NCBI GenBank assembly: GCA_012270555.1
Contig: JAAXIC010000009.1
Location: forward strand, 1 to 64,000
Direction of reading: 5' to 3'
Origin: Chloroflexota bacterium
Lineage (GTDB): Bacteria; Chloroflexota; UBA11872; VXOZ01
Length of the DNA: 64,000 nucleotides
The translations under genes and the position numbers were made by a program. This document shows, piece after piece, positions 1-64,000 of this stretch. The notes beneath the pieces are model-generated. The model was not told where the DNA came from, searched no databases, and saw only the letters and a list, made by a program, of their open reading frames with translations. Within the stretch, counting starts at the first letter, position 1. Each line of letters starts with the position of its first letter.

Positions 1-30
1 GAATTACCTGACACTTACAATTCCGAACGG

Positions 31-120
31 AGCGCAGCGCAGTGAGGAATCTAGATTGCTAAGGCCATGAGACTGTGTGAGACAGGGGCCCTAGATTCCT
101 CACTTCGCTCGGCATGACAA
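31..120. repeat. Palindromic dispersed repeat at the window start
   Basis: Two perfectly complementary 14-base arms (41-54 and 91-104, AGTGAGGAATCTAG and its complement) flank a 36-base centre. The right end reads GGCATGACAA, resembling the GGAATGACGG end of the palindromes at 32826 and 48083. It is probably a non-coding interspersed palindrome. The first possible start codon of the next gene (114) lies inside its right end. Confidence 0.6.
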
Positions 121-695
121 TCAGTGTAGACGCACCCCATGCGGCGGCCCTGTCAGGCAGGTCTCTGAAGTCAAGTCTCCTTATAGCAGCAAGGCCCCGT
201 GTTGTGTCCCCACCAACCAGCAGCTTGCTCCTCCAACGCCTAGCACAACGTCTGACCGAGCGCGGCGAGACCCTTGCCTGTGTTGAGATTGGCAGTGGTG
301 GTCACGTTTCCCGCAGCCTCACGTCGGAGCCGGGCAGTTCCGCCCTCTTTGCCGGTTCTCTCATCTTTCCCGCAGACGCCGCGCTTTGGCCTCAAGCGAT
401 CACAGGTGACGGTAGCTGGAGAGCAGCGCCGCCCGGCAGCCACACGCGCTTAGCGGGACTCGCTGGCGTCGCTCAAGTAGCGTTCGGCACAGACTGGGGA
501 CTGGCTGTGGAGTGCCAACCCGCCAACAGCCAAACGTCTCTCTCTATTGCCTTGCTCTTTCCTGACGGCAATGCAGTGTCGGATACCGTGTTCCTTGCGG
601 AAGACGCAGCACAGCCCGGTGAAGAGCGACTGGTACAATGTGTCCTGAGGCTCTTGGCACAGCACCTGGAAGAACACACTGAGGAACCGCCATGA
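114..695 (+). CDS. Degenerate CinA C-terminal / PncC-like protein
   Basis: The 193-residue protein resembles the CinA C-terminal domain (nicotinamide-nucleotide amidohydrolase, which deamidates NMN to NaMN). The fold signature is visible at residues 40-85: a LAQRLTERGETLA helix, an EIGSGG turn where the family has ESCTGG, then a PGSSALFAGSLIF stretch like the family's PGSS...GG segment. A second block, AGVAQVAFGTDWGLAVE, matches the later GADVGLAVTG region without its TGIAGP residues. Loss of the Ser/Cys/Thr of ESCTGG argues against normal amidase activity, so function is open. The ATG at 114 sits in a repeat; the GTG at 204 (before SPPTSSLL) is a plausible alternative start. It overlaps the next gene by 4 bases. 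Confidence 0.6.
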   Translation: MTISVDAPHAAALSGRSLKSSLLIAARPRVVSPPTSSLLLQRLAQRLTERGETLACVEIGSGGHVSRSLTSEPGSSALFAGSLIFPADAALWPQAITGDGSWRAAPPGSHTRLAGLAGVAQVAFGTDWGLAVECQPANSQTSLSIALLFPDGNAVSDTVFLAEDAAQPGEERLVQCVLRLLAQHLEEHTEEPP

Positions 696-967
696 TGCGC
701 GCTACCCATGACCGCGCCGCGCTCCTGCTCCAAGTTGATACGTACGACCTGGAGGGAGTCGACCACTACAAGCTGATGGTGGTCTGGCAAGAGGACCGTC
801 ACACCTTTCACGAAGTGCACCTCGCCGCGCATGAGGTCTACGCCGGCCCCCAAGCCGGTGACCGCATCGTTATCACCTATCTGATGGACACGCCGCTGCG
901 GGCAAAACCCCTCATCGAACCGTCGCCCCCAGCGGATTCACGTGCCGACCCGGAAAGAACGGTTTGA
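692..967 (+). CDS. Small protein of unknown function
   Basis: This 91-residue protein is not recognised. Its ATG overlaps the stop of the preceding CinA-like gene (ATGA), so the two are probably translationally coupled. Residues 10-75 look like a small beta-rich domain (LLLQVDTYDLEGVDHYKL, then a VVW...HEVHLAAHEV stretch and GDRIVITYL). The tail is Pro/Arg rich and disordered in appearance. There are no signal peptide, membrane segment or cysteines. The true enolase-superfamily start is 98 bases downstream. Confidence 0.55.
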   Translation: MMRATHDRAALLLQVDTYDLEGVDHYKLMVVWQEDRHTFHEVHLAAHEVYAGPQAGDRIVITYLMDTPLRAKPLIEPSPPADSRADPERTV

Positions 968-1064
968 TTACATTCGTTATCATACGGAAAGGTGCCAACA
1001 CGAACCGGAGGGACCCGCGTGGCAGTCAAAAGTGCGGCCCGTAACAGCACATGAAGGAGCGCCA

Positions 1065-2195
1065 ATGCCGACGATAGAGAATATAGAAGTATTTTCGTTT
1101 ACGCTGCCTTTCAAAGGGCTGTTCCGTACCTCCAAGGGAACTGTCGGCAGTGCTGCCACCGGACGCCCCATTGTCTTGACTAAGCTGACCGCCAGCGACG
1201 GCACGGTCGGCTGGGGCGAGGGGTCGCCTTCCCACACTTGGTCGCCGGAGACGCGCGAGTCGGTCGTGAGCGTGCTCGAAGACCACTTTATTCCTGCGGT
1301 GCTTGGCAAGCCCTTGGCCGACTTTGATTCCCTGCATGAAGCTATGAACGGCGCGATCGCGCCGCTCTGGGGTCTGAGCATGCCCATTGCCCGCGCCGCA
1401 ATTGACGTGGCTGCCCACGATGCCCTCGCTCGGCACTACGGCGTATCCCTTGCCGACCTTTTCGGACAGAGGCGCGCGGACCGTGTGCGCTTGAGCTGGA
1501 CGGTAACCGGCAGCACGCCGGAGGAAGTGGCAGACAGTCTGCGTGAAGCCGAAGAGCGCAGCTATCGCAGTTGCAACGTGAAGGTTGGGGGCTCTATGGA
1601 ATGGGATCTCCAATTGTGTGCACTCGTAAATAGCGCCTTTCCCGACGGCTTTCTGTGGGCGGACGCCAACGGCGGCTTTCCGCCTCACGAGGCGCGCCAA
1701 CGGATGCATGCGTTGGTAGATGCGGGAGTCGCGCTGCTCGAACAGCCGGTAGCGCCGGACAGGCCAGATGTTTCAGCGCAGATCGCGGCAGAGTCACCGA
1801 TTCCCATCGCGTTAGATGAGTCTATTTCTGGCCCGGTGCCGCTGCTCACCATGATCAAGCAGAACGCGCTCACGGCGTACACCTTCAAGGTGACACGCAC
1901 CGGCGGCTTCTGGCCGAACCGAATCTGCGCGTCTATGGCGGATGCCGCCGGGCTCATGCTCGTGTGCAGCGGGCTCACCGAATGCAGCGTCGCTTTCGCT
2001 GCCAGTATCCACCTCGCCGCCGCGTGGGGCGTCGCGCACCCGTGTGCATTGAACGGTCCGCAGTTTCTGACTGACGACATCGCGGCCAAAGCGCTGCCCC
2101 GGGAGGGTGACGCGGTTCTCCTTACCGACGACCCCGGGTTGGGCATTGAAGTTGATGAAGATAAAGTCCGGCATCTGGCCGCGCAGGAGGAATAA
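1065..2195 (+). CDS. Mandelate racemase / muconate lactonizing enzyme family (enolase superfamily)
   Basis: The 376-residue protein has the two-domain enolase-superfamily fold: an N-terminal capping domain (about 1-120) and a TIM barrel. Visible active-site elements are NVKVGG (the family's KxK position, with Asn in place of the first Lys), metal ligands in LWADANGGF, LLEQPVAP and IALDESISG, and a later Lys in YTFKVTRTGG. The family abstracts the alpha proton of a carboxylate substrate bound to Mg2+; members are dehydratases, cycloisomerases or epimerases of sugar acids, aromatics or dipeptides. The substrate cannot be told. The ATG at 1065 was chosen because AAGGAG lies 5 bases upstream (1054-1059). 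An oxidoreductase follows 13 bases after the stop, suggesting one catabolic operon. Confidence 0.88.
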   Translation: MPTIENIEVFSFTLPFKGLFRTSKGTVGSAATGRPIVLTKLTASDGTVGWGEGSPSHTWSPETRESVVSVLEDHFIPAVLGKPLADFDSLHEAMNGAIAPLWGLSMPIARAAIDVAAHDALARHYGVSLADLFGQRRADRVRLSWTVTGSTPEEVADSLREAEERSYRSCNVKVGGSMEWDLQLCALVNSAFPDGFLWADANGGFPPHEARQRMHALVDAGVALLEQPVAPDRPDVSAQIAAESPIPIALDESISGPVPLLTMIKQNALTAYTFKVTRTGGFWPNRICASMADAAGLMLVCSGLTECSVAFAASIHLAAAWGVAHPCALNGPQFLTDDIAAKALPREGDAVLLTDDPGLGIEVDEDKVRHLAAQEE

Positions 2196-2208
2196 GCGAG
2201 GATTTAGA

Positions 2209-3222
2209 GTGACTGAGCAAACTCCCATTCGCACTATTCACGTTGGTGTCGGGCGACGCGGGCGCTGGCCGCTTGAGGTGCTTTCTGCTGATCCGCGCTT
2301 TCAGCCGACGGCCCTCGTCGACGTCTCTCTGGAACTGCTTACGGAGGCGCAGGCGCTTACAGGCCTGGGCGAGTCCGCCTCGTTCACACAACTTGAAGAA
2401 GCTCTCACAACCCTCCCTGCTGACGCCGTGATCATCTGCACGCCTACGGAGTTTCACGGCCCTTTGGCACGGCTAGCGTTTCAGGCCGGCAAGCACGTAC
2501 TGGTTGAGAAAGGCATGACGACGAACTGGCAGGATGCCGTCGCGCTGGTAGCTGAGGCGGAGAGCGCGGGCGTGAAGTTTTGCGTCTCGCAGAACTACCG
2601 CTACCGGCCCGAGATTGTCACGCTGCGCGCCGCGATCACAAGCGGGGACTACGGCACCCCCCACCTCATCGATTTGGTTCACCACCGCTATCGGCCCACG
2701 CCGCGCACACTGGACTATTACTTCGCGATGGTGTGGGACATGAGCGTGCACCACCTCGATAACCTGGTCTTCTGTTTTGGGCCGGTTGCCGAGGTCACCG
2801 CCCGCAGTTTCACGGCGCCTTGGTCGCAGTATCCTCACGATGCAGGCATATCCGGCGTGCTGCACTTTGCGAGCGGGGCCGTTGCGACGTACGCTATGTC
2901 GCACATCGCCAGCTTTAACGACTATCGCTTCGTCGTGCAGAGCGCAGAAGGAGTCTTGGTGTGGGACGGCGCGGACTGGCAGTGGCAGGCAACGCCGGAT
3001 GCAGACTTTGGCAAAGCGCAACCGCCGCGGCCCGTCCCTCACGCGCCAGCGCCGTTACGCAGCGAGGAAGGCGTGATTGACGATTTCTACCGGTATATTG
3101 CGGATGGTGTCGAGCCCGGCATCAGTGGGCGCAATAACTTGGAAATCCTCCGCGCCTGCGAAATGCTCTGCCGCTCCAGCCAAGAGCAGCGCACCGTACG
3201 GAGCGAAGAAGTGCGCCCATAG
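2209..3222 (+). CDS. Gfo/Idh/MocA family oxidoreductase
   Basis: This 337-residue protein has an N-terminal Rossmann domain (GVGRRGRW dinucleotide loop near residue 11, ADAVIICTPTEFH, and VEKGM in place of the usual EKP motif) followed by the alpha/beta substrate domain typical of the family (SQNYRYRPE, HHLDNL). Members oxidise or reduce sugars, inositols and related alcohols with NAD(P). The start is GTG at 2209, because GAGGA (2198-2202) sits six bases before it; the frame stays open upstream only through the previous gene. Adjacency to the enolase-superfamily enzyme suggests a shared carbohydrate or sugar-acid pathway, which is an inference. Confidence 0.88.
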   Translation: MTEQTPIRTIHVGVGRRGRWPLEVLSADPRFQPTALVDVSLELLTEAQALTGLGESASFTQLEEALTTLPADAVIICTPTEFHGPLARLAFQAGKHVLVEKGMTTNWQDAVALVAEAESAGVKFCVSQNYRYRPEIVTLRAAITSGDYGTPHLIDLVHHRYRPTPRTLDYYFAMVWDMSVHHLDNLVFCFGPVAEVTARSFTAPWSQYPHDAGISGVLHFASGAVATYAMSHIASFNDYRFVVQSAEGVLVWDGADWQWQATPDADFGKAQPPRPVPHAPAPLRSEEGVIDDFYRYIADGVEPGISGRNNLEILRACEMLCRSSQEQRTVRSEEVRP

Positions 3223-3299
3223 GTTCATTGACCTTTTGGATACATGAGGTTGGGGGAAACTACAGGCCTGCCACGTTTCGATGTTCACAAAGAATTCAC

Positions 3300-3315
3300 A
3301 TTCTAGGACTAGAAT
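3300..3315. promoter_or_regulatory. Short perfect palindrome upstream of the lipoprotein gene
   Basis: ATTCTAG-GA-CTAGAAT is a 7-base perfect inverted repeat with a 2-base centre, about 48 bases before the lipoprotein start. Its size and position suit a dimeric repressor operator. No regulator gene is adjacent, so the assignment is speculative. Confidence 0.3.
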
Positions 3316-3362
3316 ATCAGCGAGGCAATCGCCGTATATGAGGAGGAGTGTCAGCACGTATC

Positions 3363-3980
3363 ATGAAGACTCGTTTGCTTGTGTACCTAGCTGGGCTTGC
3401 CATTCTTGTTTCCTGTGCGTCCCAAACTGAGTTTCAGTCCGAAGTGACCATCACACCTGCGGCACAACCAACGGAAGTGCCGTCGCCTACGGCCGCAGCC
3501 GTGGAACCTACGGCTGTGCCCGCAGTGCCGACACCGTCGCCCGAGAGCCTCATCATGCTGCGGGACCCGCTCGACGAGCCGGAATTCTATTGCGTGGATG
3601 TTGCGGGCTTCGGCAACAGCCTCAACTTGAACGCGCCGCTCCAGGCCCACACGTGCAAGCCGGGCGCCGACGATGAGCTCTTCATCTTCAATCATCCCGG
3701 GCCGGGGCAGTTCTCCATGGACGCCTACGACGTGTGCCTGGAGGCGGGCGAGGGTGTGCTCTACGTGAGAGCCTGCTCTGACTCGCAGAACCAGCGGTTC
3801 GAACTGAGCGGTGACGGTCTATTGCGCCTCCGAGACTCTGATCTCTGTGTGGCTGTGCAGTCAGGTGAAGGACAACCTGCGGGCGGCAGGTCACACGTGC
3901 GGCGTGATCTGCTCTTGCAGGATTGCGCTAGCGTGGAGCAGAACCTCTCTCGCTGGACACTGCCGGGTCCTAGCCCCTAA
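3363..3980 (+). CDS. Lipoprotein with a ricin-type beta-trefoil domain
   Basis: This 205-residue secreted protein starts with a lipoprotein signal (MKTRLLVYLAGLAILVSC, lipid-modified Cys at residue 18). A Pro/Thr/Ala-rich linker (about residues 20-65) comes next, then a Cys-rich domain with repeated patterns such as CVDVAGFG, DVCLEAGEG, NQRFELSGDG and LCVAVQSG. These resemble the C-D-G and Q-x-W/F elements of ricin B-type lectin repeats. The likely role is carbohydrate binding at the cell surface. AGGAGGAG at 3341-3348 serves the ATG at 3363 with a slightly long spacing; a GTG at 3348 in the same frame overlaps that site. Stand-alone lectin domains of this kind have no known partner here. Confidence 0.7.
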   Translation: MKTRLLVYLAGLAILVSCASQTEFQSEVTITPAAQPTEVPSPTAAAVEPTAVPAVPTPSPESLIMLRDPLDEPEFYCVDVAGFGNSLNLNAPLQAHTCKPGADDELFIFNHPGPGQFSMDAYDVCLEAGEGVLYVRACSDSQNQRFELSGDGLLRLRDSDLCVAVQSGEGQPAGGRSHVRRDLLLQDCASVEQNLSRWTLPGPSP

Positions 3981-4070
3981 CCGCGAATTCTTCATCGACT
4001 GCAATTCCTTGGTCAAGGGGCACATGCCGCACCGAAACGCGCGCTGCAGCAACCATAGTGCGCCAGTTGT

Positions 4071-4099
4071 TTGACACACTATACGTCACCTGTTACTAT
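4071..4099 (+). promoter_or_regulatory. Strong sigma-70-type promoter for the aroF leader
   Basis: TTGACA (4071-4076) and TACTAT (4094-4099) are separated by 17 bases. The -35 is a perfect consensus match and the -10 is close. Transcription would begin near 4106, giving an untranslated leader of over 200 bases before the first coding sequence. This is the best promoter in the window. Confidence 0.75.
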
Positions 4100-4105
4100 T
4101 CCTCT

Positions 4106-4268
4106 TACCTTGCAGCGTGCTTGCCACGCTTTGCAGCAGAAACAAGGGAATATAGGTGTTAGTTCTCGCTCGCAGCTATTATTATCTGTTTACAAAGCCG
4201 GAGGGTCCGGCTTAAGCAGATATGGTTTGCCCTAGCGGGCAGAGCGAGACCAGACAACACCCTCCGGC
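4106..4268 (+). ncRNA. Candidate structured 5' leader RNA upstream of aroF (unclassified)
   Basis: Nested complementary segments predict a multi-branched fold: a closing helix GGTGTT (4155-4160) with AACACC (4256-4261); a helix TCTCGCTC (4164-4171) with GAGCGAGA (4242-4249); an arm formed by TATCTG (4183-4188) with CAGATA (4217-4222), topped by an 8-bp hairpin (4195-4202 with 4206-4213, loop GGG); and a hairpin TGCCC-TAGC-GGGCA (4228-4241). A separate hairpin occupies about 4112-4137. A competing pairing exists: GCCGGAGGGT (4197-4206) is perfectly complementary to ACCCTCCGGC (4259-4268). The array lies between a strong promoter and an intrinsic terminator, the layout of a riboswitch or attenuator. 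I do not recognise conserved cores of T-box, TPP, FMN, SAM, lysine or cobalamin elements. Confidence 0.6.
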
Positions 4269-4271
4269 GCT

Positions 4272-4305
4272 AGCAGAAAGTGAAGAACTTTCTGCTTTTT
4301 CTTTT
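4272..4305 (+). terminator. Intrinsic terminator within the aroF leader
   Basis: A perfect 10-bp stem, AGCAGAAAGT (4272-4281) with ACTTTCTGCT (4287-4296), has a 5-base loop and is followed by TTTTTCTTTT. It lies before, not after, the downstream gene, so it should control read-through into aroF. AGCAGAAA also occurs at 4135-4142 and could pair with the 3' arm instead, giving a possible antiterminated form. Confidence 0.85.
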
Positions 4306-4319
4306 GTAGAGAGGAGCAG

Positions 4320-4436
4320 ATGCCACCGACAAATAGCTGGAACACGCGCGACCGCCAACCACATTGGCAAGACTACCGTAGAACCAATAGAGCCTCACAA
4401 GAGCAGAGGCACACCACAAGAAGGAAAGGTACATAA
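4320..4436 (+). CDS. Possible 38-residue small ORF between terminator and aroF
   Basis: An ATG at 4320 follows GAGGAG (4311-4316) and opens 38 codons ending at TAA 4434-4436, eleven bases before aroF. The peptide is basic and hydrophilic (MPPTNSWNTRDRQPHWQDYR at the start), with Trp at 7 and 16 and Tyr at 19. It lies after the terminator, so it is not a classical attenuation leader peptide. It could couple translation into aroF or be a small protein. The Shine-Dalgarno spacing is short (3 bases). Evidence is positional only; the frame may be chance. Confidence 0.35.
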   Translation: MPPTNSWNTRDRQPHWQDYRRTNRASQEQRHTTRRKGT

Positions 4437-4447
4437 GGTAGAGGAAC

Positions 4448-5497
4448 ATGATAGTCATAATGCGAACCGACGCGACACCGGAGCAGATTGACGCCGTACG
4501 CCAGCGCATTGAAGAGAGCGGCGTGGAATCTACGATAAGTCAAGGCGTAAACAAGACAGTAATAGGCCTAATCGGTAAACGGCCACCCGGCATCATGGAG
4601 CGGGTGCAGGTGTTGCCAGGCGTGGAAATGGTCATCCCGGTTGACAAGCCGTACAAGTTCGCGGCCCGAGGCGAGGGCGGCGGCGATACCCACATTCGCG
4701 TGGGCAACGTGACCATCGGCAGCAATGAAGTCGCCATCATCGGCGGCCCCTGCAGCGTGGAGAGTGAAGAGCAGATCATTGCCACCGCGGAAGCCGTAAA
4801 AGGAGCGGGCGGACACATTCTGCGCGGCGGCGCCTTCAAGCCGCGCACCTCGCCGTACAGCTTCCAGGGCATGGGCGGTCAAGGGCTAGAATTGCTGCGT
4901 ACCGCCGCAAACGCCACCGGCTTGCCCCTCATCACCGAGGTCATGGATCCCCGCAGGGTCCCACTGGTCGCTGAGTACGTCGACATCCTGCAGCTTGGCG
5001 CTCGCAACATGCAGAACTTCACGCTCTTGCAGGAGGTGGGAAAAACCGATAAGCCGGTGCTGCTCAAGCGCGGGATGGCGGCTTCGATTGAAGACTTGCT
5101 GATGTCCGCGGAATACATCATGGCCGCCGGCAATATGCGCGTGATCCTCTGCGAGCGGGGCATTCGTACTTTCGAAACGGCGACCCGCAACACGCTCGAC
5201 CTGAGCGCAATTCCCGTCATCAAAGAAGAGTCGCACCTGCCGGTCGTGATCGATCCCAGTCATGCCACGGGTCGGTGGGAGTTGGTAAAGCCGATGGCGC
5301 TCGCCGCAGTCGCTGCCGGTGCCGATGGCGTGATGATTGAAGTGCACCCCAATCCTGAACTCGCGCTCTCAGATGGTCCGCAGAGCGTCACGCCGGAGCG
5401 CTTCTTCGACATCATGGATGCTATCCGCAAAGTAGCAGCCGCCGTGGGGCGAGAGGTCCCCGCCGCCACCGCCGAGATGGAAGCCGCCACGGCCTAG
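4448..5497 (+). CDS. aroF: 3-deoxy-7-phosphoheptulonate (DAHP) synthase, type I-beta
   Basis: The enzyme condenses phosphoenolpyruvate and erythrose 4-phosphate, the first step of the shikimate pathway. The 349 residues comprise an N-terminal ferredoxin-like regulatory domain (about 1-75, starting [14 protein letters not shown] as in the Thermotoga-type enzyme) and a TIM barrel. Conserved barrel motifs are [59 protein letters not shown] and VIDPSHATG. In this subtype the N-terminal domain usually binds Tyr or Phe for feedback control (family knowledge). The gene is preceded by a promoter, structured leader and terminator, so expression is probably also controlled by conditional termination. 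aroA lies two genes downstream. Confidence 0.95.
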
Positions 5498-5530
5498 CGT
5501 ATCTGCAACCAATTGGAGAGGGCCACGTAC

Positions 5531-6079
5531 GTGAACGCTTGGGTGCAGATGATAGCCGAGGATGAAGCGGAGGGTCAGTTACGCGCCGTCTACCAAGAGC
5601 TTCTTGGCGAGGGACGGCGGCGCGCCGTGCCCGACTTCCTACGCTTGCACAGCCTCGTGCCCCGCGCGATCATACCGCTCGCCCAGTTGCACCGGGCCAT
5701 AGCCTATGGTCCCGGCGAACTGTCGCGGGTGCAGCGCGAGTTGATCGCGACGGTGGTGTCAGCCATCAACGGCTGCGCCCTCTGCCAAGAACTCCATAGC
5801 CGTCTGCTGCTTCACCGCACCCGAGACGAAGCCCTCGTGGCCCAAGTCATGCGCGACTTTCGTACCGCGCCCCTCGCCGCGGCGGACCGCGCCCTGTTGG
5901 AATATGCGGCGAAGCTCACCACCGCTCCCGCTGCCGTGGCGCGCGAGGACATTGACCGATTACGCCAACTTGGCCTGAGCGACGCCGCCATCGTCGAGAT
6001 CGCCACACAAACCGCGCTCTTCAACTACCTGAACCGCGTCATTCAGGGTCTCGGTCTCGGAGAATCTTCCCCGCCATGA
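5531..6079 (+). CDS. AhpD / carboxymuconolactone decarboxylase-like protein
   Basis: The 182-residue all-helical protein belongs to the AhpD-like fold. The core motif is CALCQELHS (C-x2-C-x3-H), the redox-active dithiol signature of alkylhydroperoxidase AhpD and peroxidase-related enzymes; flanking helices ELSRVQRELIATVVSAIN and LEYAAKLTTAP fit the family. It probably reduces peroxides or relays thiol electrons; the exact partner is unknown. The GTG at 5531 is preferred over an upstream TTG because GGAGAGGG (5515-5522) precedes it by eight bases. It sits between aroF and aroA and overlaps aroA by 4 bases, so it appears to be part of the shikimate operon, an unusual partnership. Confidence 0.8.
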   Translation: MNAWVQMIAEDEAEGQLRAVYQELLGEGRRRAVPDFLRLHSLVPRAIIPLAQLHRAIAYGPGELSRVQRELIATVVSAINGCALCQELHSRLLLHRTRDEALVAQVMRDFRTAPLAAADRALLEYAAKLTTAPAAVAREDIDRLRQLGLSDAAIVEIATQTALFNYLNRVIQGLGLGESSPP

Positions 6080-7374
6080 AGCGCATCGAGCCCATCGATC
6101 ACCCCATAAACGCCACCGTGACCCTGCCGGGATCGAAGAGCTATACCAACCGGGCGTTGATTATTGCCGCATTGGCTGACGGCACGTCCACGCTGCGGCA
6201 AGCGCTCTTTAGCGAAGACACCGCGTACATGGCCGAGGCGCTCCGCCAGCTTGGCATCCCGGTCAAAGCCGATGAGACTGCCAAGACGTTCACCGTGGAA
6301 GGCAAAGGGGGCAAGATTCCCGCCGACCGGGCAAAGCTGTTCGTCGGTCTTTCCGGCACAAGCGCGCGCTTTCTCACGGCGCTCGCCGCTTTGGGTCACG
6401 GCCGGTACTGTGTTGACGGGGTTGCGCGCATGCGCGAACGACCCATGCAACCTTTGTTCGAGAGCATCCGTCAACTCGGCGGCACCATACGCCCGCTGCA
6501 TAAGGACGGCTGCCTGCCCATTGAGATTGCCGGGCACGGACTGCGGGGCGGTACTGCCCAGATGGCCGGCGACCAGAGCAGCCAGTACTTCAGCGCCCTC
6601 CTTATGGCGGCGCCGTACATGTCAGAGGGGCTCGATCTTGCTGTAATCGGTGATCTCATCCACGGACAGTACATCACGATGACAATAAAGAGCATGGCAG
6701 ACTTTGGCGTTGTGGCAACGGCTGAGGAAGAGCGGCGCTTCCAGGTTGCGCCCGGACAGCACTATGCGGCACGTACGTACGATGTCGAACCGGATGCCTC
6801 CGCCGCTTCTTACTTCTTTGCCGCGGCGGCGCTCACCGGGGGCACGGTCCGCGTCGAGAATCTCGGCGCCGAGTCTGCGCAGGGGGACTTGGCATTTGTC
6901 GACGTGCTTGCTGCTATGGGTTGCGCGGTCGAGAAGAGCGCCGCTCATGTGCGCGTATTGTGCCCCGGCAAATTGCGAGGCGTGGACATTGACATGGGGG
7001 CTTTTTCCGATACCTTTATGACGCTCGCCGCGCTTGCGCCGTTTGCCGAGGGGCCCACGGTGATTCGCGGCATTGCCCACACCCGGCTGCAGGAAACCGA
7101 CCGCGTGAGCGCCACGGCGCAGGAATTGCGCAAGCTTGGCGTCTCCGTGGCGGAATCCCACGATAGCCTGCGCATAGAGCCGGGCCCAATGCGGGGCGCT
7201 ACGATCGATCCACACGACGACCACCGCATAGCCATGAGCTTTGCGCTCATAGGCCTGCGGCTGCCCGGTATTGCAATCAGCAACCCGGAATGCGTCGCAA
7301 AGACGTTTCCCGATTTCTTCGCACGCCTCGAAGAAGCCGTACACTCCACCACGCGCTCTGCTCACCGTCTTTAG
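6076..7374 (+). CDS. aroA: 5-enolpyruvylshikimate-3-phosphate synthase
   Basis: This enzyme transfers the enolpyruvyl group of PEP to shikimate 3-phosphate. The 432-residue protein has the two inverse-symmetrical domains of the EPSPS family. Motifs include LPGSKSYTNRALI at the N-terminus, GLSGTSARFL with RMRERPMQPL (PEP and phosphate binding), DQSSQYFSALLMAAP, DVEPDASAASYFF, LQETDR and DPHDDHRIAMSF. The loop reads GTSAR rather than the GNAGTAMR of the Escherichia coli type. Its ATG overlaps the stop of the AhpD-like gene (ATGA), supporting cotranslation with aroF and that gene. Confidence 0.94.
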   Translation: MKRIEPIDHPINATVTLPGSKSYTNRALIIAALADGTSTLRQALFSEDTAYMAEALRQLGIPVKADETAKTFTVEGKGGKIPADRAKLFVGLSGTSARFLTALAALGHGRYCVDGVARMRERPMQPLFESIRQLGGTIRPLHKDGCLPIEIAGHGLRGGTAQMAGDQSSQYFSALLMAAPYMSEGLDLAVIGDLIHGQYITMTIKSMADFGVVATAEEERRFQVAPGQHYAARTYDVEPDASAASYFFAAAALTGGTVRVENLGAESAQGDLAFVDVLAAMGCAVEKSAAHVRVLCPGKLRGVDIDMGAFSDTFMTLAALAPFAEGPTVIRGIAHTRLQETDRVSATAQELRKLGVSVAESHDSLRIEPGPMRGATIDPHDDHRIAMSFALIGLRLPGIAISNPECVAKTFPDFFARLEEAVHSTTRSAHRL

Positions 7375-7439
7375 CCAGGTATCACAGCAGATTCCGGTCT
7401 GGTTGCTACCGCGCTCTACGCCCTGCTACTATCGCTACT

Positions 7440-9716
7440 ATGAACCGCTTTCATTCTACCCATGCGACACCTCTCGCCAGCTTCGAGCCCTCCCTGGAAG
7501 ACGCGCCGAGACACTCGCCACGCTTGGTTGGTGCAATCTTCCTGTTCTTCTTCTTGCTCTACGCCCTTACCGGCGGCGGTCATGCGTACAGTCCGGAAGG
7601 GGACTCCGCGTTTGCCACGGGCCGGAGTTTCCTCTTGGACCGGGAGAACACGGATCTGAGGCAGGACTATAGCGAACTCGCATCGTGGGAAATCGGGCTG
7701 CCGCTCTTGCTGCAGCCTGCCTTAGTCCTGGGCGCCATCCTCGATCCTTTGCTGCCCCAAAAAGACGCTCTGGGGCACGAGGGGCGTTCGTACACGCTCG
7801 CGGACTACCCCGTGCTCGCGCGGCAGGGGACGCCCAATACCCTCAATAACCTATACATTCGCCTTGAGGACACGCGCGCCAGGGGACTCGTGGTTTTTTC
7901 TTATCTTGAGGCATCTCAAGATATCCAGGACGGTACGCGTATCGCCACGGTAACGTTGGATACCACGCCTGCGGGCAGATTCTTTGGTGAGATGAAAGCC
8001 GGGGTAGACACCGCGGAGGGTGCCTACGAACACCCCGACGTGCTTGGAAAAGTGGCCCATGCCAAAGCCAACGCGGTGGCGCGACGCCTTGGCGTGCCTC
8101 GCTCCAGCATTTACGTTTCAGAGTTGCAATTTCAGCAGCGCGTGGACGTTAAGAGCGTCGCCATTCAATACCATGCCCAAAAAGGCGCGCTCCACATCGT
8201 TTCCCTGAACCTTATAGACGCCGAAACCGACGAGCCAATCTTGATCGGCGCAAGCGAAAGCATATGGTCGGAGCAGGAAAACACTGCCTACTTCCTGCGC
8301 TTGTTCGCGCTCTTCACTAACGCTTGGGTGACCGCCCTCAGCGCCGTGCTCCTGTTTCTCATAACGCGCCGTCTGGGCTACCACAGCCAAGTGGCTCTTG
8401 CCCTGACTATCCTCTTTGGACTGGCCACACTGGCGTGGACGTACGCGAAATTCGACTTTGCTGAACCAGGCATAACCCTCGCCCTGCTGGGCACGGTCTA
8501 CTTCCTGCTGCGGGGTATCCAGGACCAGCAGTTGGGTTGGGTGTTCGTGGCGGGACTCATCGTCTTGGGCGGAATCTCCATCAGATTCGTCACGGCGCTG
8601 AATCTCGTTTTCTTGGCCCCACTACCGGCGCTGGTTACGCTGCAAAGCTCCCAAGGCTTCCTGCGGTCACTTGCCTTGGCTTTTGCGCGTACGCTCGTGT
8701 TTCTGGCCCCGGTCGGCATACTCGGCGCGTTGTCGCTCGCCGCGCTCGTATCCGTATTCGGCGTGCTCCTGCCCGAGCCCGCAGATGTAGCAGAGAACAT
8801 CACGAGTTGGCTCGACCTGCCAATCTGGATCGGCCTGTACGGCAACGTGCTGAGCCCGGGCAAGAGCGTCTTTCTCTATGCGCCGCCCCTCATTCTCGCC
8901 CTCTTCGGCAGCCTGCTGTTCATTGCGCGCCACAAGTGGTGGGCGCTTCCCTGCGTAGGCATACCCGTGCTCTACCTGCTCCTCTATAGCAGCGTAGGAA
9001 CCTGGTATGGCGGCAGTAGCTGGGGACCGCGCTACTTGGTTCCCGCCGTACCGCTCTTGCTGATCATGGCCGCGCCCATCCTCGAAAAAGCGCTATTCGA
9101 CAACGGCATCAGGGAATTGCGCGCCGCCGTAGCACTCGGGGCCGCCGGCATTGGCATGCAAGTCATCGCAATCGCTAAGCACTTCGACCTGTACTTCGGT
9201 CTTCTGCGTTCCCAGGTTCTGCCGCAGATTCCTGAAAGCGGCGCCTTTCTGGCCGGACGCGTGGGGCAAGCGTATTACACCCATCCTACGACTCTACCGC
9301 TGGACAAGGAGAGCGCCCTCTATCTCTTTGCAGCGCCGTTCTCACCCATCTTTGCGCACCTCTGGATGCTCGCGGCGGACATAGCGGACCTCTTCCTGCT
9401 CGCAATGCCGGATGTCTTGGGGACTGTGCTCGGTCGTCCTCCCTGGACGTTGCTGGGCGTGGCCATTTGGCCGCAGCATCCGGAGGCCATCCTGGGACTG
9501 GACTTCTGGTCGCTGACTTTGTGGCGGGAGTATACCAACCACCTCTTCCTGCTCATCATCGTGATGATAGTTGTCCTCGCCTTGCAAGCAGCCACCATCT
9601 ACTGCTGGACCTGGCTGTGCCGGACATTTGAGCTCAGGCTGCGCCTCTATTGGAGCGGGATTATCGGGTTAGCGACGTTCTTTGTTCTGTTCGACGCTGC
9701 CCACATACTCCAATAA
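7440..9716 (+). CDS. Large polytopic membrane protein, putative GT-C glycosyltransferase
   Basis: The 758-residue protein has a first membrane segment at about residues 29-46 and then a short D/E-containing loop (YSPEGDSAFATGRSFL) like the first extracytoplasmic loop of GT-C enzymes. A polar insert of roughly 200 residues (about 85-280) follows, then around ten hydrophobic segments in the C-terminal two thirds (for example LALTILFGLATLAWTYAKF and AEPGITLALLGTVYFLL). GT-C enzymes transfer sugars from polyprenyl-phosphate donors outside the membrane; the substrate here is unknown. The ATG at 7440 (MNRFHSTHA) was chosen because the upstream extension is Arg-rich and overlaps aroA. The assignment rests on topology rather than a diagnostic motif. 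Confidence 0.55.
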   Translation: MNRFHSTHATPLASFEPSLEDAPRHSPRLVGAIFLFFFLLYALTGGGHAYSPEGDSAFATGRSFLLDRENTDLRQDYSELASWEIGLPLLLQPALVLGAILDPLLPQKDALGHEGRSYTLADYPVLARQGTPNTLNNLYIRLEDTRARGLVVFSYLEASQDIQDGTRIATVTLDTTPAGRFFGEMKAGVDTAEGAYEHPDVLGKVAHAKANAVARRLGVPRSSIYVSELQFQQRVDVKSVAIQYHAQKGALHIVSLNLIDAETDEPILIGASESIWSEQENTAYFLRLFALFTNAWVTALSAVLLFLITRRLGYHSQVALALTILFGLATLAWTYAKFDFAEPGITLALLGTVYFLLRGIQDQQLGWVFVAGLIVLGGISIRFVTALNLVFLAPLPALVTLQSSQGFLRSLALAFARTLVFLAPVGILGALSLAALVSVFGVLLPEPADVAENITSWLDLPIWIGLYGNVLSPGKSVFLYAPPLILALFGSLLFIARHKWWALPCVGIPVLYLLLYSSVGTWYGGSSWGPRYLVPAVPLLLIMAAPILEKALFDNGIRELRAAVALGAAGIGMQVIAIAKHFDLYFGLLRSQVLPQIPESGAFLAGRVGQAYYTHPTTLPLDKESALYLFAAPFSPIFAHLWMLAADIADLFLLAMPDVLGTVLGRPPWTLLGVAIWPQHPEAILGLDFWSLTLWREYTNHLFLLIIVMIVVLALQAATIYCWTWLCRTFELRLRLYWSGIIGLATFFVLFDAAHILQ

Positions 9717-9952
9717 CCCGATTCGCGGCCCGGAATACCCCGCAAAGGCTCTTGCCGAGACAAGGAGACAGAGAGCAGGGCGCGCCAAGGCGCGGCAAAT
9801 GTTGCTCTTAGCAGGAGTCCCTATTGAGCGCATCGGGCGACGGTTCGTGAATCAGCCTTCCGCCTAACGACTACAAACCCGAAGGGAAGGTGAGGAAACG
9901 AAAGAGACAGTTCGATCCGAGACGAGCGAGTTGCAAACAAGAGTTGCGCGGT

Positions 9953-10357
9953 TCAGGCGCTACACGGTATGACCTGGACGGCCACCGAACGCCGCGGCCG
10001 CGGGCCGTCGAGTTCCACGAAGAAGACGCTCTGCCACGTACCCAAGACAAGCCGGCCTTGGTGGACTGGGATCATGAGATTGCACCCAACGATGCCGGCC
10101 GTGAGATGTGACCGCGCATTGTTGTCCAGGCAGTCATGCCGATATTGGGCTTGGGGCAACAAATCGCGCACAACTGCCTCGAAATCCTGCTTGAGGCCGG
10201 GTTCGTTTTCGTTGACAAGTATGCAAGAGGTTGTATGCAAACAGAAGACGCTACAGACACCTTCTTGTATGCCGGCTTCCGCCACGGCGTCGTGAAGGTT
10301 GCTGGTGATGTCCAACAACTCGGTGGGTTGCGTGGACGCAACAGTAATCGTCTTCAT
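9953..10357 (-). CDS. yjbQ: YjbQ family protein (UPF0047)
   Basis: This 134-residue protein has the YjbQ signature: CLHTTSCILVNENEP near the middle, NNARSHLTAGIVG, and GTWQSVFFVELDGPRPRR near the C-terminus. The conserved His residues of the HTT and the Glu-Asp-Gly-Pro segments mark the putative active site. Family members form trimers and have weak secondary thiamine-phosphate synthase activity; the physiological role is unsettled. The ATG at 10357 (MKTITVAST) matches the usual family N-terminus. It is isolated: 236 bases upstream of 9953 and 276 bases beyond 10357 carry no recognisable gene. Confidence 0.88.
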   Translation of the reverse strand: MKTITVASTQPTELLDITSNLHDAVAEAGIQEGVCSVFCLHTTSCILVNENEPGLKQDFEAVVRDLLPQAQYRHDCLDNNARSHLTAGIVGCNLMIPVHQGRLVLGTWQSVFFVELDGPRPRRSVAVQVIPCSA

Positions 10358-10633
10358 AGCTCTGATTTCACGATACCACACGACTCCGAGCGGGGACAAA
10401 GACGCCGGATAAGATTTCTCTCAGTTTGTGAAGAGCGCGATAGTGGCAATAACCCCGTCACTTCACCGAGTCATAGAGACGCAAAGAGTCGTAAGGGGTG
10501 TTTGCGGCATCTGTGAGGTCGGTACCCGGCGGACAAGCGATCTATGTACGCACTGCGCGTGGTCGCACCAGCCTGACAAGATCCAATTTGACCGAACTTC
10601 TTGCACCGTCCTGCGACACCCTTTGCCAAGAGT

Positions 10634-13600
10634 TCATTCACCGTATGCCGTGGCTTCCATATTCGACGCAGCGTGGCGTTCACGTCCTCGGCTCGTCACG
10701 TAGACGAGGCCGCACACGGCTGCCGTCAACCAGAACCAACTCGCAAGGTCCGGCAGAAAGTAGTAGTTGTCCAGCATCCCGTGGGTTACCGCGGCCAGTT
10801 GACTCCCGGCTAAGCCGATGCCTAAAGCGCGCACTTCTCCCTCATCGCTCTTGTACGCAATCCGATGTGTGAGCAAGAAGTAGCGCACAAGGAATCCGCT
10901 AACGAATACGAGTCCTACGATCCCAAGCCGCAGCCAGAAGTCGAGGAAAAGATTGTGCGGATGCGAGAGGTTCGGCTCGCGCCACGCAGCCGGATCCACG
11001 TAGTCCGCATGGACGTAGAGGTAATTGTCCAGCCCAACGCCGCTGATGGGAAAGTCCGCAAGCATCCGCAGGGACGATTGCGCTTGAACCAGGCGCATAT
11101 GCGTCGTCGTGCCTGGCTCAAAACTCACGAGTGAACGCACGCGCTCCGGGCCGAAACTAACGCCACCGGCAGACAGCAGCACCGCAACCAACAGCACGCC
11201 GCCCATGATCCGCACTCTTTGGCGCAGTTCCGGCAAGTACACCCAAATGAAGAAAAGCAGGATCACAAGACCGGCAATCCAACTTGCTCGGGAGAAACTG
11301 CCAAGCAGCGCCAGCGCAAGTACACCGGCAAGTGGCCACGCCACGCGGGCAGGCCAGAGCTTGAACAAGCCGGCTGCCACCACAAAGGGGAGCGCGCGCT
11401 CCACAATCATCGCCAGATGATTTGGTGATGGATAGAAGCCGGCAAGCCGCCTCACACCCTCCGCTTCTATCAGAGCAGTGGGGTTAGCAATTGGCTCTAC
11501 CAGCGCCACGAGAGCCGCAACGACCGCGCCCGCTACGAATGCCTGAATCAACCGCCACGCCTGCTGCCGGTTCTCGAGCAGCCAGCACGCAACCAGGAAC
11601 AAGAGCACCGGCACGACTATCGTCTGCCGCAGTTCCCGCAAACTGAAGACCCCGTAATGAGAGAACAGCAGCGAGACGGCGCCAATCGCCAGCAATGCCA
11701 CGGCCCACCAGAAGAACGGGCGCCGCTCTACAAGCCAGCGCTGCTGAAGGTAGGTATTCACCACCAGCGACCCCACGAGCAGCACTGCCAGAATCTCGCT
11801 CACGGGCAACGCCAGGCCGCCAGCAGCGGGTATCAACACGGCGAACGGCAGCGTTGCCGCTACGATGTACAGCAACGCGCGGGGCCAGACCAATGCCCCA
11901 AGGCCAAGTAAGGCGATGAGCACATACTGCGCCGCCGCGCCCGGCACGATCCAGAGGAGACCCGCGACCACCAGGAGCAGACCAAAGCGAGCCGCTTCAT
12001 GTTGCCAAATGCCGTTAGCGGTCCACCCTACCGCTTTCCTGAGTAATTGCTGCAGCCAATGCCGTCGTCGCAGCCAACCGGTTAGGAACCAGCCAATCGC
12101 GGCCAGGAATCCCGCGTAGAGACCGCCTACCAGCACATAGGGCCACAGAGGCCGTTCCCGCACCACGACTATCGCGTCGATGTCCACCCCGGTGTCGCTG
12201 GACAGCGAATTGCGCCGTCCCGTGACGTCGATCTCGACAACGTGTTCACGATCCGGCAACCTATCCGCCAATAACACTTCTTCCTGCCAGCGGTGTTCGG
12301 GAGCGTAGAGGTCCAGCACGGCCTGTCCCCCCGCGTCTTTGTCCAAGCGGTGGGCCAGCGACTGCGAACCGTTGATGCGCACCAACGCGATGCCCTTGTC
12401 CGGTCCCTTGTGGACGACTAAGGATACTGCCGTACCCTGGAAACGAAAGCGCAGCCGGGCGCCCGCTTGAGGACTGCCCCGCGCCTGTCCCAGTGAGTAG
12501 CTTTCGTCGCTTATGTCTATCCAAGCGCCTTCCCACGTGAGCGACGGATGCGTCTCCTGATGATAGCCTGGCCCGAGTACGGGTGGCGCGCGCATCAGTT
12601 CCCGCATTGCCGTATACACTGGCCGCGGCGCGAAGTTCTCGTCCACGATGCCAAAGTATTGCGTTGGGTCATCGGGATGCGCGTCCGGCCAGTAGAAATG
12701 CCAAAGATTGATCATCGCTAGCCACGGCCACTCGCGCTGCGCGCGCTGCATACCCTCTACGGTATAACGCGCCTGTGTCTCCTCTGAGACATTGCCCCAG
12801 GGTGAAGGATTGCCCTGCCAATCCGGCGGCAGCGCCACCCACCCGTACTCACCGGCCCAGATAGGTGTGTGCGCGTCGCCATGGCGCACCATTACTTCCC
12901 GCACGAGGACCGCCCGCGCGAAGTTTGTGCGGTGAGACGCCACATAGCGGTCGTCCGGGCCGTACCACAACCCATAGGACGCGGTACTGACTATGTCGAA
13001 GTAAGGCGCGGCGCCATGTTCATACATGGCCTCGAGAAAGAGCAACTCGCTGAGGTTCTCCGGCCCGGTCTCAGTGTTGGGCGCAAGCGTGGCGGCAACG
13101 ATGATCGCCTCCGGGTTCGCCTCCCGGATCCGCTGCGAGGCCACTTTGAGCATTGCGGTGTATGCCGCCGGATCGGGATTGTGCGGCCACCATTCGCCAT
13201 GGAGATTGGGTTCATTCCAGATTTGGAAGATCTGTACGTCCCCGCGGTACCGCTGGGCAAACGCATAGGCAAAGTCGCCGTAATCCTCCAGCCGCGCCGG
13301 CGGCCCCTGGTGGCGCCCATCGTCCGGCGGCCTGCCATCAGCATACGCCCACGGCGGCGGGCGCTCGAGGCGCGCAATGATCGTCAAGTTGTACTGCTTC
13401 GCCAGTGCGAACAGACGGTCGTACCGCTTCCAGGTGCTTTCCTGAGCAAAGTCGTTCCAATACCTGCCTTTCCCCGGACGCTCGATGTCTCCCCAAAGAA
13501 TGACCTGCCGGAAAAAGCCAAAGCCGGCCGCTTCCATGAGCGCCATGCTGCGCTCGATTCGTTCCCAGTCTGGATCCGGATCGAAGCGGGTATTGATGCC

Positions 13601-13750
13601 GTAGCGATAGACGTCGGTGTGGTGGATGGGATACACCGCCTCGCGCCCGTAGGCGACACCGGTTTCGTACCAGAAGCGGTAGCCGAGCAACGCCACCGTT
13701 GCGGCGCCGAGCACAAGGAGATAACCAACAAAGAAGAGAAGTCGCGCCAC
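10634..13750 (-). CDS. Glycoside hydrolase (clan GH-A-like) fused to an O-antigen ligase/polymerase domain
   Basis: This is a 1038-residue two-part membrane protein. An N-terminal membrane segment (about 4-25) precedes a TIM-barrel glycosidase domain (about 45-395) with a candidate acid/base Glu180 in IWNEPN and a nucleophile Glu301 in IWAGEYGW, the clan GH-A arrangement. A beta-sandwich, perhaps carbohydrate binding, covers about 405-532. From about 537 onward the protein is polytopic and resembles Wzy/WaaL O-antigen ligases, including the GVGLDNYLYVH and SHPHNLFLDFWLRLG motifs near the C-terminus. The GTG start has AAGGAG 14 bases upstream. The product may assemble or trim an extracellular polysaccharide. 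A GT2 glycosyltransferase lies about 5 kb away on the same strand. Confidence 0.8.
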   Translation of the reverse strand: MARLLFFVGYLLVLGAATVALLGYRFWYETGVAYGREAVYPIHHTDVYRYGINTRFDPDPDWERIERSMALMEAAGFGFFRQVILWGDIERPGKGRYWNDFAQESTWKRYDRLFALAKQYNLTIIARLERPPPWAYADGRPPDDGRHQGPPARLEDYGDFAYAFAQRYRGDVQIFQIWNEPNLHGEWWPHNPDPAAYTAMLKVASQRIREANPEAIIVAATLAPNTETGPENLSELLFLEAMYEHGAAPYFDIVSTASYGLWYGPDDRYVASHRTNFARAVLVREVMVRHGDAHTPIWAGEYGWVALPPDWQGNPSPWGNVSEETQARYTVEGMQRAQREWPWLAMINLWHFYWPDAHPDDPTQYFGIVDENFAPRPVYTAMRELMRAPPVLGPGYHQETHPSLTWEGAWIDISDESYSLGQARGSPQAGARLRFRFQGTAVSLVVHKGPDKGIALVRINGSQSLAHRLDKDAGGQAVLDLYAPEHRWQEEVLLADRLPDREHVVEIDVTGRRNSLSSDTGVDIDAIVVVRERPLWPYVLVGGLYAGFLAAIGWFLTGWLRRRHWLQQLLRKAVGWTANGIWQHEAARFGLLLVVAGLLWIVPGAAAQYVLIALLGLGALVWPRALLYIVAATLPFAVLIPAAGGLALPVSEILAVLLVGSLVVNTYLQQRWLVERRPFFWWAVALLAIGAVSLLFSHYGVFSLRELRQTIVVPVLLFLVACWLLENRQQAWRLIQAFVAGAVVAALVALVEPIANPTALIEAEGVRRLAGFYPSPNHLAMIVERALPFVVAAGLFKLWPARVAWPLAGVLALALLGSFSRASWIAGLVILLFFIWVYLPELRQRVRIMGGVLLVAVLLSAGGVSFGPERVRSLVSFEPGTTTHMRLVQAQSSLRMLADFPISGVGLDNYLYVHADYVDPAAWREPNLSHPHNLFLDFWLRLGIVGLVFVSGFLVRYFLLTHRIAYKSDEGEVRALGIGLAGSQLAAVTHGMLDNYYFLPDLASWFWLTAAVCGLVYVTSRGRERHAASNMEATAYGE

Positions 13751-14051
13751 TGTGGGAGAATCTGCTCCTTAAAGAAGCACTGTCTAAACGCTTGGCGGCC
13801 AATTGCGCTTTCGTCTAGATGGAATCTAAATTACGCCTAGAAGGAATCGGGATTACATCCAGCAAGAGTCTAGCAGCAAAGCCGTTATCGCGTAATCGTC
13901 GGTTGAGCACGGAGCGTGGTGTATGGAGCCACCGGCGCGGGTGTGGCGTCAGCAGGAGATAACTGCGCCAGCTAGAGGGAGACACAAAGGTAGCTGGTAC
14001 TGGGCCCCGCCCAGGCATACACGAGCGGATGGACACGTTCCCAAGGGCCTC

Positions 14052-15194
14052 TCAAACGGCCGCAAGCAGTTCTTCCTGCACGGGACTAGTCGCACGGTCA
14101 ATGCGGCCCCCACCGATCACTTCATCGTCCTGGTAGAATACCGTCGCCTGGCCGGGCGCAACCGCGCGTATCGGCTGGGAGAACACAACCCTCGCCTCAC
14201 CATCCGCCGTTGGCTCGACAGTGGCCGCTACTTCCTCCATGCGATAGCGCGTGCGCACGCTTACGCGCACCGGCTCAGCCGGCGGCGCATCCGCCACCCA
14301 GTGCACGTCAATTGCTTGCAGCGCGCTTGCGTAGAGGTCCTCTTCTTCTCCGACGTACACCGTATTGCCGTCGGCATCCAGCGCAATCACATACAGCGGG
14401 CGCGGCCAGGTGAGGCCCAGCCCCCGGCGCTGACCGACCGTGTAGTTTGCGATGCCGTCGTGTTCACCCAAGACCTGCCCGTCCTTGTAGCGGATAGGCC
14501 CGGAGCGCGCGATGCCTGGTTCCCATGATTCCAAGAAGTCGCGATAGTTGTCGTTGGTGACAAAGCAGATTTCGTAGCTATCTGGCTTATCGGCCACGTG
14601 GAGACCATACCGCCGCGCCAAGCCGCGCGTTTCAGACTTCGTCTGCGACCCCATCGGAAACAGCGTGCGTGCTAGTTGCTGCTGACCGAGCATGTAGAGG
14701 ACGTAAGACTGGTCCTTCTGTGGGTCGAGCGCGCGGAACAGGCGATAGCTGCCCGATCCCTGATCCTGCTCAATGCGCGCATAGTGCCCGGTGGCAAGGT
14801 AGTCGGCATCGAGTTCTTGCGCCCGCTTGAGAAAGGCCGCGAACTTTACGAATTGATTGCAATCGACACAGGGGTTGGGCGTGCGTCCGCTGGCGTACGA
14901 CGCGACGAACCGCGCCATCACTTCCTTCGCAAAGATCTCCCGGAAGTTCAGCGAGTAGTGGGGGATGCCGATGCGGTCCGCCACGCGCTGGGCATCGTGG
15001 GTGGCGCTCAACGAACAGCAGGCGTGGAGGCGGGTATCCACCATGCCCTTCTGCCAGACATTGAGGGTGATGCCAATCACCTCATGTCCCTGCTCGGCAA
15101 GCATGGCGGCCACCACAGAAGAATCAACGCCGCCGGACATCGCGACCACGATGCGCAGCGGCCCAGTGGTTCGTGGAAATTCGTCAGGAAACAT
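14052..15194 (-). CDS. mnmA: tRNA 2-thiouridine(34) synthase MnmA
   Basis: The enzyme adenylates and thiolates U34 of Lys, Glu and Gln tRNAs. The 380-residue protein starts with the PP-loop ATP-binding motif AMSGGVDSSVVAAML, then has GHYARI, KDQSYVLY, KPDSYEICFV and GQRRGLG. Catalytic cysteines are in NPCVDCNQF and EICFV, the two-Cys pattern of the family. Length is slightly above the usual 360-370. The ATG at 15194 lies about 280 bases from the divergent thioesterase gene; the intervening region should hold both promoters. Confidence 0.94.
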   Translation of the reverse strand: MFPDEFPRTTGPLRIVVAMSGGVDSSVVAAMLAEQGHEVIGITLNVWQKGMVDTRLHACCSLSATHDAQRVADRIGIPHYSLNFREIFAKEVMARFVASYASGRTPNPCVDCNQFVKFAAFLKRAQELDADYLATGHYARIEQDQGSGSYRLFRALDPQKDQSYVLYMLGQQQLARTLFPMGSQTKSETRGLARRYGLHVADKPDSYEICFVTNDNYRDFLESWEPGIARSGPIRYKDGQVLGEHDGIANYTVGQRRGLGLTWPRPLYVIALDADGNTVYVGEEEDLYASALQAIDVHWVADAPPAEPVRVSVRTRYRMEEVAATVEPTADGEARVVFSQPIRAVAPGQATVFYQDDEVIGGGRIDRATSPVQEELLAAV

Positions 15195-15394
15195 AGCACC
15201 TTAAGTGTAGCATAGTTCTCCGCCACCCCTTTGGAGGCCCGCGCATAACCGGAGCCGCAGGTTCATAGTCCTTCTGCCTTTGCGGCCTTCCCCAAATCAA
15301 GCACGGTTCAGGCTTTGTGCAAGTCTGCTAAACAGTTGGCATTGAGTCGGAACAGCGCCAGTTTCCCTCACTCCCCCAGGAAACCGTTTCTCCA

Positions 15395-15423
15395 TTGGTC
15401 GCCTACGGCGCATACGCTATACT
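15395..15423 (+). promoter_or_regulatory. Candidate sigma-70 promoter for the thioesterase gene
   Basis: TTGGTC (15395-15400) and TATACT (15418-15423) with a 17-base spacer lie about 50 bases before the ATG at 15475, on the + strand. The -10 matches five of six consensus bases; the -35 is weaker. Confidence 0.5.
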
Positions 15424-15474
15424 GAATCCAGTGAAATCCAAGCACGCAAACGCTCTCTAATCAGCGCGCAACAC

Positions 15475-15912
15475 ATGACACTGGACGTCCCAATTCGCGT
15501 TCGCTACGCCGAGACCGATGCCATGGGCGTGGCGTACCATGGACACTATTTCACGTGGTTCGAAGTCGCCCGCGTAGAACTCATGCGGGCGCTGGGATTG
15601 CGCTATCGCGACCTCGAAGCGGAAGGGATCTACTTGCCGGTAGTGGAGTGCCGCGCGCAATTCTTGTCTGCCGCTCGGTACGATGCTGCCTTGCAGATTC
15701 GCACCGCGCTGATGGCGGCCACACGCGCGAAGATCGTCTTTGGCTATGAGGTGCGAGATGCGGAGGCGTCGCCGCCGCTCCTCGCACGCGGCCAGACCAC
15801 CCATGCGTTCACCAGCCGCCAGGGCCGCGCCACGCGCCTGCCCCAAACCCATCCCCTCTGGCAGGGCATGCGCCAAGCCGCCTATCTGCCTGAGTTCGTA
15901 TCCTTTGCATAG
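15475..15912 (+). CDS. Acyl-CoA thioesterase, YbgC/4HBT hot-dog family
   Basis: This 145-residue single hot-dog domain has the YbgC-type active site VRYAETDAMGVAYHGHYFTWFEVAR, in which the Asp of ETDAMG is the catalytic residue. FLSAARYDAALQIRT and the AHAFTS-like segment near the end also fit. Such enzymes hydrolyse short acyl-CoA or hydroxybenzoyl-CoA thioesters. The gene is divergent from mnmA and 15 bases before a small membrane-protein gene, with which it probably forms an operon. Confidence 0.87.
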   Translation: MTLDVPIRVRYAETDAMGVAYHGHYFTWFEVARVELMRALGLRYRDLEAEGIYLPVVECRAQFLSAARYDAALQIRTALMAATRAKIVFGYEVRDAEASPPLLARGQTTHAFTSRQGRATRLPQTHPLWQGMRQAAYLPEFVSFA

Positions 15913-15927
15913 GAGCAAGCGCAACCC

Positions 15928-16092
15928 ATGACCCCACAACCTCGGCGGCAGACGAGTTCCGTGGTCCGGCTCATTCTCTACGGGCTGGTAGTCCTCATCC
16001 TCATCATCTCGTTTCTCTATGCGTACGAGTTGACCGGCGGACTCGTTGACGGCTTGCTGGAGGGCATAGGCGACATCATCGGCCAGTTCTAG
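15928..16092 (+). CDS. 54-residue single-pass membrane protein
   Basis: This short frame runs from ATG 15928 to TAG 16090-16092, starting 16 bases after the thioesterase stop. AGGAG (15911-15915) precedes the ATG. The basic N-terminus (MTPQPRRQTSSVVR) is followed by one hydrophobic helix of about 18-20 residues (LILYGLVVLILIISFLYAY), then a short Gly-rich tail (ELTGGLVDGLLEGIGDIIGQ). The charge pattern predicts the N-terminus in the cytoplasm. The family is unknown. The open frame with a ribosome-binding site and a clean membrane helix makes expression plausible. Confidence 0.6.
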   Translation: MTPQPRRQTSSVVRLILYGLVVLILIISFLYAYELTGGLVDGLLEGIGDIIGQF

Positions 16093-16269
16093 AACCCTTG
16101 CGCAGCTAATACCTTCTCCAACTTTCCTTTGCAAGCGTGTTGACAGAGCGTCGCTGCGCCTGCACTCAGACGCACAGACTACAAGACGGGCAACACGCAT
16201 GTAAGCACGTGAGTTAAGAAGGTCCGGCACAGGCGTACACAGCCTTGAGACCGCAACAGGACTCAGCGG

Positions 16270-17682
16270 CTATGTTGAATCCGGCACCGGGGTCGGCGGC
16301 GGCTTGGGCGTGAGGTACTCTTCGACAGCGTCGTGAGCGTTCTGCGTTGCTTCCTCAATGGAAACTTGCCCCCGCGCCACGGGCAAGGTGAGCCTGCTGA
16401 AGATCTGCCAGCTCAACACGGTTGAGGTTGCCAGGTGGGAAGGCACACTGTCCACCAAGAGTTCCAGCAATACGTCCCGCGCCACGGGGTCAAGCAGCAA
16501 CGACATGTACTTGCCCGCCGGCTTGTTGATGAAGCCCTGCGCTTCCGTAACGGCCGGCACCAGGCGAATCTGGCCGATGTGATGTCCCAGATGCAGCATG
16601 GTCGCAAAGCCCGCGTCGCCGTTCTGGCTGCCGGCCGGCATCACCAGCGCCTCTTGCAAGCCGAGCGGCACCCCACTGCGGTCTTCTTTCGGAATGACCG
16701 CGGGCATCCGATCCGCTCGCAGGCGACCAAAAAACGGCGTGAATACCATGGCCGTTTGCAGGCGCTGGCCGTTGATGGTGCCGCGCAACGTATTGGAGTC
16801 TACATCTGGGCCATGCGGCATAGCGCCATGGATGCGGCCAATTTCCTGCCAGAAGCGTATGCCGCGTTGCGCGGCCGGCTCCGTGAGCTTGATCGTGCCG
16901 GTATCCAAGTCTACGGCGTCGCCGCCTTCCTGCAAGACGAACGGCAGCCAGCCGGGGATACTCCATTCGGAATATCCCCAAAAGTCAATGTCGGTGTCGC
17001 CGTCTGTGTCTCGCGTCAAGGACTTGGCGGTGAAAATGAAGTCCTCGTGGTTCCATGTGTGCGTGGGTGCGGCTACCTTGAATTCCTCGAACTTGGTGCT
17101 GTTGTACATCACCATGGCCGGCAGCACCGCGAGGGGCACGGCCATGAGCTGGCGCTGGTAGCGGGACAATTGCAGCGCGTTTGCCGCGAAGGACTCGAGC
17201 CGGTCGCTGTCGTCCGTCTGGGCATAGCGGTCAAGCGGAGCGAGGATTTGGTGCGTAAAGGCGCGGGGAAAGTCCAGCGCGGAGTGCATCCAGGCAATAT
17301 CAAGCGGCACGCCGCTCGCGTCGCGCGCCACCACGAATTCCCAGAAAGCATCGCGCCACGACTTGCCGCTCGGCCGCGAGATCTCCACGGCTTCTAGCTG
17401 GGAATGCGGCGTGGGGCCGTCAATCCCCTCCGCGTTCCACGCGGCAATCGCATTATTGGCCTCGGTGGGTATGCCCCCCAAGCGCGCCATGAAGGCAAAG
17501 GTGAGTGTGGCCGGCTCGGCCGCTTGGCTGCCGCTTGCAGAGCGCGGGGCCTCACGGAAGGGAGCATTACCTTCCAGTTCGGGCCTGGAGGGTGCGCGGC
17601 CCGGACCCCCGCCGCAGGCGGCGAGCACTGCTGCCCCACCGCTCAAGACAGCCAGCGTAGCAATGCACTCTCGTCTCGTCAT
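16270..17682 (-). CDS. Extracellular solute-binding lipoprotein (ABC transporter family 1)
   Basis: The 470-residue protein begins MTRRECIATLAVLSGGAAVL, with a twin-arginine start and a lipobox LAAC (Cys at residue 23), so it is probably exported folded and anchored as a lipoprotein. The remainder has the family 1 sugar-binding protein pattern: PLDIAWMHS, YNSTKFEE, WNHEDFIFTAKSLTRD, WGYSEWSIPGWLPFVLQEGG and AQRGIRFWQEI. The ATG at 17682 starts at the signal peptide; an upstream extension of 24 residues lacks one. Its upstream neighbour, 47 bases away, encodes a paralogue. No permease or ATPase gene is in the cluster, so the transporter partner is elsewhere. Confidence 0.85.
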   Translation of the reverse strand: MTRRECIATLAVLSGGAAVLAACGGGPGRAPSRPELEGNAPFREAPRSASGSQAAEPATLTFAFMARLGGIPTEANNAIAAWNAEGIDGPTPHSQLEAVEISRPSGKSWRDAFWEFVVARDASGVPLDIAWMHSALDFPRAFTHQILAPLDRYAQTDDSDRLESFAANALQLSRYQRQLMAVPLAVLPAMVMYNSTKFEEFKVAAPTHTWNHEDFIFTAKSLTRDTDGDTDIDFWGYSEWSIPGWLPFVLQEGGDAVDLDTGTIKLTEPAAQRGIRFWQEIGRIHGAMPHGPDVDSNTLRGTINGQRLQTAMVFTPFFGRLRADRMPAVIPKEDRSGVPLGLQEALVMPAGSQNGDAGFATMLHLGHHIGQIRLVPAVTEAQGFINKPAGKYMSLLLDPVARDVLLELLVDSVPSHLATSTVLSWQIFSRLTLPVARGQVSIEEATQNAHDAVEEYLTPKPPPTPVPDST

Positions 17683-17729
17683 CAAGCCTTTACCGGTCTT
17701 CTCTCTGACTTCGTCCGAACTCTCCGGCG

Positions 17730-19049
17730 CTAGCCAGGCGGTGAACCCAGCCATTCACGCACGACCGCCGCGCCTCTCTCCAAAGCGGCGGCTGCAGTGA
17801 GATTGCCCCTGAGCGCAGGCAGGGCCATGTGCTCGGTCAGGGTCTTCCCTAGTCCACTATACAACGAGAGCGTGGTACCGATACTGTATGAGAGGCTGCG
17901 CAAGACCACGTCCGCGCGATCCAGCCCCAAGGCGAGATCAGCGTGCATGCGATTGGGACGCCGGATGAACTCGATGGCGTTGTTGCGCGGCGGCACGAGC
18001 AACTGTGAGCCGAGTTGCGCGGCCAGTGGCTTGGCAACCGCGTAAGCCGCGTCCAGATCCCCACTCTGCGCGGAAACGCCGACCATGTCGGTAACCACCA
18101 TTGGCACGGACTGCGCCGGCCCATTCGGCGCGCCAACAAAACCATATGTCGGCGTGTACGGTTCCACCGTATGCCAGTTGATGAGATCGAGGCGCAGCGG
18201 CGCGCTGGACGTCCCCTGGCGGCGGCGCATGATAGCGTCCAAGGTTACGCGCGGGCCGCCCTCGAGCGCGCCATGCCGGTGGGCAAGATCCAACCAAAAC
18301 TGCAGCCCGCGCCGGGCTTCAGACTCAGCGAGCGTCGTCTTACCGGTACCGAGGTCGGCCACGCGCCCGCCGGCGCCGACAATGAAGAGCAGCCACGCCG
18401 GAACTGACGTGGTGCCGAATCCCCACATAGTATTGCCGTTGGCGGTATGAGTCAGCGTCGCAGCCATGGCGGCAAATTCATCCCATGACCAACTCGACAG
18501 CGGCGGCGGCACCTCACGTGCAGCCAGAACCTCAGCATCGTAACGCACCGCGAGAACGCCGAGCGCCGCCGGGAGCGCCATCTGCTGCCCCCAATACTGC
18601 AGGGCGTGTAAGGACTCGGGGTGGTACCCCTTCAGCGTGTTGTCGGAATCGTTGTCGAGAAAGGGATTCAGGGGACGCAGCAAGTCGCTGCGCAGGATTT
18701 CGGGCAAGTCATCGTGCAGACTAAACCAGACAACATCAGGAGCTTCACCGGCCGCAATGCGCTGGCGCACGCCAGTTACAAAAGAGCGTCCGGGCGTGGA
18801 GACAATCTTCTGAATCTCCCGGATATTGGGCATGCCGCTGCGCGCGCCGGGCGCCAAACCGTAGCGAACGATTGGCAGCGCTTTTTCGAGGACAGCGTCC
18901 GTCCTATCGCCGGCTCGCACCGCAATCGTGACGGTAACGTCCTCAGGCACCGGCGTCGGCACATCGGGAGCGCCGCGCTTTCCGCAAGCAACCAGCAGGG
19001 CACTGCCCATGCCTACAGCCCCAGACCGCATTAGTTGCCGTCGTGTCAT
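17730..19049 (-). CDS. Extracellular solute-binding lipoprotein, paralogue of the next gene
   Basis: This 439-residue protein starts MTRRQLMRSGAVGMGSALLV followed by AC, a twin-arginine lipoprotein signal (Cys at residue 22). It aligns by eye with the protein at 16270-17682: PDVVWFSLHDDLPE, VRYDAEVL, WSWDEFAAMAATL, WGFGTTSVPAWLLFIVGAGG and ARRGLQFWLDLAHRHGAL occupy the same order. Family 1 solute-binding proteins deliver sugars or related solutes to an ABC permease. The ATG at 19049 is preferred to an in-frame GTG 12 bases upstream. The pair looks like a tandem duplication that has diverged, perhaps for two related ligands. Confidence 0.82.
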   Translation of the reverse strand: MTRRQLMRSGAVGMGSALLVACGKRGAPDVPTPVPEDVTVTIAVRAGDRTDAVLEKALPIVRYGLAPGARSGMPNIREIQKIVSTPGRSFVTGVRQRIAAGEAPDVVWFSLHDDLPEILRSDLLRPLNPFLDNDSDNTLKGYHPESLHALQYWGQQMALPAALGVLAVRYDAEVLAAREVPPPLSSWSWDEFAAMAATLTHTANGNTMWGFGTTSVPAWLLFIVGAGGRVADLGTGKTTLAESEARRGLQFWLDLAHRHGALEGGPRVTLDAIMRRRQGTSSAPLRLDLINWHTVEPYTPTYGFVGAPNGPAQSVPMVVTDMVGVSAQSGDLDAAYAVAKPLAAQLGSQLLVPPRNNAIEFIRRPNRMHADLALGLDRADVVLRSLSYSIGTTLSLYSGLGKTLTEHMALPALRGNLTAAAALERGAAVVREWLGSPPG

Positions 19050-19141
19050 GCTCGTACCCACCGCAAAGAGCTGCTATGACGCCATTATACTACACCCCGC
19101 ACGCGCAAAAGATGTCAATCGTCCGAAAAATCAGATCCCGT

Positions 19142-19804
19142 CTACTTGCGCAGCGCGTACTTCACGAGTGTCCAGAGCGCGTGTGGGCCATCAGTCCACG
19201 GATTGAGCTTGCGCTCTCTGCGCGGCGTGTAGGCAATCGGCACTTCGACGATGCGATACCCTAGCTTCAGAATTTTCGCCGTAATCTCAGGCTCGATCTC
19301 AAATCCCGATGCCTCGATCGTGAACTGATCGACAACCTCTTTGGCCATCATTTTGTAGCAGGTCTCCATGTCGTGCAACGAGACACGAAACAGAATCCGA
19401 GTCACCAGGGTAAGAAACACATTACCGAGACGCCGGATCAACTCTTGGTGGTGCAAGGAGCGCACGCCGTAGACGACTTTGCTCTCGCCACGTTCGATAG
19501 GTTCCAGCAGCGCCACGAAGTCCGCCGGATCATATTCCAAATCAGCGTCCTGGATGACGACCACGTCACCCGTCGCCGCTGCCAACGCCGTGCGGATTGC
19601 CGCGCCCTTTCCTTGATTCTCCGGGTGAAAGATTGTGCGGTATTGCTCTCCCTCCAAGGACTGCAGCACCGCGGTCGTGCCGTCCGAGGAACCGTCGTCG
19701 ACGACGATTATCTCTTTCTCCAAGGGGACTGACGCGACGCGCTCCAGCACGGCACGTACTGTCTCGCGCTCATTGTAGACGGGAATCAAAACGGAGAGCT
19801 TCAT
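19142..19804 (-). CDS. Family 2 glycosyltransferase (polyprenyl-phosphate sugar transferase-like)
   Basis: The 220-residue GT-A protein opens MKLSVLIPVYNERETVRAVL and contains VDDGSSDGT, FHPENQGKGAAIRTAL and the DADLEYDP metal-binding motif (DxD-type), then QxxRxG-like and HDMETCYKMM segments. This matches the dolichol/undecaprenyl-phosphate mannose synthase subgroup. No C-terminal membrane segments are present, so it is probably peripheral. It could supply lipid-linked sugar donors to GT-C type enzymes such as the candidate at 7440 (inference). Confidence 0.88.
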   Translation of the reverse strand: MKLSVLIPVYNERETVRAVLERVASVPLEKEIIVVDDGSSDGTTAVLQSLEGEQYRTIFHPENQGKGAAIRTALAAATGDVVVIQDADLEYDPADFVALLEPIERGESKVVYGVRSLHHQELIRRLGNVFLTLVTRILFRVSLHDMETCYKMMAKEVVDQFTIEASGFEIEPEITAKILKLGYRIVEVPIAYTPRRERKLNPWTDGPHALWTLVKYALRK

Positions 19805-20092
19805 AGGGGCCGCAATGCTAGTCGAACGGTGAGAAGAACGCTACTGCTAAGCGTGTCGTCGTATCCACGAGGCGCGATGCGGGGCACTTGCAAGCAGTGA
19901 GAACGCTGTTCCGGCCGGTGTTGAAATGGTTGGTTTAGGGGCGCACCTACTATATCATTGGGTCTGTGACTTAGTAAATGCCTTCGTTAGTGCTGCCTGA
20001 CAAACGTCAAGCCGCTCGGAGCGAGATTCAGAAGCAAACCACGTTTATGCGATACCGCAATCCCTACCAGAGACCACGCCAAGGAGCATATC

Positions 20093-21805
20093 ATGACCAC
20101 CTCGCCGTACGCCGTCACAATGGAACGCAATGTCGCCGCGCCCATGCGCGACGGCGTCATCCTCCGTGCGGATATCTACCGTCCCCAGGCAGAGGGACCG
20201 TTTCCGGTCATACTTACACGCACGCCGTACAACAAGAGTTCGCTGGACGGCAGCCCGTCACCTACCTACGAGACGTTGGCCGCGGCGGGCTATCTCGTTG
20301 TGGCGCAAGACGTGCGGGGCCGCTATGCGTCGGAAGGCGAGTTCACACCGCTCTTCGCCTTTGGCTACCCGGACATCGAGGATGGCTACGATTCGGTAGA
20401 ATGGTGCGCGCAACTGGCGGATTCCACAGGCGACGTGGGTATATTCGGCAATTCTTACGGCGGCTTTACGTCCTATTGCGCCGCCTTCAGCGCGGCCCCC
20501 AGTCTCCGCTGCGTTTTTGCGGAAGGCATGACTCAACGCCTAACGGACTTCGAACCGCACTTTCGCCCCGGCCGGCGTTTCGCCTGGTCGATGTGCACCA
20601 TTGCGCCAGACATTCGTCTCAAGCAGGGTCTTGGCGAACCGCACACCAAAGAATTAGCCGATCAGCTCTGGGAACGGGAGCGGCACAAGTGGCTGTGGTA
20701 CCTTCCCCGCAAAGATATACCTGACGAGCTGTTTGGTGGCCCCGTGCAGGCCGAGTATTATCGCGTGCTCATGACCGAAGCCGGTGTCGACACATTTCAA
20801 TGGCAAGACCGTTACCCAGACGTCCGTGTACCAGTGATGCACCGCGCCGGCTGGTACGATCGCTTTGTGCGCGCCATCGATGGTTACACCCTGATGGCGC
20901 AGCAGGCCGCCACCCCGGCAGCGCGCGCCGGCCAACGCGTCATGATCGGTCCGTGGGGACACACGAGCGCGCTGAACGTCTACGAAGGCGAACTGGACTT
21001 TGGCGCAGCCGGTCTCGTGGAGCAGACCGATCTTCTGCTCCGCTGGTTCGATTACTGGCTCAAGGGCCGCGCTACCGGCATCATGAATGAAGGGCCGATC
21101 AGGCTCTACATCCTTGGCGCCAACGTCTGGCGTAATGAGAACGAATGGCCGTTGGCGCGCACCCAATACACCGACTACCATTTCCACAGCGACGGCAATG
21201 CGCAGACGCCCCGCGGCGACGGTTTTCTTTGTACGGACCTCCCTGGTGAGGAAACTCCCGATCAGTTTGTATACGATCCCCGGGATCCGGTGCCTTCCGT
21301 CCACTTGATGCACGACCAGGACGGCGTCTTCGATCAAAGCGTGCTGGACTCGCGCAAAGACGTATTGGTCTATCGGGCCGAGCCCTTGACAGAACCGCTG
21401 GAGGTGACGGGCGAACCGATCGTGCACCTCTACGCAGCCTCCAGCGCCGTCGATACTGACTTTACGGCCAAGCTGGTAGACGTGCATCCCAACGGCTTCG
21501 CGCAAAACCTCAGTTACGGTGTCGTCCGCGCCCGCTACCGCAATGGCTACGAATCACCGCAACTGCTTACGCCAGGACACGTGTACGAGTTCACGATCGC
21601 CCTGAACCCAATCGCCAATGTCTTTCAGCCCGGGCACCGCCTGCGCCTCGACATTTCCAGCAGCGACTTTCCCAATTGGGACCGCAATCTCAACACCGGC
21701 AGCGATGGCTACTCTGATGCGACGATGGTCAGCGCTCGCCAGACTGTGCTCCACGATGCCGCTCACGCCTCGCGTATTACTCTGCCGGTGATACCTAGAG
21801 ATTGA
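20093..21805 (+). CDS. CocE/NonD family hydrolase (X-Pro dipeptidyl-peptidase S15-like)
   Basis: This 570-residue serine hydrolase has an alpha/beta-hydrolase domain with the nucleophile elbow GIFGNSYGGF (Ser in GNSYGG), a DVRGRYASEGEF segment typical of the family, MIGPWGHTSALN carrying the probable catalytic His, and a C-terminal jelly-roll domain (VTGEPIVHLYAASSAVDTDF, HRLRLDISSSDFPNWDRN). CocE-type enzymes cleave esters or amides; substrates vary widely. No signal peptide is visible. AAGGAG precedes the ATG. The toxin-antitoxin pair downstream is on the opposite strand. Confidence 0.88.
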   Translation: MTTSPYAVTMERNVAAPMRDGVILRADIYRPQAEGPFPVILTRTPYNKSSLDGSPSPTYETLAAAGYLVVAQDVRGRYASEGEFTPLFAFGYPDIEDGYDSVEWCAQLADSTGDVGIFGNSYGGFTSYCAAFSAAPSLRCVFAEGMTQRLTDFEPHFRPGRRFAWSMCTIAPDIRLKQGLGEPHTKELADQLWERERHKWLWYLPRKDIPDELFGGPVQAEYYRVLMTEAGVDTFQWQDRYPDVRVPVMHRAGWYDRFVRAIDGYTLMAQQAATPAARAGQRVMIGPWGHTSALNVYEGELDFGAAGLVEQTDLLLRWFDYWLKGRATGIMNEGPIRLYILGANVWRNENEWPLARTQYTDYHFHSDGNAQTPRGDGFLCTDLPGEETPDQFVYDPRDPVPSVHLMHDQDGVFDQSVLDSRKDVLVYRAEPLTEPLEVTGEPIVHLYAASSAVDTDFTAKLVDVHPNGFAQNLSYGVVRARYRNGYESPQLLTPGHVYEFTIALNPIANVFQPGHRLRLDISSSDFPNWDRNLNTGSDGYSDATMVSARQTVLHDAAHASRITLPVIPRD

Positions 21806-21941
21806 GAGATGAGAGTTTGTCTCATTGGGCGCGGGACTGAGACCTGCACTACCCAATGGCTTGGGCATTCGCGCCAAGGCCATAGGGCGTGCATACAACT
21901 AAGACAAGTCGTAAGCCGACGCCATTCTGACTCCCAGCAAC

Positions 21942-22346
21942 TCACTTCGGCGCGATTCTGATTACGCCCTCTACTTTGTCAAAGTCAGAATCCCAACTAT
22001 TAATCTCTGTAATCCCACGGACTTTCATGTGTACAACTGTGTAGGCGTCGGCAAAAGAGATGCCGTGCTGTACAAAGACATTAAGCGCTTCCAGGCATTG
22101 TCGCTTCTCTGCAAACCGGATTCCAGGCAGGGAGACAATGGCACCAACCATCGACCCTATCCTCTCTCTGGATACCCCATAGGTGCGTTGGAGAATAAAC
22201 ACGGTTTCGAATACAACCAACGGCGAGGTGACAACCTTTTCCTCTCCCCGCTCGACTTTCGCCAGCAGGCGCCGCGCGGCCTCTGCCATCTCCAAGTCAT
22301 CACCCGTGAAGTAGCGCAGAAGGATATTGGTGTCAAGAAAGCGCAT
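21942..22346 (-). CDS. PIN-domain toxin, VapC-type
   Basis: This 134-residue PIN-domain ribonuclease carries the full set of acidic residues: Asp in MRFLDTNILLRYF (residue 5), Glu in VVFETVFIL, Asp in ISFADAYTVVH, and Asp in NSWDSDFDKVEG. VapC toxins cut tRNA or rRNA when the antitoxin is degraded. The ATG at 22346 overlaps the antitoxin end by 14 bases and has AAGGTG six bases upstream, so translation is coupled. The acidic tetrad looks intact, so the toxin should be active. Confidence 0.88.
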   Translation of the reverse strand: MRFLDTNILLRYFTGDDLEMAEAARRLLAKVERGEEKVVTSPLVVFETVFILQRTYGVSRERIGSMVGAIVSLPGIRFAEKRQCLEALNVFVQHGISFADAYTVVHMKVRGITEINSWDSDFDKVEGVIRIAPK

Positions 22347-22614
22347 CGTCTTCACCTTGCCGGTCAGACTCTGCTTCTTTCGCCACTCCCTCTTCGAATG
22401 CAGCACGTTCTTCACGCCAAGTTAGAGCCTTTCGCGAACTTGCTACGGCGCCAAAGTAGCGATCCACCCGTGATGCGACCGGCAACAAGCGAACCCCGTC
22501 CGGTGTAAATTCAAACCGCACGAGGTCTCGTGGCTTGATGCCAAGCTCCTTTCGTATCTCAGCCGGCACGGTTACTTGGCCTTTCTGCGTTACGCGCGTT
22601 TCGTATACTCGCAT
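22333..22614 (-). CDS. AbrB/SpoVT-type antitoxin, VapB-like
   Basis: The 93-residue protein has a swapped-hairpin AbrB DNA-binding domain at the N-terminus (MRVYETRVTQKGQVTVPAEI followed by RKELGIKPRDLVRFEF). An acidic, Arg-containing tail (about 50-93) probably wraps the toxin. It would neutralise the PIN toxin and, with it, repress the operon. Upstream lie repeated TAATACT/GTATTACT words forming an inverted repeat (see 22651-22676). The pair lies between the CocE gene and alaS. Confidence 0.87.
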   Translation of the reverse strand: MRVYETRVTQKGQVTVPAEIRKELGIKPRDLVRFEFTPDGVRLLPVASRVDRYFGAVASSRKALTWREERAAFEEGVAKEAESDRQGEDDALS

Positions 22615-22650
22615 GGTAATACTCCAACACTTATTACTGCGCTTTCCTTA

Positions 22651-22676
22651 AGTAATACTATATTAAGTGTATTACT
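22651..22676. promoter_or_regulatory. Inverted repeat upstream of the toxin-antitoxin pair, candidate operator
   Basis: AGTAATAC (22651-22658) and GTATTACT (22669-22676) are perfect inverted arms 10 bases apart, 37 bases upstream of the antitoxin start. Related TATTACT/TAATACT words occur at 22631-22638 and near 22617. This spacing suits dimeric AbrB-type antitoxin binding. The site also lies about 130 bases before alaS. Confidence 0.5.
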
Positions 22677-22804
22677 TCTGCAATAGTAAGGCACTCGAGT
22701 TGCCTCTGCCGAATCCCGCCGCATTCGCTACAATAGACGTTACTAGCTATACTTCGCGCTGTTGAAAGACACAACCCAAACCGATCGCGAGGCATTGATA
22801 CACC

Positions 22805-25462
22805 GTGCGCACTGACGAAATCCGCCAACGCTTCCTCGACTATTTCGCCGAAAAGAACCATCTTGTCATGCCGGGCTCCTCCCTCATTCCCCAGGGCGAT
22901 CCCAGCGTCCTGCTCACCAGCGCCGGCATGCAGCAGTTCAAGGACTATTACCTCGGCCTCGCCGACCCACCGCGGCCGCGCATTGCCACCGTGCAGAAGT
23001 GCCTGCGCACCGACGACATCGACGAAGTAGGCGACCAGTCACACCTCACCTTCTTTGAGATGCTGGGGAACTTTGCCTTTGGCGACTACTTCAAGGAAGA
23101 CGCCATCGCCTTCGCGTGGGAACTCGTGACCGAGCGCTTTCCCTTCGCCAAGGAGCAAGTGTGGGCAACCGTATTCGGTGGCCAGGACGACCTCGCCCCC
23201 GATGAAGATGCCGAGCGAGCCTGGCTGGCCGTCGGTGTGCCGCCGGAACGGATCGTGCGTTACCCTGGCTGGATAGAGAACTGGTGGGGCCCCACCGGTG
23301 ATTCCGGTCCCTGCGGGCCGTGCTCGGAGATACACCTCGAGCTGGCTCCGAATACCGACGGGCATGACTGTCTCGGCCCGGCTTGCCCCTGCGGCCGCTT
23401 TCTCGAAATCTGGAATCTCGTCTTCAATCAGTACTACTCGTCCGTCAGCCTCAGCCGGATTGATGCCGACGCGCTGACACCCCTGGACCGCGCGGGAGTG
23501 GACACCGGGGCCGGACTGGAGCGCTGGGCGGTCGCGCTGCAGGGCGTAGCCACGATCTTTGAGACCGACCTCTTTCAGCCTGTCGTGCAACAGGCGGCGG
23601 AATTGCTCGGCTGCACCTACGGCGAAAGCAACGAGCAAGACATCGGCATTCGCATCATCTGCGAGCATACCCGGTCAGCGGTCTTTCTTATTGGCGACGG
23701 CGTCTTGCCGGGTAACGCGGAGCGCAGCTACGTCGTGCGGCGTCTGATCCGCCGCGCTATGCGCCACGCCTATCTGCTTGGCCGTCGCGAACCGCTGCTG
23801 GCCGGTCTTGGCGAGACCGTCATAGCGTGCATGGGCGCCGCCTATCCGGACTTGCGCTCCCGAGAAGACTTCATTCTCCGCACCATTACCCAAGAAGAAG
23901 AGGGCTTCTTGCGCAACATCAGCCAAGGTCTGCCCATTCTCAACACCATGCTGGAAAACGTAGCCCATACCGGCAGTGCGGCCCTTGCCGGGGCGGACGC
24001 CTTTCTGCTCCACGATTCGTACGGCTTCCCCATCGAGCTCACACGAGAAGTTGCCGGCAACCGCGGCATTACCGTGGACGAGGAGGAGTATCAAGCGGCC
24101 CTCCGGGAGCAGCAGGAGCGCAGCCGGCAAAGCGCGCAGTTCGAGATCGTGCAGAACCTGCCGGTCGACTTTGCCGGCGTGGCGTTCACTGGATACGAAT
24201 CAACCAGCGATTTCGGCACGGTTGTCGGCATTCAGCAGGGAGATGAGCGCACTGGTAGGCTGGAAGCCGGTGAAGAGGGGCTGGTCGTGCTCGACCGCAC
24301 GCCATTCTATGCGGAAGGCGGCGGCCAGGTAGGTGATACCGGGCGCATTGAGAGCGCGGACGGTGTCTTTCAGGTGGAGAACACCTATTCGCCGCAGCCC
24401 GGCCTTGTCATTCATCAGGGGAAGGTCGTGACAGGCGCGCTTGTAACCGACACCTCCGTGACGGCTACCGTAGACGCCGAACGCAGGGCGAATACGGCGC
24501 GCAACCACACGGCGACCCACCTCTTGCACGCGGCCCTGCGCGGCCTGCTCGGCGAGCATGTGCAGCAGTCCGGTTCTTTGGTGGCCCCCGATCACTTGCG
24601 TTTCGACTTTGCTCACCCTGAGGCACTCACGCGCGCGGAAGTCGACAAGGTTGAGCAGAGCGTGAACGCGCACATTCAAGCCAACGTGCCGACAGAAGTG
24701 GACCATCTCGAAACCTCGGAGGCAGTAGCCGCCGGCGCATTAGCCCTCTTTGGTGAAAAGTACGGCGAGACGGTACGCGTCCTCAGTATTGGTGATGTAA
24801 GCAAAGAACTCTGCGGTGGCACGCACGTCTCCGCTACCGGTACCATTGGGCTTTTCGTCATTCGGAGTGAGTCGAGTATTGGGGCAGGATTACGCCGCAT
24901 CGAGGCGCTCACCGGCCCCACCGCGATTCGCCACATGCAGCAGCAGAACGCGCTGTTACTCGATCTCTCCAACGCGCTGGAAACGCCGCCCCAGGAGCTT
25001 GTGCACCGCACCGCCGCTCTGCGCGAGGAGATTGCTCAACAGCGGCGGCAGATTACGCGTTTGGAGCGCGGACAGGCGGGGCAACAGGTGGAGAAACTCA
25101 TCGGCACTGCCGAGGAAGTCAACGACGTGAGACTCGTGGTTGGCAGTGTAGACGTTCCCAACGTGGAGACCTTCCGCGAGTTGGGCGACAGAATCAAAGA
25201 CCGGCTCGGTGACTCCGGCGCATTGTTGCTCGGCACCATCCTCAACGACCGTCCCCAGTTCCTCATCATGACAACCAAGGGCTTGTCAAAACAAGGCGTC
25301 CATGCCGGCAACCTCGTGCGCGAGGTCGGCAAAGTGGCTGGTGGTGGCGGCGGCGGCAGTCCGGAAACCGCCCAAGCCGGCGGCCGGGACGCCGCCAAAC
25401 TTCAGGAAGCCTTGGACAGCGGCGCAGAGCTTTTGAAGAGCACCCTGGCAAGCGCAGACTAG
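22805..25462 (+). CDS. alaS: Alanine--tRNA ligase
   Basis: The 885-residue enzyme is of normal length and has the expected domain order: the class II catalytic core from the N-terminus (RQRFLDYFAEKNHLVMPGSS, LLTSAGMQQFKDYYLG), a helical tRNA-recognition region, the editing domain with zinc ligands (HTATHLLHAALR and CGGTHVSATG, about residues 565-680), and a C-terminal coiled-coil plus Gly-rich segment (GGGGGGSPETAQAGGRDAAKL). It starts with GTG at 22805, matching the family N-terminus. The 327 bases after it contain no gene. Confidence 0.96.
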   Translation: MRTDEIRQRFLDYFAEKNHLVMPGSSLIPQGDPSVLLTSAGMQQFKDYYLGLADPPRPRIATVQKCLRTDDIDEVGDQSHLTFFEMLGNFAFGDYFKEDAIAFAWELVTERFPFAKEQVWATVFGGQDDLAPDEDAERAWLAVGVPPERIVRYPGWIENWWGPTGDSGPCGPCSEIHLELAPNTDGHDCLGPACPCGRFLEIWNLVFNQYYSSVSLSRIDADALTPLDRAGVDTGAGLERWAVALQGVATIFETDLFQPVVQQAAELLGCTYGESNEQDIGIRIICEHTRSAVFLIGDGVLPGNAERSYVVRRLIRRAMRHAYLLGRREPLLAGLGETVIACMGAAYPDLRSREDFILRTITQEEEGFLRNISQGLPILNTMLENVAHTGSAALAGADAFLLHDSYGFPIELTREVAGNRGITVDEEEYQAALREQQERSRQSAQFEIVQNLPVDFAGVAFTGYESTSDFGTVVGIQQGDERTGRLEAGEEGLVVLDRTPFYAEGGGQVGDTGRIESADGVFQVENTYSPQPGLVIHQGKVVTGALVTDTSVTATVDAERRANTARNHTATHLLHAALRGLLGEHVQQSGSLVAPDHLRFDFAHPEALTRAEVDKVEQSVNAHIQANVPTEVDHLETSEAVAAGALALFGEKYGETVRVLSIGDVSKELCGGTHVSATGTIGLFVIRSESSIGAGLRRIEALTGPTAIRHMQQQNALLLDLSNALETPPQELVHRTAALREEIAQQRRQITRLERGQAGQQVEKLIGTAEEVNDVRLVVGSVDVPNVETFRELGDRIKDRLGDSGALLLGTILNDRPQFLIMTTKGLSKQGVHAGNLVREVGKVAGGGGGGSPETAQAGGRDAAKLQEALDSGAELLKSTLASAD

Positions 25463-25789
25463 GAGGCTTCAGGTTAATCGTCGACACATTGTCCTGCGCA
25501 CAAAGCGGCGTTCACATCTAGAGTGATTTTGAACGAAGCGTCGAACTATGTTCGCGGAATCTAAGGTCCCTAATCTACGCGTTCTCACGGTCTCAGCATT
25601 CTAAGAATTCCCACTCCGAGAGACACTGCGCTGCGCTGCAATCCAAAAGACATTCAGCGCAGTTCCGAAGCGCTGTGGAGTTTAGAACCACTAGACCCGC
25701 TAATGACTTTCCTTGTCAAATCCTGTCAGTTTCAGGCATCGTATAGAGTGAGTTGAACGAAGAGCATTCCATATTCAAGGAGTAACGGC
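25463..25789. other. Non-coding gap between alaS and the DegT gene
   Basis: These 327 bases hold no convincing open frame, repeat or RNA fold. A few AT-rich words (for example CGTATAGAG near 25740) could be part of the promoter for the DegT-family gene, but I see no well-spaced -35/-10 pair. Confidence 0.4.
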
Positions 25790-27010
25790 ATGGCACTGTC
25801 TGCAGAAGAGCAAGCGTTGTTGAACGGCGAAAAGCGCAACCTGCCCTTTCTACCTGCCCTCGGCGGCTGGTACAACGAGGAAGAGGTGGAGGCGTTGACG
25901 AATGCGCTCCGCGAGAGCATGGACTGGAAGGCCGGCTTCACCGGCAACGACATCTCCGAATTCGAGCGAGAGTTCGCAGAATACTGCGATGTGAAGCATG
26001 CCTTTGCCGTGAATTCCTGCGGCACCGGTCTCGACGGCGCGATGCAGGCGCTGAATCTCGGCCCGGAAGACGAAGTGATCGTGCCCGCTATCACGTATAT
26101 CGCTACCGCGCAGGCCGTGGTCGGCGTGGGTGCAAAAGTGGTTCTCGCCGAGTGCCATGCCGACACATTCAACATCGACCCGAATGACGTGGAACGCCGC
26201 ATGACGGCAAACACCCGCGCCATCTTGCCCGTGCACAACAACGGCCTCTCCGCCGATATGGACGCCTTGGCCGACATCGCCGAACGGCATCCCCACGCTA
26301 CCCACGGGCCGCCGCCCGTCATTGCCGACGCCGCCCGCGCCGCCGGCGGCGGCTACAAGGGCACGAAGGTTGGCAAGAGAGGCGCCATGACGGTCTTCAG
26401 CTTCCAGACCACCAAGAACATGACGACGCTCGGCGAAGGCGGCATGGTGACGACCGACGATGACGACTATGCGGCCTACATCAACAGCAGCCGTTCGTTC
26501 GGTTGGGGTCTGCAAGGCTGGGGCACCAACTACCGCCTGACCAAGCTGCAGGCCGTCGCTGGCAGAATCCAGCTTGCGCGACTGGACGAAATGAACGACC
26601 TGCGCCGCGACCGCGCGCTGCTGCTCTCTGAGTGCTTGGCCGATGCGCCCGGCGTTATCGTTCCCCAGACTCCCGCGGGCTACGACCACGTGTGGTACGG
26701 CTATACGGTGCTGCTGGCGCCCGAATGGGCAGGTGAGCCGCGCGATAAGGTCAACGAGCACATGAAGTCGGAGTACGGCGTTGGCAGCGGGGTCATGAAT
26801 GCCGCCCTTCCCGACTACGACTCAATCCTGAATAAGCTCGGTCACACGCCGGAAGACGTGCCGGTCTCCACCGATCTGGGTCGCCGCCTCTTCTGTCCCT
26901 CGCTCCATCCGTTGATGAGTGACGACGACGTAGCGTACGTCGCGGCCTCCATCAAGGCGAGCATGGCAACGGTCGCGGGAACAGTCGGCGCCGCCGCAGT
27001 TGCGCGGTGA
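25790..27010 (+). CDS. DegT/DnrJ/EryC1/StrS family PLP aminotransferase
   Basis: The 406-residue fold-type I PLP enzyme of the sugar aminotransferase family has VNSCGTGLDGAMQAL (substrate and PLP region), VIVPAITYIATAQAV, IADAARAAGG and FSFQTTKNMTTLGEGGMV, where the Lys of TTKN is the likely PLP-binding lysine. Such enzymes aminate nucleotide-linked keto-sugars, but more distant members act elsewhere; no sugar-nucleotide genes are nearby. The 80-residue N-terminal segment is typical. A terminator follows at 27061. Confidence 0.86.
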   Translation: MALSAEEQALLNGEKRNLPFLPALGGWYNEEEVEALTNALRESMDWKAGFTGNDISEFEREFAEYCDVKHAFAVNSCGTGLDGAMQALNLGPEDEVIVPAITYIATAQAVVGVGAKVVLAECHADTFNIDPNDVERRMTANTRAILPVHNNGLSADMDALADIAERHPHATHGPPPVIADAARAAGGGYKGTKVGKRGAMTVFSFQTTKNMTTLGEGGMVTTDDDDYAAYINSSRSFGWGLQGWGTNYRLTKLQAVAGRIQLARLDEMNDLRRDRALLLSECLADAPGVIVPQTPAGYDHVWYGYTVLLAPEWAGEPRDKVNEHMKSEYGVGSGVMNAALPDYDSILNKLGHTPEDVPVSTDLGRRLFCPSLHPLMSDDDVAYVAASIKASMATVAGTVGAAAVAR

Positions 27011-27060
27011 AGCGTCTCTTATCGCGATTCCAGCACGTTGGGAATCAGTCCAGAATTGAT

Positions 27061-27101
27061 GATAGGGAGGGGTGAAGCTTGTATCAGCGCCCCTCTCTAT
27101 C
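27061..27101 (+). terminator. Intrinsic-like terminator after the DegT gene
   Basis: GATAGGGAGGGG (27061-27072) pairs with CCCCTCTCTATC (27090-27101), a 12-bp stem with one G-U pair and a 17-base loop. It is followed by TGTTTG rather than a long T-run, so termination may be inefficient. Confidence 0.55.
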
Positions 27102-27305
27102 TGTTTGCATGGCACAAAGGGTCGCACAAAACCCCGCACCGGACACATGCTCTCTGGCACAGTTGCGCCTACACACCGATTGCTCTACATTTGGGAAAGA
27201 GCGATTTCCCCAAACCCGTTCGCGCGGGTAGCCTTGAAAGTGATGCCGGAAACACCTTGCTCCGCAATCGCAGTGTGAAGTGCATAAGGACGGCCTAGCG
27301 CAGTG

Positions 27306-28064
27306 ATGCTCGTATTCAATGTCTGGCGCCGGGCGCTGGGCATGCACTACTTTGAGTTCTTCACGGTTATCAGAGGCAACATCCTTTGGGCTATCCTCTG
27401 TTTGCCGCTATTCTTCTTTAGCTCAGATGCGCTGTTGCCGTTAGTTGTGGAAAGCTCCGAACCAGCCGAGGAGCTCCCGCCATTCTTCTTGGGACTGCGC
27501 TTCCTTGTCTATTCGCTGGTGCTACTTGCGCTCGCCGGGCCCGCGACGGCGGCCTTGTACGATTTCGCCGCGAGTAATCTCGCAGGCGATCACGTGAGCA
27601 TGCGCAGCTATTGGGAGAGCCTAAAGGCAAATTTCATCAGAGGATATTTCCTAGCAGCGGCAAATCTCCTGATCCTTGCCGCGCTTGTGCTCAACTTCTG
27701 GTTCTACCTCACGGCGGATGTTCCGCAACTCATGCGCATTCTTAGCATTTTGTTCTTCTGGGGCATCGTGTTTTGGGTGGCTATACAGCCGTACTTGTTC
27801 TCCGTGATGATCCGGCTTGACACGTCCGTGCTGCAGACCTACCGCAACGCGGTCCTACTGGCCCTCGACAATTTGGGAGTCACAATCAGCCTCTTTGCCG
27901 TGCAATTGGTGATGCTCTTCTTTTTCTTTCCTCTCATTGCAATTGCCTATCCGGTCTTGGCCGGCTCTATCTTTGCCCACACGCACGTCGGCGTCCTCAA
28001 CGAACTTCTCGATCAATACGAAGAAAAGCGCAGCGCCGATGAGGCTGCGCAGAGCGATTCGTAA
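27306..28064 (+). CDS. DUF624 (YesL-like) membrane protein
   Basis: This 252-residue integral membrane protein has five to six hydrophobic segments, starting MLVFNVWRRALGMHYFEF. Its pattern (short cytoplasmic N-terminus, GPATAALYDFAASNLAGD, SLKANFIRGYFLAAANLL) matches the DUF624/YesL family, found near carbohydrate ABC transporters in Gram-positive bacteria. Its stop lies 10 bases before an ABC ATPase gene, so the two are probably cotranscribed. ATG 27306 is preferred over a GTG three bases upstream. Confidence 0.72.
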   Translation: MLVFNVWRRALGMHYFEFFTVIRGNILWAILCLPLFFFSSDALLPLVVESSEPAEELPPFFLGLRFLVYSLVLLALAGPATAALYDFAASNLAGDHVSMRSYWESLKANFIRGYFLAAANLLILAALVLNFWFYLTADVPQLMRILSILFFWGIVFWVAIQPYLFSVMIRLDTSVLQTYRNAVLLALDNLGVTISLFAVQLVMLFFFFPLIAIAYPVLAGSIFAHTHVGVLNELLDQYEEKRSADEAAQSDS

Positions 28065-28074
28065 AGAGCATGCA

Positions 28075-29238
28075 ATGGCAAGCCTCACCCTAGAGGGCGC
28101 AACCAAGACCTACAAGAAGCCCAGTCCGCTCTCCTGGAAGAGCCTGATCGGGCGGTTCAGAGGCGGGGAAGCTGCCGATGACGTTATTGCCGACACCGAA
28201 GACGATCTGATCTACGCGCTCGATGGGATAGACCTACATATCGACGACGGTGAATCGATAAGCGTGTTAGGGCCCTCCGGCTGCGGCAAGACGGCGCTGC
28301 TGCGCGTCCTGGCAGGGCTCGAGACCTTGGATAGCGGCAAGGTGTTCTTCGACGGGGAAGACGTGACGACGGTAAGTCCCCAGGACCGCAACGTCGCCAT
28401 GGTGTTTCAGGACTACGCCCTCTACCCTCACTGGCAGTCCGAGGACAACTTGGGCTTCTTCTTTCAGATGCACCAGCGCAAGCACGAAATTCCCGAGCGC
28501 GTCCGCACTACGGCACGGGTCATGGGGCTGGGCTTTGAGACCCTCCTCAGCCAAAGGCCGCCCAAGCTGTCCGGCGGCCAGCAACAGCGCGTGGCAATTG
28601 CCCGGGCCATCATTCGCGACCCCCGGACATTCCTCTTCGATGAGCCGCTTTCGAATCTGGACGCCACCGTGCGTGCGCGCACGCGCGTCGAGATCAGGCG
28701 TCTCATCCAGCGCTTTGGCATCACGTCGGTCTACGTTACACACGATCAGTCCGAGGCCTTTACCATGGGCGACCGCATCGCCGTCATGCATGAGGGCCGC
28801 ATTCTGCAGGTGGATACCCGCCGCCAGCTCATCGAACGCCCGCTGAGCCTCTTTGTCGCTGATTTCATTACCGTGCCGGCCATGAACCTGCTACCCGGCG
28901 TAGTCTATAGAGAATACGTGGACATACACGACCGCAAGGTCACGCCGCCGCCAATCGTGCTCCAGCAGTACCAGACGGAACGTGTGACCATCGGCATCCG
29001 ACCGACCGACATTGAACTGCGCCCCGACAACGAGGAAGACACCATTCCGGCAAGGATCGAGACCGTGGAGCCGCTGATGAGTGAACGCTCGGTGCTGCTC
29101 ACGGTACGCGTGGGGCGCTACTCATATCGTATCCAGCGCCCGCAGACTGAGCATCACGAGCCCGAAACGCTCATCTTCATGGAGATTCTTCCCCACGTCC
29201 AGCACGTCTTCGATAGCAAAGGCCGGCGCGTAAACTGA
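28075..29238 (+). CDS. ABC transporter ATP-binding protein, MalK/UgpC type
   Basis: The 387-residue ATPase has Walker A GPSGCGKT, Q-loop MVFQDYALYPHW, signature LSGGQQQRVAIARAI, Walker B TFLFDEPLSNLD and H-loop YVTHDQ. A C-terminal TOBE-like domain (about 260-387) is typical of carbohydrate-importer ATPases. The insertion near residues 17-48 (RFRGGEAADDVIADTEDDL), before the Walker A, is unusually acidic. The two solute-binding proteins at 16-19 kb could be its partners (inference). No permease gene is adjacent, so this may be a shared ATPase. The ATG at 28075 lies 10 bases after the membrane-protein stop. Confidence 0.9.
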   Translation: MASLTLEGATKTYKKPSPLSWKSLIGRFRGGEAADDVIADTEDDLIYALDGIDLHIDDGESISVLGPSGCGKTALLRVLAGLETLDSGKVFFDGEDVTTVSPQDRNVAMVFQDYALYPHWQSEDNLGFFFQMHQRKHEIPERVRTTARVMGLGFETLLSQRPPKLSGGQQQRVAIARAIIRDPRTFLFDEPLSNLDATVRARTRVEIRRLIQRFGITSVYVTHDQSEAFTMGDRIAVMHEGRILQVDTRRQLIERPLSLFVADFITVPAMNLLPGVVYREYVDIHDRKVTPPPIVLQQYQTERVTIGIRPTDIELRPDNEEDTIPARIETVEPLMSERSVLLTVRVGRYSYRIQRPQTEHHEPETLIFMEILPHVQHVFDSKGRRVN

Positions 29239-29370
29239 CCGCTTACCAAGGGCCACACACTCTGACGCCAAAGTCCGTTTGTCTCTATGCGGACAACAGT
29301 TCCCGCAACAGAGACCCCCGTAGCAAGCCCTGGGTAGGCATCGCAATACTAGTGCCGGCAAGCGAGAAGA

Positions 29371-29460
29371 CTCCCTCTCCCTCGGGAGACCTTTGCGTAA
29401 CCAATGCTGGGAGCAAATGACGTGCCCCCTCTCCTCGGGGAGAGGGTTGGGGTGAGGGGT
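29371..29460. repeat. REP-like composite repeat, copy 1
   Basis: The region begins with CTCCCTCTCCCTCGGGAG and ends with CCCTCTCCTCGGGGAGAG followed by GGTTGGGGTGAGGGG (29425-29459). The ending shares over 25 bases with copy 2. The palindromic halves would fold strongly as RNA. Similar elements are widespread in Chloroflexota and other phyla (general knowledge). Confidence 0.65.
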
Positions 29461-29550
29461 CTTCTGGCTTCACTCATCGCGAAGCATGTACAGTCAATCT
29501 ATAAGAGCGCCAAACCATTCGAAAACTTGCGGGTGCTCAAGGCAAATAAA

Positions 29551-29650
29551 CCCTCACTCTAGCCCTCTCCCTGAGGGAGAGGGGACTTGCCGGCTGCAAC
29601 GAGGGTTACCCAAAGGTCTCCTCGGGGAGAGGGTTGGGGTGAGGGGGGAG
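29551..29650. repeat. REP-like composite repeat, copy 2
   Basis: CCCTCACTCTAGCCCTCTCC (29551-29570) begins the element, and CTCCTCGGGGAGAGGGTTGG followed by GGTGAGGGG (29618-29646) ends it. The halves are inverted and complementary over most of 30 bases. Read from either end the element gives the same motif, so its orientation is ambiguous. Confidence 0.65.
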
Positions 29651-29714
29651 TTTCAGCGTTGCGGCAATGAAGAGGAACACCCAACCGCATGGGCTGCCTC
29701 ATGCACGTGGGCGC

Positions 29715-29737
29715 GGATTGCAGACCTGCGCTACCGG
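29715..29737. repeat. Short dispersed repeat, copy 1
   Basis: GGATTGCAGACCTGCGCTACCGG occupies these positions (key words GCAGACCTGCG and CTACCGG). The reverse complement of 50257-50284 shares most of it (AAACCTGCGCTACCGG), and a diverged copy may lie near 21838-21862. Confidence 0.45.
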
Positions 29738-29790
29738 GCAAGGCGCGACGAGCGGTCGCAAGCGGCAAGAGTGCGAATTGACGATATGCG

Positions 29791-30777
29791 TCAGGGATAC
29801 TCCAACAGCACGCCCAGGTACTCATCCTTGCGGTCGCGCAGTCCCTCGTATGCCTTCTGTCCCTCCGTATACGGGAGCACGTGCGTGATGAGCGGCTCCA
29901 CGTTGATGCGGCCCGTAGCCAGCAGCGACCAGAGGAACGGCATGTCCTGCTCGCGCGTAGCGGCGTCAACCGTGCTCGCGTGCGCGCCGATGACGCGCAG
30001 GCCTGTTCGGTGAATATCGAAGTAGGGATCGACCTCCAGCCGATCGCGCGGGCTGCCTAGGAGCACGACCCGCCCGTGATTTGCCGCAGCTTTGAGCGCG
30101 AGGTCGATTGTCGGACCGCTCCCCACGGCCTCCACCACATAGTTCGCGCCGCTCGGGCCGAGTGACGGCAACCACTCGCTAAGCGGCTTTTCTTTCAAGT
30201 TGAATGCCAAGTCCACACCGCATGCCTTGGCCTGTGCGAGGCGCGGCGCGGCCAAATCCGCAACGGCGACCTGTGCCGCTCCGGCCAAGCCGCAAAGTTG
30301 CGCGCAGAGATTGCCCACCAGACCCATGCCGATCACGAGCACGTTCTCGCCAAAGTACACTGGCGCCTGCCGCGGCGCCGACATGGCGATCTGCAGCATT
30401 GCGATGAACGGGGCGTGTGTATCAGGCACGCCCTCCGGCACCGGCAGCACGACATCATGATTGAGAAGCGCGTGGGTAGCGTGGCGATTGCGGTGGAATA
30501 CACGCGTGCCGGGCGCGAGATCAGTTACGCCGTCGCCAACCGCCACCACCTCACCCACCACGGCGTAGCCCGGCCGAAACGGAAACTTGGCATAGCCAAA
30601 GTCAGGCTCTTCGAAGCCCCGGTGCGTCTCCGTAAACATGGCAAGCTCCGTTCCCGCGCTAATCAGCGAGAGCCGGTTCCGTACCAAGACTTCACCGGGC
30701 CCTGGGTCGTCCGGGATAGTCGTGGTTTCTACAAGGCACTGATCTTTGCCGGGAAAGACAAGACTTTGGATCTTCAT
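29791..30777 (-). CDS. Zinc-type alcohol dehydrogenase-like (MDR) oxidoreductase
   Basis: The 328-residue medium-chain dehydrogenase/reductase has an N-terminal GroES-like domain (about 1-130) and a Rossmann NAD(P) domain with VLVIGMGLVGNLCAQL (GxGxxG). At the catalytic metal site the family Cys is replaced by SLISAGTE, and the structural zinc Cys cluster is absent (NRHATHALLNHD at that place), so zinc-independent chemistry is likely. The ATG at 30777 (MKIQSLVFPG) is chosen over a longer frame because AGGAGG lies just upstream of it. The substrate is unknown. The gene is downstream of, and on the same strand as, the exporter genes. Confidence 0.82.
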   Translation of the reverse strand: MKIQSLVFPGKDQCLVETTTIPDDPGPGEVLVRNRLSLISAGTELAMFTETHRGFEEPDFGYAKFPFRPGYAVVGEVVAVGDGVTDLAPGTRVFHRNRHATHALLNHDVVLPVPEGVPDTHAPFIAMLQIAMSAPRQAPVYFGENVLVIGMGLVGNLCAQLCGLAGAAQVAVADLAAPRLAQAKACGVDLAFNLKEKPLSEWLPSLGPSGANYVVEAVGSGPTIDLALKAAANHGRVVLLGSPRDRLEVDPYFDIHRTGLRVIGAHASTVDAATREQDMPFLWSLLATGRINVEPLITHVLPYTEGQKAYEGLRDRKDEYLGVLLEYP

Positions 30778-30921
30778 GACGTGTCTGGCCTCCTGTGAGT
30801 GCAAACTGCTCGGCGAAATCTGCCTGTGACTGTTCACTTGCCAGCGAGCACTGCCGGCTGGACTTTTCAATGCGCAGGCGCTTCGCAGCAGATTCGCGCG
30901 TTCGTCGCCGTCGCACCAAGC

Positions 30922-32727
30922 CTAATGAACAACGCTCTCCACGTACTCCAGCGATTGATGCCGGAAGTACGTATCGTACAGTTCGGCGTAATGGCCTCCC
31001 GCTGCCAGCAGCGACTGGTGGGTGCCTTCTTCCAAGATGCGACCGCCGTCCAACACGAGGATGCGGTCCGCGTGCTGCACGGTGTAGAGGCGGTGTGCAA
31101 TCACGACAGACGTGCGGTCGCGCATGATAGCCTCTATACCGTCTTGAATCTGGACTTCGGTAAAGGGATCCACGCTCGCCGTGGCCTCATCCAGAATGAA
31201 GACGGCCGGATCGTGCAGCATGACACGCGCCAAGGCCACGAGTTGGCGCTGGCCCATGGAGAGGCGCCCGCCGCGCTCGCCGACGTCGGTATTCAGCCCG
31301 TTGGGCAGATCGGCCAGCCAATTGCCACCCGCGATATGCTCCACCGCGCGCAGCACGTCCGCCTCGTCGGCTTCGGGCTTGCCGTAGCGGATATTCTCGC
31401 CCACGCTGCCGCTAAAGAGGAACGGCGATTGGGGCACGATGCCGATCTGACGGCGGTATCCCGCCAGATCGAACGAGCGGATATCGCGCCCGTCAACGAG
31501 CAACTCGCCCTCCTGAAACTCATAGAAGCGCGCGACGAGCCGCACGATGCTCGTCTTGCCGGAGCCTGTGTGCCCTACCAGGGCAATTGACTCGCCCGGC
31601 CGGATACTCAAGCTGAAGTCCGGCAGCACGACTTCGCCGGGCAAGTAGCTGAAGCCCACGCGGCGAAACTCAAATCCTCCCCGCACGTCGTCGGCGGAAG
31701 CACTGCCGGTCTGCACCACGCGGGGATCCGCGTCTATCAGCCCGAACACCCGTTCGCTGGCGGAGAGACCGTTCTGAAACTGGCTCCAAAACGAGGCGAT
31801 CTGCGTCAGGGGAAACCAGAAGAACATGAGGGCCTGGATGAAGAGGTACCAGTCGCCCACACTCATCGCGCCGGAGGCCGTGTTGATACCGCCGAAATAC
31901 ACGATGACGGCCGTGCCGACGCCGGCTGTCGCGTTGAAGACCGGGAAGAACGTATTGAATACGATGCCTTGCCGGAAATTCACCCGGTAGGCTTGCTCGT
32001 TGATGCGCACAAAGTCGTCGTGCACGGCCTTCTCCTGGCGAAAGACCTTGGCCACGGCGATGCCACTGATAGACTCCTCGATGTGGGCGTTCACACGAGC
32101 CATGATGCGGCGCGAGTGCAAGGACGTTTCCCGCGCGATCCGGCGGAACACTAACGAGATCGCCACGACGAGCGGCGCCATCACCAGCGTAATCAGCGCC
32201 AACTGCAGGTTGATGAAGAGCAGCACGGCGCCCATCAGTATCACCAATATGATCTGGCTGATGAGGTTCATCGACAATGAGACCGTCTCGGCAAAGCCAT
32301 CCGTGTCGGAAGAAACGCGGCTAACCAGCTTGCCGGTGGGTTGATCGTCGAAGAATGAGAGGTCGTGGCCCATGGTGGCCTTGAACGCGTCCTCGCGTAT
32401 CTTCATAGTCACGTTGCCGATGGCCACGGCGCCAACATACTGGCGGAGAAAATTGAGGGTCCAGGAAAAGCCGCTCAGCAGCAGAATGGCGACTACGAGC
32501 AAGACCACCGCCTGCAGCCGGGGATCGTTGACGATGAGATCGATGCCGCGCGAAATCAGAAATGGCACCGCCGTATCGGTGAGCGCCGCAATGAAGATGG
32601 CACCGGCAACGACCAGCATGTAGCGCCCCTGGGGACGAAAGTAGCGGATGATCCGGCGCAGCAAGTCACGATCGCTGTATTCGCGATCGTACGCGTCTGC
32701 GTCCAAGCCATCCATCACAAAGCCCAT
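30922..32727 (-). CDS. ABC exporter half-transporter (consensus Walker B subunit)
   Basis: The 601-residue protein has six membrane segments (about 30-330) followed by an ATPase domain. It has Walker A GHTGSGKTS, Walker B FILDEATASVD with a catalytic Glu, H-loop IAHRL, but signature LSMGQ instead of LSGGQ. With the upstream gene's variants (see 32934-34733) this gives the asymmetric pattern of heterodimeric exporters such as TM287/288 and BmrCD: one degenerate and one consensus ATP site. The GAGGA site 8 bases before ATG 32727 supports that start. Substrate type is unknown; multidrug or lipid export is a family guess. Confidence 0.9.
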   Translation of the reverse strand: MGFVMDGLDADAYDREYSDRDLLRRIIRYFRPQGRYMLVVAGAIFIAALTDTAVPFLISRGIDLIVNDPRLQAVVLLVVAILLLSGFSWTLNFLRQYVGAVAIGNVTMKIREDAFKATMGHDLSFFDDQPTGKLVSRVSSDTDGFAETVSLSMNLISQIILVILMGAVLLFINLQLALITLVMAPLVVAISLVFRRIARETSLHSRRIMARVNAHIEESISGIAVAKVFRQEKAVHDDFVRINEQAYRVNFRQGIVFNTFFPVFNATAGVGTAVIVYFGGINTASGAMSVGDWYLFIQALMFFWFPLTQIASFWSQFQNGLSASERVFGLIDADPRVVQTGSASADDVRGGFEFRRVGFSYLPGEVVLPDFSLSIRPGESIALVGHTGSGKTSIVRLVARFYEFQEGELLVDGRDIRSFDLAGYRRQIGIVPQSPFLFSGSVGENIRYGKPEADEADVLRAVEHIAGGNWLADLPNGLNTDVGERGGRLSMGQRQLVALARVMLHDPAVFILDEATASVDPFTEVQIQDGIEAIMRDRTSVVIAHRLYTVQHADRILVLDGGRILEEGTHQSLLAAGGHYAELYDTYFRHQSLEYVESVVH

Positions 32728-32825
32728 TTAGCTAGTCCTCGTTCGGTGTGTGCAGTGTCAGACATCGTGTAGCGCTGGGGCTTGTTCCCCGCTTGTGACG
32801 CCTCGCACGCGGCACGGACAAGATA

Positions 32826-32870
32826 GATTCCGCGCCCCCGCACGGGGGCGAGCTTTCGCGGGAATGACGG
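32826..32870. repeat. Palindromic dispersed repeat, intergenic copy
   Basis: GATTCCGCGCCCCCG (32826-32840) is mirrored by CGGGGGCG (32843-32850) and CGCGGGAATGACGG (32857-32870). The intergenic copy lies between the two exporter genes and is the closest relative of the element at 48083-48134 within hisS. Confidence 0.65.
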
Positions 32871-32933
32871 ATTGACAGCCCGTCTTTTTTCCTAATGGCC
32901 ATGTCTCTCATGCTACCTTGGGTTCGTACTTCG

Positions 32934-34733
32934 TCATTCACTGACCAGTGTCGTCGGCATTGCCGCTGCGTAGCGCTCGTCCCGGTGGGCAAAGATGTTG
33001 CGGTAGGCCGGGCTCCGCGCCATCAGCTCCTCGTGGGTGCCTTGGTCCTCCAATTCGCCCCCGCGCATCACCAGAATGCGGTCGGCCCAGCGAATTTGCG
33101 ATAGGCGATGCGTAATCAAGAAGGTCGTCCGTCCGCGCAGGATATTGCGCAGCGCCCGTTGAATCTGGTCCTCCGTGGCGCTGTCGATCGCGCTCGTCGA
33201 GTCGTCCAGCACCAGAATGCGCGGGTCGGCCAGGAACGCGCGGGCGATAGCGATGCGTTGCCGCTGCCCGCCGGAAAGCGTCACGCCGCGTTCGCCGACA
33301 ACCGTGTCGTAGCCATCCTTGAAGCTCATGATGAAGTCATGGGCTTGGGCCTGCTTCGCGACTGCTTCAATCTCCTCGCGGCTCACGGGCCGGCGCACGC
33401 CGAACGCGATGTTCTCCGCCAGTGTGCGCGAAAAGAGGAAGACGTCCTGGTCAATCGTTGCAATCTGCGAGCGCAGCGACTCCATCGACCACACGCGCAC
33501 GTCCACGCCGTCTATCATCACGCGTCCTCCCGAGACCTCGTAGATGCGGTTGATGAGGCGGGTGAGGGTCGACTTGCCGGACCCGGTCTGCCCTACGATG
33601 GCAATGGTCTCTCCTGGTTTGGCTGCGAAGCTGATGCCCTTGAGCACGTCGGCATCGTGGTAGGCAAAGGAGACGTTGTCGAACGCCACGGCGCCTTCTA
33701 TGCGCTTTTCGATACCTGCCCGGTTCTCGTCGATTTCCGTCTCCGCGTTCAAGATGGCAAGGATGCGCTCGGATCCCGCAACTCCCAGCCTGACCATAGA
33801 GAACGCGAAGATCGAGACGAATGTCGGGAACCGCAGAATGCCCAGCAGTCCCATGAACGCAATTACCTCGCCGATTGTCAGCACGCCGTTTGCGTAGAGA
33901 TAGACGGAATGGGCAAGGCCGAGCGCCAACGCAAAGGAGAACATGAGGAGGGGCAGATAGAGCGCCTGGATCTTACCTTGCTCGACGAATAGCTTGCGAT
34001 AGTCGTTCGCCTTGGCGCGAAACCGGTGGAATTCTTGCTCTTCCTGGGCATTGGACTTGACGACCTCGATGCCGGCGATGGACTCGGTGAGCGTTGCGTT
34101 GAGCATGCCGAACTGCGCGCGCAGGGCGCCGGCCACCGGTCCCAAGCGGCGCAAGTAGCCCCGCAACGCAACGAGAAACAACAGCAAGAAGATTACGGGC
34201 ACCGGCAACAACTCAACGCGCAAAAAGGCGACGGCGACAATAGGCACCACCATGAAGACGAGCCACTCCGAGAGCAAGAGCAGCCCCGGATTGACCATGA
34301 ACTGAATCTGCCGCACGTCATTCGTGGCGCGCGCCATGATGTCCCCAACGCGCTGCTGACCGTGGTACGTTTGGCTCTTGCCCAGCAAATTGACGTAGAG
34401 TTCTTCACGTACGTCGCGTTCCATGCGCAGCGCGACAATCTCGGCCAGGTAGTTCGCCAGCAGTTGCAGCACGCCGCGGAACACGCTGATGCCCAAGATC
34501 GCCAGCGCAAATCCCAGCAGAACGCCAAGCTCGGCGTCTGCTTGCGCGACGGCGTCAAATGCGCTGCCCATCAGTCTGGGCACCTGCACCGCCGCCACCA
34601 CAACCGCGGCGCGAAAGACTGTGCCAATCACCAGTTGCAGCGGATAGCGCAGGGCATGACTGGCAAGCCACCGCCACACGGAAGAGTGATCGTACGTGTG
34701 TTCGGTATCAGGCGTAAACTCTCTGTTCTTCAC
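32934..34733 (-). CDS. ABC exporter half-transporter (degenerate Walker B subunit)
   Basis: This 599-residue protein has six membrane segments (about 30-320) and an ATPase domain with Walker A GQTGSGKST, consensus signature LSGGQRQR and H-loop ITHRL. Its Walker B ends ILVLDDSTSAID, with Asp in place of the catalytic Glu. The dimer with the 30922-32727 protein would therefore have one hydrolytic site (that protein's Walker B with this LSGGQ) and one degenerate site (this Walker B with that protein's LSMGQ). The start is GTG 34733, five bases after GGAGG; an in-frame TTG lies 15 bases upstream. Confidence 0.9.
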   Translation of the reverse strand: MKNREFTPDTEHTYDHSSVWRWLASHALRYPLQLVIGTVFRAAVVVAAVQVPRLMGSAFDAVAQADAELGVLLGFALAILGISVFRGVLQLLANYLAEIVALRMERDVREELYVNLLGKSQTYHGQQRVGDIMARATNDVRQIQFMVNPGLLLLSEWLVFMVVPIVAVAFLRVELLPVPVIFLLLFLVALRGYLRRLGPVAGALRAQFGMLNATLTESIAGIEVVKSNAQEEQEFHRFRAKANDYRKLFVEQGKIQALYLPLLMFSFALALGLAHSVYLYANGVLTIGEVIAFMGLLGILRFPTFVSIFAFSMVRLGVAGSERILAILNAETEIDENRAGIEKRIEGAVAFDNVSFAYHDADVLKGISFAAKPGETIAIVGQTGSGKSTLTRLINRIYEVSGGRVMIDGVDVRVWSMESLRSQIATIDQDVFLFSRTLAENIAFGVRRPVSREEIEAVAKQAQAHDFIMSFKDGYDTVVGERGVTLSGGQRQRIAIARAFLADPRILVLDDSTSAIDSATEDQIQRALRNILRGRTTFLITHRLSQIRWADRILVMRGGELEDQGTHEELMARSPAYRNIFAHRDERYAAAMPTTLVSE

Positions 34734-34946
34734 CGGCGCCTCCGCCAAGCATTCACTCGTGCTATCAATTCACTATAGCATCCCGTAAATGATGCGGTCT
34801 TATCCTGTCCAGGCGTGTCTCTCGCACACATTGGGCGCTCAATTGGCGGCGATTGAGGCGAATTGCACGCTCAAAGCACTTGTTCTCTAGCACGGTTACT
34901 AGGTACATTAGATGGTAGCAAGTAGACAACTGGAATGGGGAGTGCA

Positions 34947-35522
34947 GTGAGAAATCTGGGCGTGGCGCGTCATTGTCCGCAGTCTTGGCAATTCGTTGTA
35001 GCTCTTGTGGGGTTTGCTCTCTTCTTAGCTGGATGTATTGCCCAGCCGCAGGGTGTCATCATCAACACCAAGCCTACCCCCACGCCCACGCCGATTGTGG
35101 GCGACCCAAACAACGCAACGATCATCGAGGTAACGCTTGCGGATAACACCGTACCGCCTGACGGCGTCGGCATTGTCTGGGTCAATCGGAGTGAAGGCTG
35201 GGCGCCGTACGAGAGCCCGGGCGACGGACGCTTGCCGCCGGATGAGTACAGCATTCAGATCTTCATCGATGACAAGCGTATTGGCGTTGTTTGGCCAGAT
35301 GAGACCGGAGGGTTGGGCCCGCGACCGCTTGCCGTGCCGCAAAACGTCTGGGGATTTGAACTGGGTCAACACACCTTGAAATTCGTCCAACAGGGGCCGG
35401 AGGTCTGGCGGGAGTCGACGCCAATCATCATCGTCGTAACGGAGAACTTCAAGCCTACACCCACAGTTCCCCCCACTCCCACACCTAAGCCAGTGCCCAC
35501 ACCTTCACCGAGACCGTCATAG
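34947..35522 (+). CDS. Proline/threonine-rich lipoprotein of unknown function
   Basis: This secreted protein of about 191 residues has a hydrophobic N-terminus (WQFVVALVGFALFLAGC) ending in a lipobox LAGC. A PTPTPTP linker, a globular region of about 110 residues and a final PT-rich tail follow. The middle region (IIEVTLADNTVPPDG, SIQIFIDDKRIGVVWPDE) looks beta-rich and ligand-binding-like but is not recognised. It is divergent from the exporter. The GTG at 34947 follows GGGGAG (34937-34942); an ATG twelve bases earlier is an alternative start. The MobA/HAM1 fusion gene begins 4 bases after its stop. Confidence 0.65.
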   Translation: MRNLGVARHCPQSWQFVVALVGFALFLAGCIAQPQGVIINTKPTPTPTPIVGDPNNATIIEVTLADNTVPPDGVGIVWVNRSEGWAPYESPGDGRLPPDEYSIQIFIDDKRIGVVWPDETGGLGPRPLAVPQNVWGFELGQHTLKFVQQGPEVWRESTPIIIVVTENFKPTPTVPPTPTPKPVPTPSPRPS

Positions 35523-35525
35523 TCC

Positions 35526-36782
35526 ATGTCGGCATCTGGTGACGACGAGATCGGTTTTGTTCTGCTGGCCGCCGGTGAGTCGCAGCGCATGGCGACTTCG
35601 TCCAAGTTAACCTCTCCGAAAGCGCTGTTGCCGTGGTTTGGCCGTCCCCTGATCCAGTACCAGCTTGAACAGCTTGCGGCGGTCGCCCCCGCGCACATTG
35701 CTCTTGTCACCGGCTTTCATGCTGAGCGCTTAGCGCCATATGTCAACACTGTGGCAGGGGTCCACACTGTGCAGAATCCGGACCCCGCGCGCGGAAGATC
35801 ATCCTCCATCGTGCTCGGTGTGCAGTCTCTTCCCAATACGCTATCTGCTTTTGCCATAGTCAATGTGGACCAGCCCTGCGCCGCCTCGATTCTCACACAA
35901 CTCATCGCCGCAAGCGCCACGGCAGGCAAGCTGATTACGCTTCCCCGCTACCGGGGAAAACGGGGGCATCCTCCGCTCTTCGCAAACACTCTGCGGAGCG
36001 AATTGCTGCACGTGCGCGAGGAGACCCAGGGCCTGAAAGCGGTCACCCGCTCCCACCGCGCGGACACAGCCTACGTGGACATAGACGATCCCAGCGTCGT
36101 GTGGAATCTCAATACGCCTGCCGACTACGAGCGAGCACAGCAACAGCATGTCCTGCTTGCGACTACTAACGCAGCTAAGACCGAGCATCTTGCCTGGCTG
36201 CTCGAGGACATGCCGCTGCGGCGCGTCACGCTGGCAGAGGCGAACCTCAGCCACGTTTCCCCACCACCCGAGACTCAGACAACACTGCAAGCCATAGCCG
36301 AGACCAAAGCGCTCGTGTGGTCGCGGGCCTTTGGCGGACTGGCCATCGCCTCAGACGGCGGCATTGCTATCCCGGCGTTGGGCGACGCTTGGGAAGAGCG
36401 GTTGACCGCCCGCTTTGCGGGCAGCCATGCCACAGACCAGCAGCGCGTAGAGGCGCTGTTGGCGCTGCTGCGGCCTTACAAGGGCGATGAGCGGCGCGCG
36501 TACTTCCGCGAATGCGTGGCCCTCGCCAACAACGGAACGCTCTTACAGTCTTGGAGCGCCGAGAGTCTGCCGGGCATGATCGCCGAATCGTACCGTCCCG
36601 ATCAGCTTGTGCCAGGATTCTGGCTGCTCACGCTATGGTGTGACCCCCAAACCGGCAGACGCTTTGGCGCGCCCGCGCCTGACGACCCTGCGTATGCAGA
36701 CGGCGCCTGGGGTCGCATCAAGCCCAAGGTCCAGCAGTTCATCAAGCACTACATCGAGCGCAACCTCAACTTGGCAATCTGA
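35526..36782 (+). CDS. MobA-like NTP transferase fused to a HAM1-like (RdgB) nucleotide pyrophosphatase
   Basis: The 418 residues show two domains. The first (about 10-203) is a MobA/MocA-type nucleotidyltransferase with LLAAGESQRM, a Lys-containing KALLPWFGRPL and the metal-binding VNVDQP. The second (about 208-415) resembles non-canonical purine NTP pyrophosphatases: VLLATTNAAKTE (substrate loop), ASDGGIAIPAL and TARFAG echo the family's SGN, DDSGL and SARFAG blocks. The HAM1 half removes ITP/XTP or similar nucleotides; the first half could transfer a nucleotide to a cofactor or sugar. Start ATG 35526 follows the lipoprotein stop by 4 bases. The C-terminus overlaps mutY by 17 bases convergently. 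Confidence 0.75.
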   Translation: MSASGDDEIGFVLLAAGESQRMATSSKLTSPKALLPWFGRPLIQYQLEQLAAVAPAHIALVTGFHAERLAPYVNTVAGVHTVQNPDPARGRSSSIVLGVQSLPNTLSAFAIVNVDQPCAASILTQLIAASATAGKLITLPRYRGKRGHPPLFANTLRSELLHVREETQGLKAVTRSHRADTAYVDIDDPSVVWNLNTPADYERAQQQHVLLATTNAAKTEHLAWLLEDMPLRRVTLAEANLSHVSPPPETQTTLQAIAETKALVWSRAFGGLAIASDGGIAIPALGDAWEERLTARFAGSHATDQQRVEALLALLRPYKGDERRAYFRECVALANNGTLLQSWSAESLPGMIAESYRPDQLVPGFWLLTLWCDPQTGRRFGAPAPDDPAYADGAWGRIKPKVQQFIKHYIERNLNLAI

Positions 36783-37779
36783 CCGTAGCGCCGGACCTCG
36801 AATTCCCATCACCGGCGCTCACCACTAGCCCATCGCGCTCTAGGTCCTGCACCAATTCCCATAGCCAGGCTACGGGCACGTCTCCATCAGCCTGTGTTTC
36901 AACGTAGGAGACGAGTGCTTCAAAGGAAAGAGCGCCACTCTGCGGAGAGTCACGCAGCGCAGCGATGATGCGTCCCCGATAGTACCGCCGCGAGCCGCTG
37001 AATTTGCCCTGGCCCTTTGGACGCAGCGCAGGCAAGTCAGTGACCTGTTCTGCTCGCCGCGCCTGACACCAGGTAAAGAGCGGACAGCGCGGGCAATCCG
37101 GCTGGCGCGCGGTGCATACGGTTGAACCAAGATCCATGAGCGCCTGGTTCCAGCGCGCGGAGCGACCGTCCGGCACGAGACCATCGGCCAACGCCTGCAC
37201 CTGCCGTTCCGTCGGGCCTTTTTCCGCAAACAGCGCTTGGAGTTCATCGCGGAACACGCGACCGAGCACGCGCCGCACGTTGGTGTCCACCACCGCGACC
37301 GGCGCGTTATTCACAAAGCTCAGCAGCGCCCGTGCCGTATATGCGCCAATTCCGGGAAGCCGTAGCAGTTCCTGCAAGTGCAGCGGAAACGTGCCGCCAT
37401 GCTCTCGCACAACAGCTTGGGCGGCACGGTGTAGGTGGACGGCGCGGCGGTTATAGCCAAGCCCGGCCCAGAGGCGAATAACGTCCGCCAAGGGCGCCGC
37501 GGCGAGCCTGCGGATGGTGGGATATTCCGCCAGGAAGGCATGATACTTCGGAATGACGCGCTCCACCTGGGTCTGCTGCAACATCATCTCTGAGAGAAAG
37601 ATGCGGTAGGGACTCTTCGAATTGCGCCACGGCAGCGCACGACGATGCGCACGGTACCAGCCGAGTAACGCACGCTGCACTGCCTGCAGAGTCTCAACCC
37701 GTGCCACGCGCATGGCACCGTCGGGTGAGAGCAACCACGTGCCGTTGCCCGGTTGTTCATATTGACGTTTAGTTTGCAT
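36766..37779 (-). CDS. mutY: A/G-specific adenine DNA glycosylase MutY (short form)
   Basis: The 337-residue enzyme excises adenine opposite 8-oxoguanine. Catalytic Glu in SEMMLQQTQVERVIPKY, helix-hairpin-helix LPGIGAYTARALLSF and catalytic Asp in VVDTNVRRVLG are present. The 4Fe-4S ligands follow the standard C-x6-C-x2-C-x5-C spacing (CTARQPDCPRCPLFTWC). The typical C-terminal NUDIX-like 8-oxoG-recognition domain is missing; the last 70 residues (RGRIIAALRDS, then LVQDLERDGLVVSAGDG) look like a winged helix instead. Start ATG 37779; an internal Met at 37713 is a weaker option. Confidence 0.92.
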   Translation of the reverse strand: MQTKRQYEQPGNGTWLLSPDGAMRVARVETLQAVQRALLGWYRAHRRALPWRNSKSPYRIFLSEMMLQQTQVERVIPKYHAFLAEYPTIRRLAAAPLADVIRLWAGLGYNRRAVHLHRAAQAVVREHGGTFPLHLQELLRLPGIGAYTARALLSFVNNAPVAVVDTNVRRVLGRVFRDELQALFAEKGPTERQVQALADGLVPDGRSARWNQALMDLGSTVCTARQPDCPRCPLFTWCQARRAEQVTDLPALRPKGQGKFSGSRRYYRGRIIAALRDSPQSGALSFEALVSYVETQADGDVPVAWLWELVQDLERDGLVVSAGDGNSRSGATVRLPS

Positions 37780-37890
37780 GCGCCAAGTGAATTACTCTTC
37801 AGTGAGGGTCGCTTCTACCTCCGCCAGTGTAGAACGCCCCTCTCGGGATCATAAATTTAGCGTTGCCGGAAGCGGCAGTTCAGGACGAGT

Positions 37891-38787
37891 ATGCCACAGG
37901 CGCTCTATGAGGAAGTGGAATGCAAGACCGCACTCACACGGGTGCGGGACATGGCCTTTGGCTGGAGCCTCAATCCCTACCGGGGCTGTACCCATGGCTG
38001 CCACTACTGTTTCGCCCGCAGCACGCACTTCTACTATGATCTTGATGCCGATGACGAGTTTTCTTCTATCATCTTCGTCAAAGTAAACATTGCCGATGTT
38101 CTGCGCATGGAACTCTCGTCGCCAAGGTGGCGGCGTCACCGCGTCGTCATGGGCACGGCCACGGACCCCTATCAGCCGATTGAAGGCAAGTACCGTCTGA
38201 GCCGCGCCGTACTTGAGGCCTTCCTCGCCTTCCGTACGCCGGTGTCCATCATCACCAAGTCTTCACTTGTCGTGCGCGACGCGGACATTCTCGCCGAAAT
38301 TGCGCAGCGTCTCGGGTGTACCGTGAACTTCAGCATTACTACTCTCGATCGCACACTGTGGCGGCAACTTGAGCCGGGCACGGCTCCGCCGCAGCAGCGG
38401 CTGCGTTCAATGCAGCGGCTCGTTGCTGTTGGTGTACATGCCGGCGTACTCCTCGCTCCCATCATACCGGGCATAACCGCGACAAAGGAGAACCTGGAAA
38501 CGGTGGCGCACGCCGCTGCCGAGCACGACGCCTGCTTCCTGGGCACGAACGTGCTCAACCTGGGTATCGGCGTAAAAGAGCATTTCTTGAAATTCCTCCA
38601 GAGTGAGTATCCGTGGCTCCTGGGCGCCTATCGGCGGCTCTATCCCGGCCGTTACACGCCCAAGAGCTATGCTGAACCAATTCATGATTATGTAAACCTC
38701 TTACAGCAGCGCTACACCCTCAACAAGCGAGAACTCACGCACTCTCCGGCACCCGAACCAGAGCAGCTATCCCTAAGCCTCCAATAA
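37891..38787 (+). CDS. SPL family radical SAM protein (Rv2578c-like)
   Basis: This 298-residue radical SAM enzyme carries the iron-sulfur cluster motif CTHGCHYCFAR (C-x3-C-x2-C). It lies after an N-terminal segment ECKTALTRVRDMAFGWSLNP, an arrangement seen in the Rv2578c/SPL-like family. Family relatives are annotated as spore photoproduct lyase-like, but this has not been demonstrated for most. DPYQPIEGKYRLSR and ITKSSLVVRD are family blocks. It is divergent from mutY, 111 bases apart, so the two may share a regulatory region. Confidence 0.85.
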   Translation: MPQALYEEVECKTALTRVRDMAFGWSLNPYRGCTHGCHYCFARSTHFYYDLDADDEFSSIIFVKVNIADVLRMELSSPRWRRHRVVMGTATDPYQPIEGKYRLSRAVLEAFLAFRTPVSIITKSSLVVRDADILAEIAQRLGCTVNFSITTLDRTLWRQLEPGTAPPQQRLRSMQRLVAVGVHAGVLLAPIIPGITATKENLETVAHAAAEHDACFLGTNVLNLGIGVKEHFLKFLQSEYPWLLGAYRRLYPGRYTPKSYAEPIHDYVNLLQQRYTLNKRELTHSPAPEPEQLSLSLQ

Positions 38788-38878
38788 CTTGCCTCCAGCG
38801 GCTCTGGCTATACCACGAGTTTGATAAGCGCTTAAGACAGAGAGCCTCTGGAGCACTTTGTCAAGCGTCCGTTCTCTG

Positions 38879-38907
38879 TTGTGGGCACGGGGCAAAGCTG
38901 CTATAAT
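38879..38907 (+). promoter_or_regulatory. Sigma-70-type promoter for argF
   Basis: TTGTGG (38879-38884) and TATAAT (38902-38907), separated by 17 bases. The -10 is a perfect consensus. Transcription would start near 38914, some 80 bases before the TTG start of argF. Confidence 0.65.
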
Positions 38908-38991
38908 ACCTTTACTTAACCTTCTCGCGCCTTAGTAGGATTTTTGACCTGATTCTGCCATGCATCCTTTATATGAAAGAAGCAACCAGCC

Positions 38992-39954
38992 TTGAAGGGT
39001 CAAGACCTCCTCACGCTCGCTGATCTCTCCGCGTCCGAAATCCACCGGATACTCGCTACCGCTAAGACTCTGAAATCTGCCAAGAATACGCAGTCGAACT
39101 CAGCGCCTGCAGCCGAGTATCGTCCGCTTACTGGGCAGACGTTGGCCATGATCTTCGAAAAGCCCTCCCTGCGCACCCGCGCCACCTTTGCCATCGGCAT
39201 GCAGCAGTTAGGGGGGCAAGTCGTCGATCTGGCCGCCGAGCACCTGCAAATGGGTGTCCGCGAAACAGTTCCGGATGTGGCGCGCAATTTGGAACGCTGG
39301 GTAGACGTCATCATGGCGCGGGTGTTCGAACATGCGACGCTGGAGACCCTGGCGGAGCATGCGAGCATTCCCATCATCAACGGTCTTTCCGATTGCACGC
39401 ATCCTTGCCAGATACTGGCCGATCTCCTCACCATGCAGGAGCATAAAGGGGATCTCGCCACGCGCAAGATCGCCTACGTCGGCGACGGCTATAATGTTGC
39501 CAATTCTCTTCTCTTCGGCGCCGGGAAGTTGGGCTACCATCTGGCGGTGGGCTGCCCGGCAGGCTATCTGCCACCGGACGACATCGTGGCGAGAGCGTAC
39601 GGTTTGGCCAAAGAATCAGGCGCGACTCTCGAACTCTGCACTGATCCGATAGCTACGGTCCAAGACGCTGACGTTATCTACACAGATTCCTGGGTGAGTA
39701 TGGGATTGGAAGCGGAAGCAGCCGAACGCGAACGCGCCTTTCCGCCCTACCAAGTGAATTCAGATCTGCTGCGCCACGCGCGGCCTGACGCAATCGTCAT
39801 GCACTGTCTTCCCGCGCACCGTGGCATGGAAATTACCGACGAGGTAATGGACGGCCCGCAATCGGTTGTGTTCGATCAGGCTGAGAACCGGCTCCACGCG
39901 CAAAAGGCAGTGCTGCTGGAACTCTTGGTAGGTGGCATACCGGCATCCCACTAG
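38992..39954 (+). CDS. argF: Ornithine carbamoyltransferase
   Basis: The enzyme makes citrulline from ornithine and carbamoyl phosphate. The 320 residues include the phosphate-binding SLRTRATF, carbamoyl/ornithine residues HPCQILADLLTM, and MHCLPAHRG with the catalytic Cys. The start is TTG at 38992 (KGQDLLTLADLS); no in-frame ATG fits better. A TATAAT-type promoter lies 85 bases upstream. No other arginine genes are in view, so the gene seems to be transcribed alone. Confidence 0.94.
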   Translation: MKGQDLLTLADLSASEIHRILATAKTLKSAKNTQSNSAPAAEYRPLTGQTLAMIFEKPSLRTRATFAIGMQQLGGQVVDLAAEHLQMGVRETVPDVARNLERWVDVIMARVFEHATLETLAEHASIPIINGLSDCTHPCQILADLLTMQEHKGDLATRKIAYVGDGYNVANSLLFGAGKLGYHLAVGCPAGYLPPDDIVARAYGLAKESGATLELCTDPIATVQDADVIYTDSWVSMGLEAEAAERERAFPPYQVNSDLLRHARPDAIVMHCLPAHRGMEITDEVMDGPQSVVFDQAENRLHAQKAVLLELLVGGIPASH

Positions 39955-40044
39955 CCGCTGATTCCGGGCACTGCCACGCCCCGTCTCTTTGCCAAATCGG
40001 CACGAGCATCACGCAAGAAACACATGATGTCGTAGAGGTGACGC

Positions 40045-40902
40045 GTGATAGAAGACCTCCTTTGGCTCCAGTCCCGCTTAGACTATAGTGCGGCGTTTGA
40101 CATCCTGCTCGTCGCCGTCATCATTCATATCATCTTCACCATCGTACGCGGGACCCTCGCGGACCAGTTGGTGCGCGGGATCGTTGTCTTGCTCGTCTTT
40201 GCCTTCATCCTTGGCAACACCCTGCAATTGCTAGTATTCGATTGGCTCTTGCGGAGCGTGTTGTCCGCGCTCGTAATCGCAATCCCCATCATCTTTCAGC
40301 CGGAGTTGCGCCGCTTCTTGGAACGAGTGGGCCGGCAAGGCACGCACCCACTCGCCCGCTATATTCCCGTTAGTGAAAGTGTCGCCAGTGCATTGGACGT
40401 GATTGCTCACGTAGCCGACCGGATCTCAGCGAACCACTGGGGCGGCCTGCTGGTGATCGAACGTGAGACCGGGCTCGAGGACCTGGTTGAAACGGGTCAC
40501 CGCATTGACGGTCAAGTGAGCGCAGACTTGCTGCTGACAATATTCAATCCCAGTTCACCGCTGCACGACAAGGCGGTCATCATTCGCGGCGATCGCATTG
40601 TCGCCGCTTCGTGCCTGTTGCCGCTCTCGGAAAACGTGCCGCAGGGCATGGGCCTGGGAACGCGCCACGCGGCAGCCATTGGCGTGAGTGAAGTGACCGA
40701 CGCCATCGCCATCGCCATTTCGGAGGAAAGCGGCATTGTTTCAGCGGCGCGTGGCGGGACGATCCTGCGGCATTTAGACGAGGACAAGCTGCGTACCTAT
40801 CTTCACAGCCTGTTTCGTGAGGAGCGCGAAACAACCATGCTGCCTTGGTTGCCGTTCCGCTCTCTTTCGCGCAGTCGCCGTGAGCGCAAAGTTCTGAAGT
40901 AA
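40045..40902 (+). CDS. cdaA: Diadenylate cyclase CdaA with altered DGA and RHR motifs
   Basis: The 285-residue protein makes c-di-AMP from two ATP. Three N-terminal membrane helices (about 15-85) are followed by the DAC domain (about 105-260). The family's DGA motif is DKA (Asp175-Lys176-Ala177, in SPLHDKAVII) and the RHR motif is RHA (Arg207-His208-Ala209, GTRHAAAIGVSE). Most surrounding residues are conserved, so the fold should be intact, but ATP-site residues differ. The GTG start has AGAGGTG upstream. cdaR begins 10 bases after the stop, as in Firmicutes; glmM does not follow. Confidence 0.9.
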   Translation: MIEDLLWLQSRLDYSAAFDILLVAVIIHIIFTIVRGTLADQLVRGIVVLLVFAFILGNTLQLLVFDWLLRSVLSALVIAIPIIFQPELRRFLERVGRQGTHPLARYIPVSESVASALDVIAHVADRISANHWGGLLVIERETGLEDLVETGHRIDGQVSADLLLTIFNPSSPLHDKAVIIRGDRIVAASCLLPLSENVPQGMGLGTRHAAAIGVSEVTDAIAIAISEESGIVSAARGGTILRHLDEDKLRTYLHSLFREERETTMLPWLPFRSLSRSRRERKVLK

Positions 40903-40911
40903 CCGGTTCGA

Positions 40912-42261
40912 ATGAACAGAATTCGCTCTTTCTTGCCTATCCTTGGGCGCTTCATCATCCACACACTGGGCGTACGCTTTCTCCTGGCCCTGGCGATTTC
41001 GGTTACGCTGTGGGTATTATTCACGGCGGAACAGAATCCCGTCCGGGAAGACTTCTTCGATGCCGAGATTCCGGTAGAGACGAGTCGGTTGGGCGATGGC
41101 TTGGTAGTGAGTCGCATTGCCCCTCAAACTGTGCGCTTGCGGATAGCGGCGCCGCGAGACATCTGGGAATCGCTGACTGCGGACAACTTCCGCATTGTCG
41201 TTGATCTCTATGCCGTTGGCGTCGGCCTCCACGAGCTTCCCCTCGCAACAGAGGGGGCGGACTCCCGCATTCGCATCATTGCCGCGGAGCCGAATACGGT
41301 CACCGTAGCCGTGGAGCAGCGCATGGAAAAAGAGGTGCCGGTGCGCGTGGACTTGGCCGGCAGCCCGCCGCTAGGCTACCAGTTTCAAACGCCTGAGCTG
41401 TTGCCGGACGTCGTAATGGTGATTGGGCCGGCCTCCAAAGTGGAATTGGTCGACGCAGCCTTGGTAGAGGTAGAAATCGGTAACGCGCCGAGTACCGTGA
41501 ACGTCACCCAAAGAGTGACACCTCGCGACGCCCAAGGCGAGGATGTGAGCGGCGTTCAACTTGATCCACCCGTGGTTCAGGTCACCGTGCCGATTGAGCA
41601 AGTTAGGACGGAAAAGGACGTCCCCGTCCGTGTGCGTGTCGAGGGTCAGCCTGCGTCGGGCTATTGGGTCGTCAGTTACAGCGCCCAACCCGCTTCTGTT
41701 ACACTTGTCGGCAGTCCTCAAGAACTCGATACCATAAGATCCGTATATACGGAGACCGTACGCGTTGATGGGGCCACCCGGTCATTTGCAACCACGATTG
41801 ACTTGGTGAGACCACCCGGTATCGGCATCACCGGCTCGAACGAGGTCGCAGTCTTTGTCGAAGTGCTTCCTATTCTCACAAGTAGGGAAGCTGAAGTCGC
41901 AGTGACCTATGTCAACCTGCAACCAGGCATGGAAGTTTCTGTGGAACCTTCGACTGTTACGGTAACACTGAGCGGCCCGGCACCGGTACTGCGCGCACTT
42001 CAAGCCAGTAGCGTGATCGTATCCTTGAATTTGAGCGGACTGGGTCCCGGCACCTACGCGCCTATCCCCGACGTCAGCGCGCCTCCCCAGGTAAGAGTGG
42101 ATAGCATCGACCCACCACGGGTGCGAGTGATCCTGACCGCCTCACCGACGCCCGTGCCCACGCCCACGCCCGAACCTACAGCCACGCCAGTCCCGACGGA
42201 GGAGCCACAACCGGCTACGCCTACACCTTCCTCCGAAGCGTCCGTCCCCTTGCGCCGATAA
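40912..42261 (+). CDS. cdaR: CdaR-like YbbR domain protein
   Basis: The 449-residue membrane-anchored protein has a single N-terminal membrane segment (about 20-40) and then a series of YbbR repeats, about 80 residues each, at roughly 55-130, 140-225, 235-320 and 330-410. Each carries a V-P-V-x-V-type strand pattern (EKEVPVRVDLAG, EKDVPVRVRVEG). It ends with a PT-rich tail of about 35 residues. In Firmicutes CdaR regulates CdaA; the same role is inferred from adjacency. The repeats would be outside the membrane. Confidence 0.88.
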   Translation: MNRIRSFLPILGRFIIHTLGVRFLLALAISVTLWVLFTAEQNPVREDFFDAEIPVETSRLGDGLVVSRIAPQTVRLRIAAPRDIWESLTADNFRIVVDLYAVGVGLHELPLATEGADSRIRIIAAEPNTVTVAVEQRMEKEVPVRVDLAGSPPLGYQFQTPELLPDVVMVIGPASKVELVDAALVEVEIGNAPSTVNVTQRVTPRDAQGEDVSGVQLDPPVVQVTVPIEQVRTEKDVPVRVRVEGQPASGYWVVSYSAQPASVTLVGSPQELDTIRSVYTETVRVDGATRSFATTIDLVRPPGIGITGSNEVAVFVEVLPILTSREAEVAVTYVNLQPGMEVSVEPSTVTVTLSGPAPVLRALQASSVIVSLNLSGLGPGTYAPIPDVSAPPQVRVDSIDPPRVRVILTASPTPVPTPTPEPTATPVPTEEPQPATPTPSSEASVPLRR

Positions 42262-42539
42262 CGCAGACAACTGGCACGCGAAGTAGCAACCACATGCCCT
42301 TGGGACGCCGCATTCCGTTACTTTCACGACTCTTGACAGTGCTTTCATCAGTTACGTGCCGCTACGCCCGCAGGTAATCTGAGGATACTGCAGACCACGT
42401 GAGAAGATCGCAGAATGCTATACTAAACGGGCGCTAGGCGAGAGGCGAGGTTTCGTTCTCATTGAGCCGTATCCCACTCCGTCTATCTCAGGTACGTCCC
42501 CATCCGCAACGGCACTGCAAAGAGAAGTAAACCAACATC

Positions 42540-44015
42540 GTGGTCAAGTGGTCGTACACGCCCCGGGTACAGATCGTCGGGCGCGCGGCACGAAATCCTG
42601 AAGCGATTACGGCCGGCATGGCGCGCATCAGTCGTGACCCGACGCCTGTGCCCCAACTCATCAAGGAGGCGCGCGACAATACGGCCCTGGCGCGCCGGCG
42701 CAACCAGCGTGTTGTGTACGAATACGGCCACAATAGCGTCGCGGAGCACGGCTGTTTTAGCGCCGCTATCTGGGACATCCCCCGCCTCCTTTCGCTGGAG
42801 ATCGTGCGGCATCGGCTGGCTGCCTATACGCAGCACAGCGGGCGGTACATTCCTTTCGAGGAAGTGCAGCGCCAGTTCTACTTGCCGAAGGAGTACCGCC
42901 GCGGCAAAGCGCGGCGTCTCTTCGAGGAAGCCGTAAGCCGGAGCTACGCGGCGTACCGCGAAATCTACGCAGGCTGCACCGCCTATCTGCTGGAGAAGTA
43001 CCCGCGCATGCGCGCCGCCTCCGCCGAACGCCGCGCTACGGAGGACGCGCGGTATGTTTTGCCACTGGCGCAGACTACTCAGGTGGGAGTGACGACGAAC
43101 GCCCGCGAATTCGCCCTCATGATGACGCGCCTGCTCTCCTCACCGCTCCCTGAATTCCGCGCAACCGGTGAGAAGCTCTTCGCGCAACTGCATCCCATTG
43201 CGCCTTCGCTCTTTCCGGAGAAGTACATCCATGCGCTGCCGTATCCGCAGAGCGGTCTGAATGCGATCCAAGAGGTAGCCGCAACGCTCGGAATTGTCTC
43301 AGATCAAGAAGAAAACAGTAAGCCGCGCACCGCTGCTCCGTCAGCAGCAAGCAGTAGCGAGTCAGTCTGCCTCGTGCGCTTCGACCCGGACGGCGAGCGC
43401 CACCTCGCTGCGGCCTTGCTCTTTCACAGTTCTCGAATGACCCTTGCCGACGCCCAGCAAGCAGTGGCAAGCCTCAATGCGGAACAAGTTGGTCAAGTCA
43501 TCCGCTCTGCCTATCGCGGATTGCACGCTCACGACACAATCCTGCGGGAGTTTGAACTGCTGCATTATCAGTTCGAGCTGGTTATGTCGGAAGCAGCCTA
43601 CCACCAGTTCATCCGCCACCGCATGAAGACCGAGATCAGCCAGGCCCACAGTCCCGCGCATGGGCGCACCCTGCCGCCGCTCGTGCGCAATGCCGGCTTT
43701 GCCGACGAGTACAAGCGAACACTCGACCTTCTGGAAGATACATTCCATGCCCTCGGCGCCGACCAGCGCGCCGAGATCGTGCTGGCGAATGGGCATAGCC
43801 TCCGCATCCTGGCCGACCTCAACGCCCGCGAAGTCGTGGAGATGTCTCGCATTCGCAGCGACCGCCACGCGCAATGGGACATCCGCAACGTCTCCGACGC
43901 CATTGTCGCTGCGGTAAAGCGTGTGCATCCGCACGTCGGCCTGGCGTGCGGAGGGCGCGACTCGTTCAAGGACGGTACAGCCGCGGTCCTGCCGGACACC
44001 GTCATTTCACCGTAG
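42540..44015 (+). CDS. Tandem-domain ThyX-like thymidylate synthase
   Basis: The 491-residue protein appears to consist of two ThyX-type domains, about 1-245 and 275-490. The first carries GHNSVAEHG (63-71), RHRLAAYTQHSGRY (90-103) and EDARYVLP (168-175), aligning with the ThyX signature RHRxxSxNEqSxRY but with the first Ser as Ala and Glu as Gln. The second has FELLHYQFELVMSEAAYHQF and RHRMKTEISQAHSP (359 onward), a further diverged motif. ThyX makes dTMP from dUMP using FAD and methylene-tetrahydrofolate. Whether either half is active is unclear. It starts with GTG 42540. Confidence 0.8.
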   Translation: MVKWSYTPRVQIVGRAARNPEAITAGMARISRDPTPVPQLIKEARDNTALARRRNQRVVYEYGHNSVAEHGCFSAAIWDIPRLLSLEIVRHRLAAYTQHSGRYIPFEEVQRQFYLPKEYRRGKARRLFEEAVSRSYAAYREIYAGCTAYLLEKYPRMRAASAERRATEDARYVLPLAQTTQVGVTTNAREFALMMTRLLSSPLPEFRATGEKLFAQLHPIAPSLFPEKYIHALPYPQSGLNAIQEVAATLGIVSDQEENSKPRTAAPSAASSSESVCLVRFDPDGERHLAAALLFHSSRMTLADAQQAVASLNAEQVGQVIRSAYRGLHAHDTILREFELLHYQFELVMSEAAYHQFIRHRMKTEISQAHSPAHGRTLPPLVRNAGFADEYKRTLDLLEDTFHALGADQRAEIVLANGHSLRILADLNAREVVEMSRIRSDRHAQWDIRNVSDAIVAAVKRVHPHVGLACGGRDSFKDGTAAVLPDTVISP

Positions 44016-44089
44016 GCATGTCAACGGCTTCGGGGTCCCTCGGACTGTCCCACAATTTCAGCCCAAGCAGTCTGGGTACATTTCTCCAA

Positions 44090-44119
44090 TTAGGCTTCAC
44101 CGCCGCAATTGCCTATAAT
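44090..44119 (+). promoter_or_regulatory. Candidate promoter for recA
   Basis: A perfect TATAAT at 44114-44119 lies 70 bases before the recA ATG, with TTAGGC (44090-44095) at an 18-base spacing. The -35 is weak. No obvious palindromic SOS-type box was found around it. Confidence 0.4.
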
Positions 44120-44189
44120 GGAGAATGCTGAATTATATCTACGCGAGAGAAGATACCGGACCCCCAGTGCAAGGAGTGGGTACATAACC

Positions 44190-45275
44190 ATGGCTACCCG
44201 AGCGAAGACCCCTGAAGAGAACGGCATGGAAGGACGCACCCAAGCGCTGCAGGCCGCGATCAGTCAGATCGAGCGCCGCTACGGCAAAGGCTCGATCATG
44301 CGCATGGGCGAAGACGCGGCGGTGCCGGTGGCTGTCGTGCCAACCGGCTCACTCTCGCTTGACTTGGCGCTGGGCGTAGGCGGCGTGCCTCGTGGACGCA
44401 TCGTCGAGATCTATGGCAACGAGGGCAGCGGCAAGACCACGCTTGCCCAGCACGTGGTGGCTGAAGCCCAGAAGCTTGGCGGCACGGCCGCCTTCGTGGA
44501 TGCCGAGCACGCCTTTGACCCCGCGTATGCCGCCAAGTGCGGCGTCAACATCGAAGACTTGCTCGTCTCCCAGCCGGACAATGGCGAGCAGGCTTTGGAA
44601 ATCGCCGAAATGCTCGTGCGCAGCAACGCCGTAGACGTCATCGTAGTCGATTCGGTAGCGGCATTGGTGCCAAAGGCCGAGATCGAGGGCGAGATGGGCG
44701 ATGCCCACATGGGGCTGCAAGCCCGGCTCATGTCTCAGGCGTTGCGCAAGCTGACCTCCGCCATCAACCGCTCGCGCAGCGTCGTCGTCTTCATCAACCA
44801 AGTGCGCGAGAAGATCGGCGTGGTGTTTGGCAACCCGGAGACCACGCCCGGTGGCCGGGCGCTTCGCTTCTACTCGTCTGTGCGCATTGACGTGCGTCGG
44901 ATTGACTACGTGAAGAATGGGCAAGAACAGGTTGGCATTCGCGTGCGCGCCAAGGTTGTCAAGAACAAGGTGGCGCCGCCGTTCCAGACGTGTGAGTTCG
45001 ACATTCTCTTCGAAGAAGGCATCTCCAAGCTGGGCGATCTCATCGATCTCTCCACGGAGTACGGCATCGTGCGCAAGGCGGGGGCGCACTACTCACACGG
45101 TGACACCCGCCTCGGTCTCGGACGTGAGAACGTCCGCACGTTTCTTAAGGAAAACACCGACATCGCGGAGGAGATTGAGTTGGCCGTACGCACCGAAGCA
45201 CAAGCGACCCTCGCTGCCGCTCCCGCAGGCGATCCAGTCGAGGCAATGTCAGGGGCCGAAACCGCAAAGCAATGA
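44190..45275 (+). CDS. recA: Recombinase RecA
   Basis: The 361-residue protein has the RecA core: [14 protein letters not shown] (Walker A), [33 protein letters not shown], and the L1/L2 regions [19 protein letters not shown] and [16 protein letters not shown]. The ATG at 44190 is taken because AAGGAG (44171-44176) lies upstream and because the preceding 27 in-frame codons fit no family. The stop overlaps the secD start by 4 bases, so recA and secD are in one operon. Confidence 0.95.
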
Positions 45276-46657
45276 ACCGACGCTACTTCATTACACTGGC
45301 ATTCATCGTCATCTTTGTCACAGTGGCTGGTTATGTCAATCTACCCGATAATCCCGGCCTAAATGTCGGCATCGGCAATGCTCGTCTCGTGCGCGATCTC
45401 CGCTATCATTTGGGACTGGACTTACAGGGTGGCCTCCACGTGGTACTGCGCGCCACTCCCGCCGAAGGCCAGAACATCACTTCCGATCACATGGAAGCCA
45501 CGCGCGACATCATTGCCGAACGCGTGAACGCCTTGGGCGTTTCGGAGCCCATCGTCCAACTGGAAGGCACCGACCGCATCATTGTCGAGCTCCCCGGCGT
45601 CGAGAATCCGGATGAGGCCATCGCGCTCTTTCGCGAAACCGGCGAGTTGGCCTTTGTTAACCTCGGCAGGAGTACGGTGCCGCCGATACAGGTTGGCGGA
45701 CTCGTTGAAGGCGAACAGTATCAAAGGCTCTTTACCGGCGCGATGGTCCAGTCTGCCGAAGTCGGCTTCGATGAACGCAGTCTGCCGCAGATCAACTTCG
45801 AACTCAAAGACGAAGGCGCGGTCATCTTCGAAGAGTTCACATCCCAGAACATCTGCGCGCGCGCTGGCGGCGTGCCCTGCACGTGGCTGGGCATAACCCT
45901 CGACAATACTCTCATCTCCGCCGCGACCATTTCGAGCACAATCTCGAACCGCGGCCGCATTACCGGTAGCTTCACGTTGGAAGAGGTGCGAGACATCGTC
46001 ATCAAGCTCAAGTACGGCGCGTTGCCGGTGCCGTTGGAAATCGCGCAGAACCGTACCGTTGGCCCCACGCTCGGCCAAGATTCCGTCGACCGCAGCCTGC
46101 GGGCTGGCATCATCGGCCTCGTGCTCGTTGCCGTATTCATGCTCATCTACTACCGCCTGCCCGGTGTGGTCGCCGTTGTGGCCTTGCTGATCTACGCGCT
46201 CCTCGTGCTCGGCATTTTCAGGCTATGGCCTGTGGTCCTCACGCTGGCAGGCATCGCCGGCTTTATTCTCTCGGTGGGCATGGCCGTGGATGCCAACATC
46301 CTCATCTTTGAGCGCCTCAAGGAAGAGTTGCGCCGGGGCAGGACGTTGCGCTCCGCGTTGGACGTTGGCTTTGACCGCGCGTGGACGTCGATTCGGGACT
46401 CCAACATTTCTACCCTCATCACCTGCGCGGTGCTCTTCTACTTCGGCACGGGCATCGTGCGCGGTTTTGCCGTGACGCTTGCCATCGGCGTGATCATAAG
46501 CATGTTCACGGCGATAACGGTTACGCGGACGTTCCTCTATGTTGTGGTGCGTCTCCCGCAATTCCGTGATGCGCCGTGGCTGTATGGCGTAGGCGAGACG
46601 CAGGAGCAGTCTCTCGCACCACGACAAACGCCGCCCCAGCAAGCAACAGAGCCGTAG
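45272..46657 (+). CDS. secD: Protein translocase subunit SecD
   Basis: This 461-residue SecYEG accessory subunit has one N-terminal membrane segment, a large periplasmic P1 domain ([20 protein letters not shown] and [20 protein letters not shown]) and five further membrane segments. [20 protein letters not shown] marks the conserved D/A/N/F region. It uses the proton gradient to complete protein export. secF, which usually follows directly, is 2.7 kb downstream, beyond hisS and hisG. Confidence 0.94.
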
Positions 46658-46671
46658 GTTGTGAGACCGCG

Positions 46672-48222
46672 ATGTCGCTAGAAACCCGTCCCGTAGACTC
46701 CGTGCGCGGGATGCTGGATCTCAATTCCCAGCAGGCCCACGCGCACGCCCAAGTGCGGCACTCTCTCCTCGCTGCCTTTCAACTTGCGGGCTACAGCCCG
46801 ATAGAAGTCCCGCTCGTAGAGCAGGCCGACCTCTACTTGCGCAAGTCCGGCGCTGAGATAATCTCGAAGATGTATACGTTCGAGGATTTTGGCGGACGGC
46901 GTCTCGCACTGCGTCCGGAACTCACGGCCTCCATCGTCCGTTACTACCTGAGCAACGATCAGAACCTGCCGTTTCCTTTGCGCTACGCGTACAGCGGACC
47001 GGTGTTTCGCTATGAAAAACCGCAACGCGGCCGCTTTCGCCAGTTTTCGATGGCCGGCGTGGAGTTGCTCGGCAGCGACGGGCCGTCCGCCGATGCGGAA
47101 GTGATCGCGCTGGCATGCTGGACGCTGAAGCGCCTTGGCGTTGAAAAATATCGGCTAGTCATCGGCCACGTGGGCATCCTGCTCGAATTGCTTGGCAGCC
47201 TGGGGCTCTCATCCCGCCTGCGTCACTTCTTACTCGACAGCATGGAAGACGTGGGCAGGCCCGGGCGCGGTCTCGACTATGTACGTAAACGTTTAGAAGA
47301 GATCCATCCTGCTCAGCGCACCGCTACACCAAGCGATGAGATGCTGCCTCGTTCCGAAGACGAGGCACGCGCAGCGCTGCGCGCTTCACTCCAGGAGATG
47401 GGAATTGAACTGAGCGGCAGCCGACCGGCGGAGGCGATCATTGGCCGCATGTTTCAAAAGCAGCGTGCGACTGACGAAGACGAGCGCGTGGAACGCGCGT
47501 TCGCATTCATCCAAGGCTTGCACAACCTCAGAGGAGCGCCAGGGGAAGTCCTGGAACGCGCGCGGGCTTTTCTTACGGAGTACGGCCTGGGGGACGAGTC
47601 CCTTAGCCGTCTCGCCGACGTGATGGCCGCGCTCGCGGCCTACGACATAGACGAAACACACGTCCAAGTCCAACTTGCCCTGGGTCGCGGCCTCCACTAC
47701 TACACGGACGTGGTGTTCGAATTGTATGACGCATCCGGCGAGAGTCAACTGTGCGGCGGCGGCCGCTACAACGAACTCGTGCAGTCGCTGGGCGGGCGTA
47801 AGTCGATTCCGGCGGTTGGCTTCGCCTTTGGCCTCGAGCGCCTCCGTCTGGCATTGGAGGCGCAAGGCGCCCCACTGCCTACACCGCCGCAAACACAGGT
47901 GCTCGTAGCCGCAGTCTCCTCCAGCGCCACCCACGCCAGCATGCAGGCCGCCCAGTGGCTCCGCGAGCACGGCGTTCGAGCTGAGCTCGATCTACGGCAG
48001 CGCGCCGTACGTGCGCAGATAAGCTACGCGAACCGGAGGTCAGTGCCTTTTCTCCTGCTGGTTGAGCAAGTCGCGGCAAAGACGGATTCCGGCCCCGTAT
48101 CAAGTACGGGGCAGGCATTTCGCCGGAATGACGGTACGGAGACCGTTACCCTCCGCCGGCTTGCAGAGGGTACCGAGCAAGCGCTGTCGCTAAGGGAAGT
48201 GGTGCAGGTGGTCAATGGCTGA
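46672..48222 (+). CDS. Histidyl-tRNA synthetase-like protein (HisS or HisZ-like) with an in-frame repeat insertion
   Basis: The 516-residue class II synthetase-like protein has the catalytic motifs KMYTFEDFGGRRLALRPELT, GPVFRYEKPQRGRFRQFSMA and GRGLHYYTDVVFE, plus a C-terminal anticodon-binding domain (about 405-516). It is about 90 residues longer than typical HisS, with a large middle insertion (about 200-330). Residues about 470-487 (TDSGPVSSTGQAFRRNDG) are encoded by a dispersed palindromic repeat (48083-48134). It overlaps hisG by 8 bases, which favours a HisZ-like regulatory role, but the anticodon domain favours a tRNA synthetase; both are possible. ATG 46672 is 12 bases after the secD stop. 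Confidence 0.8.
   Translation: MSLETRPVDSVRGMLDLNSQQAHAHAQVRHSLLAAFQLAGYSPIEVPLVEQADLYLRKSGAEIISKMYTFEDFGGRRLALRPELTASIVRYYLSNDQNLPFPLRYAYSGPVFRYEKPQRGRFRQFSMAGVELLGSDGPSADAEVIALACWTLKRLGVEKYRLVIGHVGILLELLGSLGLSSRLRHFLLDSMEDVGRPGRGLDYVRKRLEEIHPAQRTATPSDEMLPRSEDEARAALRASLQEMGIELSGSRPAEAIIGRMFQKQRATDEDERVERAFAFIQGLHNLRGAPGEVLERARAFLTEYGLGDESLSRLADVMAALAAYDIDETHVQVQLALGRGLHYYTDVVFELYDASGESQLCGGGRYNELVQSLGGRKSIPAVGFAFGLERLRLALEAQGAPLPTPPQTQVLVAAVSSSATHASMQAAQWLREHGVRAELDLRQRAVRAQISYANRRSVPFLLLVEQVAAKTDSGPVSSTGQAFRRNDGTETVTLRRLAEGTEQALSLREVVQVVNG
48083..48134. repeat. Palindromic dispersed repeat inside hisS
   Basis: GGATTCCGGCCCCGTA (48084-48099) pairs with TACGGGG (48105-48111), and ATTCCGG (48086-48092) with CCGGAAT (48123-48129). 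The element is related to the intergenic copy at 32826-32870 and is read in frame. GACGG occurs directly at both flanks (48081-48085, 48130-48134), perhaps a target-site duplication or just the repeat end. Confidence 0.75.
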
Positions 48223-49231
48223 AACCCTGCGCCTGCTCGTGCCGAGCAAGGGCCGCATCGGAGAACAGACTCTGGAGTTCTTCGCCACGTGCGGCCTTGA
48301 TGTCGTGCGCCCAAACTCGCGGGCGTATGAAGCCACGCTCCCCACGGTAGCCAATGTAGCCGTACTCTTCCAACGCGCGTGGCAGATGGTCGAGCAAGTA
48401 CGCAGCGGCGACGCCGATGCCGGCATTACGGGTTTCGACATCCTGTCTGAAATGCGGCAAGAAGGCGACGACTTGGTGGTGGTCGCGGCAAACCTCGGCT
48501 ACTCCCACGGGCGGCTTGCCATTGCCGTGCCGGAGGAGTGGATCGATGTCCGCACGTTGACCGATCTTGCCGAGGTAGCGCTGGAGTTTCGGGAGAGAGG
48601 CCGGGTGCTGCGCATTGCCACGACATTTCCTTCCCTGACCCGCCAGTTTCTCTTTCAGCAGGGGATCACCTACTTCCAAGTCGTGCAAGCCGAGGGCGGT
48701 CTGGAAGCGGCGCCAACGCTGGGCTACGCCGACATCATCGTCGATTTGGTATCCACCGGCGCCACGCTCAAAGACAACCGTCTCAAGATGATCGAACACG
48801 GCGTCATCCTGCGCACGCAGGCATGCCTCATCGGTAACCGCGAACGGCTGCGTGCAAGTTCTACCAAACGGGAGGCGCTGCGTCAGATTCTGGAATTCAT
48901 AGAGTCGTCGCAACGCGCCGCTCCGTATTCGACGCTCACTGCGAACATGCAAGGAGATTCCGCGGAGGCAGTCGCCGCCACGCTGGCGGCCTTCCCGGAA
49001 GTAGGCGGTCTGCTCGGCCCAACGATTGCGCGTGTCTTTGCCAGGGATGAGCAGGACAACTCGTGGTTTGCCGTAACCGTGCAAGTCAAGTCGCGGGACT
49101 TGCTGGCTGCGGTGGCAAGCCTGCGGCAGGCAGGCTGCGTGAGCGTTTCGGTGACCTCGCCGCACTATATCTTTGCGCGCGAGTGCACCTTATACCAGGG
49201 CCTTCTCAAGACACTGAGATTAGCAGAGTAG
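48215..49231 (+). CDS. hisG: ATP phosphoribosyltransferase HisG, long form
   Basis: The enzyme catalyses the first committed step of histidine synthesis, joining ATP and PRPP. The 338-residue protein opens with LLVPSKGRIGEQTLEF and has the PRPP-binding region ADIIVDLVSTGATLKDNRL and GITGFDILSE. The length fits the long HisG type with a C-terminal PII-like regulatory domain (about 255-338: NSWFAVTVQVKSRDLLAAVA), which binds His without HisZ. That makes a separate HisZ subunit unnecessary and hints that the upstream HisS-like gene may be a real synthetase. It overlaps that gene by 8 bases. Confidence 0.9.
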   Translation: MAETLRLLVPSKGRIGEQTLEFFATCGLDVVRPNSRAYEATLPTVANVAVLFQRAWQMVEQVRSGDADAGITGFDILSEMRQEGDDLVVVAANLGYSHGRLAIAVPEEWIDVRTLTDLAEVALEFRERGRVLRIATTFPSLTRQFLFQQGITYFQVVQAEGGLEAAPTLGYADIIVDLVSTGATLKDNRLKMIEHGVILRTQACLIGNRERLRASSTKREALRQILEFIESSQRAAPYSTLTANMQGDSAEAVAATLAAFPEVGGLLGPTIARVFARDEQDNSWFAVTVQVKSRDLLAAVASLRQAGCVSVSVTSPHYIFARECTLYQGLLKTLRLAE

Positions 49232-49320
49232 TGGAAGCAGCAGACATCTTGGTGCCGACGTTCGGTCGGCGTGTAAAGTAGCATATACACACGTATTTGT
49301 AAGTGGGGTAACAGCGACTA

Positions 49321-50214
49321 ATGTTTAACATTGTTGGCCGCAGAAAGTGGGCGTACGTCGTCTCTGCAATTATCCTGGTGCCGAGCATTCTTTCCCTTGT
49401 CTTCTTTCGCCTGCAACTCGGCATCGACTTTTCCGGCGGCACCATCTACGAATTGCGCTTTGAGGCAACCCCTCCGACAGAGGAAATAAAGCGCATCTAC
49501 CTGAGCCTCGATCTTGGCGAGCCGTTGGTGCAGGCCACGGGCGAAGGCTCGGTCATCATTCGTTCCAAAGAACTTGCGCTCGAGGATAAGCAAGCGGTAC
49601 GCAGCGCCCTGGAGGAGGCGCACGGCCAGGCTGAGGAACTGCGCTTCGAAGCTGTGGGGCCGGTGATTGCCCGTGAACTCACCCAGAGAGCGATCCTGGC
49701 TGTACTGGTGGCTTCCGTCGGCATTCTCGTCTACATCACGTGGGCGTTCCGCCGCGTGCCGCAGCCCTTCCGCTATGGCGTCTGCGCGATCTGCGCGCTC
49801 GTGCATGACGTGCTGGTCGTGCTGGGCGTCTTCTCCGTGTTGGGCATCCTGATGGACAAGGAGATCGACTCCATGTTCATTACGGCCATTCTCACCGCCA
49901 TCGGCTATTCGGTGCATGATACAATCGTGGTCTTCGACCGGGTGCGCGAGAATCGCTCCAAGTACTCCCACGCGCCTCTGCCCACGGTGGTCAATTTTAG
50001 TGTGAATCAAACGATCGACCGTTCCCTCAACACGTCTATCACGCTGCTGATCACGCTCTTTGCGCTCTACCTCTTCGGCGGCCTCGCCATCAAGGACTTC
50101 GTGTTAGCGCTCTTGATCGGCACCGCTACCGGTACCTATTCCTCCATCTTCATTGCCGCCAGCCTGCTGGTCGATTGGGACCTCTTCTCGCGACGCCAAG
50201 TTGAGGCGGCGTAG
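49321..50214 (+). CDS. secF: Protein translocase subunit SecF
   Basis: This 297-residue membrane subunit of the SecDF complex has an N-terminal helix, a periplasmic P4-like domain (LGIDFSGGTIYELRF), then five membrane segments. GYSVHDTIVVFDRVRENRSK is the conserved core motif, and LNTSITLLITLFALYLFGG is the terminal signature. It lies 89 bases after hisG. It is on the same strand as secD but separated from it by hisS and hisG. Confidence 0.94.
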   Translation: MFNIVGRRKWAYVVSAIILVPSILSLVFFRLQLGIDFSGGTIYELRFEATPPTEEIKRIYLSLDLGEPLVQATGEGSVIIRSKELALEDKQAVRSALEEAHGQAEELRFEAVGPVIARELTQRAILAVLVASVGILVYITWAFRRVPQPFRYGVCAICALVHDVLVVLGVFSVLGILMDKEIDSMFITAILTAIGYSVHDTIVVFDRVRENRSKYSHAPLPTVVNFSVNQTIDRSLNTSITLLITLFALYLFGGLAIKDFVLALLIGTATGTYSSIFIAASLLVDWDLFSRRQVEAA

Positions 50215-50256
50215 CCCGCTTACTGATTCACGTTCCTGCATCGATGATTAGGATCT

Positions 50257-50284
50257 CCGGTAGCGCAGGTTTGCAACCTGCGCC
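50257..50284. repeat. Short dispersed repeat, copy 2, possible secF/alr terminator hairpin
   Basis: CCGGTAGCGCAGGTTTGCAA followed by CCTGCGCC. The core GCGCAGGTT-TGC-AACCTGCGC is a strong hairpin lying between the convergent secF and alr genes, suited to bidirectional termination. It shares AAACCTGCGCTACCGG (complement) with 29715-29737. Confidence 0.5.
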
Positions 50285-50350
50285 ATTGCTCCGCGTTAAC
50301 GGGCAACAACGCCATGCGCAAATACCCGTCAATACAACATTCTTGTTCTA

Positions 50351-51478
50351 CTAGGGCACCGCAATGCGCGGCAAAGCCGGATTGATGCGGCTCACGATTT
50401 CGTAGTTGATCGTGCCAACGTGCGTGGCGATGTTCTCGGCCGGTATCTCCGGACCCAGCAGAGTCGCCTCATCGCCCACCTGGATGCCGGGGACATCGGT
50501 CACGTCGATGAGCGTCATATTCATCATCACGCGACCGACGACGGCGGCAAGCCTGCCGCGAATTGCGACCTCTCCCACATTTGACAACTTGCGGTCATAG
50601 CCGTCTGAGTATCCTACGGGGATAACGGCAATAACCGAATCCCTCCGCGTGCGATACGTGCGCCCATATCCCACCGTTTCGCCCCGTGCCACGTCTTGCA
50701 TGTGCACGATACGCGTCTTCCACCGCATAGCCGGTTGGAGCGCTAAGGGTCGGACCGCGCGCTCCGTCATGGCGATCTGCGTATCCAACGACGGCCACAA
50801 CCCGTAGAGGCCGATCCCGAAGCGTACCAGGCTGCCCTGTGCGGCGGGCGTCACCATCGCTGCCGCCGAGGCCGCCATGTGCTGGTACGGCACTTCCAAG
50901 CCTTCTCGCTCCAAAGCCGCCTGTACTTTCGCAAACCGGCTGCGTTGCAACCGGAAATACGAATCATCCGCCGTATCCTCGGCCGTGGCAAAGTGGGTGT
51001 AAATCCCTTCCACCTTGAGATTGGGAAGGGCGTGCAAGTCGCGCAGGAAGGCAACCGCATTCTGATAGGCAACGCCTAAACGATACGTGCCGGTCTCGAT
51101 CTTCACGTGCACAGCGGCGGTCGAGTCTTGCGCTGCTGCCTGCTCCGACAGGCGCGCGGCAGACTCTTTGTCGAAGATTACCTGCCGAAACCCATGCTGC
51201 ACTACCTCGTCAGCCCGGCTGTGGGGAGTAAAGCCCATGATCAGTATCGGTAGCGTAATCCCAGCGTTGTGGAGCGCCAAAGCTTCATCCAGCGAATCGA
51301 CCCCAAGCCAGTCAACGTGATCAGCTATGCACTGGGCGACCACGTGCATACCGTGGCCGTAGGCATTGGCCTTTACTACCGCCAAGAGTGAAGTCTCTGG
51401 CTTTAGCCGCTTTCTGATGGTGGCTACGTTGTGCTGCAGCGCGCCGCGACTGATTTCAAGCCAAGATAAGGGGTCCAT
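50351..51478 (-). CDS. alr: Alanine racemase
   Basis: The PLP enzyme interconverts L- and D-alanine for peptidoglycan. The 375-residue protein has the PLP motif AVVKANAYGHG (Lys forms the internal aldimine), with WLEISRGALQHNVATIRKRL before it, and the C-terminal beta domain with RTRRDSVIAVIPVGYSDGYDR (catalytic Tyr region) and MNMTLIDVTDVP. The ATG at 51478 (MDPLSWLEISRG) matches the normal N-terminus; the 11-residue extension is dropped. Confidence 0.94.
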   Translation of the reverse strand: MDPLSWLEISRGALQHNVATIRKRLKPETSLLAVVKANAYGHGMHVVAQCIADHVDWLGVDSLDEALALHNAGITLPILIMGFTPHSRADEVVQHGFRQVIFDKESAARLSEQAAAQDSTAAVHVKIETGTYRLGVAYQNAVAFLRDLHALPNLKVEGIYTHFATAEDTADDSYFRLQRSRFAKVQAALEREGLEVPYQHMAASAAAMVTPAAQGSLVRFGIGLYGLWPSLDTQIAMTERAVRPLALQPAMRWKTRIVHMQDVARGETVGYGRTYRTRRDSVIAVIPVGYSDGYDRKLSNVGEVAIRGRLAAVVGRVMMNMTLIDVTDVPGIQVGDEATLLGPEIPAENIATHVGTINYEIVSRINPALPRIAVP

Positions 51479-51763
51479 GTTATAGAAGGGGCGCCAAGCG
51501 CAGGATCGCAACCTGTCCCGCAGCGAGTCCCAATCGGACTATCACGCCACAGTCAGAACTCCTCCAGTTTTTTCTCCCTGGGGATCGAGCTAGATTGAGA
51601 GGATATATCCTAAAGTCAAGAGTGCTCCTCCGGTCCTCTCTCCAAGGAGAAGGCTAAATTGGGGGGGGAGACTCCTCAAAGTCAAGAGTGCCCTCCGGTT
51701 CCCTCTCCTTGGGGAGAGGGTTAGGGTGAGGGGAAAATCCTCAAGCCAAGAGTGCTGAACTAC
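51479..51763. other. Non-coding gap containing tandem repeats
   Basis: Upstream of alr, 285 bases hold no gene. From 51611 there are two 65-base repeat units and a partial third (see the next entry). The left part (51479-51610) has no clear promoter or frame. Confidence 0.55.
51611..51755. repeat. 65-base tandem repeat, 2.2 copies
   Basis: Units begin TAAAGTCAAGAGTGC (51611), TCAAAGTCAAGAGTGC (51676) and TCAAGCCAAGAGTGC (51741, truncated). Each full unit contains a CCTCTCC...GGAGAGGG-type palindrome related to the REP-like elements at 29371-29650; unit 2 ends TTAGGGTGAGGGG. The 65-base spacing is exact for the first two copies. Confidence 0.7.
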
Positions 51764-52552
51764 TTACTTTCTCACGCCGCTAAGCACGATCTCATGGCGC
51801 GTCAAGAGCAAGTCTTCACCTACCGGCTGAGGGGACAGCCCGGCCAGGTCACCTTCCAGACCGTCCCAGAGCATTTTCCTGGCCGCCTCGCGGTTCTCAT
51901 CGGTCGTATTGGCGGTCGCAAACCACTCGCTGGCCAGCATTTCCCGCTTCAACAAGCGTCCGTCCTGAACGGGACAGCCGATGTCCGCCATCATCTCGCG
52001 CAACTGGCTCTCGCTGAACGCCTGCACATGCGAGTGCCCACGCAATCGTTCCATGCGATTAAAGTACGCGGCTTTCTCAGAGTCCTCAGGCATGCCGAAC
52101 TCACCAATGACCAGCCGTCCGCCCGGCGCGAGCACACGCGCCATTTCCTCCATGGCCGGAATGGCGTGGGTGAAGTGATGGACGCTAAAGCGGCACGTAA
52201 CGATGCCAAACATGCCATCAGAAAACGGGAGTCGTGTCGCATCGGCGGCAGCCAAGGCGATGTGTGTTCCATTGGCGCCGGTGCCATCGGTCTCCTGCTG
52301 CTCCATAGCCCGAGCCAGCATAGCGGCGGTGAAGTCAACGCCGATCACCGAGCCGCTCCCCGTAATCTCCGCGGCAAGAGCGAATGCAACCAAGCCGGTC
52401 CCGGTCGCCACGTCAAGCGCCATCGTATTGGGCCCTGGAGCAGCTAAGGCGACCATCACCTCCACCGTATCTCCCTGCCCGCCCGTATAAGTTGCCGCGC
52501 GCTCGGTAAAGTGCTGCCGGACGTCCTGATCCGACGGTGCTCGCTCAGACAT
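51764..52552 (-). CDS. Class I SAM-dependent methyltransferase
   Basis: This 262-residue Rossmann-fold methyltransferase of the UbiE/Methyltransf_11 type has the SAM motif I MALDVATGTGLVAFALA, motif II-like VIGVDFTAAML and a post-motif RFSVHHFTHAIPAMEEMAR. The N-terminus RQHFTERAATYTGGQGDT is also typical. The substrate is unknown; small-molecule or quinone-like methylation is possible. GGGAGA lies six bases before the ATG. It is upstream of the tandem repeats on the minus strand. Confidence 0.85.
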   Translation of the reverse strand: MSERAPSDQDVRQHFTERAATYTGGQGDTVEVMVALAAPGPNTMALDVATGTGLVAFALAAEITGSGSVIGVDFTAAMLARAMEQQETDGTGANGTHIALAAADATRLPFSDGMFGIVTCRFSVHHFTHAIPAMEEMARVLAPGGRLVIGEFGMPEDSEKAAYFNRMERLRGHSHVQAFSESQLREMMADIGCPVQDGRLLKREMLASEWFATANTTDENREAARKMLWDGLEGDLAGLSPQPVGEDLLLTRHEIVLSGVRK

Positions 52553-52776
52553 GAATAATCTCCCTTAAGTTCCCTTATGTAAAGAACCGCACCACGATTA
52601 GGTGCGTCCACGCATAGATGCCTCGCTAGAGTACCCTTGCTATCTCCGGCGTCCTCAGCATGACGCCATGCGCTTGAAGTGCTGGCTCTAGCCTATCACG
52701 GCTCCACAGTCACGTCAGCCACCACCGTATGTTCCCGGTGGGTCTCGCTATGACGTAACGCGTTCGAACGGACAGG

Positions 52777-53655
52777 CTACGTCGCGTCCACCAGCTTCCT
52801 CTGCTCGTCGGACAGAAAGGGCGGAACGGCTGCGCGCGCGTTTGCCTCAAGCTCCTCCGTGTTCATCACGCCGGTAATGCACGTCGCCACGTGCGGATGG
52901 GAGAGCACGTACTTGATAGCGGCTGCGTGCAGCGACTCAACCGGCGGTTTGACGAGCGCTTCTGTCAGGCGTTCGACAGCCGCAGGGTCCTGAAAGAGGC
53001 GTCCGGAGGCGAAGGGCGACCGCGCCAAGACGCCAACCCCTTTTTCCGCGCAGAGGGGAAAGAGCTCTGCCGCCGCCTCTTGCAGCGCCACGCTGTACGA
53101 CACTTCCACTACTTCCGCATGCCCTCTCTTCACGGCTTCCAAACAGGCGGGAACGGATGAAGAAATCCCGATGCTGCGCACCTTGCCTGCCTGCTTCAGC
53201 TCGCGCAAGGTCTCCCAGGGCTCCTCGCGCTTGACCACGTCCACCGGTGGATCGTGCAAAAGGTACGCGTCGATGTAGTCGGTCTGCATGCGCCGCAGGC
53301 TCAACTCGCATTCGTGGCGGAGGTACCACGGCTCGTAGCATTGCGGCTGCGGCGCGTCACGGTTCAGAAAGAGCATCTGCGCGCCATCGATGCCTACCAG
53401 ATAGCCGGCTTTCGTCACAATCACCGTCTCTTGGCGCCGCCCGCGAAATGCTTCGCCCAAGATTACCTCCGACCGGCCGTTGCCGTATGCGTCCGAGGCA
53501 TCATAGGTTGTGATACCTAAATCGAGGGCACGGTGCAGGATTGTGACGCCGTCTTCGGCATCCATCGGTCCCCACCACAATCCGCCCATTTCCCAGGTGC
53601 CAAGCGCAAGAGCCGAGACATCGATGCCAGTTGCACCTAATTTGCGCAATTCCAT
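52777..53655 (-). CDS. Aldo/keto reductase
   Basis: The 292-residue (alpha/beta)8 oxidoreductase begins MELRKLGATGIDVSALALGT and has the AKR catalytic residues: Asp and Tyr in YDASDAYGNG, Lys in IVTKAGYL and His in YLLHDPPVD. The SSVPACLEAVKRG and RSPFASGRLF segments agree with the family. NADPH-dependent reduction of a carbonyl is expected; the substrate is unknown. GAGGAGG lies six bases before the ATG. It is divergent from the GMC cluster. Confidence 0.88.
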   Translation of the reverse strand: MELRKLGATGIDVSALALGTWEMGGLWWGPMDAEDGVTILHRALDLGITTYDASDAYGNGRSEVILGEAFRGRRQETVIVTKAGYLVGIDGAQMLFLNRDAPQPQCYEPWYLRHECELSLRRMQTDYIDAYLLHDPPVDVVKREEPWETLRELKQAGKVRSIGISSSVPACLEAVKRGHAEVVEVSYSVALQEAAAELFPLCAEKGVGVLARSPFASGRLFQDPAAVERLTEALVKPPVESLHAAAIKYVLSHPHVATCITGVMNTEELEANARAAVPPFLSDEQRKLVDAT

Positions 53656-53976
53656 GCGTAGCCTCCTCTATCCCGTTCTATTCAATCCAATGGTAGCCAC
53701 TGCAATTTCACTGCAAGTAGTATACGTGAGACTGACAACGAGAGTTCCCCACACTGCACTCACCACTCATTGATACCTTGCCGGACTGCCGCCAGAGTCG
53801 ACTCAAGCTCACGTATCCCTGTGTACCTCCGCAGCACCCATTCCCTAGTTCTGTGGATTCTGTTACACTTGCACCACTTGCGATACGAGGCGGAACTGAC
53901 AGGTCGGTATCACGCCTGCCGGTCTGACAAGACACCGGCCTCTGTCCAATCGCGAATCTTGCAAAGGAGCGTCATC
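53656..53976. other. Divergent promoter region, aldo/keto reductase and GMC genes
   Basis: This 321-base gap separates two divergent genes. It contains several AT-rich words and a small hairpin, GCCGGT with ACCGGC near 53920-53945. I find no well-spaced promoter pair. The open frame that continues back to 53770 on the + strand is treated as non-coding. Confidence 0.4.
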
Positions 53977-55593
53977 TTGGCGCCAACAAACGCAATGGCA
54001 GACGTATTGATCATCGGCGCCGGTGCTTCCGGCGCGGCGGCAGCGTGGTCGCTGGCGTCGGGTGGCCTTGACGTGGTGTGCCTCGAGCAAGGCGATTGGG
54101 TCGATCCCACCGATTACCCGCACTCAAGCCCGGACTGGGAGTTGCACCGGCAGACCGACTTCGCCAAGGACCCCAACGTGCGGCAGCGGCCGGAAGATTA
54201 CCCGCTCAACAACGACGATACGCCCATCGTGCCGCTCATGTTCAATGCCGTCGGTGGCAGCACAATCCATTGGAGCGGCCACTTTCCCCGCTTTCGGCCG
54301 TCCGACTTCCGCGTAAAGACGCTGGACGGCGTCGCCGACGACTGGCCTATAACGTATTGGGACCTCGCGCCGTACTACGAGCAAAATGACGCCAACGTCG
54401 GTGTTTCGGGGCTAAGTGGCGATCCCGCCAATCCCGAGCGCACGCCCCGCCAAACGCCGCCGCTCGGTCTTGATACCGCCACCAAAACCTATATTCGCGG
54501 CTTAGAAGAACTCGGCTGGCACTGGTGGCCGACGGACAACGCCATCATAACCGCGCCCTTTGGCGAGGGGCGGCAAGCGTGTAACTACTGCGGGCCGTGC
54601 GACATGGGGTGTCCCATCGGCGCGATTTCCAGCGCGCACGTGACCTACTGGCCAGCGGCGCTGGCCCAAGGAGTGCGCCTCATCACCCGCGCCCGTGTGC
54701 GCGAAGTCACGGTCGACCGGCGCGGCCGTGCCAGTGGCGCAGTCTACTATACTGCCGACGGCGGCATTGACCAGCTACACGCGCGGGTCGTCATCGTTGC
54801 GTGCAACGGCGTCGGCACGCCGCGGCTGCTTCTCAACTCAGTGTCCAGTCTCTTCCCACACGGCCTCGCAAACTCAAGCGGCCTGGTCGGCACCAATCTC
54901 ATGTTTCATCCCGTGACCTTTGTGACCGGCGTTTTTTCCGATCCGATCAACGGTTACGTGGGCCCGCTCGGCATGGTTCTTCACAGTCAGGAATTCTACG
55001 AGACTGACACCGGCAGAGGCTATGTGCGTGGATTTCAAATCCAGATGGGCCGTGAAAGCGGCCCGCTCTCCACTGCCCTTGGCAACTTTCCCGGGGAAAA
55101 GGTGCCCTGGGGCGCAGACCACCATCGCGTGCAGCGCGAGCTCAGCGCGCACACACTCACGGCTGCCGTCATGATCGAAGACCTGCCCGAGGCGCACAAT
55201 CGCGTTGAAATCGATGCCACCCTGACGGACAGCAGTGGCATTCCGGCGCCGAGAATTGTGTATGAAGTGAGTGAAAACAGCAGACGGTGTCTGGATTACG
55301 CCATCGCGCGGGGGCGAGACCTCTTGGATGCCGCAGGCGCCACGCAGATCATAGGTCAACCAATCACGCGAGAGACCGGCTGGCACCTGATGGGCACCGC
55401 GCGCATGGGCGACGATCCCGCAAACTCCGTAGTGAATGGGCACGGCCAAGCCCATGATGTCCCCAATCTATTTATCATCGATGGCAGCCTCTTTGTCACG
55501 TCCGCCGCAGTCAATCCTACGAGCACAATTCAAGCCCTGGCGCTTTACGTCTCCGACTGGCTGAAGCAGAATTTCCGTGATGTGGCATCGTGA
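53977..55593 (+). CDS. GMC family oxidoreductase, first of a tandem pair
   Basis: The 538-residue flavoenzyme has the FAD motif DVLIIGAGASGAAAAWSLAS near its start, then a Cys cluster NYCGPCDMGCP (about residue 205) and the C-terminal catalytic segment TGWHLMGTARMGDDP with SAAVNPTSTIQALAL (His and Asn of GMC enzymes). No twin-arginine or other signal is seen, unlike periplasmic gluconate dehydrogenase large subunits. The start is TTG at 53977: AAAGGAG (53963-53969) precedes it by seven bases, and the paralogue shows the same arrangement. It probably oxidises an alcohol or sugar acid; the electron acceptor may be the small partner at 57459. Confidence 0.85.
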   Translation: MAPTNAMADVLIIGAGASGAAAAWSLASGGLDVVCLEQGDWVDPTDYPHSSPDWELHRQTDFAKDPNVRQRPEDYPLNNDDTPIVPLMFNAVGGSTIHWSGHFPRFRPSDFRVKTLDGVADDWPITYWDLAPYYEQNDANVGVSGLSGDPANPERTPRQTPPLGLDTATKTYIRGLEELGWHWWPTDNAIITAPFGEGRQACNYCGPCDMGCPIGAISSAHVTYWPAALAQGVRLITRARVREVTVDRRGRASGAVYYTADGGIDQLHARVVIVACNGVGTPRLLLNSVSSLFPHGLANSSGLVGTNLMFHPVTFVTGVFSDPINGYVGPLGMVLHSQEFYETDTGRGYVRGFQIQMGRESGPLSTALGNFPGEKVPWGADHHRVQRELSAHTLTAAVMIEDLPEAHNRVEIDATLTDSSGIPAPRIVYEVSENSRRCLDYAIARGRDLLDAAGATQIIGQPITRETGWHLMGTARMGDDPANSVVNGHGQAHDVPNLFIIDGSLFVTSAAVNPTSTIQALALYVSDWLKQNFRDVAS

Positions 55594-55845
55594 GCACGCT
55601 GGCAGGATGTGGTGTCACCGGCCTGCGCGTCGGATGACTCGCTGGCTGTGTTGGCACGAGAGTGTGCGGTGGGGTTCAAAAGAGTATCCCTTGAATTTGC
55701 CTGCCTTAGAGGGTGCTGTTCACTTAGCAAAGATATGCACGCCTTTAGGGCCTTTGTTCTGATCTCCGCCAAAGATGAGGCAACACGAAGAAGGTGGATT
55801 TGACCAATTCATTGCTAATTGCAGCACATGCTGAGGAGCGCAGTC

Positions 55846-57459
55846 TTGGCACCCGATCGTGACGTGGCGGATGTCTTGATCATCGGCGCCGGCGCTTCCG
55901 GGGCTGCGGCAGCGTGGTCGCTGGCATCCGGCGGGCTCGCTGTCGTCTGCTTGGAGCAAGGAGATTGGATCGATCCCACCGACTACCCTCACCACCGCCC
56001 GGACTGGGAACTGCATCGCCAAACCGATTTCGCCAAAGACCCTAACGTCCGGCAGCGGCCGGAGGACTACCCGCTCAATAACGACGATTCGCCCATCGTG
56101 CCGCTGATGTTCAACGCCGTCGGTGGCAGTACGGTCCACTGGAGCGGCCACTTCCCACGCTTTCGGCCGTCCGACTTCCGCGTAAAGACGCTGGATGACG
56201 TTGCCGACAACTGGCCGCTGACGTATTGGGACCTGGAGCCGTACTACGAGGAGAATGACGCCAACATTGGCGTATCGGGGTTGGAGGGCGATCCCAGCGG
56301 CCCGCCGCGCTTGCCCCGGCAGACACCGCCGCTTGGCCTGGACGCTGCCGCCAAAACGTACATTCGCGGCTTGAAGAAGCTGGGCTGGCATTGGTGGCCG
56401 ACCGAGAACGCCCTCATCACCGCGCCCTTTGGTGAAGTGCGGCAAGTGTGCAACTACTGTGGGCCTTGCGACATGGGCTGCCCGCGGGGAGCAATGTCGA
56501 GCGCCCACGTGACCTACTGGCCGGCCGCTTTGGCCAAGGGGGCGCGTCTCATCACCCGTGCCCGCGTGCGCGAAATCACAGTTGACCGGCGCGGCCGCGC
56601 CAGCGGCGCCGTCTACTACACACCGGACGGCGGCATCGCACAGCAACGCGCGCGGGTCGTTATTGTCGCATGCAACGGAGTCGGCACACCTCGCCTGCTC
56701 CTAAACTCTGTTTCCAGTCTCTTTCCGCACGGTCTCGCCAATTCAAACGGCCTGGTCGGCACCCACCTCATGTTTCACCCTATCGCCTTCGTAAGCGGTG
56801 TCTTTCCCGATAGGGTCGATGGGCATGCGGGACCCGTCGGTCTGCTCTTGCATTGCCACGAATTCTACGAGACCGACTTGAGTCGGGGTTTCGTGCGCGG
56901 CATCAAGATTCAGCTATGCCGCGAAAGCGGCCCGCTCTCCACCGCCCTCGGGCACTTCCCAGGTGAAGCAGTGCCCTGGGGAGCCGCCCACCATCGCGTG
57001 CAACGCGAGCGCAGCGCTCACATGCTGGCCATCGCCATCATGGTCGAAGACTTGCCGGAGCCGCACAATCGCGTTTCGCTCGATCCAAAACTAGCGGATG
57101 GCAACGACATTCCGGCGCCCAAAGTTTCGTATACCGTCAGCGAGAACAGCCGCAAGGCCCTTGACTTCGGCATCGCGCGGGCGCGAGAACTGCTGGAAGC
57201 CGCGGGCGCCACAGAGATCATGCACCAAGCGCTTGCCCGCAACTCAGGCTGGCATCTCATGGGCACGGCGCGCATGGGCGACGATCCTGGCAATTCGGTC
57301 GTAGACCGCTACGGACGGGCCCACGACGTCCCAAACCTCTTTATCATCGACGGCAGCATCTTTGTCACCTCGGCCGCAGTGAACCCCACCAGCACCATTC
57401 AGGCCCTTGCCCTTTACGTTTCGGATTGGCTGAAGCATAATCTCCGTGAGGTAGCATAA
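55846..57459 (+). CDS. GMC family oxidoreductase, second of a tandem pair
   Basis: This 537-residue paralogue of the preceding gene is almost identical over long stretches (both carry PNVRQRPEDYPLNNDD and SGHFPRFRPSDFRVKTL). FAD, Cys-cluster (NYCGPCDMGCP) and catalytic motifs are intact. The start is TTG at 55846 after a GAGGAG-type site (55833-55838), mirroring the first copy; the family-like ADVLIIGAGASG follows. The stop overlaps the start of the gluconate-dehydrogenase-like partner by one base. Divergence is greatest in the N-terminal 20 residues and a 30-residue central loop. Recent duplication is likely. Confidence 0.86.
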   Translation: MAPDRDVADVLIIGAGASGAAAAWSLASGGLAVVCLEQGDWIDPTDYPHHRPDWELHRQTDFAKDPNVRQRPEDYPLNNDDSPIVPLMFNAVGGSTVHWSGHFPRFRPSDFRVKTLDDVADNWPLTYWDLEPYYEENDANIGVSGLEGDPSGPPRLPRQTPPLGLDAAAKTYIRGLKKLGWHWWPTENALITAPFGEVRQVCNYCGPCDMGCPRGAMSSAHVTYWPAALAKGARLITRARVREITVDRRGRASGAVYYTPDGGIAQQRARVVIVACNGVGTPRLLLNSVSSLFPHGLANSNGLVGTHLMFHPIAFVSGVFPDRVDGHAGPVGLLLHCHEFYETDLSRGFVRGIKIQLCRESGPLSTALGHFPGEAVPWGAAHHRVQRERSAHMLAIAIMVEDLPEPHNRVSLDPKLADGNDIPAPKVSYTVSENSRKALDFGIARARELLEAAGATEIMHQALARNSGWHLMGTARMGDDPGNSVVDRYGRAHDVPNLFIIDGSIFVTSAAVNPTSTIQALALYVSDWLKHNLREVA

Positions 57460-57959
57460 TGAGCGAACAACACCAAGACTGTGAAATCCTTGCCGCGCAT
57501 CAAGTTGCTCTCTTAGCGGCAATTCAAAACCGGCTGATTCCGTCCCAGGACGAGATGCCGGGCGCCGGCGATGCTGGGTGTGCCCAGACGGTCGATCGCT
57601 TCCTCAAAGAGCGCCCTGCCCTGCGCCGCCCCATTTTTGCCGCTCTCAACGCTGTTGAAGCAGCAGCCGGCGAATGTGCTCAAGCATCCGCTGCCGACGA
57701 AGCGTCCACGCACGTTGGGTTTCTCGCGCTCGCGGATACTGAACGAGATGCAGTGCTGCGTGCTGTAGAAGCGGCGCAGCCGGATCTCTTTCGCACGCTG
57801 GTGAACCAGACGTACTCCGCCTACTATACGAACCCCGCCGTACTGCTCATTCTGGGTTGGAATCCACCGCAGCCGGAGGGGCATCCCACGCCGCCGCCCT
57901 TTGATGAAGCGCTGCTCGAAAACGTGAAGCAACGCGGCAAACTCTGGCGGGATGCCTGA
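57459..57959 (+). CDS. Gluconate 2-dehydrogenase subunit 3-like protein
   Basis: The 166-residue protein fits the Gluconate_2-dh3 family: LLAAIQNRLIPSQDEMPGAG near the start, then helical segments and LVNQTYSAYYTNPAVLLIL followed by GWNPPQPEGHP near the end. In other bacteria this subunit accompanies a GMC-type catalytic subunit and a cytochrome, often with a twin-arginine signal. Here no signal is seen, like the GMC partners. The one-base overlap with the second GMC gene (TAATG) supports a stoichiometric complex. Confidence 0.85.
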   Translation: MSEQHQDCEILAAHQVALLAAIQNRLIPSQDEMPGAGDAGCAQTVDRFLKERPALRRPIFAALNAVEAAAGECAQASAADEASTHVGFLALADTERDAVLRAVEAAQPDLFRTLVNQTYSAYYTNPAVLLILGWNPPQPEGHPTPPPFDEALLENVKQRGKLWRDA

Positions 57960-57973
57960 ATCATCGTCATCTT

Positions 57974-59680
57974 TTAGGAAGACTCCCAGTGGCGGTAGAA
58001 CAGCGAGCGGCGCTCGCCGACCAGAAGCTCCAATTCGTCTCCGTGAATGTCGTATCTTTGAAAGACGTGTTGGATCACCTCCACGCCCGCCTCGAATTCC
58101 GGCTGCACGACGTCGGAAGCTCCCGCAGCGCGCAGTCTCTGAATTGACTCCTGGCTCCCTGCCCGCGCGATTATGTCCAGCGCTGGATTGAGTATGCGCG
58201 CGTGGCGCACCGCGAGTTCCGCCGCGACGTCATCGTGCACGAGCACCGCCAAGAGCGACGCCTCCTCAAGCCGTGCGTGCTCAAGGACCGCAGGGCTGCC
58301 CGCATCGCCATACACCACCGGCACGCCCTTCTCTCTGAGTTCGCGTACCGTCAGCGGGTTGTATTCCACGACGACGTAGTGGATGTTTCGCAGATCGAGC
58401 GCATCGGCTAGCTCCCGCCCGACGCGGCCAAAACCGCAAATCACCGCATGCTCGCGAAACAGACCTTCCCAATAGGGAGCCATATCCGGTTCCGCGAACC
58501 GTCTGCCAATGAGCGGCAACGCCCGGAGGACCCGGAGCAGCAGCGGTTCCAGCAGCAAGAGAAACGGCGTCAAGAAAATGCTTATGAGCGCCGTGCTGAT
58601 GACGAGATTGAAGATGCTGTCCGGCAACGCTCCCGCACCAACGCTGACCTGCGCCAGCACAAAGGAAAACTCACCCACCTGCCCCAAGCTCAGCGCGGCA
58701 CAAACCGCGGCATGCGCCGGCACGCGCAGCATGAGGAGCAGAATAACCAGGATTGTCACTTTGCCCAGTACCGCCCCGGCCACAGTAAAGCCCACCGCTC
58801 CCAGATTGTTGAAGAGCCACACGGGATCGAACAGCATACCCACCGATACAAAGAAGAGCGACGCGAACAGGTCGCGCAATGGCACAATTTCCGCCACCAC
58901 TTGCGTGCGAAACTCCGACTCCGCCATGACAAGCCCAGCCAGAAAAGCGCCAAACGCGAGCGAAAGGCCGACGAACTGCGTGAGGAAAGCGGTGCCCAGC
59001 GCGATGGCCACCACGGAGAGGATGAGGAGTTCGCGTGACTCACCATGGGCGATGTGCGTAAGCAGCCAATGTGCGACCCGCGCGCCGATGAAATACGCCC
59101 CCAGGCAGACCGCAGCGGCTTTGCCGACAAGCAAGACCAGATCGAAAGCCAGATTCTCTCCTCCCACTGCCAACGCCGGGAGCATGACGACCATTGGCAC
59201 CACCGCGATATCTTGCAGGATGAGAATGCCAACCGCGATGCGGCCGTGCAGCGCCTGCAACTCCCCGCGGGTCATGAGAACTTTGATGACCACCACCGTG
59301 CTCGAGAGGGCAACGAGCGCGCCGAGCAAGACTCCCTGCGTGAAGGTGAGACCCAGAAATCGCCCTACGACAGGGCCGACGCACATCGTTAGCGCAATCT
59401 GCCCAATCCCCCCAAGCACGACGATGCGTCCCAGGCGGCGCAGTTCGCGCAGAGAGAACTCCGCGCCCACGGCAAAGAGCAGAAACATCACGCCGATCTC
59501 AGCCAGCACTTGCACGTCGTGCTGATCAACCTGCAGCACAGGATTTAGCGGCCCAATCGCGATCCCCGCAACCAAGTATCCCAGAATTACCGGTAAACCC
59601 AAACGTTGCGCTATGAGACCCAGTAAAAAGGCCGCGAGCACGGCGAGGGAAAGACTTAGGACTAATGAAACGTCCGGCAC
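57974..59680 (-). CDS. CPA2 monovalent cation/proton antiporter with RCK domain
   Basis: The 568-residue membrane protein has an N-terminal half of about 12 hydrophobic segments (Kef/YbaL-like: LGYLVAGIAIGPLNPVL, EIGVMFLLFAVGAEFSLREL, with the pore Asp/Glu region) and a C-terminal TrkA-N/RCK domain (about 425-545) with HAVICGFGRVGRELADAL and DAGSPAVLEHARL. It exchanges K+ or Na+ for protons; ligand binding to the RCK domain normally controls it. GTG at 59680 is preferred because AGGAGC lies seven bases upstream. It converges with the GMC-cluster operon. Confidence 0.88.
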   Translation of the reverse strand: MPDVSLVLSLSLAVLAAFLLGLIAQRLGLPVILGYLVAGIAIGPLNPVLQVDQHDVQVLAEIGVMFLLFAVGAEFSLRELRRLGRIVVLGGIGQIALTMCVGPVVGRFLGLTFTQGVLLGALVALSSTVVVIKVLMTRGELQALHGRIAVGILILQDIAVVPMVVMLPALAVGGENLAFDLVLLVGKAAAVCLGAYFIGARVAHWLLTHIAHGESRELLILSVVAIALGTAFLTQFVGLSLAFGAFLAGLVMAESEFRTQVVAEIVPLRDLFASLFFVSVGMLFDPVWLFNNLGAVGFTVAGAVLGKVTILVILLLMLRVPAHAAVCAALSLGQVGEFSFVLAQVSVGAGALPDSIFNLVISTALISIFLTPFLLLLEPLLLRVLRALPLIGRRFAEPDMAPYWEGLFREHAVICGFGRVGRELADALDLRNIHYVVVEYNPLTVRELREKGVPVVYGDAGSPAVLEHARLEEASLLAVLVHDDVAAELAVRHARILNPALDIIARAGSQESIQRLRAAGASDVVQPEFEAGVEVIQHVFQRYDIHGDELELLVGERRSLFYRHWESS

Positions 59681-59979
59681 GACGGTGCTCCTGCACTACC
59701 CATAGACAGCACGCAGTCTCAGCACAGGTCTGGGAGAGCTACGGCAGAGTTCACAATGCGGTTACTCGTGTCATCATGGTACCAGACAGTCACTGCCAAC
59801 AAAGGCTCACGCCTATTCGCGTCATAGCCAAAGGCTTCTTAGGCCGACCATAGCAAAGAGTGACCGGCATGTGTCGTGGAAAGACAGACTGGCATTGCCA
59901 ACCTAGCGAGAAGCTGCTATACTCTTTGGCGGACGATGAAGTCTGGGACAGGCGTTCAAAGCAAAGATTGGAGTGAGCG

Positions 59980-60204
59980 ATGGGCTTCCTGGATGCATTG
60001 TTTGGCAAGAAGAAGTCAGGTGGCGGCGTCCGGACGACAGTCAAGGTCGGCCCGGGGGAAACCCTTGAAGACATCGCGCAACGCGAGTATGGCGATGCCA
60101 ACAAGTGGGATGTGATCTTCCAGAAGAACAAGTGGCGCTTCGATGGCGAAGACCCGAAGACGATCTATCCCGGCATGGATCTCGACATTCCTGAGATAGA
60201 CTAG
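59980..60204 (+). CDS. Small LysM domain protein
   Basis: This 74-residue cytosolic-type protein starts MGFLDALFGKKKSGGGVR and carries one LysM motif (GETLEDIAQREYGDANKWDV, with IFQKNKWRF and IYPGMDLDI). It resembles the small BON/LysM proteins. LysM modules bind N-acetylglucosamine-containing polymers, but it has no signal peptide, so peptidoglycan binding outside the cell is not expected. GGAG lies six bases before the ATG. A terminator follows 40 bases downstream. The 299 bases upstream are non-coding. Confidence 0.82.
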   Translation: MGFLDALFGKKKSGGGVRTTVKVGPGETLEDIAQREYGDANKWDVIFQKNKWRFDGEDPKTIYPGMDLDIPEID

Positions 60205-60240
60205 GATCAGCCGCTCACTGATCCGCTAAAACCAGCGAGA

Positions 60241-60280
60241 AGAGGGGTATCGGCGCAATGCGCCGATACCCCTTGTGTTT
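60241..60280. terminator. Bidirectional terminator hairpin
   Basis: GGGGTATCGGCGC (60244-60256) pairs perfectly with GCGCCGATACCCC (60260-60272), a 13-bp stem (14 with A60243-T60273) and a 3-base loop, followed by TTGTGTTT. It can serve the LysM gene and, on the other strand, the isomerase-like gene that ends at 60300. Confidence 0.8.
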
Positions 60281-60299
60281 AATGCGTTTTCAACCGTCC

Positions 60300-61148
60300 C
60301 TATGCGCTCGCGAACGTCAGCATCTCCCGCAGCGCTTTGGCGGATTCGATTGCCGCCGCTTCCGGCGGGCCGCCTTCCACCTGATAGTGCATCTCTAGCG
60401 TGTAGACGCCATCGTAGCCGTCCTTCGCCAGTGCGCGGAATTGGCCTGCGTAGTCGGTTTCGCCCTTCCCCACCCGGCACGCCTCGATCTCGCCATTCAC
60501 CCAGCGCGCATCCTTCACGTGCATGTGTGCCAGATGCGGCTTGATGGCGGCATAGTGCTTGGGATATGGTTCTTCCTCTGCCCATAAGCAGTTGCCCGGG
60601 TCCCAGATGGCCTTGAGATGCGGCGATCCGACCGCCTCGATTAAGCGGTGTGACTCCTCTCCCACGCCGGCGTAACACGTCGGCTCATTCTCCATGCAAA
60701 GGTCGAAGCCGTGCTTGGCGGCAAGATCAAGGGCGGGGCCAAAACGCTCCACCACTCTGGGAAACACCTCTTCCGGATCGTCATCTCGCCAGAAGGAGAA
60801 ACACCGCACCACCCGCGTGCCAAAGCGCTCAGCCAAAGCAAAGCAGTGCGGCAAGAGCGCCAGGTGCTCTTCGTATGTCATTTCCTGCGCGCCGAACGTG
60901 TCGCCTTGGATCTTTCGCTCCCGGCCTTCCAGGGGGCACTTGAAGATCGGCGTGCCAAGAGCACTCACCTGAATGCCGTTACTTGCAAGGAGACGCTCCA
61001 CGTCATCCAGCTCGTCAGCGGAGAGGTCCATCAAATTCGTGCCATTGATAGTCCGCAACTCGGCATACATGATGCCGTGCTCGCGCATCACGCCCAGCCC
61101 CGTGGCAAAGTCCGGATGCACCTCGTCAGTGAATATCCCAATTTTCAT
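60300..61148 (-). CDS. Sugar phosphate isomerase/epimerase-like TIM barrel
   Basis: The 282-residue protein belongs to the xylose isomerase-like (AP endonuclease 2) superfamily. Motifs are MKIGIFTDEVHPDFATGL, LDDVERLLASNGIQVSALGT, FDLCMENEPT (metal-ligand Glu), LKAIWDPGNCLW, HLAHMHVKDARW and YTLEMHYQVEGG (final Glu). Typical members isomerise or epimerise keto-sugars or inositol-type compounds with a divalent metal. The ATG at 61148 follows AGGAAAC. A terminator lies immediately downstream; the MFS gene further upstream may be co-transcribed. Confidence 0.85.
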   Translation of the reverse strand: MKIGIFTDEVHPDFATGLGVMREHGIMYAELRTINGTNLMDLSADELDDVERLLASNGIQVSALGTPIFKCPLEGRERKIQGDTFGAQEMTYEEHLALLPHCFALAERFGTRVVRCFSFWRDDDPEEVFPRVVERFGPALDLAAKHGFDLCMENEPTCYAGVGEESHRLIEAVGSPHLKAIWDPGNCLWAEEEPYPKHYAAIKPHLAHMHVKDARWVNGEIEACRVGKGETDYAGQFRALAKDGYDGVYTLEMHYQVEGGPPEAAAIESAKALREMLTFASA

Positions 61149-61305
61149 CGCTGTTTCCTTCTTTGCTCTGTCACGCACATACCGTGCGTATTATACAAGA
61201 AGCCCTAACGCGCCGCCGTGATCGGCGGAAAGGGCTTGCACGCACTTGCGCAGCACCCCGTCCCATATGTTGTGGCTGTCAGAGACCCGACGCGCTCGTC
61301 ACGGG

Positions 61306-62622
61306 TTATGCGCCTTCCGCTTCCGTCGCCGCCGTTGTCTCGGCAAACTCCGGTCGGGGCGCAGCAAATCTGCGCAGCGCAGACACGGCAAGAATGATTG
61401 AGGCAAGCGCGGCAATACCAGCCACGCCAAAGAGGGCCTCAAAGGATACGAGATCGGCAAGGAGGCCGCCCACTGGTGTGAGGAAGAACAATATGCCAAC
61501 CAGCGTATTCGTGAAACCCAAGTAGATTATGCGCTCCTCTACCGGTGAGACCTCAATTGCCAAAACGGAGAAGGTAATCTCCTGGCCGCCGGTTACGGTA
61601 CCGATAAAAACAAAGAGCACAAGGAAGAGCCAGCCTATCAGACCGGTCGCGACGTTGGCAGCGGAGAGCAATTGCGCCGCAAGTGCCACTGCCGGCGGCA
61701 CCACACTGACCAACGTCATTGCCACAAGTAACAGCCAGCCGCCGCCGCGTGCTCCCAGCCAGCCCCAAACGACATTGCTGCCGATAACACCGCACACGAA
61801 GGCCACTGCCGACGATGCCACCACGGCCGCGGGCAATTGCAACACTTTTGCGCCGTACACCACATAGAACGGCAGCGCGACAAAAGAGAGCATCGCCAGT
61901 ATGCGAATGATGAGATACGTGCGAAACGGCGGGTCGCGCAGGACAATTTCCCTAATTCGGCGTAAGTCCTGACGCATGGTTCGCTTTGGCAGCATGGGCG
62001 GCCCTTCCGGTTCCTTTACGGAACCGAATGACAAGTACCCGGCACTCGTAAACAGCCATGTCAACAAGAAGAGCAGCCAAACGAAATCAAGATTTCCTTC
62101 CGAGCGTTCGATTACTTGCCGCGCCACTACACCCGCTGCCAACGTGCCGATGCCGCCAAAGAAGTTGCGTAGTGAGAAAAACGTCGAGAGTTGTCGCCGC
62201 GGCACGATGCGTCCCACAACGTCAAAGAATGCCAGGCCCGTAAAACCGCCACACAAGGACGCGAGCGCCGTCAGCCCAATTAAGGCAGGTAGCACAATCT
62301 CCGCGCGTCCCGGCACGAGGAGCACCGTAGCTACAAGCAGCGCCCAACAACTGCTCCGTACCACGGCGCCCCGCCGATAGTACTTGAGCCTTTGCCGTCG
62401 GTGCAGCATGAAGTTGATCAAAAGTAACTGCGGCAGCGCCCATCCGCCCAACTGCAACGCGGGCAGAACGCCAATAAGCACGTTCGACTGCGTAAGCTGA
62501 CTTACGTACCATGGCAGCACGACCGTCGCACTCGTAAACGCCATGCCGGTGGTATAGAATACACCGTTCATCACGCCCAGGATGAAGTTTCTGCGGCTGG
62601 ACAAGGGATGGCTTACCTTCAA
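61306..62622 (-). CDS. MFS transporter
   Basis: The 438-residue protein has about 12 membrane segments, as expected for the major facilitator superfamily. A loop after helix 2 is basic (HRRQRLKYYRRGAV), as in the family A-motif region. The family handles sugars, drugs, or small acids; the neighbouring sugar-isomerase-like gene suggests a carbohydrate but this is an inference. The TTG at 62622 is a weak start with no clear ribosome-binding site; the true start may lie a few codons downstream. Confidence 0.85.
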   Translation of the reverse strand: MKVSHPLSSRRNFILGVMNGVFYTTGMAFTSATVVLPWYVSQLTQSNVLIGVLPALQLGGWALPQLLLINFMLHRRQRLKYYRRGAVVRSSCWALLVATVLLVPGRAEIVLPALIGLTALASLCGGFTGLAFFDVVGRIVPRRQLSTFFSLRNFFGGIGTLAAGVVARQVIERSEGNLDFVWLLFLLTWLFTSAGYLSFGSVKEPEGPPMLPKRTMRQDLRRIREIVLRDPPFRTYLIIRILAMLSFVALPFYVVYGAKVLQLPAAVVASSAVAFVCGVIGSNVVWGWLGARGGGWLLLVAMTLVSVVPPAVALAAQLLSAANVATGLIGWLFLVLFVFIGTVTGGQEITFSVLAIEVSPVEERIIYLGFTNTLVGILFFLTPVGGLLADLVSFEALFGVAGIAALASIILAVSALRRFAAPRPEFAETTAATEAEGA

Positions 62623-62658
62623 GCGCTGGAGAGATAGGCAACGCCGACCATGCTGCTG

Positions 62659-63573
62659 CTAGGGAAATTGTGACTTGGCCGTCATGCCATCACGCACGAT
62701 GGCGTCAGCCATGCGACACACGCGCACCATGGAACCAACGTCATGGACGCGAACCAGATCGACCCCCTGCGCAATCGCCAGCGCCACCGTTGCGGCAGTG
62801 CCTTCCAGGCGTTCTTCCACAGGCAGATCGAGGGTTAGTCCAATAAAGGATTTCCGAGAAGTGCCGATCAACACCGGCTGCCCCAAACGCTGGAGCATAC
62901 CGAGGTTGCGCATAAGTGAGATGTTCTGTTGCGGCGTCTTGCCGAAACCGATACCGGGATCGATAATGATGTTCTCAGTCGCGATCCCGCAAGCGGTTGC
63001 CCGGGCAATCGTCTCGCCAAGTTCTCGGGTTACGTCTTCCGCCACGTCGCCATAGGCAGCCTGCTCGTAGTAGCTGCCAAGGGCCGACTGCCGCGACTCA
63101 GAACGACGATTATGCATCAGCACCACCGGCACAGCCAATGCCGCCACGGTCGCGCCCATGTCAGGATCACCGCCAAGTCCCCAAACGTCGTTGACCATTG
63201 CCGCTCCCGCCTGCACCGCTGCTCGCGCCACGGCGGCCTTGTACGTGTCAATCGAGAGCGGCACATCCACCTCCCGCCGCACTGCCTCGACTACTGGCAG
63301 CACGCGGTCTAGCTCTTCTTGCAGGGGTATGGCGTCTGCGCCCGGTCTTGTGGACTCCCCGCCAATGTCGAGGATATCCGCACCTTCTGCGACGAAACGG
63401 ACTGCTTGCGCTACGGCACGCTCTACGTCGCCGCCGATGCCATCGCCGGAAAAAGAGTCCGTCGTCACATTGAGGATGCCGACAACATAGGTGCGGGAGC
63501 CCCACTGCAAGATGAGGTTGCCGCAACGTGTTTCAGACGGCCTGGCAACATGAGCCAAAGAGCTGAAGCTCAT
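62659..63573 (-). CDS. folP: Dihydropteroate synthase
   Basis: The enzyme joins p-aminobenzoate and dihydropterin pyrophosphate in folate synthesis. The 304 residues contain VVGILNVTTDSFSGDG, GADILDIGGESTRPGA, PLSIDTYKAAVARAAV, MVNDVWGL, VVLMHN and IIIDPGIGFGKT, with LIGTSRKSFIGLTLD and VRVHDV near the end. It is of normal length with a 25-residue lead. The ATG overlaps the stop of the upstream membrane-protein gene by 4 bases, so the two are probably co-translated. Confidence 0.95.
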   Translation of the reverse strand: MSFSSLAHVARPSETRCGNLILQWGSRTYVVGILNVTTDSFSGDGIGGDVERAVAQAVRFVAEGADILDIGGESTRPGADAIPLQEELDRVLPVVEAVRREVDVPLSIDTYKAAVARAAVQAGAAMVNDVWGLGGDPDMGATVAALAVPVVLMHNRRSESRQSALGSYYEQAAYGDVAEDVTRELGETIARATACGIATENIIIDPGIGFGKTPQQNISLMRNLGMLQRLGQPVLIGTSRKSFIGLTLDLPVEERLEGTAATVALAIAQGVDLVRVHDVGSMVRVCRMADAIVRDGMTAKSQFP

Positions 63574-64000
63574 GCCTCTCCCTCAGGCGCCGGGCGCACG
63601 GAAGCATACTGGTACCCGTGAATCAGCGTGTCTCCCGGCTTAACGTGCGCCACAAAGAGACTCACCCCGGGCCCCAAGCCGATTTCCACGATCTGCTCTG
63701 TCCGGTCGCTGGTATTCCGCCCCAAATCCGGCAAAATTACCTGCGTGATTCCCTCGGGAATCGTAAATTCCCGTCGGGACTCCCAGTAGCGGGGATCGCC
63801 CGGATTGAAAAGCAGGTGGAACGAATAGTCTTGGAGATAATACTCGAGCTGGTGGGAGCGGTCGAACGCTATGACCAACGTATCGTCGGGAGAATGGTTC
63901 AAGGCGATGTAGCGCACCTGCTTCGTTAGCGTCTCGTCGATTTGCCGGATCTCCTGATAGCGCCCTGCACCGGAGGCGAAGAAAAACAGAAGGGAATTCG
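63570..64000 (-). CDS. Partial membrane protein C-terminus, GT-C-like, cut by the window edge
   Basis: About 142 residues are visible; the frame stays open to base 64000, so the N-terminus is outside. The first part reads NSLLFFFASGAGRYQEIRQI, followed by SPDDTLVIAFDRSHQLEYYL and FTIPEGITQVILPDLG. A membrane helix followed by a soluble tail of this kind is seen in GT-C glycosyltransferases and related ArnT-like proteins. The stop overlaps folP by 4 bases. The identity is tentative. Confidence 0.45.
   Translation of the reverse strand, partial: NSLLFFFASGAGRYQEIRQIDETLTKQVRYIALNHSPDDTLVIAFDRSHQLEYYLQDYSFHLLFNPGDPRYWESRREFTIPEGITQVILPDLGRNTSDRTEQIVEIGLGPGVSLFVAHVKPGDTLIHGYQYASVRPAPEGEA

Follow-up and report, generated by a model that had tools for sequence, protein, structure and literature searches.

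A candidate leader-peptide transcription attenuator upstream of the DAHP synthase gene in Chloroflexota

Leader-peptide attenuation is a textbook case of RNA regulation. In attenuators of the E. coli trp, pheA, and pheST type, tandem cognate codons are followed by an adjacent alternative helix, a terminator, and a biosynthetic or synthetase gene. T-box riboswitches also couple tRNA charging to termination at amino acid and synthetase genes, and in TnaC-type systems a leader peptide with aromatic residues precedes a termination-controlled gene. Outside the Proteobacteria, comparative genomics has described leader-peptide attenuators at trp, trpS, leuS, ilvB, and hisS/hisZ in Actinobacteria and Firmicutes (PMC1262725, PMC2965389, PMC9413887). 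As late as 2010, leader-peptide attenuation was said to be known only from Proteobacteria and Actinobacteria, to which Firmicutes were then added (PMC2965389). No aroF or Chloroflexota attenuator appears in the portions of the open literature searched, which include these three papers; Lopatovskaya et al. 2010 (Mol Biol 44:128) lies outside that scope.

Here we describe a leader upstream of aroF in a Chloroflexota bacterium (GenBank assembly GCA_012270555.1). The stretch analyzed, referred to below as the window, is 64,000 nucleotides long (contig JAAXIC010000009.1, positions 1 to 64,000), and all coordinates refer to its forward strand unless stated otherwise. Sequence and comparison show a leader open reading frame (ORF), an aromatic codon run, a helix between two segments that we call C and D, and an intrinsic terminator, in fixed order. 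Comparison and folding models together indicate that this leader is very probably a ribosome-mediated (leader-peptide) transcription attenuator, by which expression of DAHP synthase would respond to the supply of charged aromatic tRNA.

A promoter scan identified a sigma-70-type promoter (TTGACA-17-TACTAT, with TG before the -10 box; 10 of 12 matches) at 4071-4099, and its hexamers are present in congeners too. The transcript would begin with a 5′ hairpin, P0 (4110-4136), that is absent in congener G003 and is non-essential. The leader ORF, found by frame reading, occupies 4156-4215 and encodes MLVLARSYYYLFTKPEGPA in 19 codons, from a GTG start six bases after the Shine-Dalgarno sequence AAGGGA (4144-4149) to a TAA stop. 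Three tandem Tyr codons (4177-4185), the proposed sensor, and a Phe codon (4189-4191) lie just 5′ of segment C (GCCGGAGGGT, 4197-4206), which is the 5′ arm of the antiterminator-like helix. Its 3′ arm, segment D (ACCCTCCGGC, 4259-4268), is a perfect 10-bp complement of C and ends 3 nt 5′ of the terminator stem. The terminator itself (4272-4305; arms within 4272-4296) consists of AGCAGAAAGU-GAAGA-ACUUUCUGCU and a U-tract, and a terminator scan found no other terminator-like site in the region covered. Two further structures come from folding. In P1, the 5′ arm (4155-4171) pairs with a 3′ arm at 4242-4261, and 83 to 91% of cells are paired across six genomes; the P2 hairpin (4183-4222), whose lower helix has 100% of cells paired in the same genomes, contains the stop codon and holds C if the leader is untranslated. 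The region 4110-4310 folds to -80.7 kcal/mol, compared with -59.7 ± 4.3 kcal/mol for shuffled sequences (z, -4.9; 0 of 200 shuffles as good).

Immediately downstream is the presumptive regulated gene aroF, encoding 3-deoxy-7-phosphoheptulonate (DAHP) synthase (4448-5497; TIGR01361, 400.8 bits versus a cut-off of 267.75). An AhpD-like peroxidase-related gene (5513-6079; TIGR01926) and aroA, encoding 3-phosphoshikimate 1-carboxyvinyltransferase (6076-7374; TIGR01356, 442.5 bits), follow on the same strand. Both are probably in one operon with aroF, judging from the spacing in the first case and the overlap in the second. A 38-codon ORF at 4320-4436 has a good Shine-Dalgarno sequence (GAGAGGAG) and was considered as a second leader; it was rejected, its start codon being ATA in G005 and lost in G001. 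Within this stretch between the terminator and aroF, AGGAG is kept in congeners, and the start codon and frame are not.

The promoter, the nested multi-helix fold, the 10-bp alternative pairing, and the terminator with its T-run had all been pointed out in a preliminary description of this DNA, and each holds up here, the pairing being the key element of the proposed switch. That description had also suggested a riboswitch-like leader in which two competing structures are made possible by a repeat of AGCAGAAA. The first idea stands insofar as the element is cis-acting and termination based; the sensor now appears to be a translated leader peptide, which had been missed, and the most likely signal is the availability of charged aromatic tRNA, sensed by the ribosome, rather than a small ligand bound by RNA. 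The repeat exists, at 4135-4142 and 4272-4279, but its upstream copy is not kept in congeners, nor are the competing structures, so the repeat looks like chance. A second candidate, pairing of a CUAGCG loop with a CGCUAG before the terminator, was likewise rejected, as it is not conserved in G004, G002, G001, or G003.

We compared the leader in the window's own genome and five congeners, and it is present in all six. Each has a short ORF with a ribosome-binding site upstream of aroF that is predicted to be translated; the AGG of the Shine-Dalgarno sequence is kept and the ORF aligns without gaps. The amino acids YYYLF are invariant across these genomes, variation is free at codon 13 and at most N-terminal codons, and synonymous changes occur (TAC for Tyr8 in G003, GGC for Gly17 in G001). 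Segment C is identical across the genus except for its last base in G001, and segment D except for one base in G003. Hardly any change is seen in either terminator arm, and the stretch from the terminator to aroF has drifted.

With a covariance model of the six aroF leaders, five of the genomes showed one further match, weaker than the first and in each case before pheS (TIGR00468); in the sixth, G005, the contig end is too near pheS to judge. These leaders (in the window's genome at G000:C39:12788-12954, minus strand, with four more in congeners) have their own Shine-Dalgarno-like sequence, a 23-residue peptide (e.g., MYPWAWQFTGPESRA...) with the run W-x-W-x-F, and C, D, and a terminator that are the same as before aroF. 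The Phe codon of the aroF leader aligns with that of the pheS leader, and the distance from ATG to terminator is exactly 100 nt in all five pheS leaders. The terminator pattern GCAGAAAG...CTTTCTGCTTTTT occurs in the six genomes only before aroF and pheS. In three of the pheS leaders (L050, L051, and L053), D is in addition the complement of the Shine-Dalgarno sequence of that leader, e.g., GAGAGGC with GCCUCUC; such pairing could shut off leader translation after the decision. Among 24 pheS loci from other genera of the class, no such leader was found.

Over the 11 aroF and pheS leaders, eight core C:D pairs are unbroken, one changing from G-C to A-U, with G-U intermediates there and at two others. 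In a ten-pair frame 89% are paired, because the pheS leaders lack its two outer pairs and two aroF leaders lack one of these. Against a shuffle control, the count of covarying pairs in these 11 leaders was not significant (333 of 500), and the case for C:D therefore rests mainly on a permutation test across families, described below.

At least nine other Chloroflexota families have the same architecture before DAHP synthase, and one has it before tyrA. Nearly everywhere in the class, the region upstream of aroF contains an aromatic-run leader and, after it, a GCAG-type terminator, with peptide ends such as ...WYYYFSRPV, ...AYYFSRFGVTPG, ...FYFFSTPV, ...RYTFAFMRPARLGVHAM, ...VYFAFPAPAQPGRTLM, and ...AYYTFTGPARPAGLPM. 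Families with such leaders are f1 to f5 within the class and f11, f21, f24, f29, f36, and f39 outside it; many other Chloroflexota families lack them. A model of the 11 leaders identified two more: L084, before aroF in a different genus of the class (run RYFMFTEP), and a leader in a distant family (L087, G214:C10:70818-70931, minus strand). The latter carries SSYYYRRTFW in a Tyr-Tyr-Tyr leader ending ...SSYYYRRTFWRVGR, a 10-bp C:D helix (AACCUUUUGG:CCAAAGGGUU), and a GCAG-type terminator, and precedes what appears, from a reading of its N terminus, to be a tyrA-like (prephenate dehydrogenase) gene. Three weak matches that precede other genes, L083, L085, and L086, were not judged to be attenuators of the aroF-leader kind. 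Two of them, L083 (G243:C39) and L085 (G124:C257), come from a single genus of family f16 and encode a conserved small protein (MKWHALNLYIKVSLLMGAIASLLLAAGAEGKWA in L083) that ends directly before a GCAGAAGG-type terminator.

Most leader loci were first seen through the features later tested, which does not apply to a set of 30 DAHP synthase loci chosen by score. Eleven of these have a GCAG-type terminator, and 10 of the 11 have an aromatic-run ORF. In shuffled upstream regions such an ORF appears in about 2% of cases (25 loci); since those 25 loci were chosen for having such an ORF, the 10 of 11 is the less biased figure. A search with the terminator pattern in 301 Chloroflexota genomes matched 47 genomes (28 of 175 genera), with zero control matches. 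Among 30 loci fetched from these matches, the first long downstream ORF contains a DAHP synthase motif in 28, and an aromatic-run leader is likewise present in 28.

The geometry is regular in representative sets of 26 and then 41 leaders, which include several members of some families. The gap from the last aromatic codon to the start of C is 0 to 6 nt, and that from the end of D to the GCAG of the terminator is about -1 to 6 nt, usually 1 to 4 nt. In the 41 leaders, each with its own C:D pair, the pairing energy averaged -22.37 kcal/mol, compared with -16.00 kcal/mol (sd, 0.53) when D was permuted, and none of 20,000 permutations was as good; the inclusion of kin makes this test conservative in energy, yet the leaders are not independent. 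The tests of conservation and covariation in relatives proposed in the preliminary description were thus survived: the leader is in all congeners, and C:D is kept through sequence change across families. In five aroF leaders (L008, L010, L015, L021, and L026), -10-like boxes (TATACT, TACAGT, TACGAT, TATAGT) end 5 to 9 nt before the leader ATG, so these peptides may come from leaderless transcripts, in contrast to the Shine-Dalgarno-led leader of the window's genus.

Codon runs for amino acids of the regulated pathway are thus found as YYYLF in the window's genus and as F/Y/W runs elsewhere. F, Y, and W interchange within the runs and third bases vary, while the aromatic class is kept, as expected if the decoding of aromatic codons is under selection. 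The same observations bear on whether the peptide itself, rather than slow decoding, stalls the ribosome upon a signal such as free aromatic amino acid, as in TnaC. In family f21 the end ...FYYWFSPPA, with a run that covers Phe, Tyr, and Trp, is very constant family-wide, and PA or PPA is a frequent leader ending just before the stop codon, as would suit such arrest. However, F, Y, and W swap, the other residues of the run differ between families, and no arrest residue is constant across families. Moreover, segment C includes the codons of the C-terminal PA/PPA, whose presence can be explained by nothing more than RNA pairing. We consider nascent-peptide arrest improbable, although it is the best placed of the alternatives to attenuation by slow decoding. 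The aroF leaders also differ from TnaC-type systems in combining an intrinsic terminator with an alternative helix. The f21 aroF leaders (L163 to L180) end in SPPA and stop; Pro-Pro-Ala-stop might slow release and prolong ribosome cover of C when amino acids are plentiful.

To model attenuation by slow decoding, the RNA was folded up to the first arm of the terminator with the ribosome footprint blocked out. In the window, C:D pairing was 0.95 with Tyr9 and 0.88 with Tyr10 in the A site, 0.97 at Leu11, and 0.21 at Tyr8. It was zero from codon 13 through the stop codon (0.00 at the stop codon itself), where P1 forms instead. A larger footprint mostly agreed at the Tyr codons. In the pheS leaders, Phe codon 8 is the position that exposes C while preventing a local hairpin; C:D there was 0.73 to 0.98 in four leaders, and in the fifth the helix is visible in the drawn structure. 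With a stall on an aromatic codon, C:D was at least 0.5 in 41 of 44 leaders. An alternative helix that forms only upon stalling is thus predicted by folding, though not cleanly in families f3 and f4 or in three congeners. In the latter, C:D also forms without a ribosome (0.94 in G001, 0.52 in G002, 0.84 in G003), leaving the window, G005, and G004 as the cases in which the model is cleanest. Leaders of f3 and f4 have their stop codon at a greater distance from C, which a ribosome at that codon no longer covers, and C:D can still form in most of them; details must therefore differ there.

These models suggest the following scheme. With plentiful Tyr- and Phe-tRNA, the ribosome would reach the stop codon and cover C; D would then be free or within P1, and the terminator would end transcription. 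When aromatic aminoacyl-tRNA is scarce, the ribosome would stall on the aromatic codons and keep P1 and the lower half of P2 from forming, C would pair with D, and RNA polymerase would read into aroF. The opposite polarity, in which C:D aids the terminator and stalling lowers aroF expression, is very unlikely: C:D and the terminator are indeed compatible and adjacent, but such a switch would shut aromatic synthesis in aromatic starvation, and pheS when Phe-tRNA is uncharged, and known attenuators of such genes act the other way.

A ligand-binding riboswitch or protein-binding leader is the least probable reading of all, for although the multi-helix fold is stable and tightly conserved within the genus, the leader has no Rfam match, no common aptamer-like fold is recognized outside the genus, the whole six-leader fold model gave zero matches in 35 other genomes of the class, and it is the aromatic codon run, C, D, and the terminator that persist outside the genus. 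Rfam gave nothing at the gathering threshold across the whole window and, on the leader at E values up to 10, one irrelevant, sub-threshold ctRNA match to the terminator and no T-box, in line with the earlier description, which had seen no known riboswitch class or T-box. Unlike in a T-box, the sensor in the proposed attenuator would be a translated ORF.

How C:D suppresses termination is the least certain step of this proposal. In the window, D adjoins the terminator stem across the 3-nt gap without overlap, and the customary mutual exclusion of antiterminator and terminator is not observed; the terminator forms at about 0.99 or more in every ribosome state when folded at equilibrium. With no overlap and an intact terminator in every fold, shared bases do not explain read-through. 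Extension of C:D into the terminator arm via the aromatic codons is predicted in some congeners and was discarded, as over 44 leaders it averaged -4.6 kcal/mol compared with -4.0 kcal/mol with shuffled arms, hardly any gain. The 5′ end of C, on the ribosome side, and the 3′ end of D, on the terminator side, form the same end of the helix, so that C:D would keep the stalled ribosome immediately at the terminator. One tentative possibility, more doubtful than the attenuator itself, is that this bridge parks the ribosome there and the hairpin is blocked by its bulk, not by competition for pairing. If so, the effect would be like the block imposed by a translating ribosome, and a phylum-wide class of attenuators would work in this way.

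By its architecture, the aroF leader would work in the manner of E. coli trp and phe attenuation: sequence or folding supports each defining feature open to analysis here, strict overlap of antiterminator and terminator being the doubtful one. The distance from codons to alternative helix in trp is close to that in the aroF leader. Compared with E. coli trp, pheA, and pheST, the aroF leader belongs to Chloroflexota, has DAHP synthase as its target, mixes two or three aromatic amino acids in one run, has an alternative helix that abuts the terminator rather than sharing its 5′ arm, and is without an Rfam match. The actinobacterial and Firmicute attenuators follow the same principle but differ in genes, amino acids, and phyla. 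The design appears to be new to RNA catalogues and widespread in Chloroflexota; its priority is not certain.

If the aroF leader acts as proposed, it raises the mechanistic question of whether a helix that merely abuts a terminator can prevent termination. It would also give a function to unannotated mini-genes in many genomes. Such leaders would mean that the first committed step of aromatic synthesis is widely controlled in this way in Chloroflexota, with a paralogous copy at pheS in the window's genus and, in one family, a run, FYYWF, that would sample all three aromatic amino acids.
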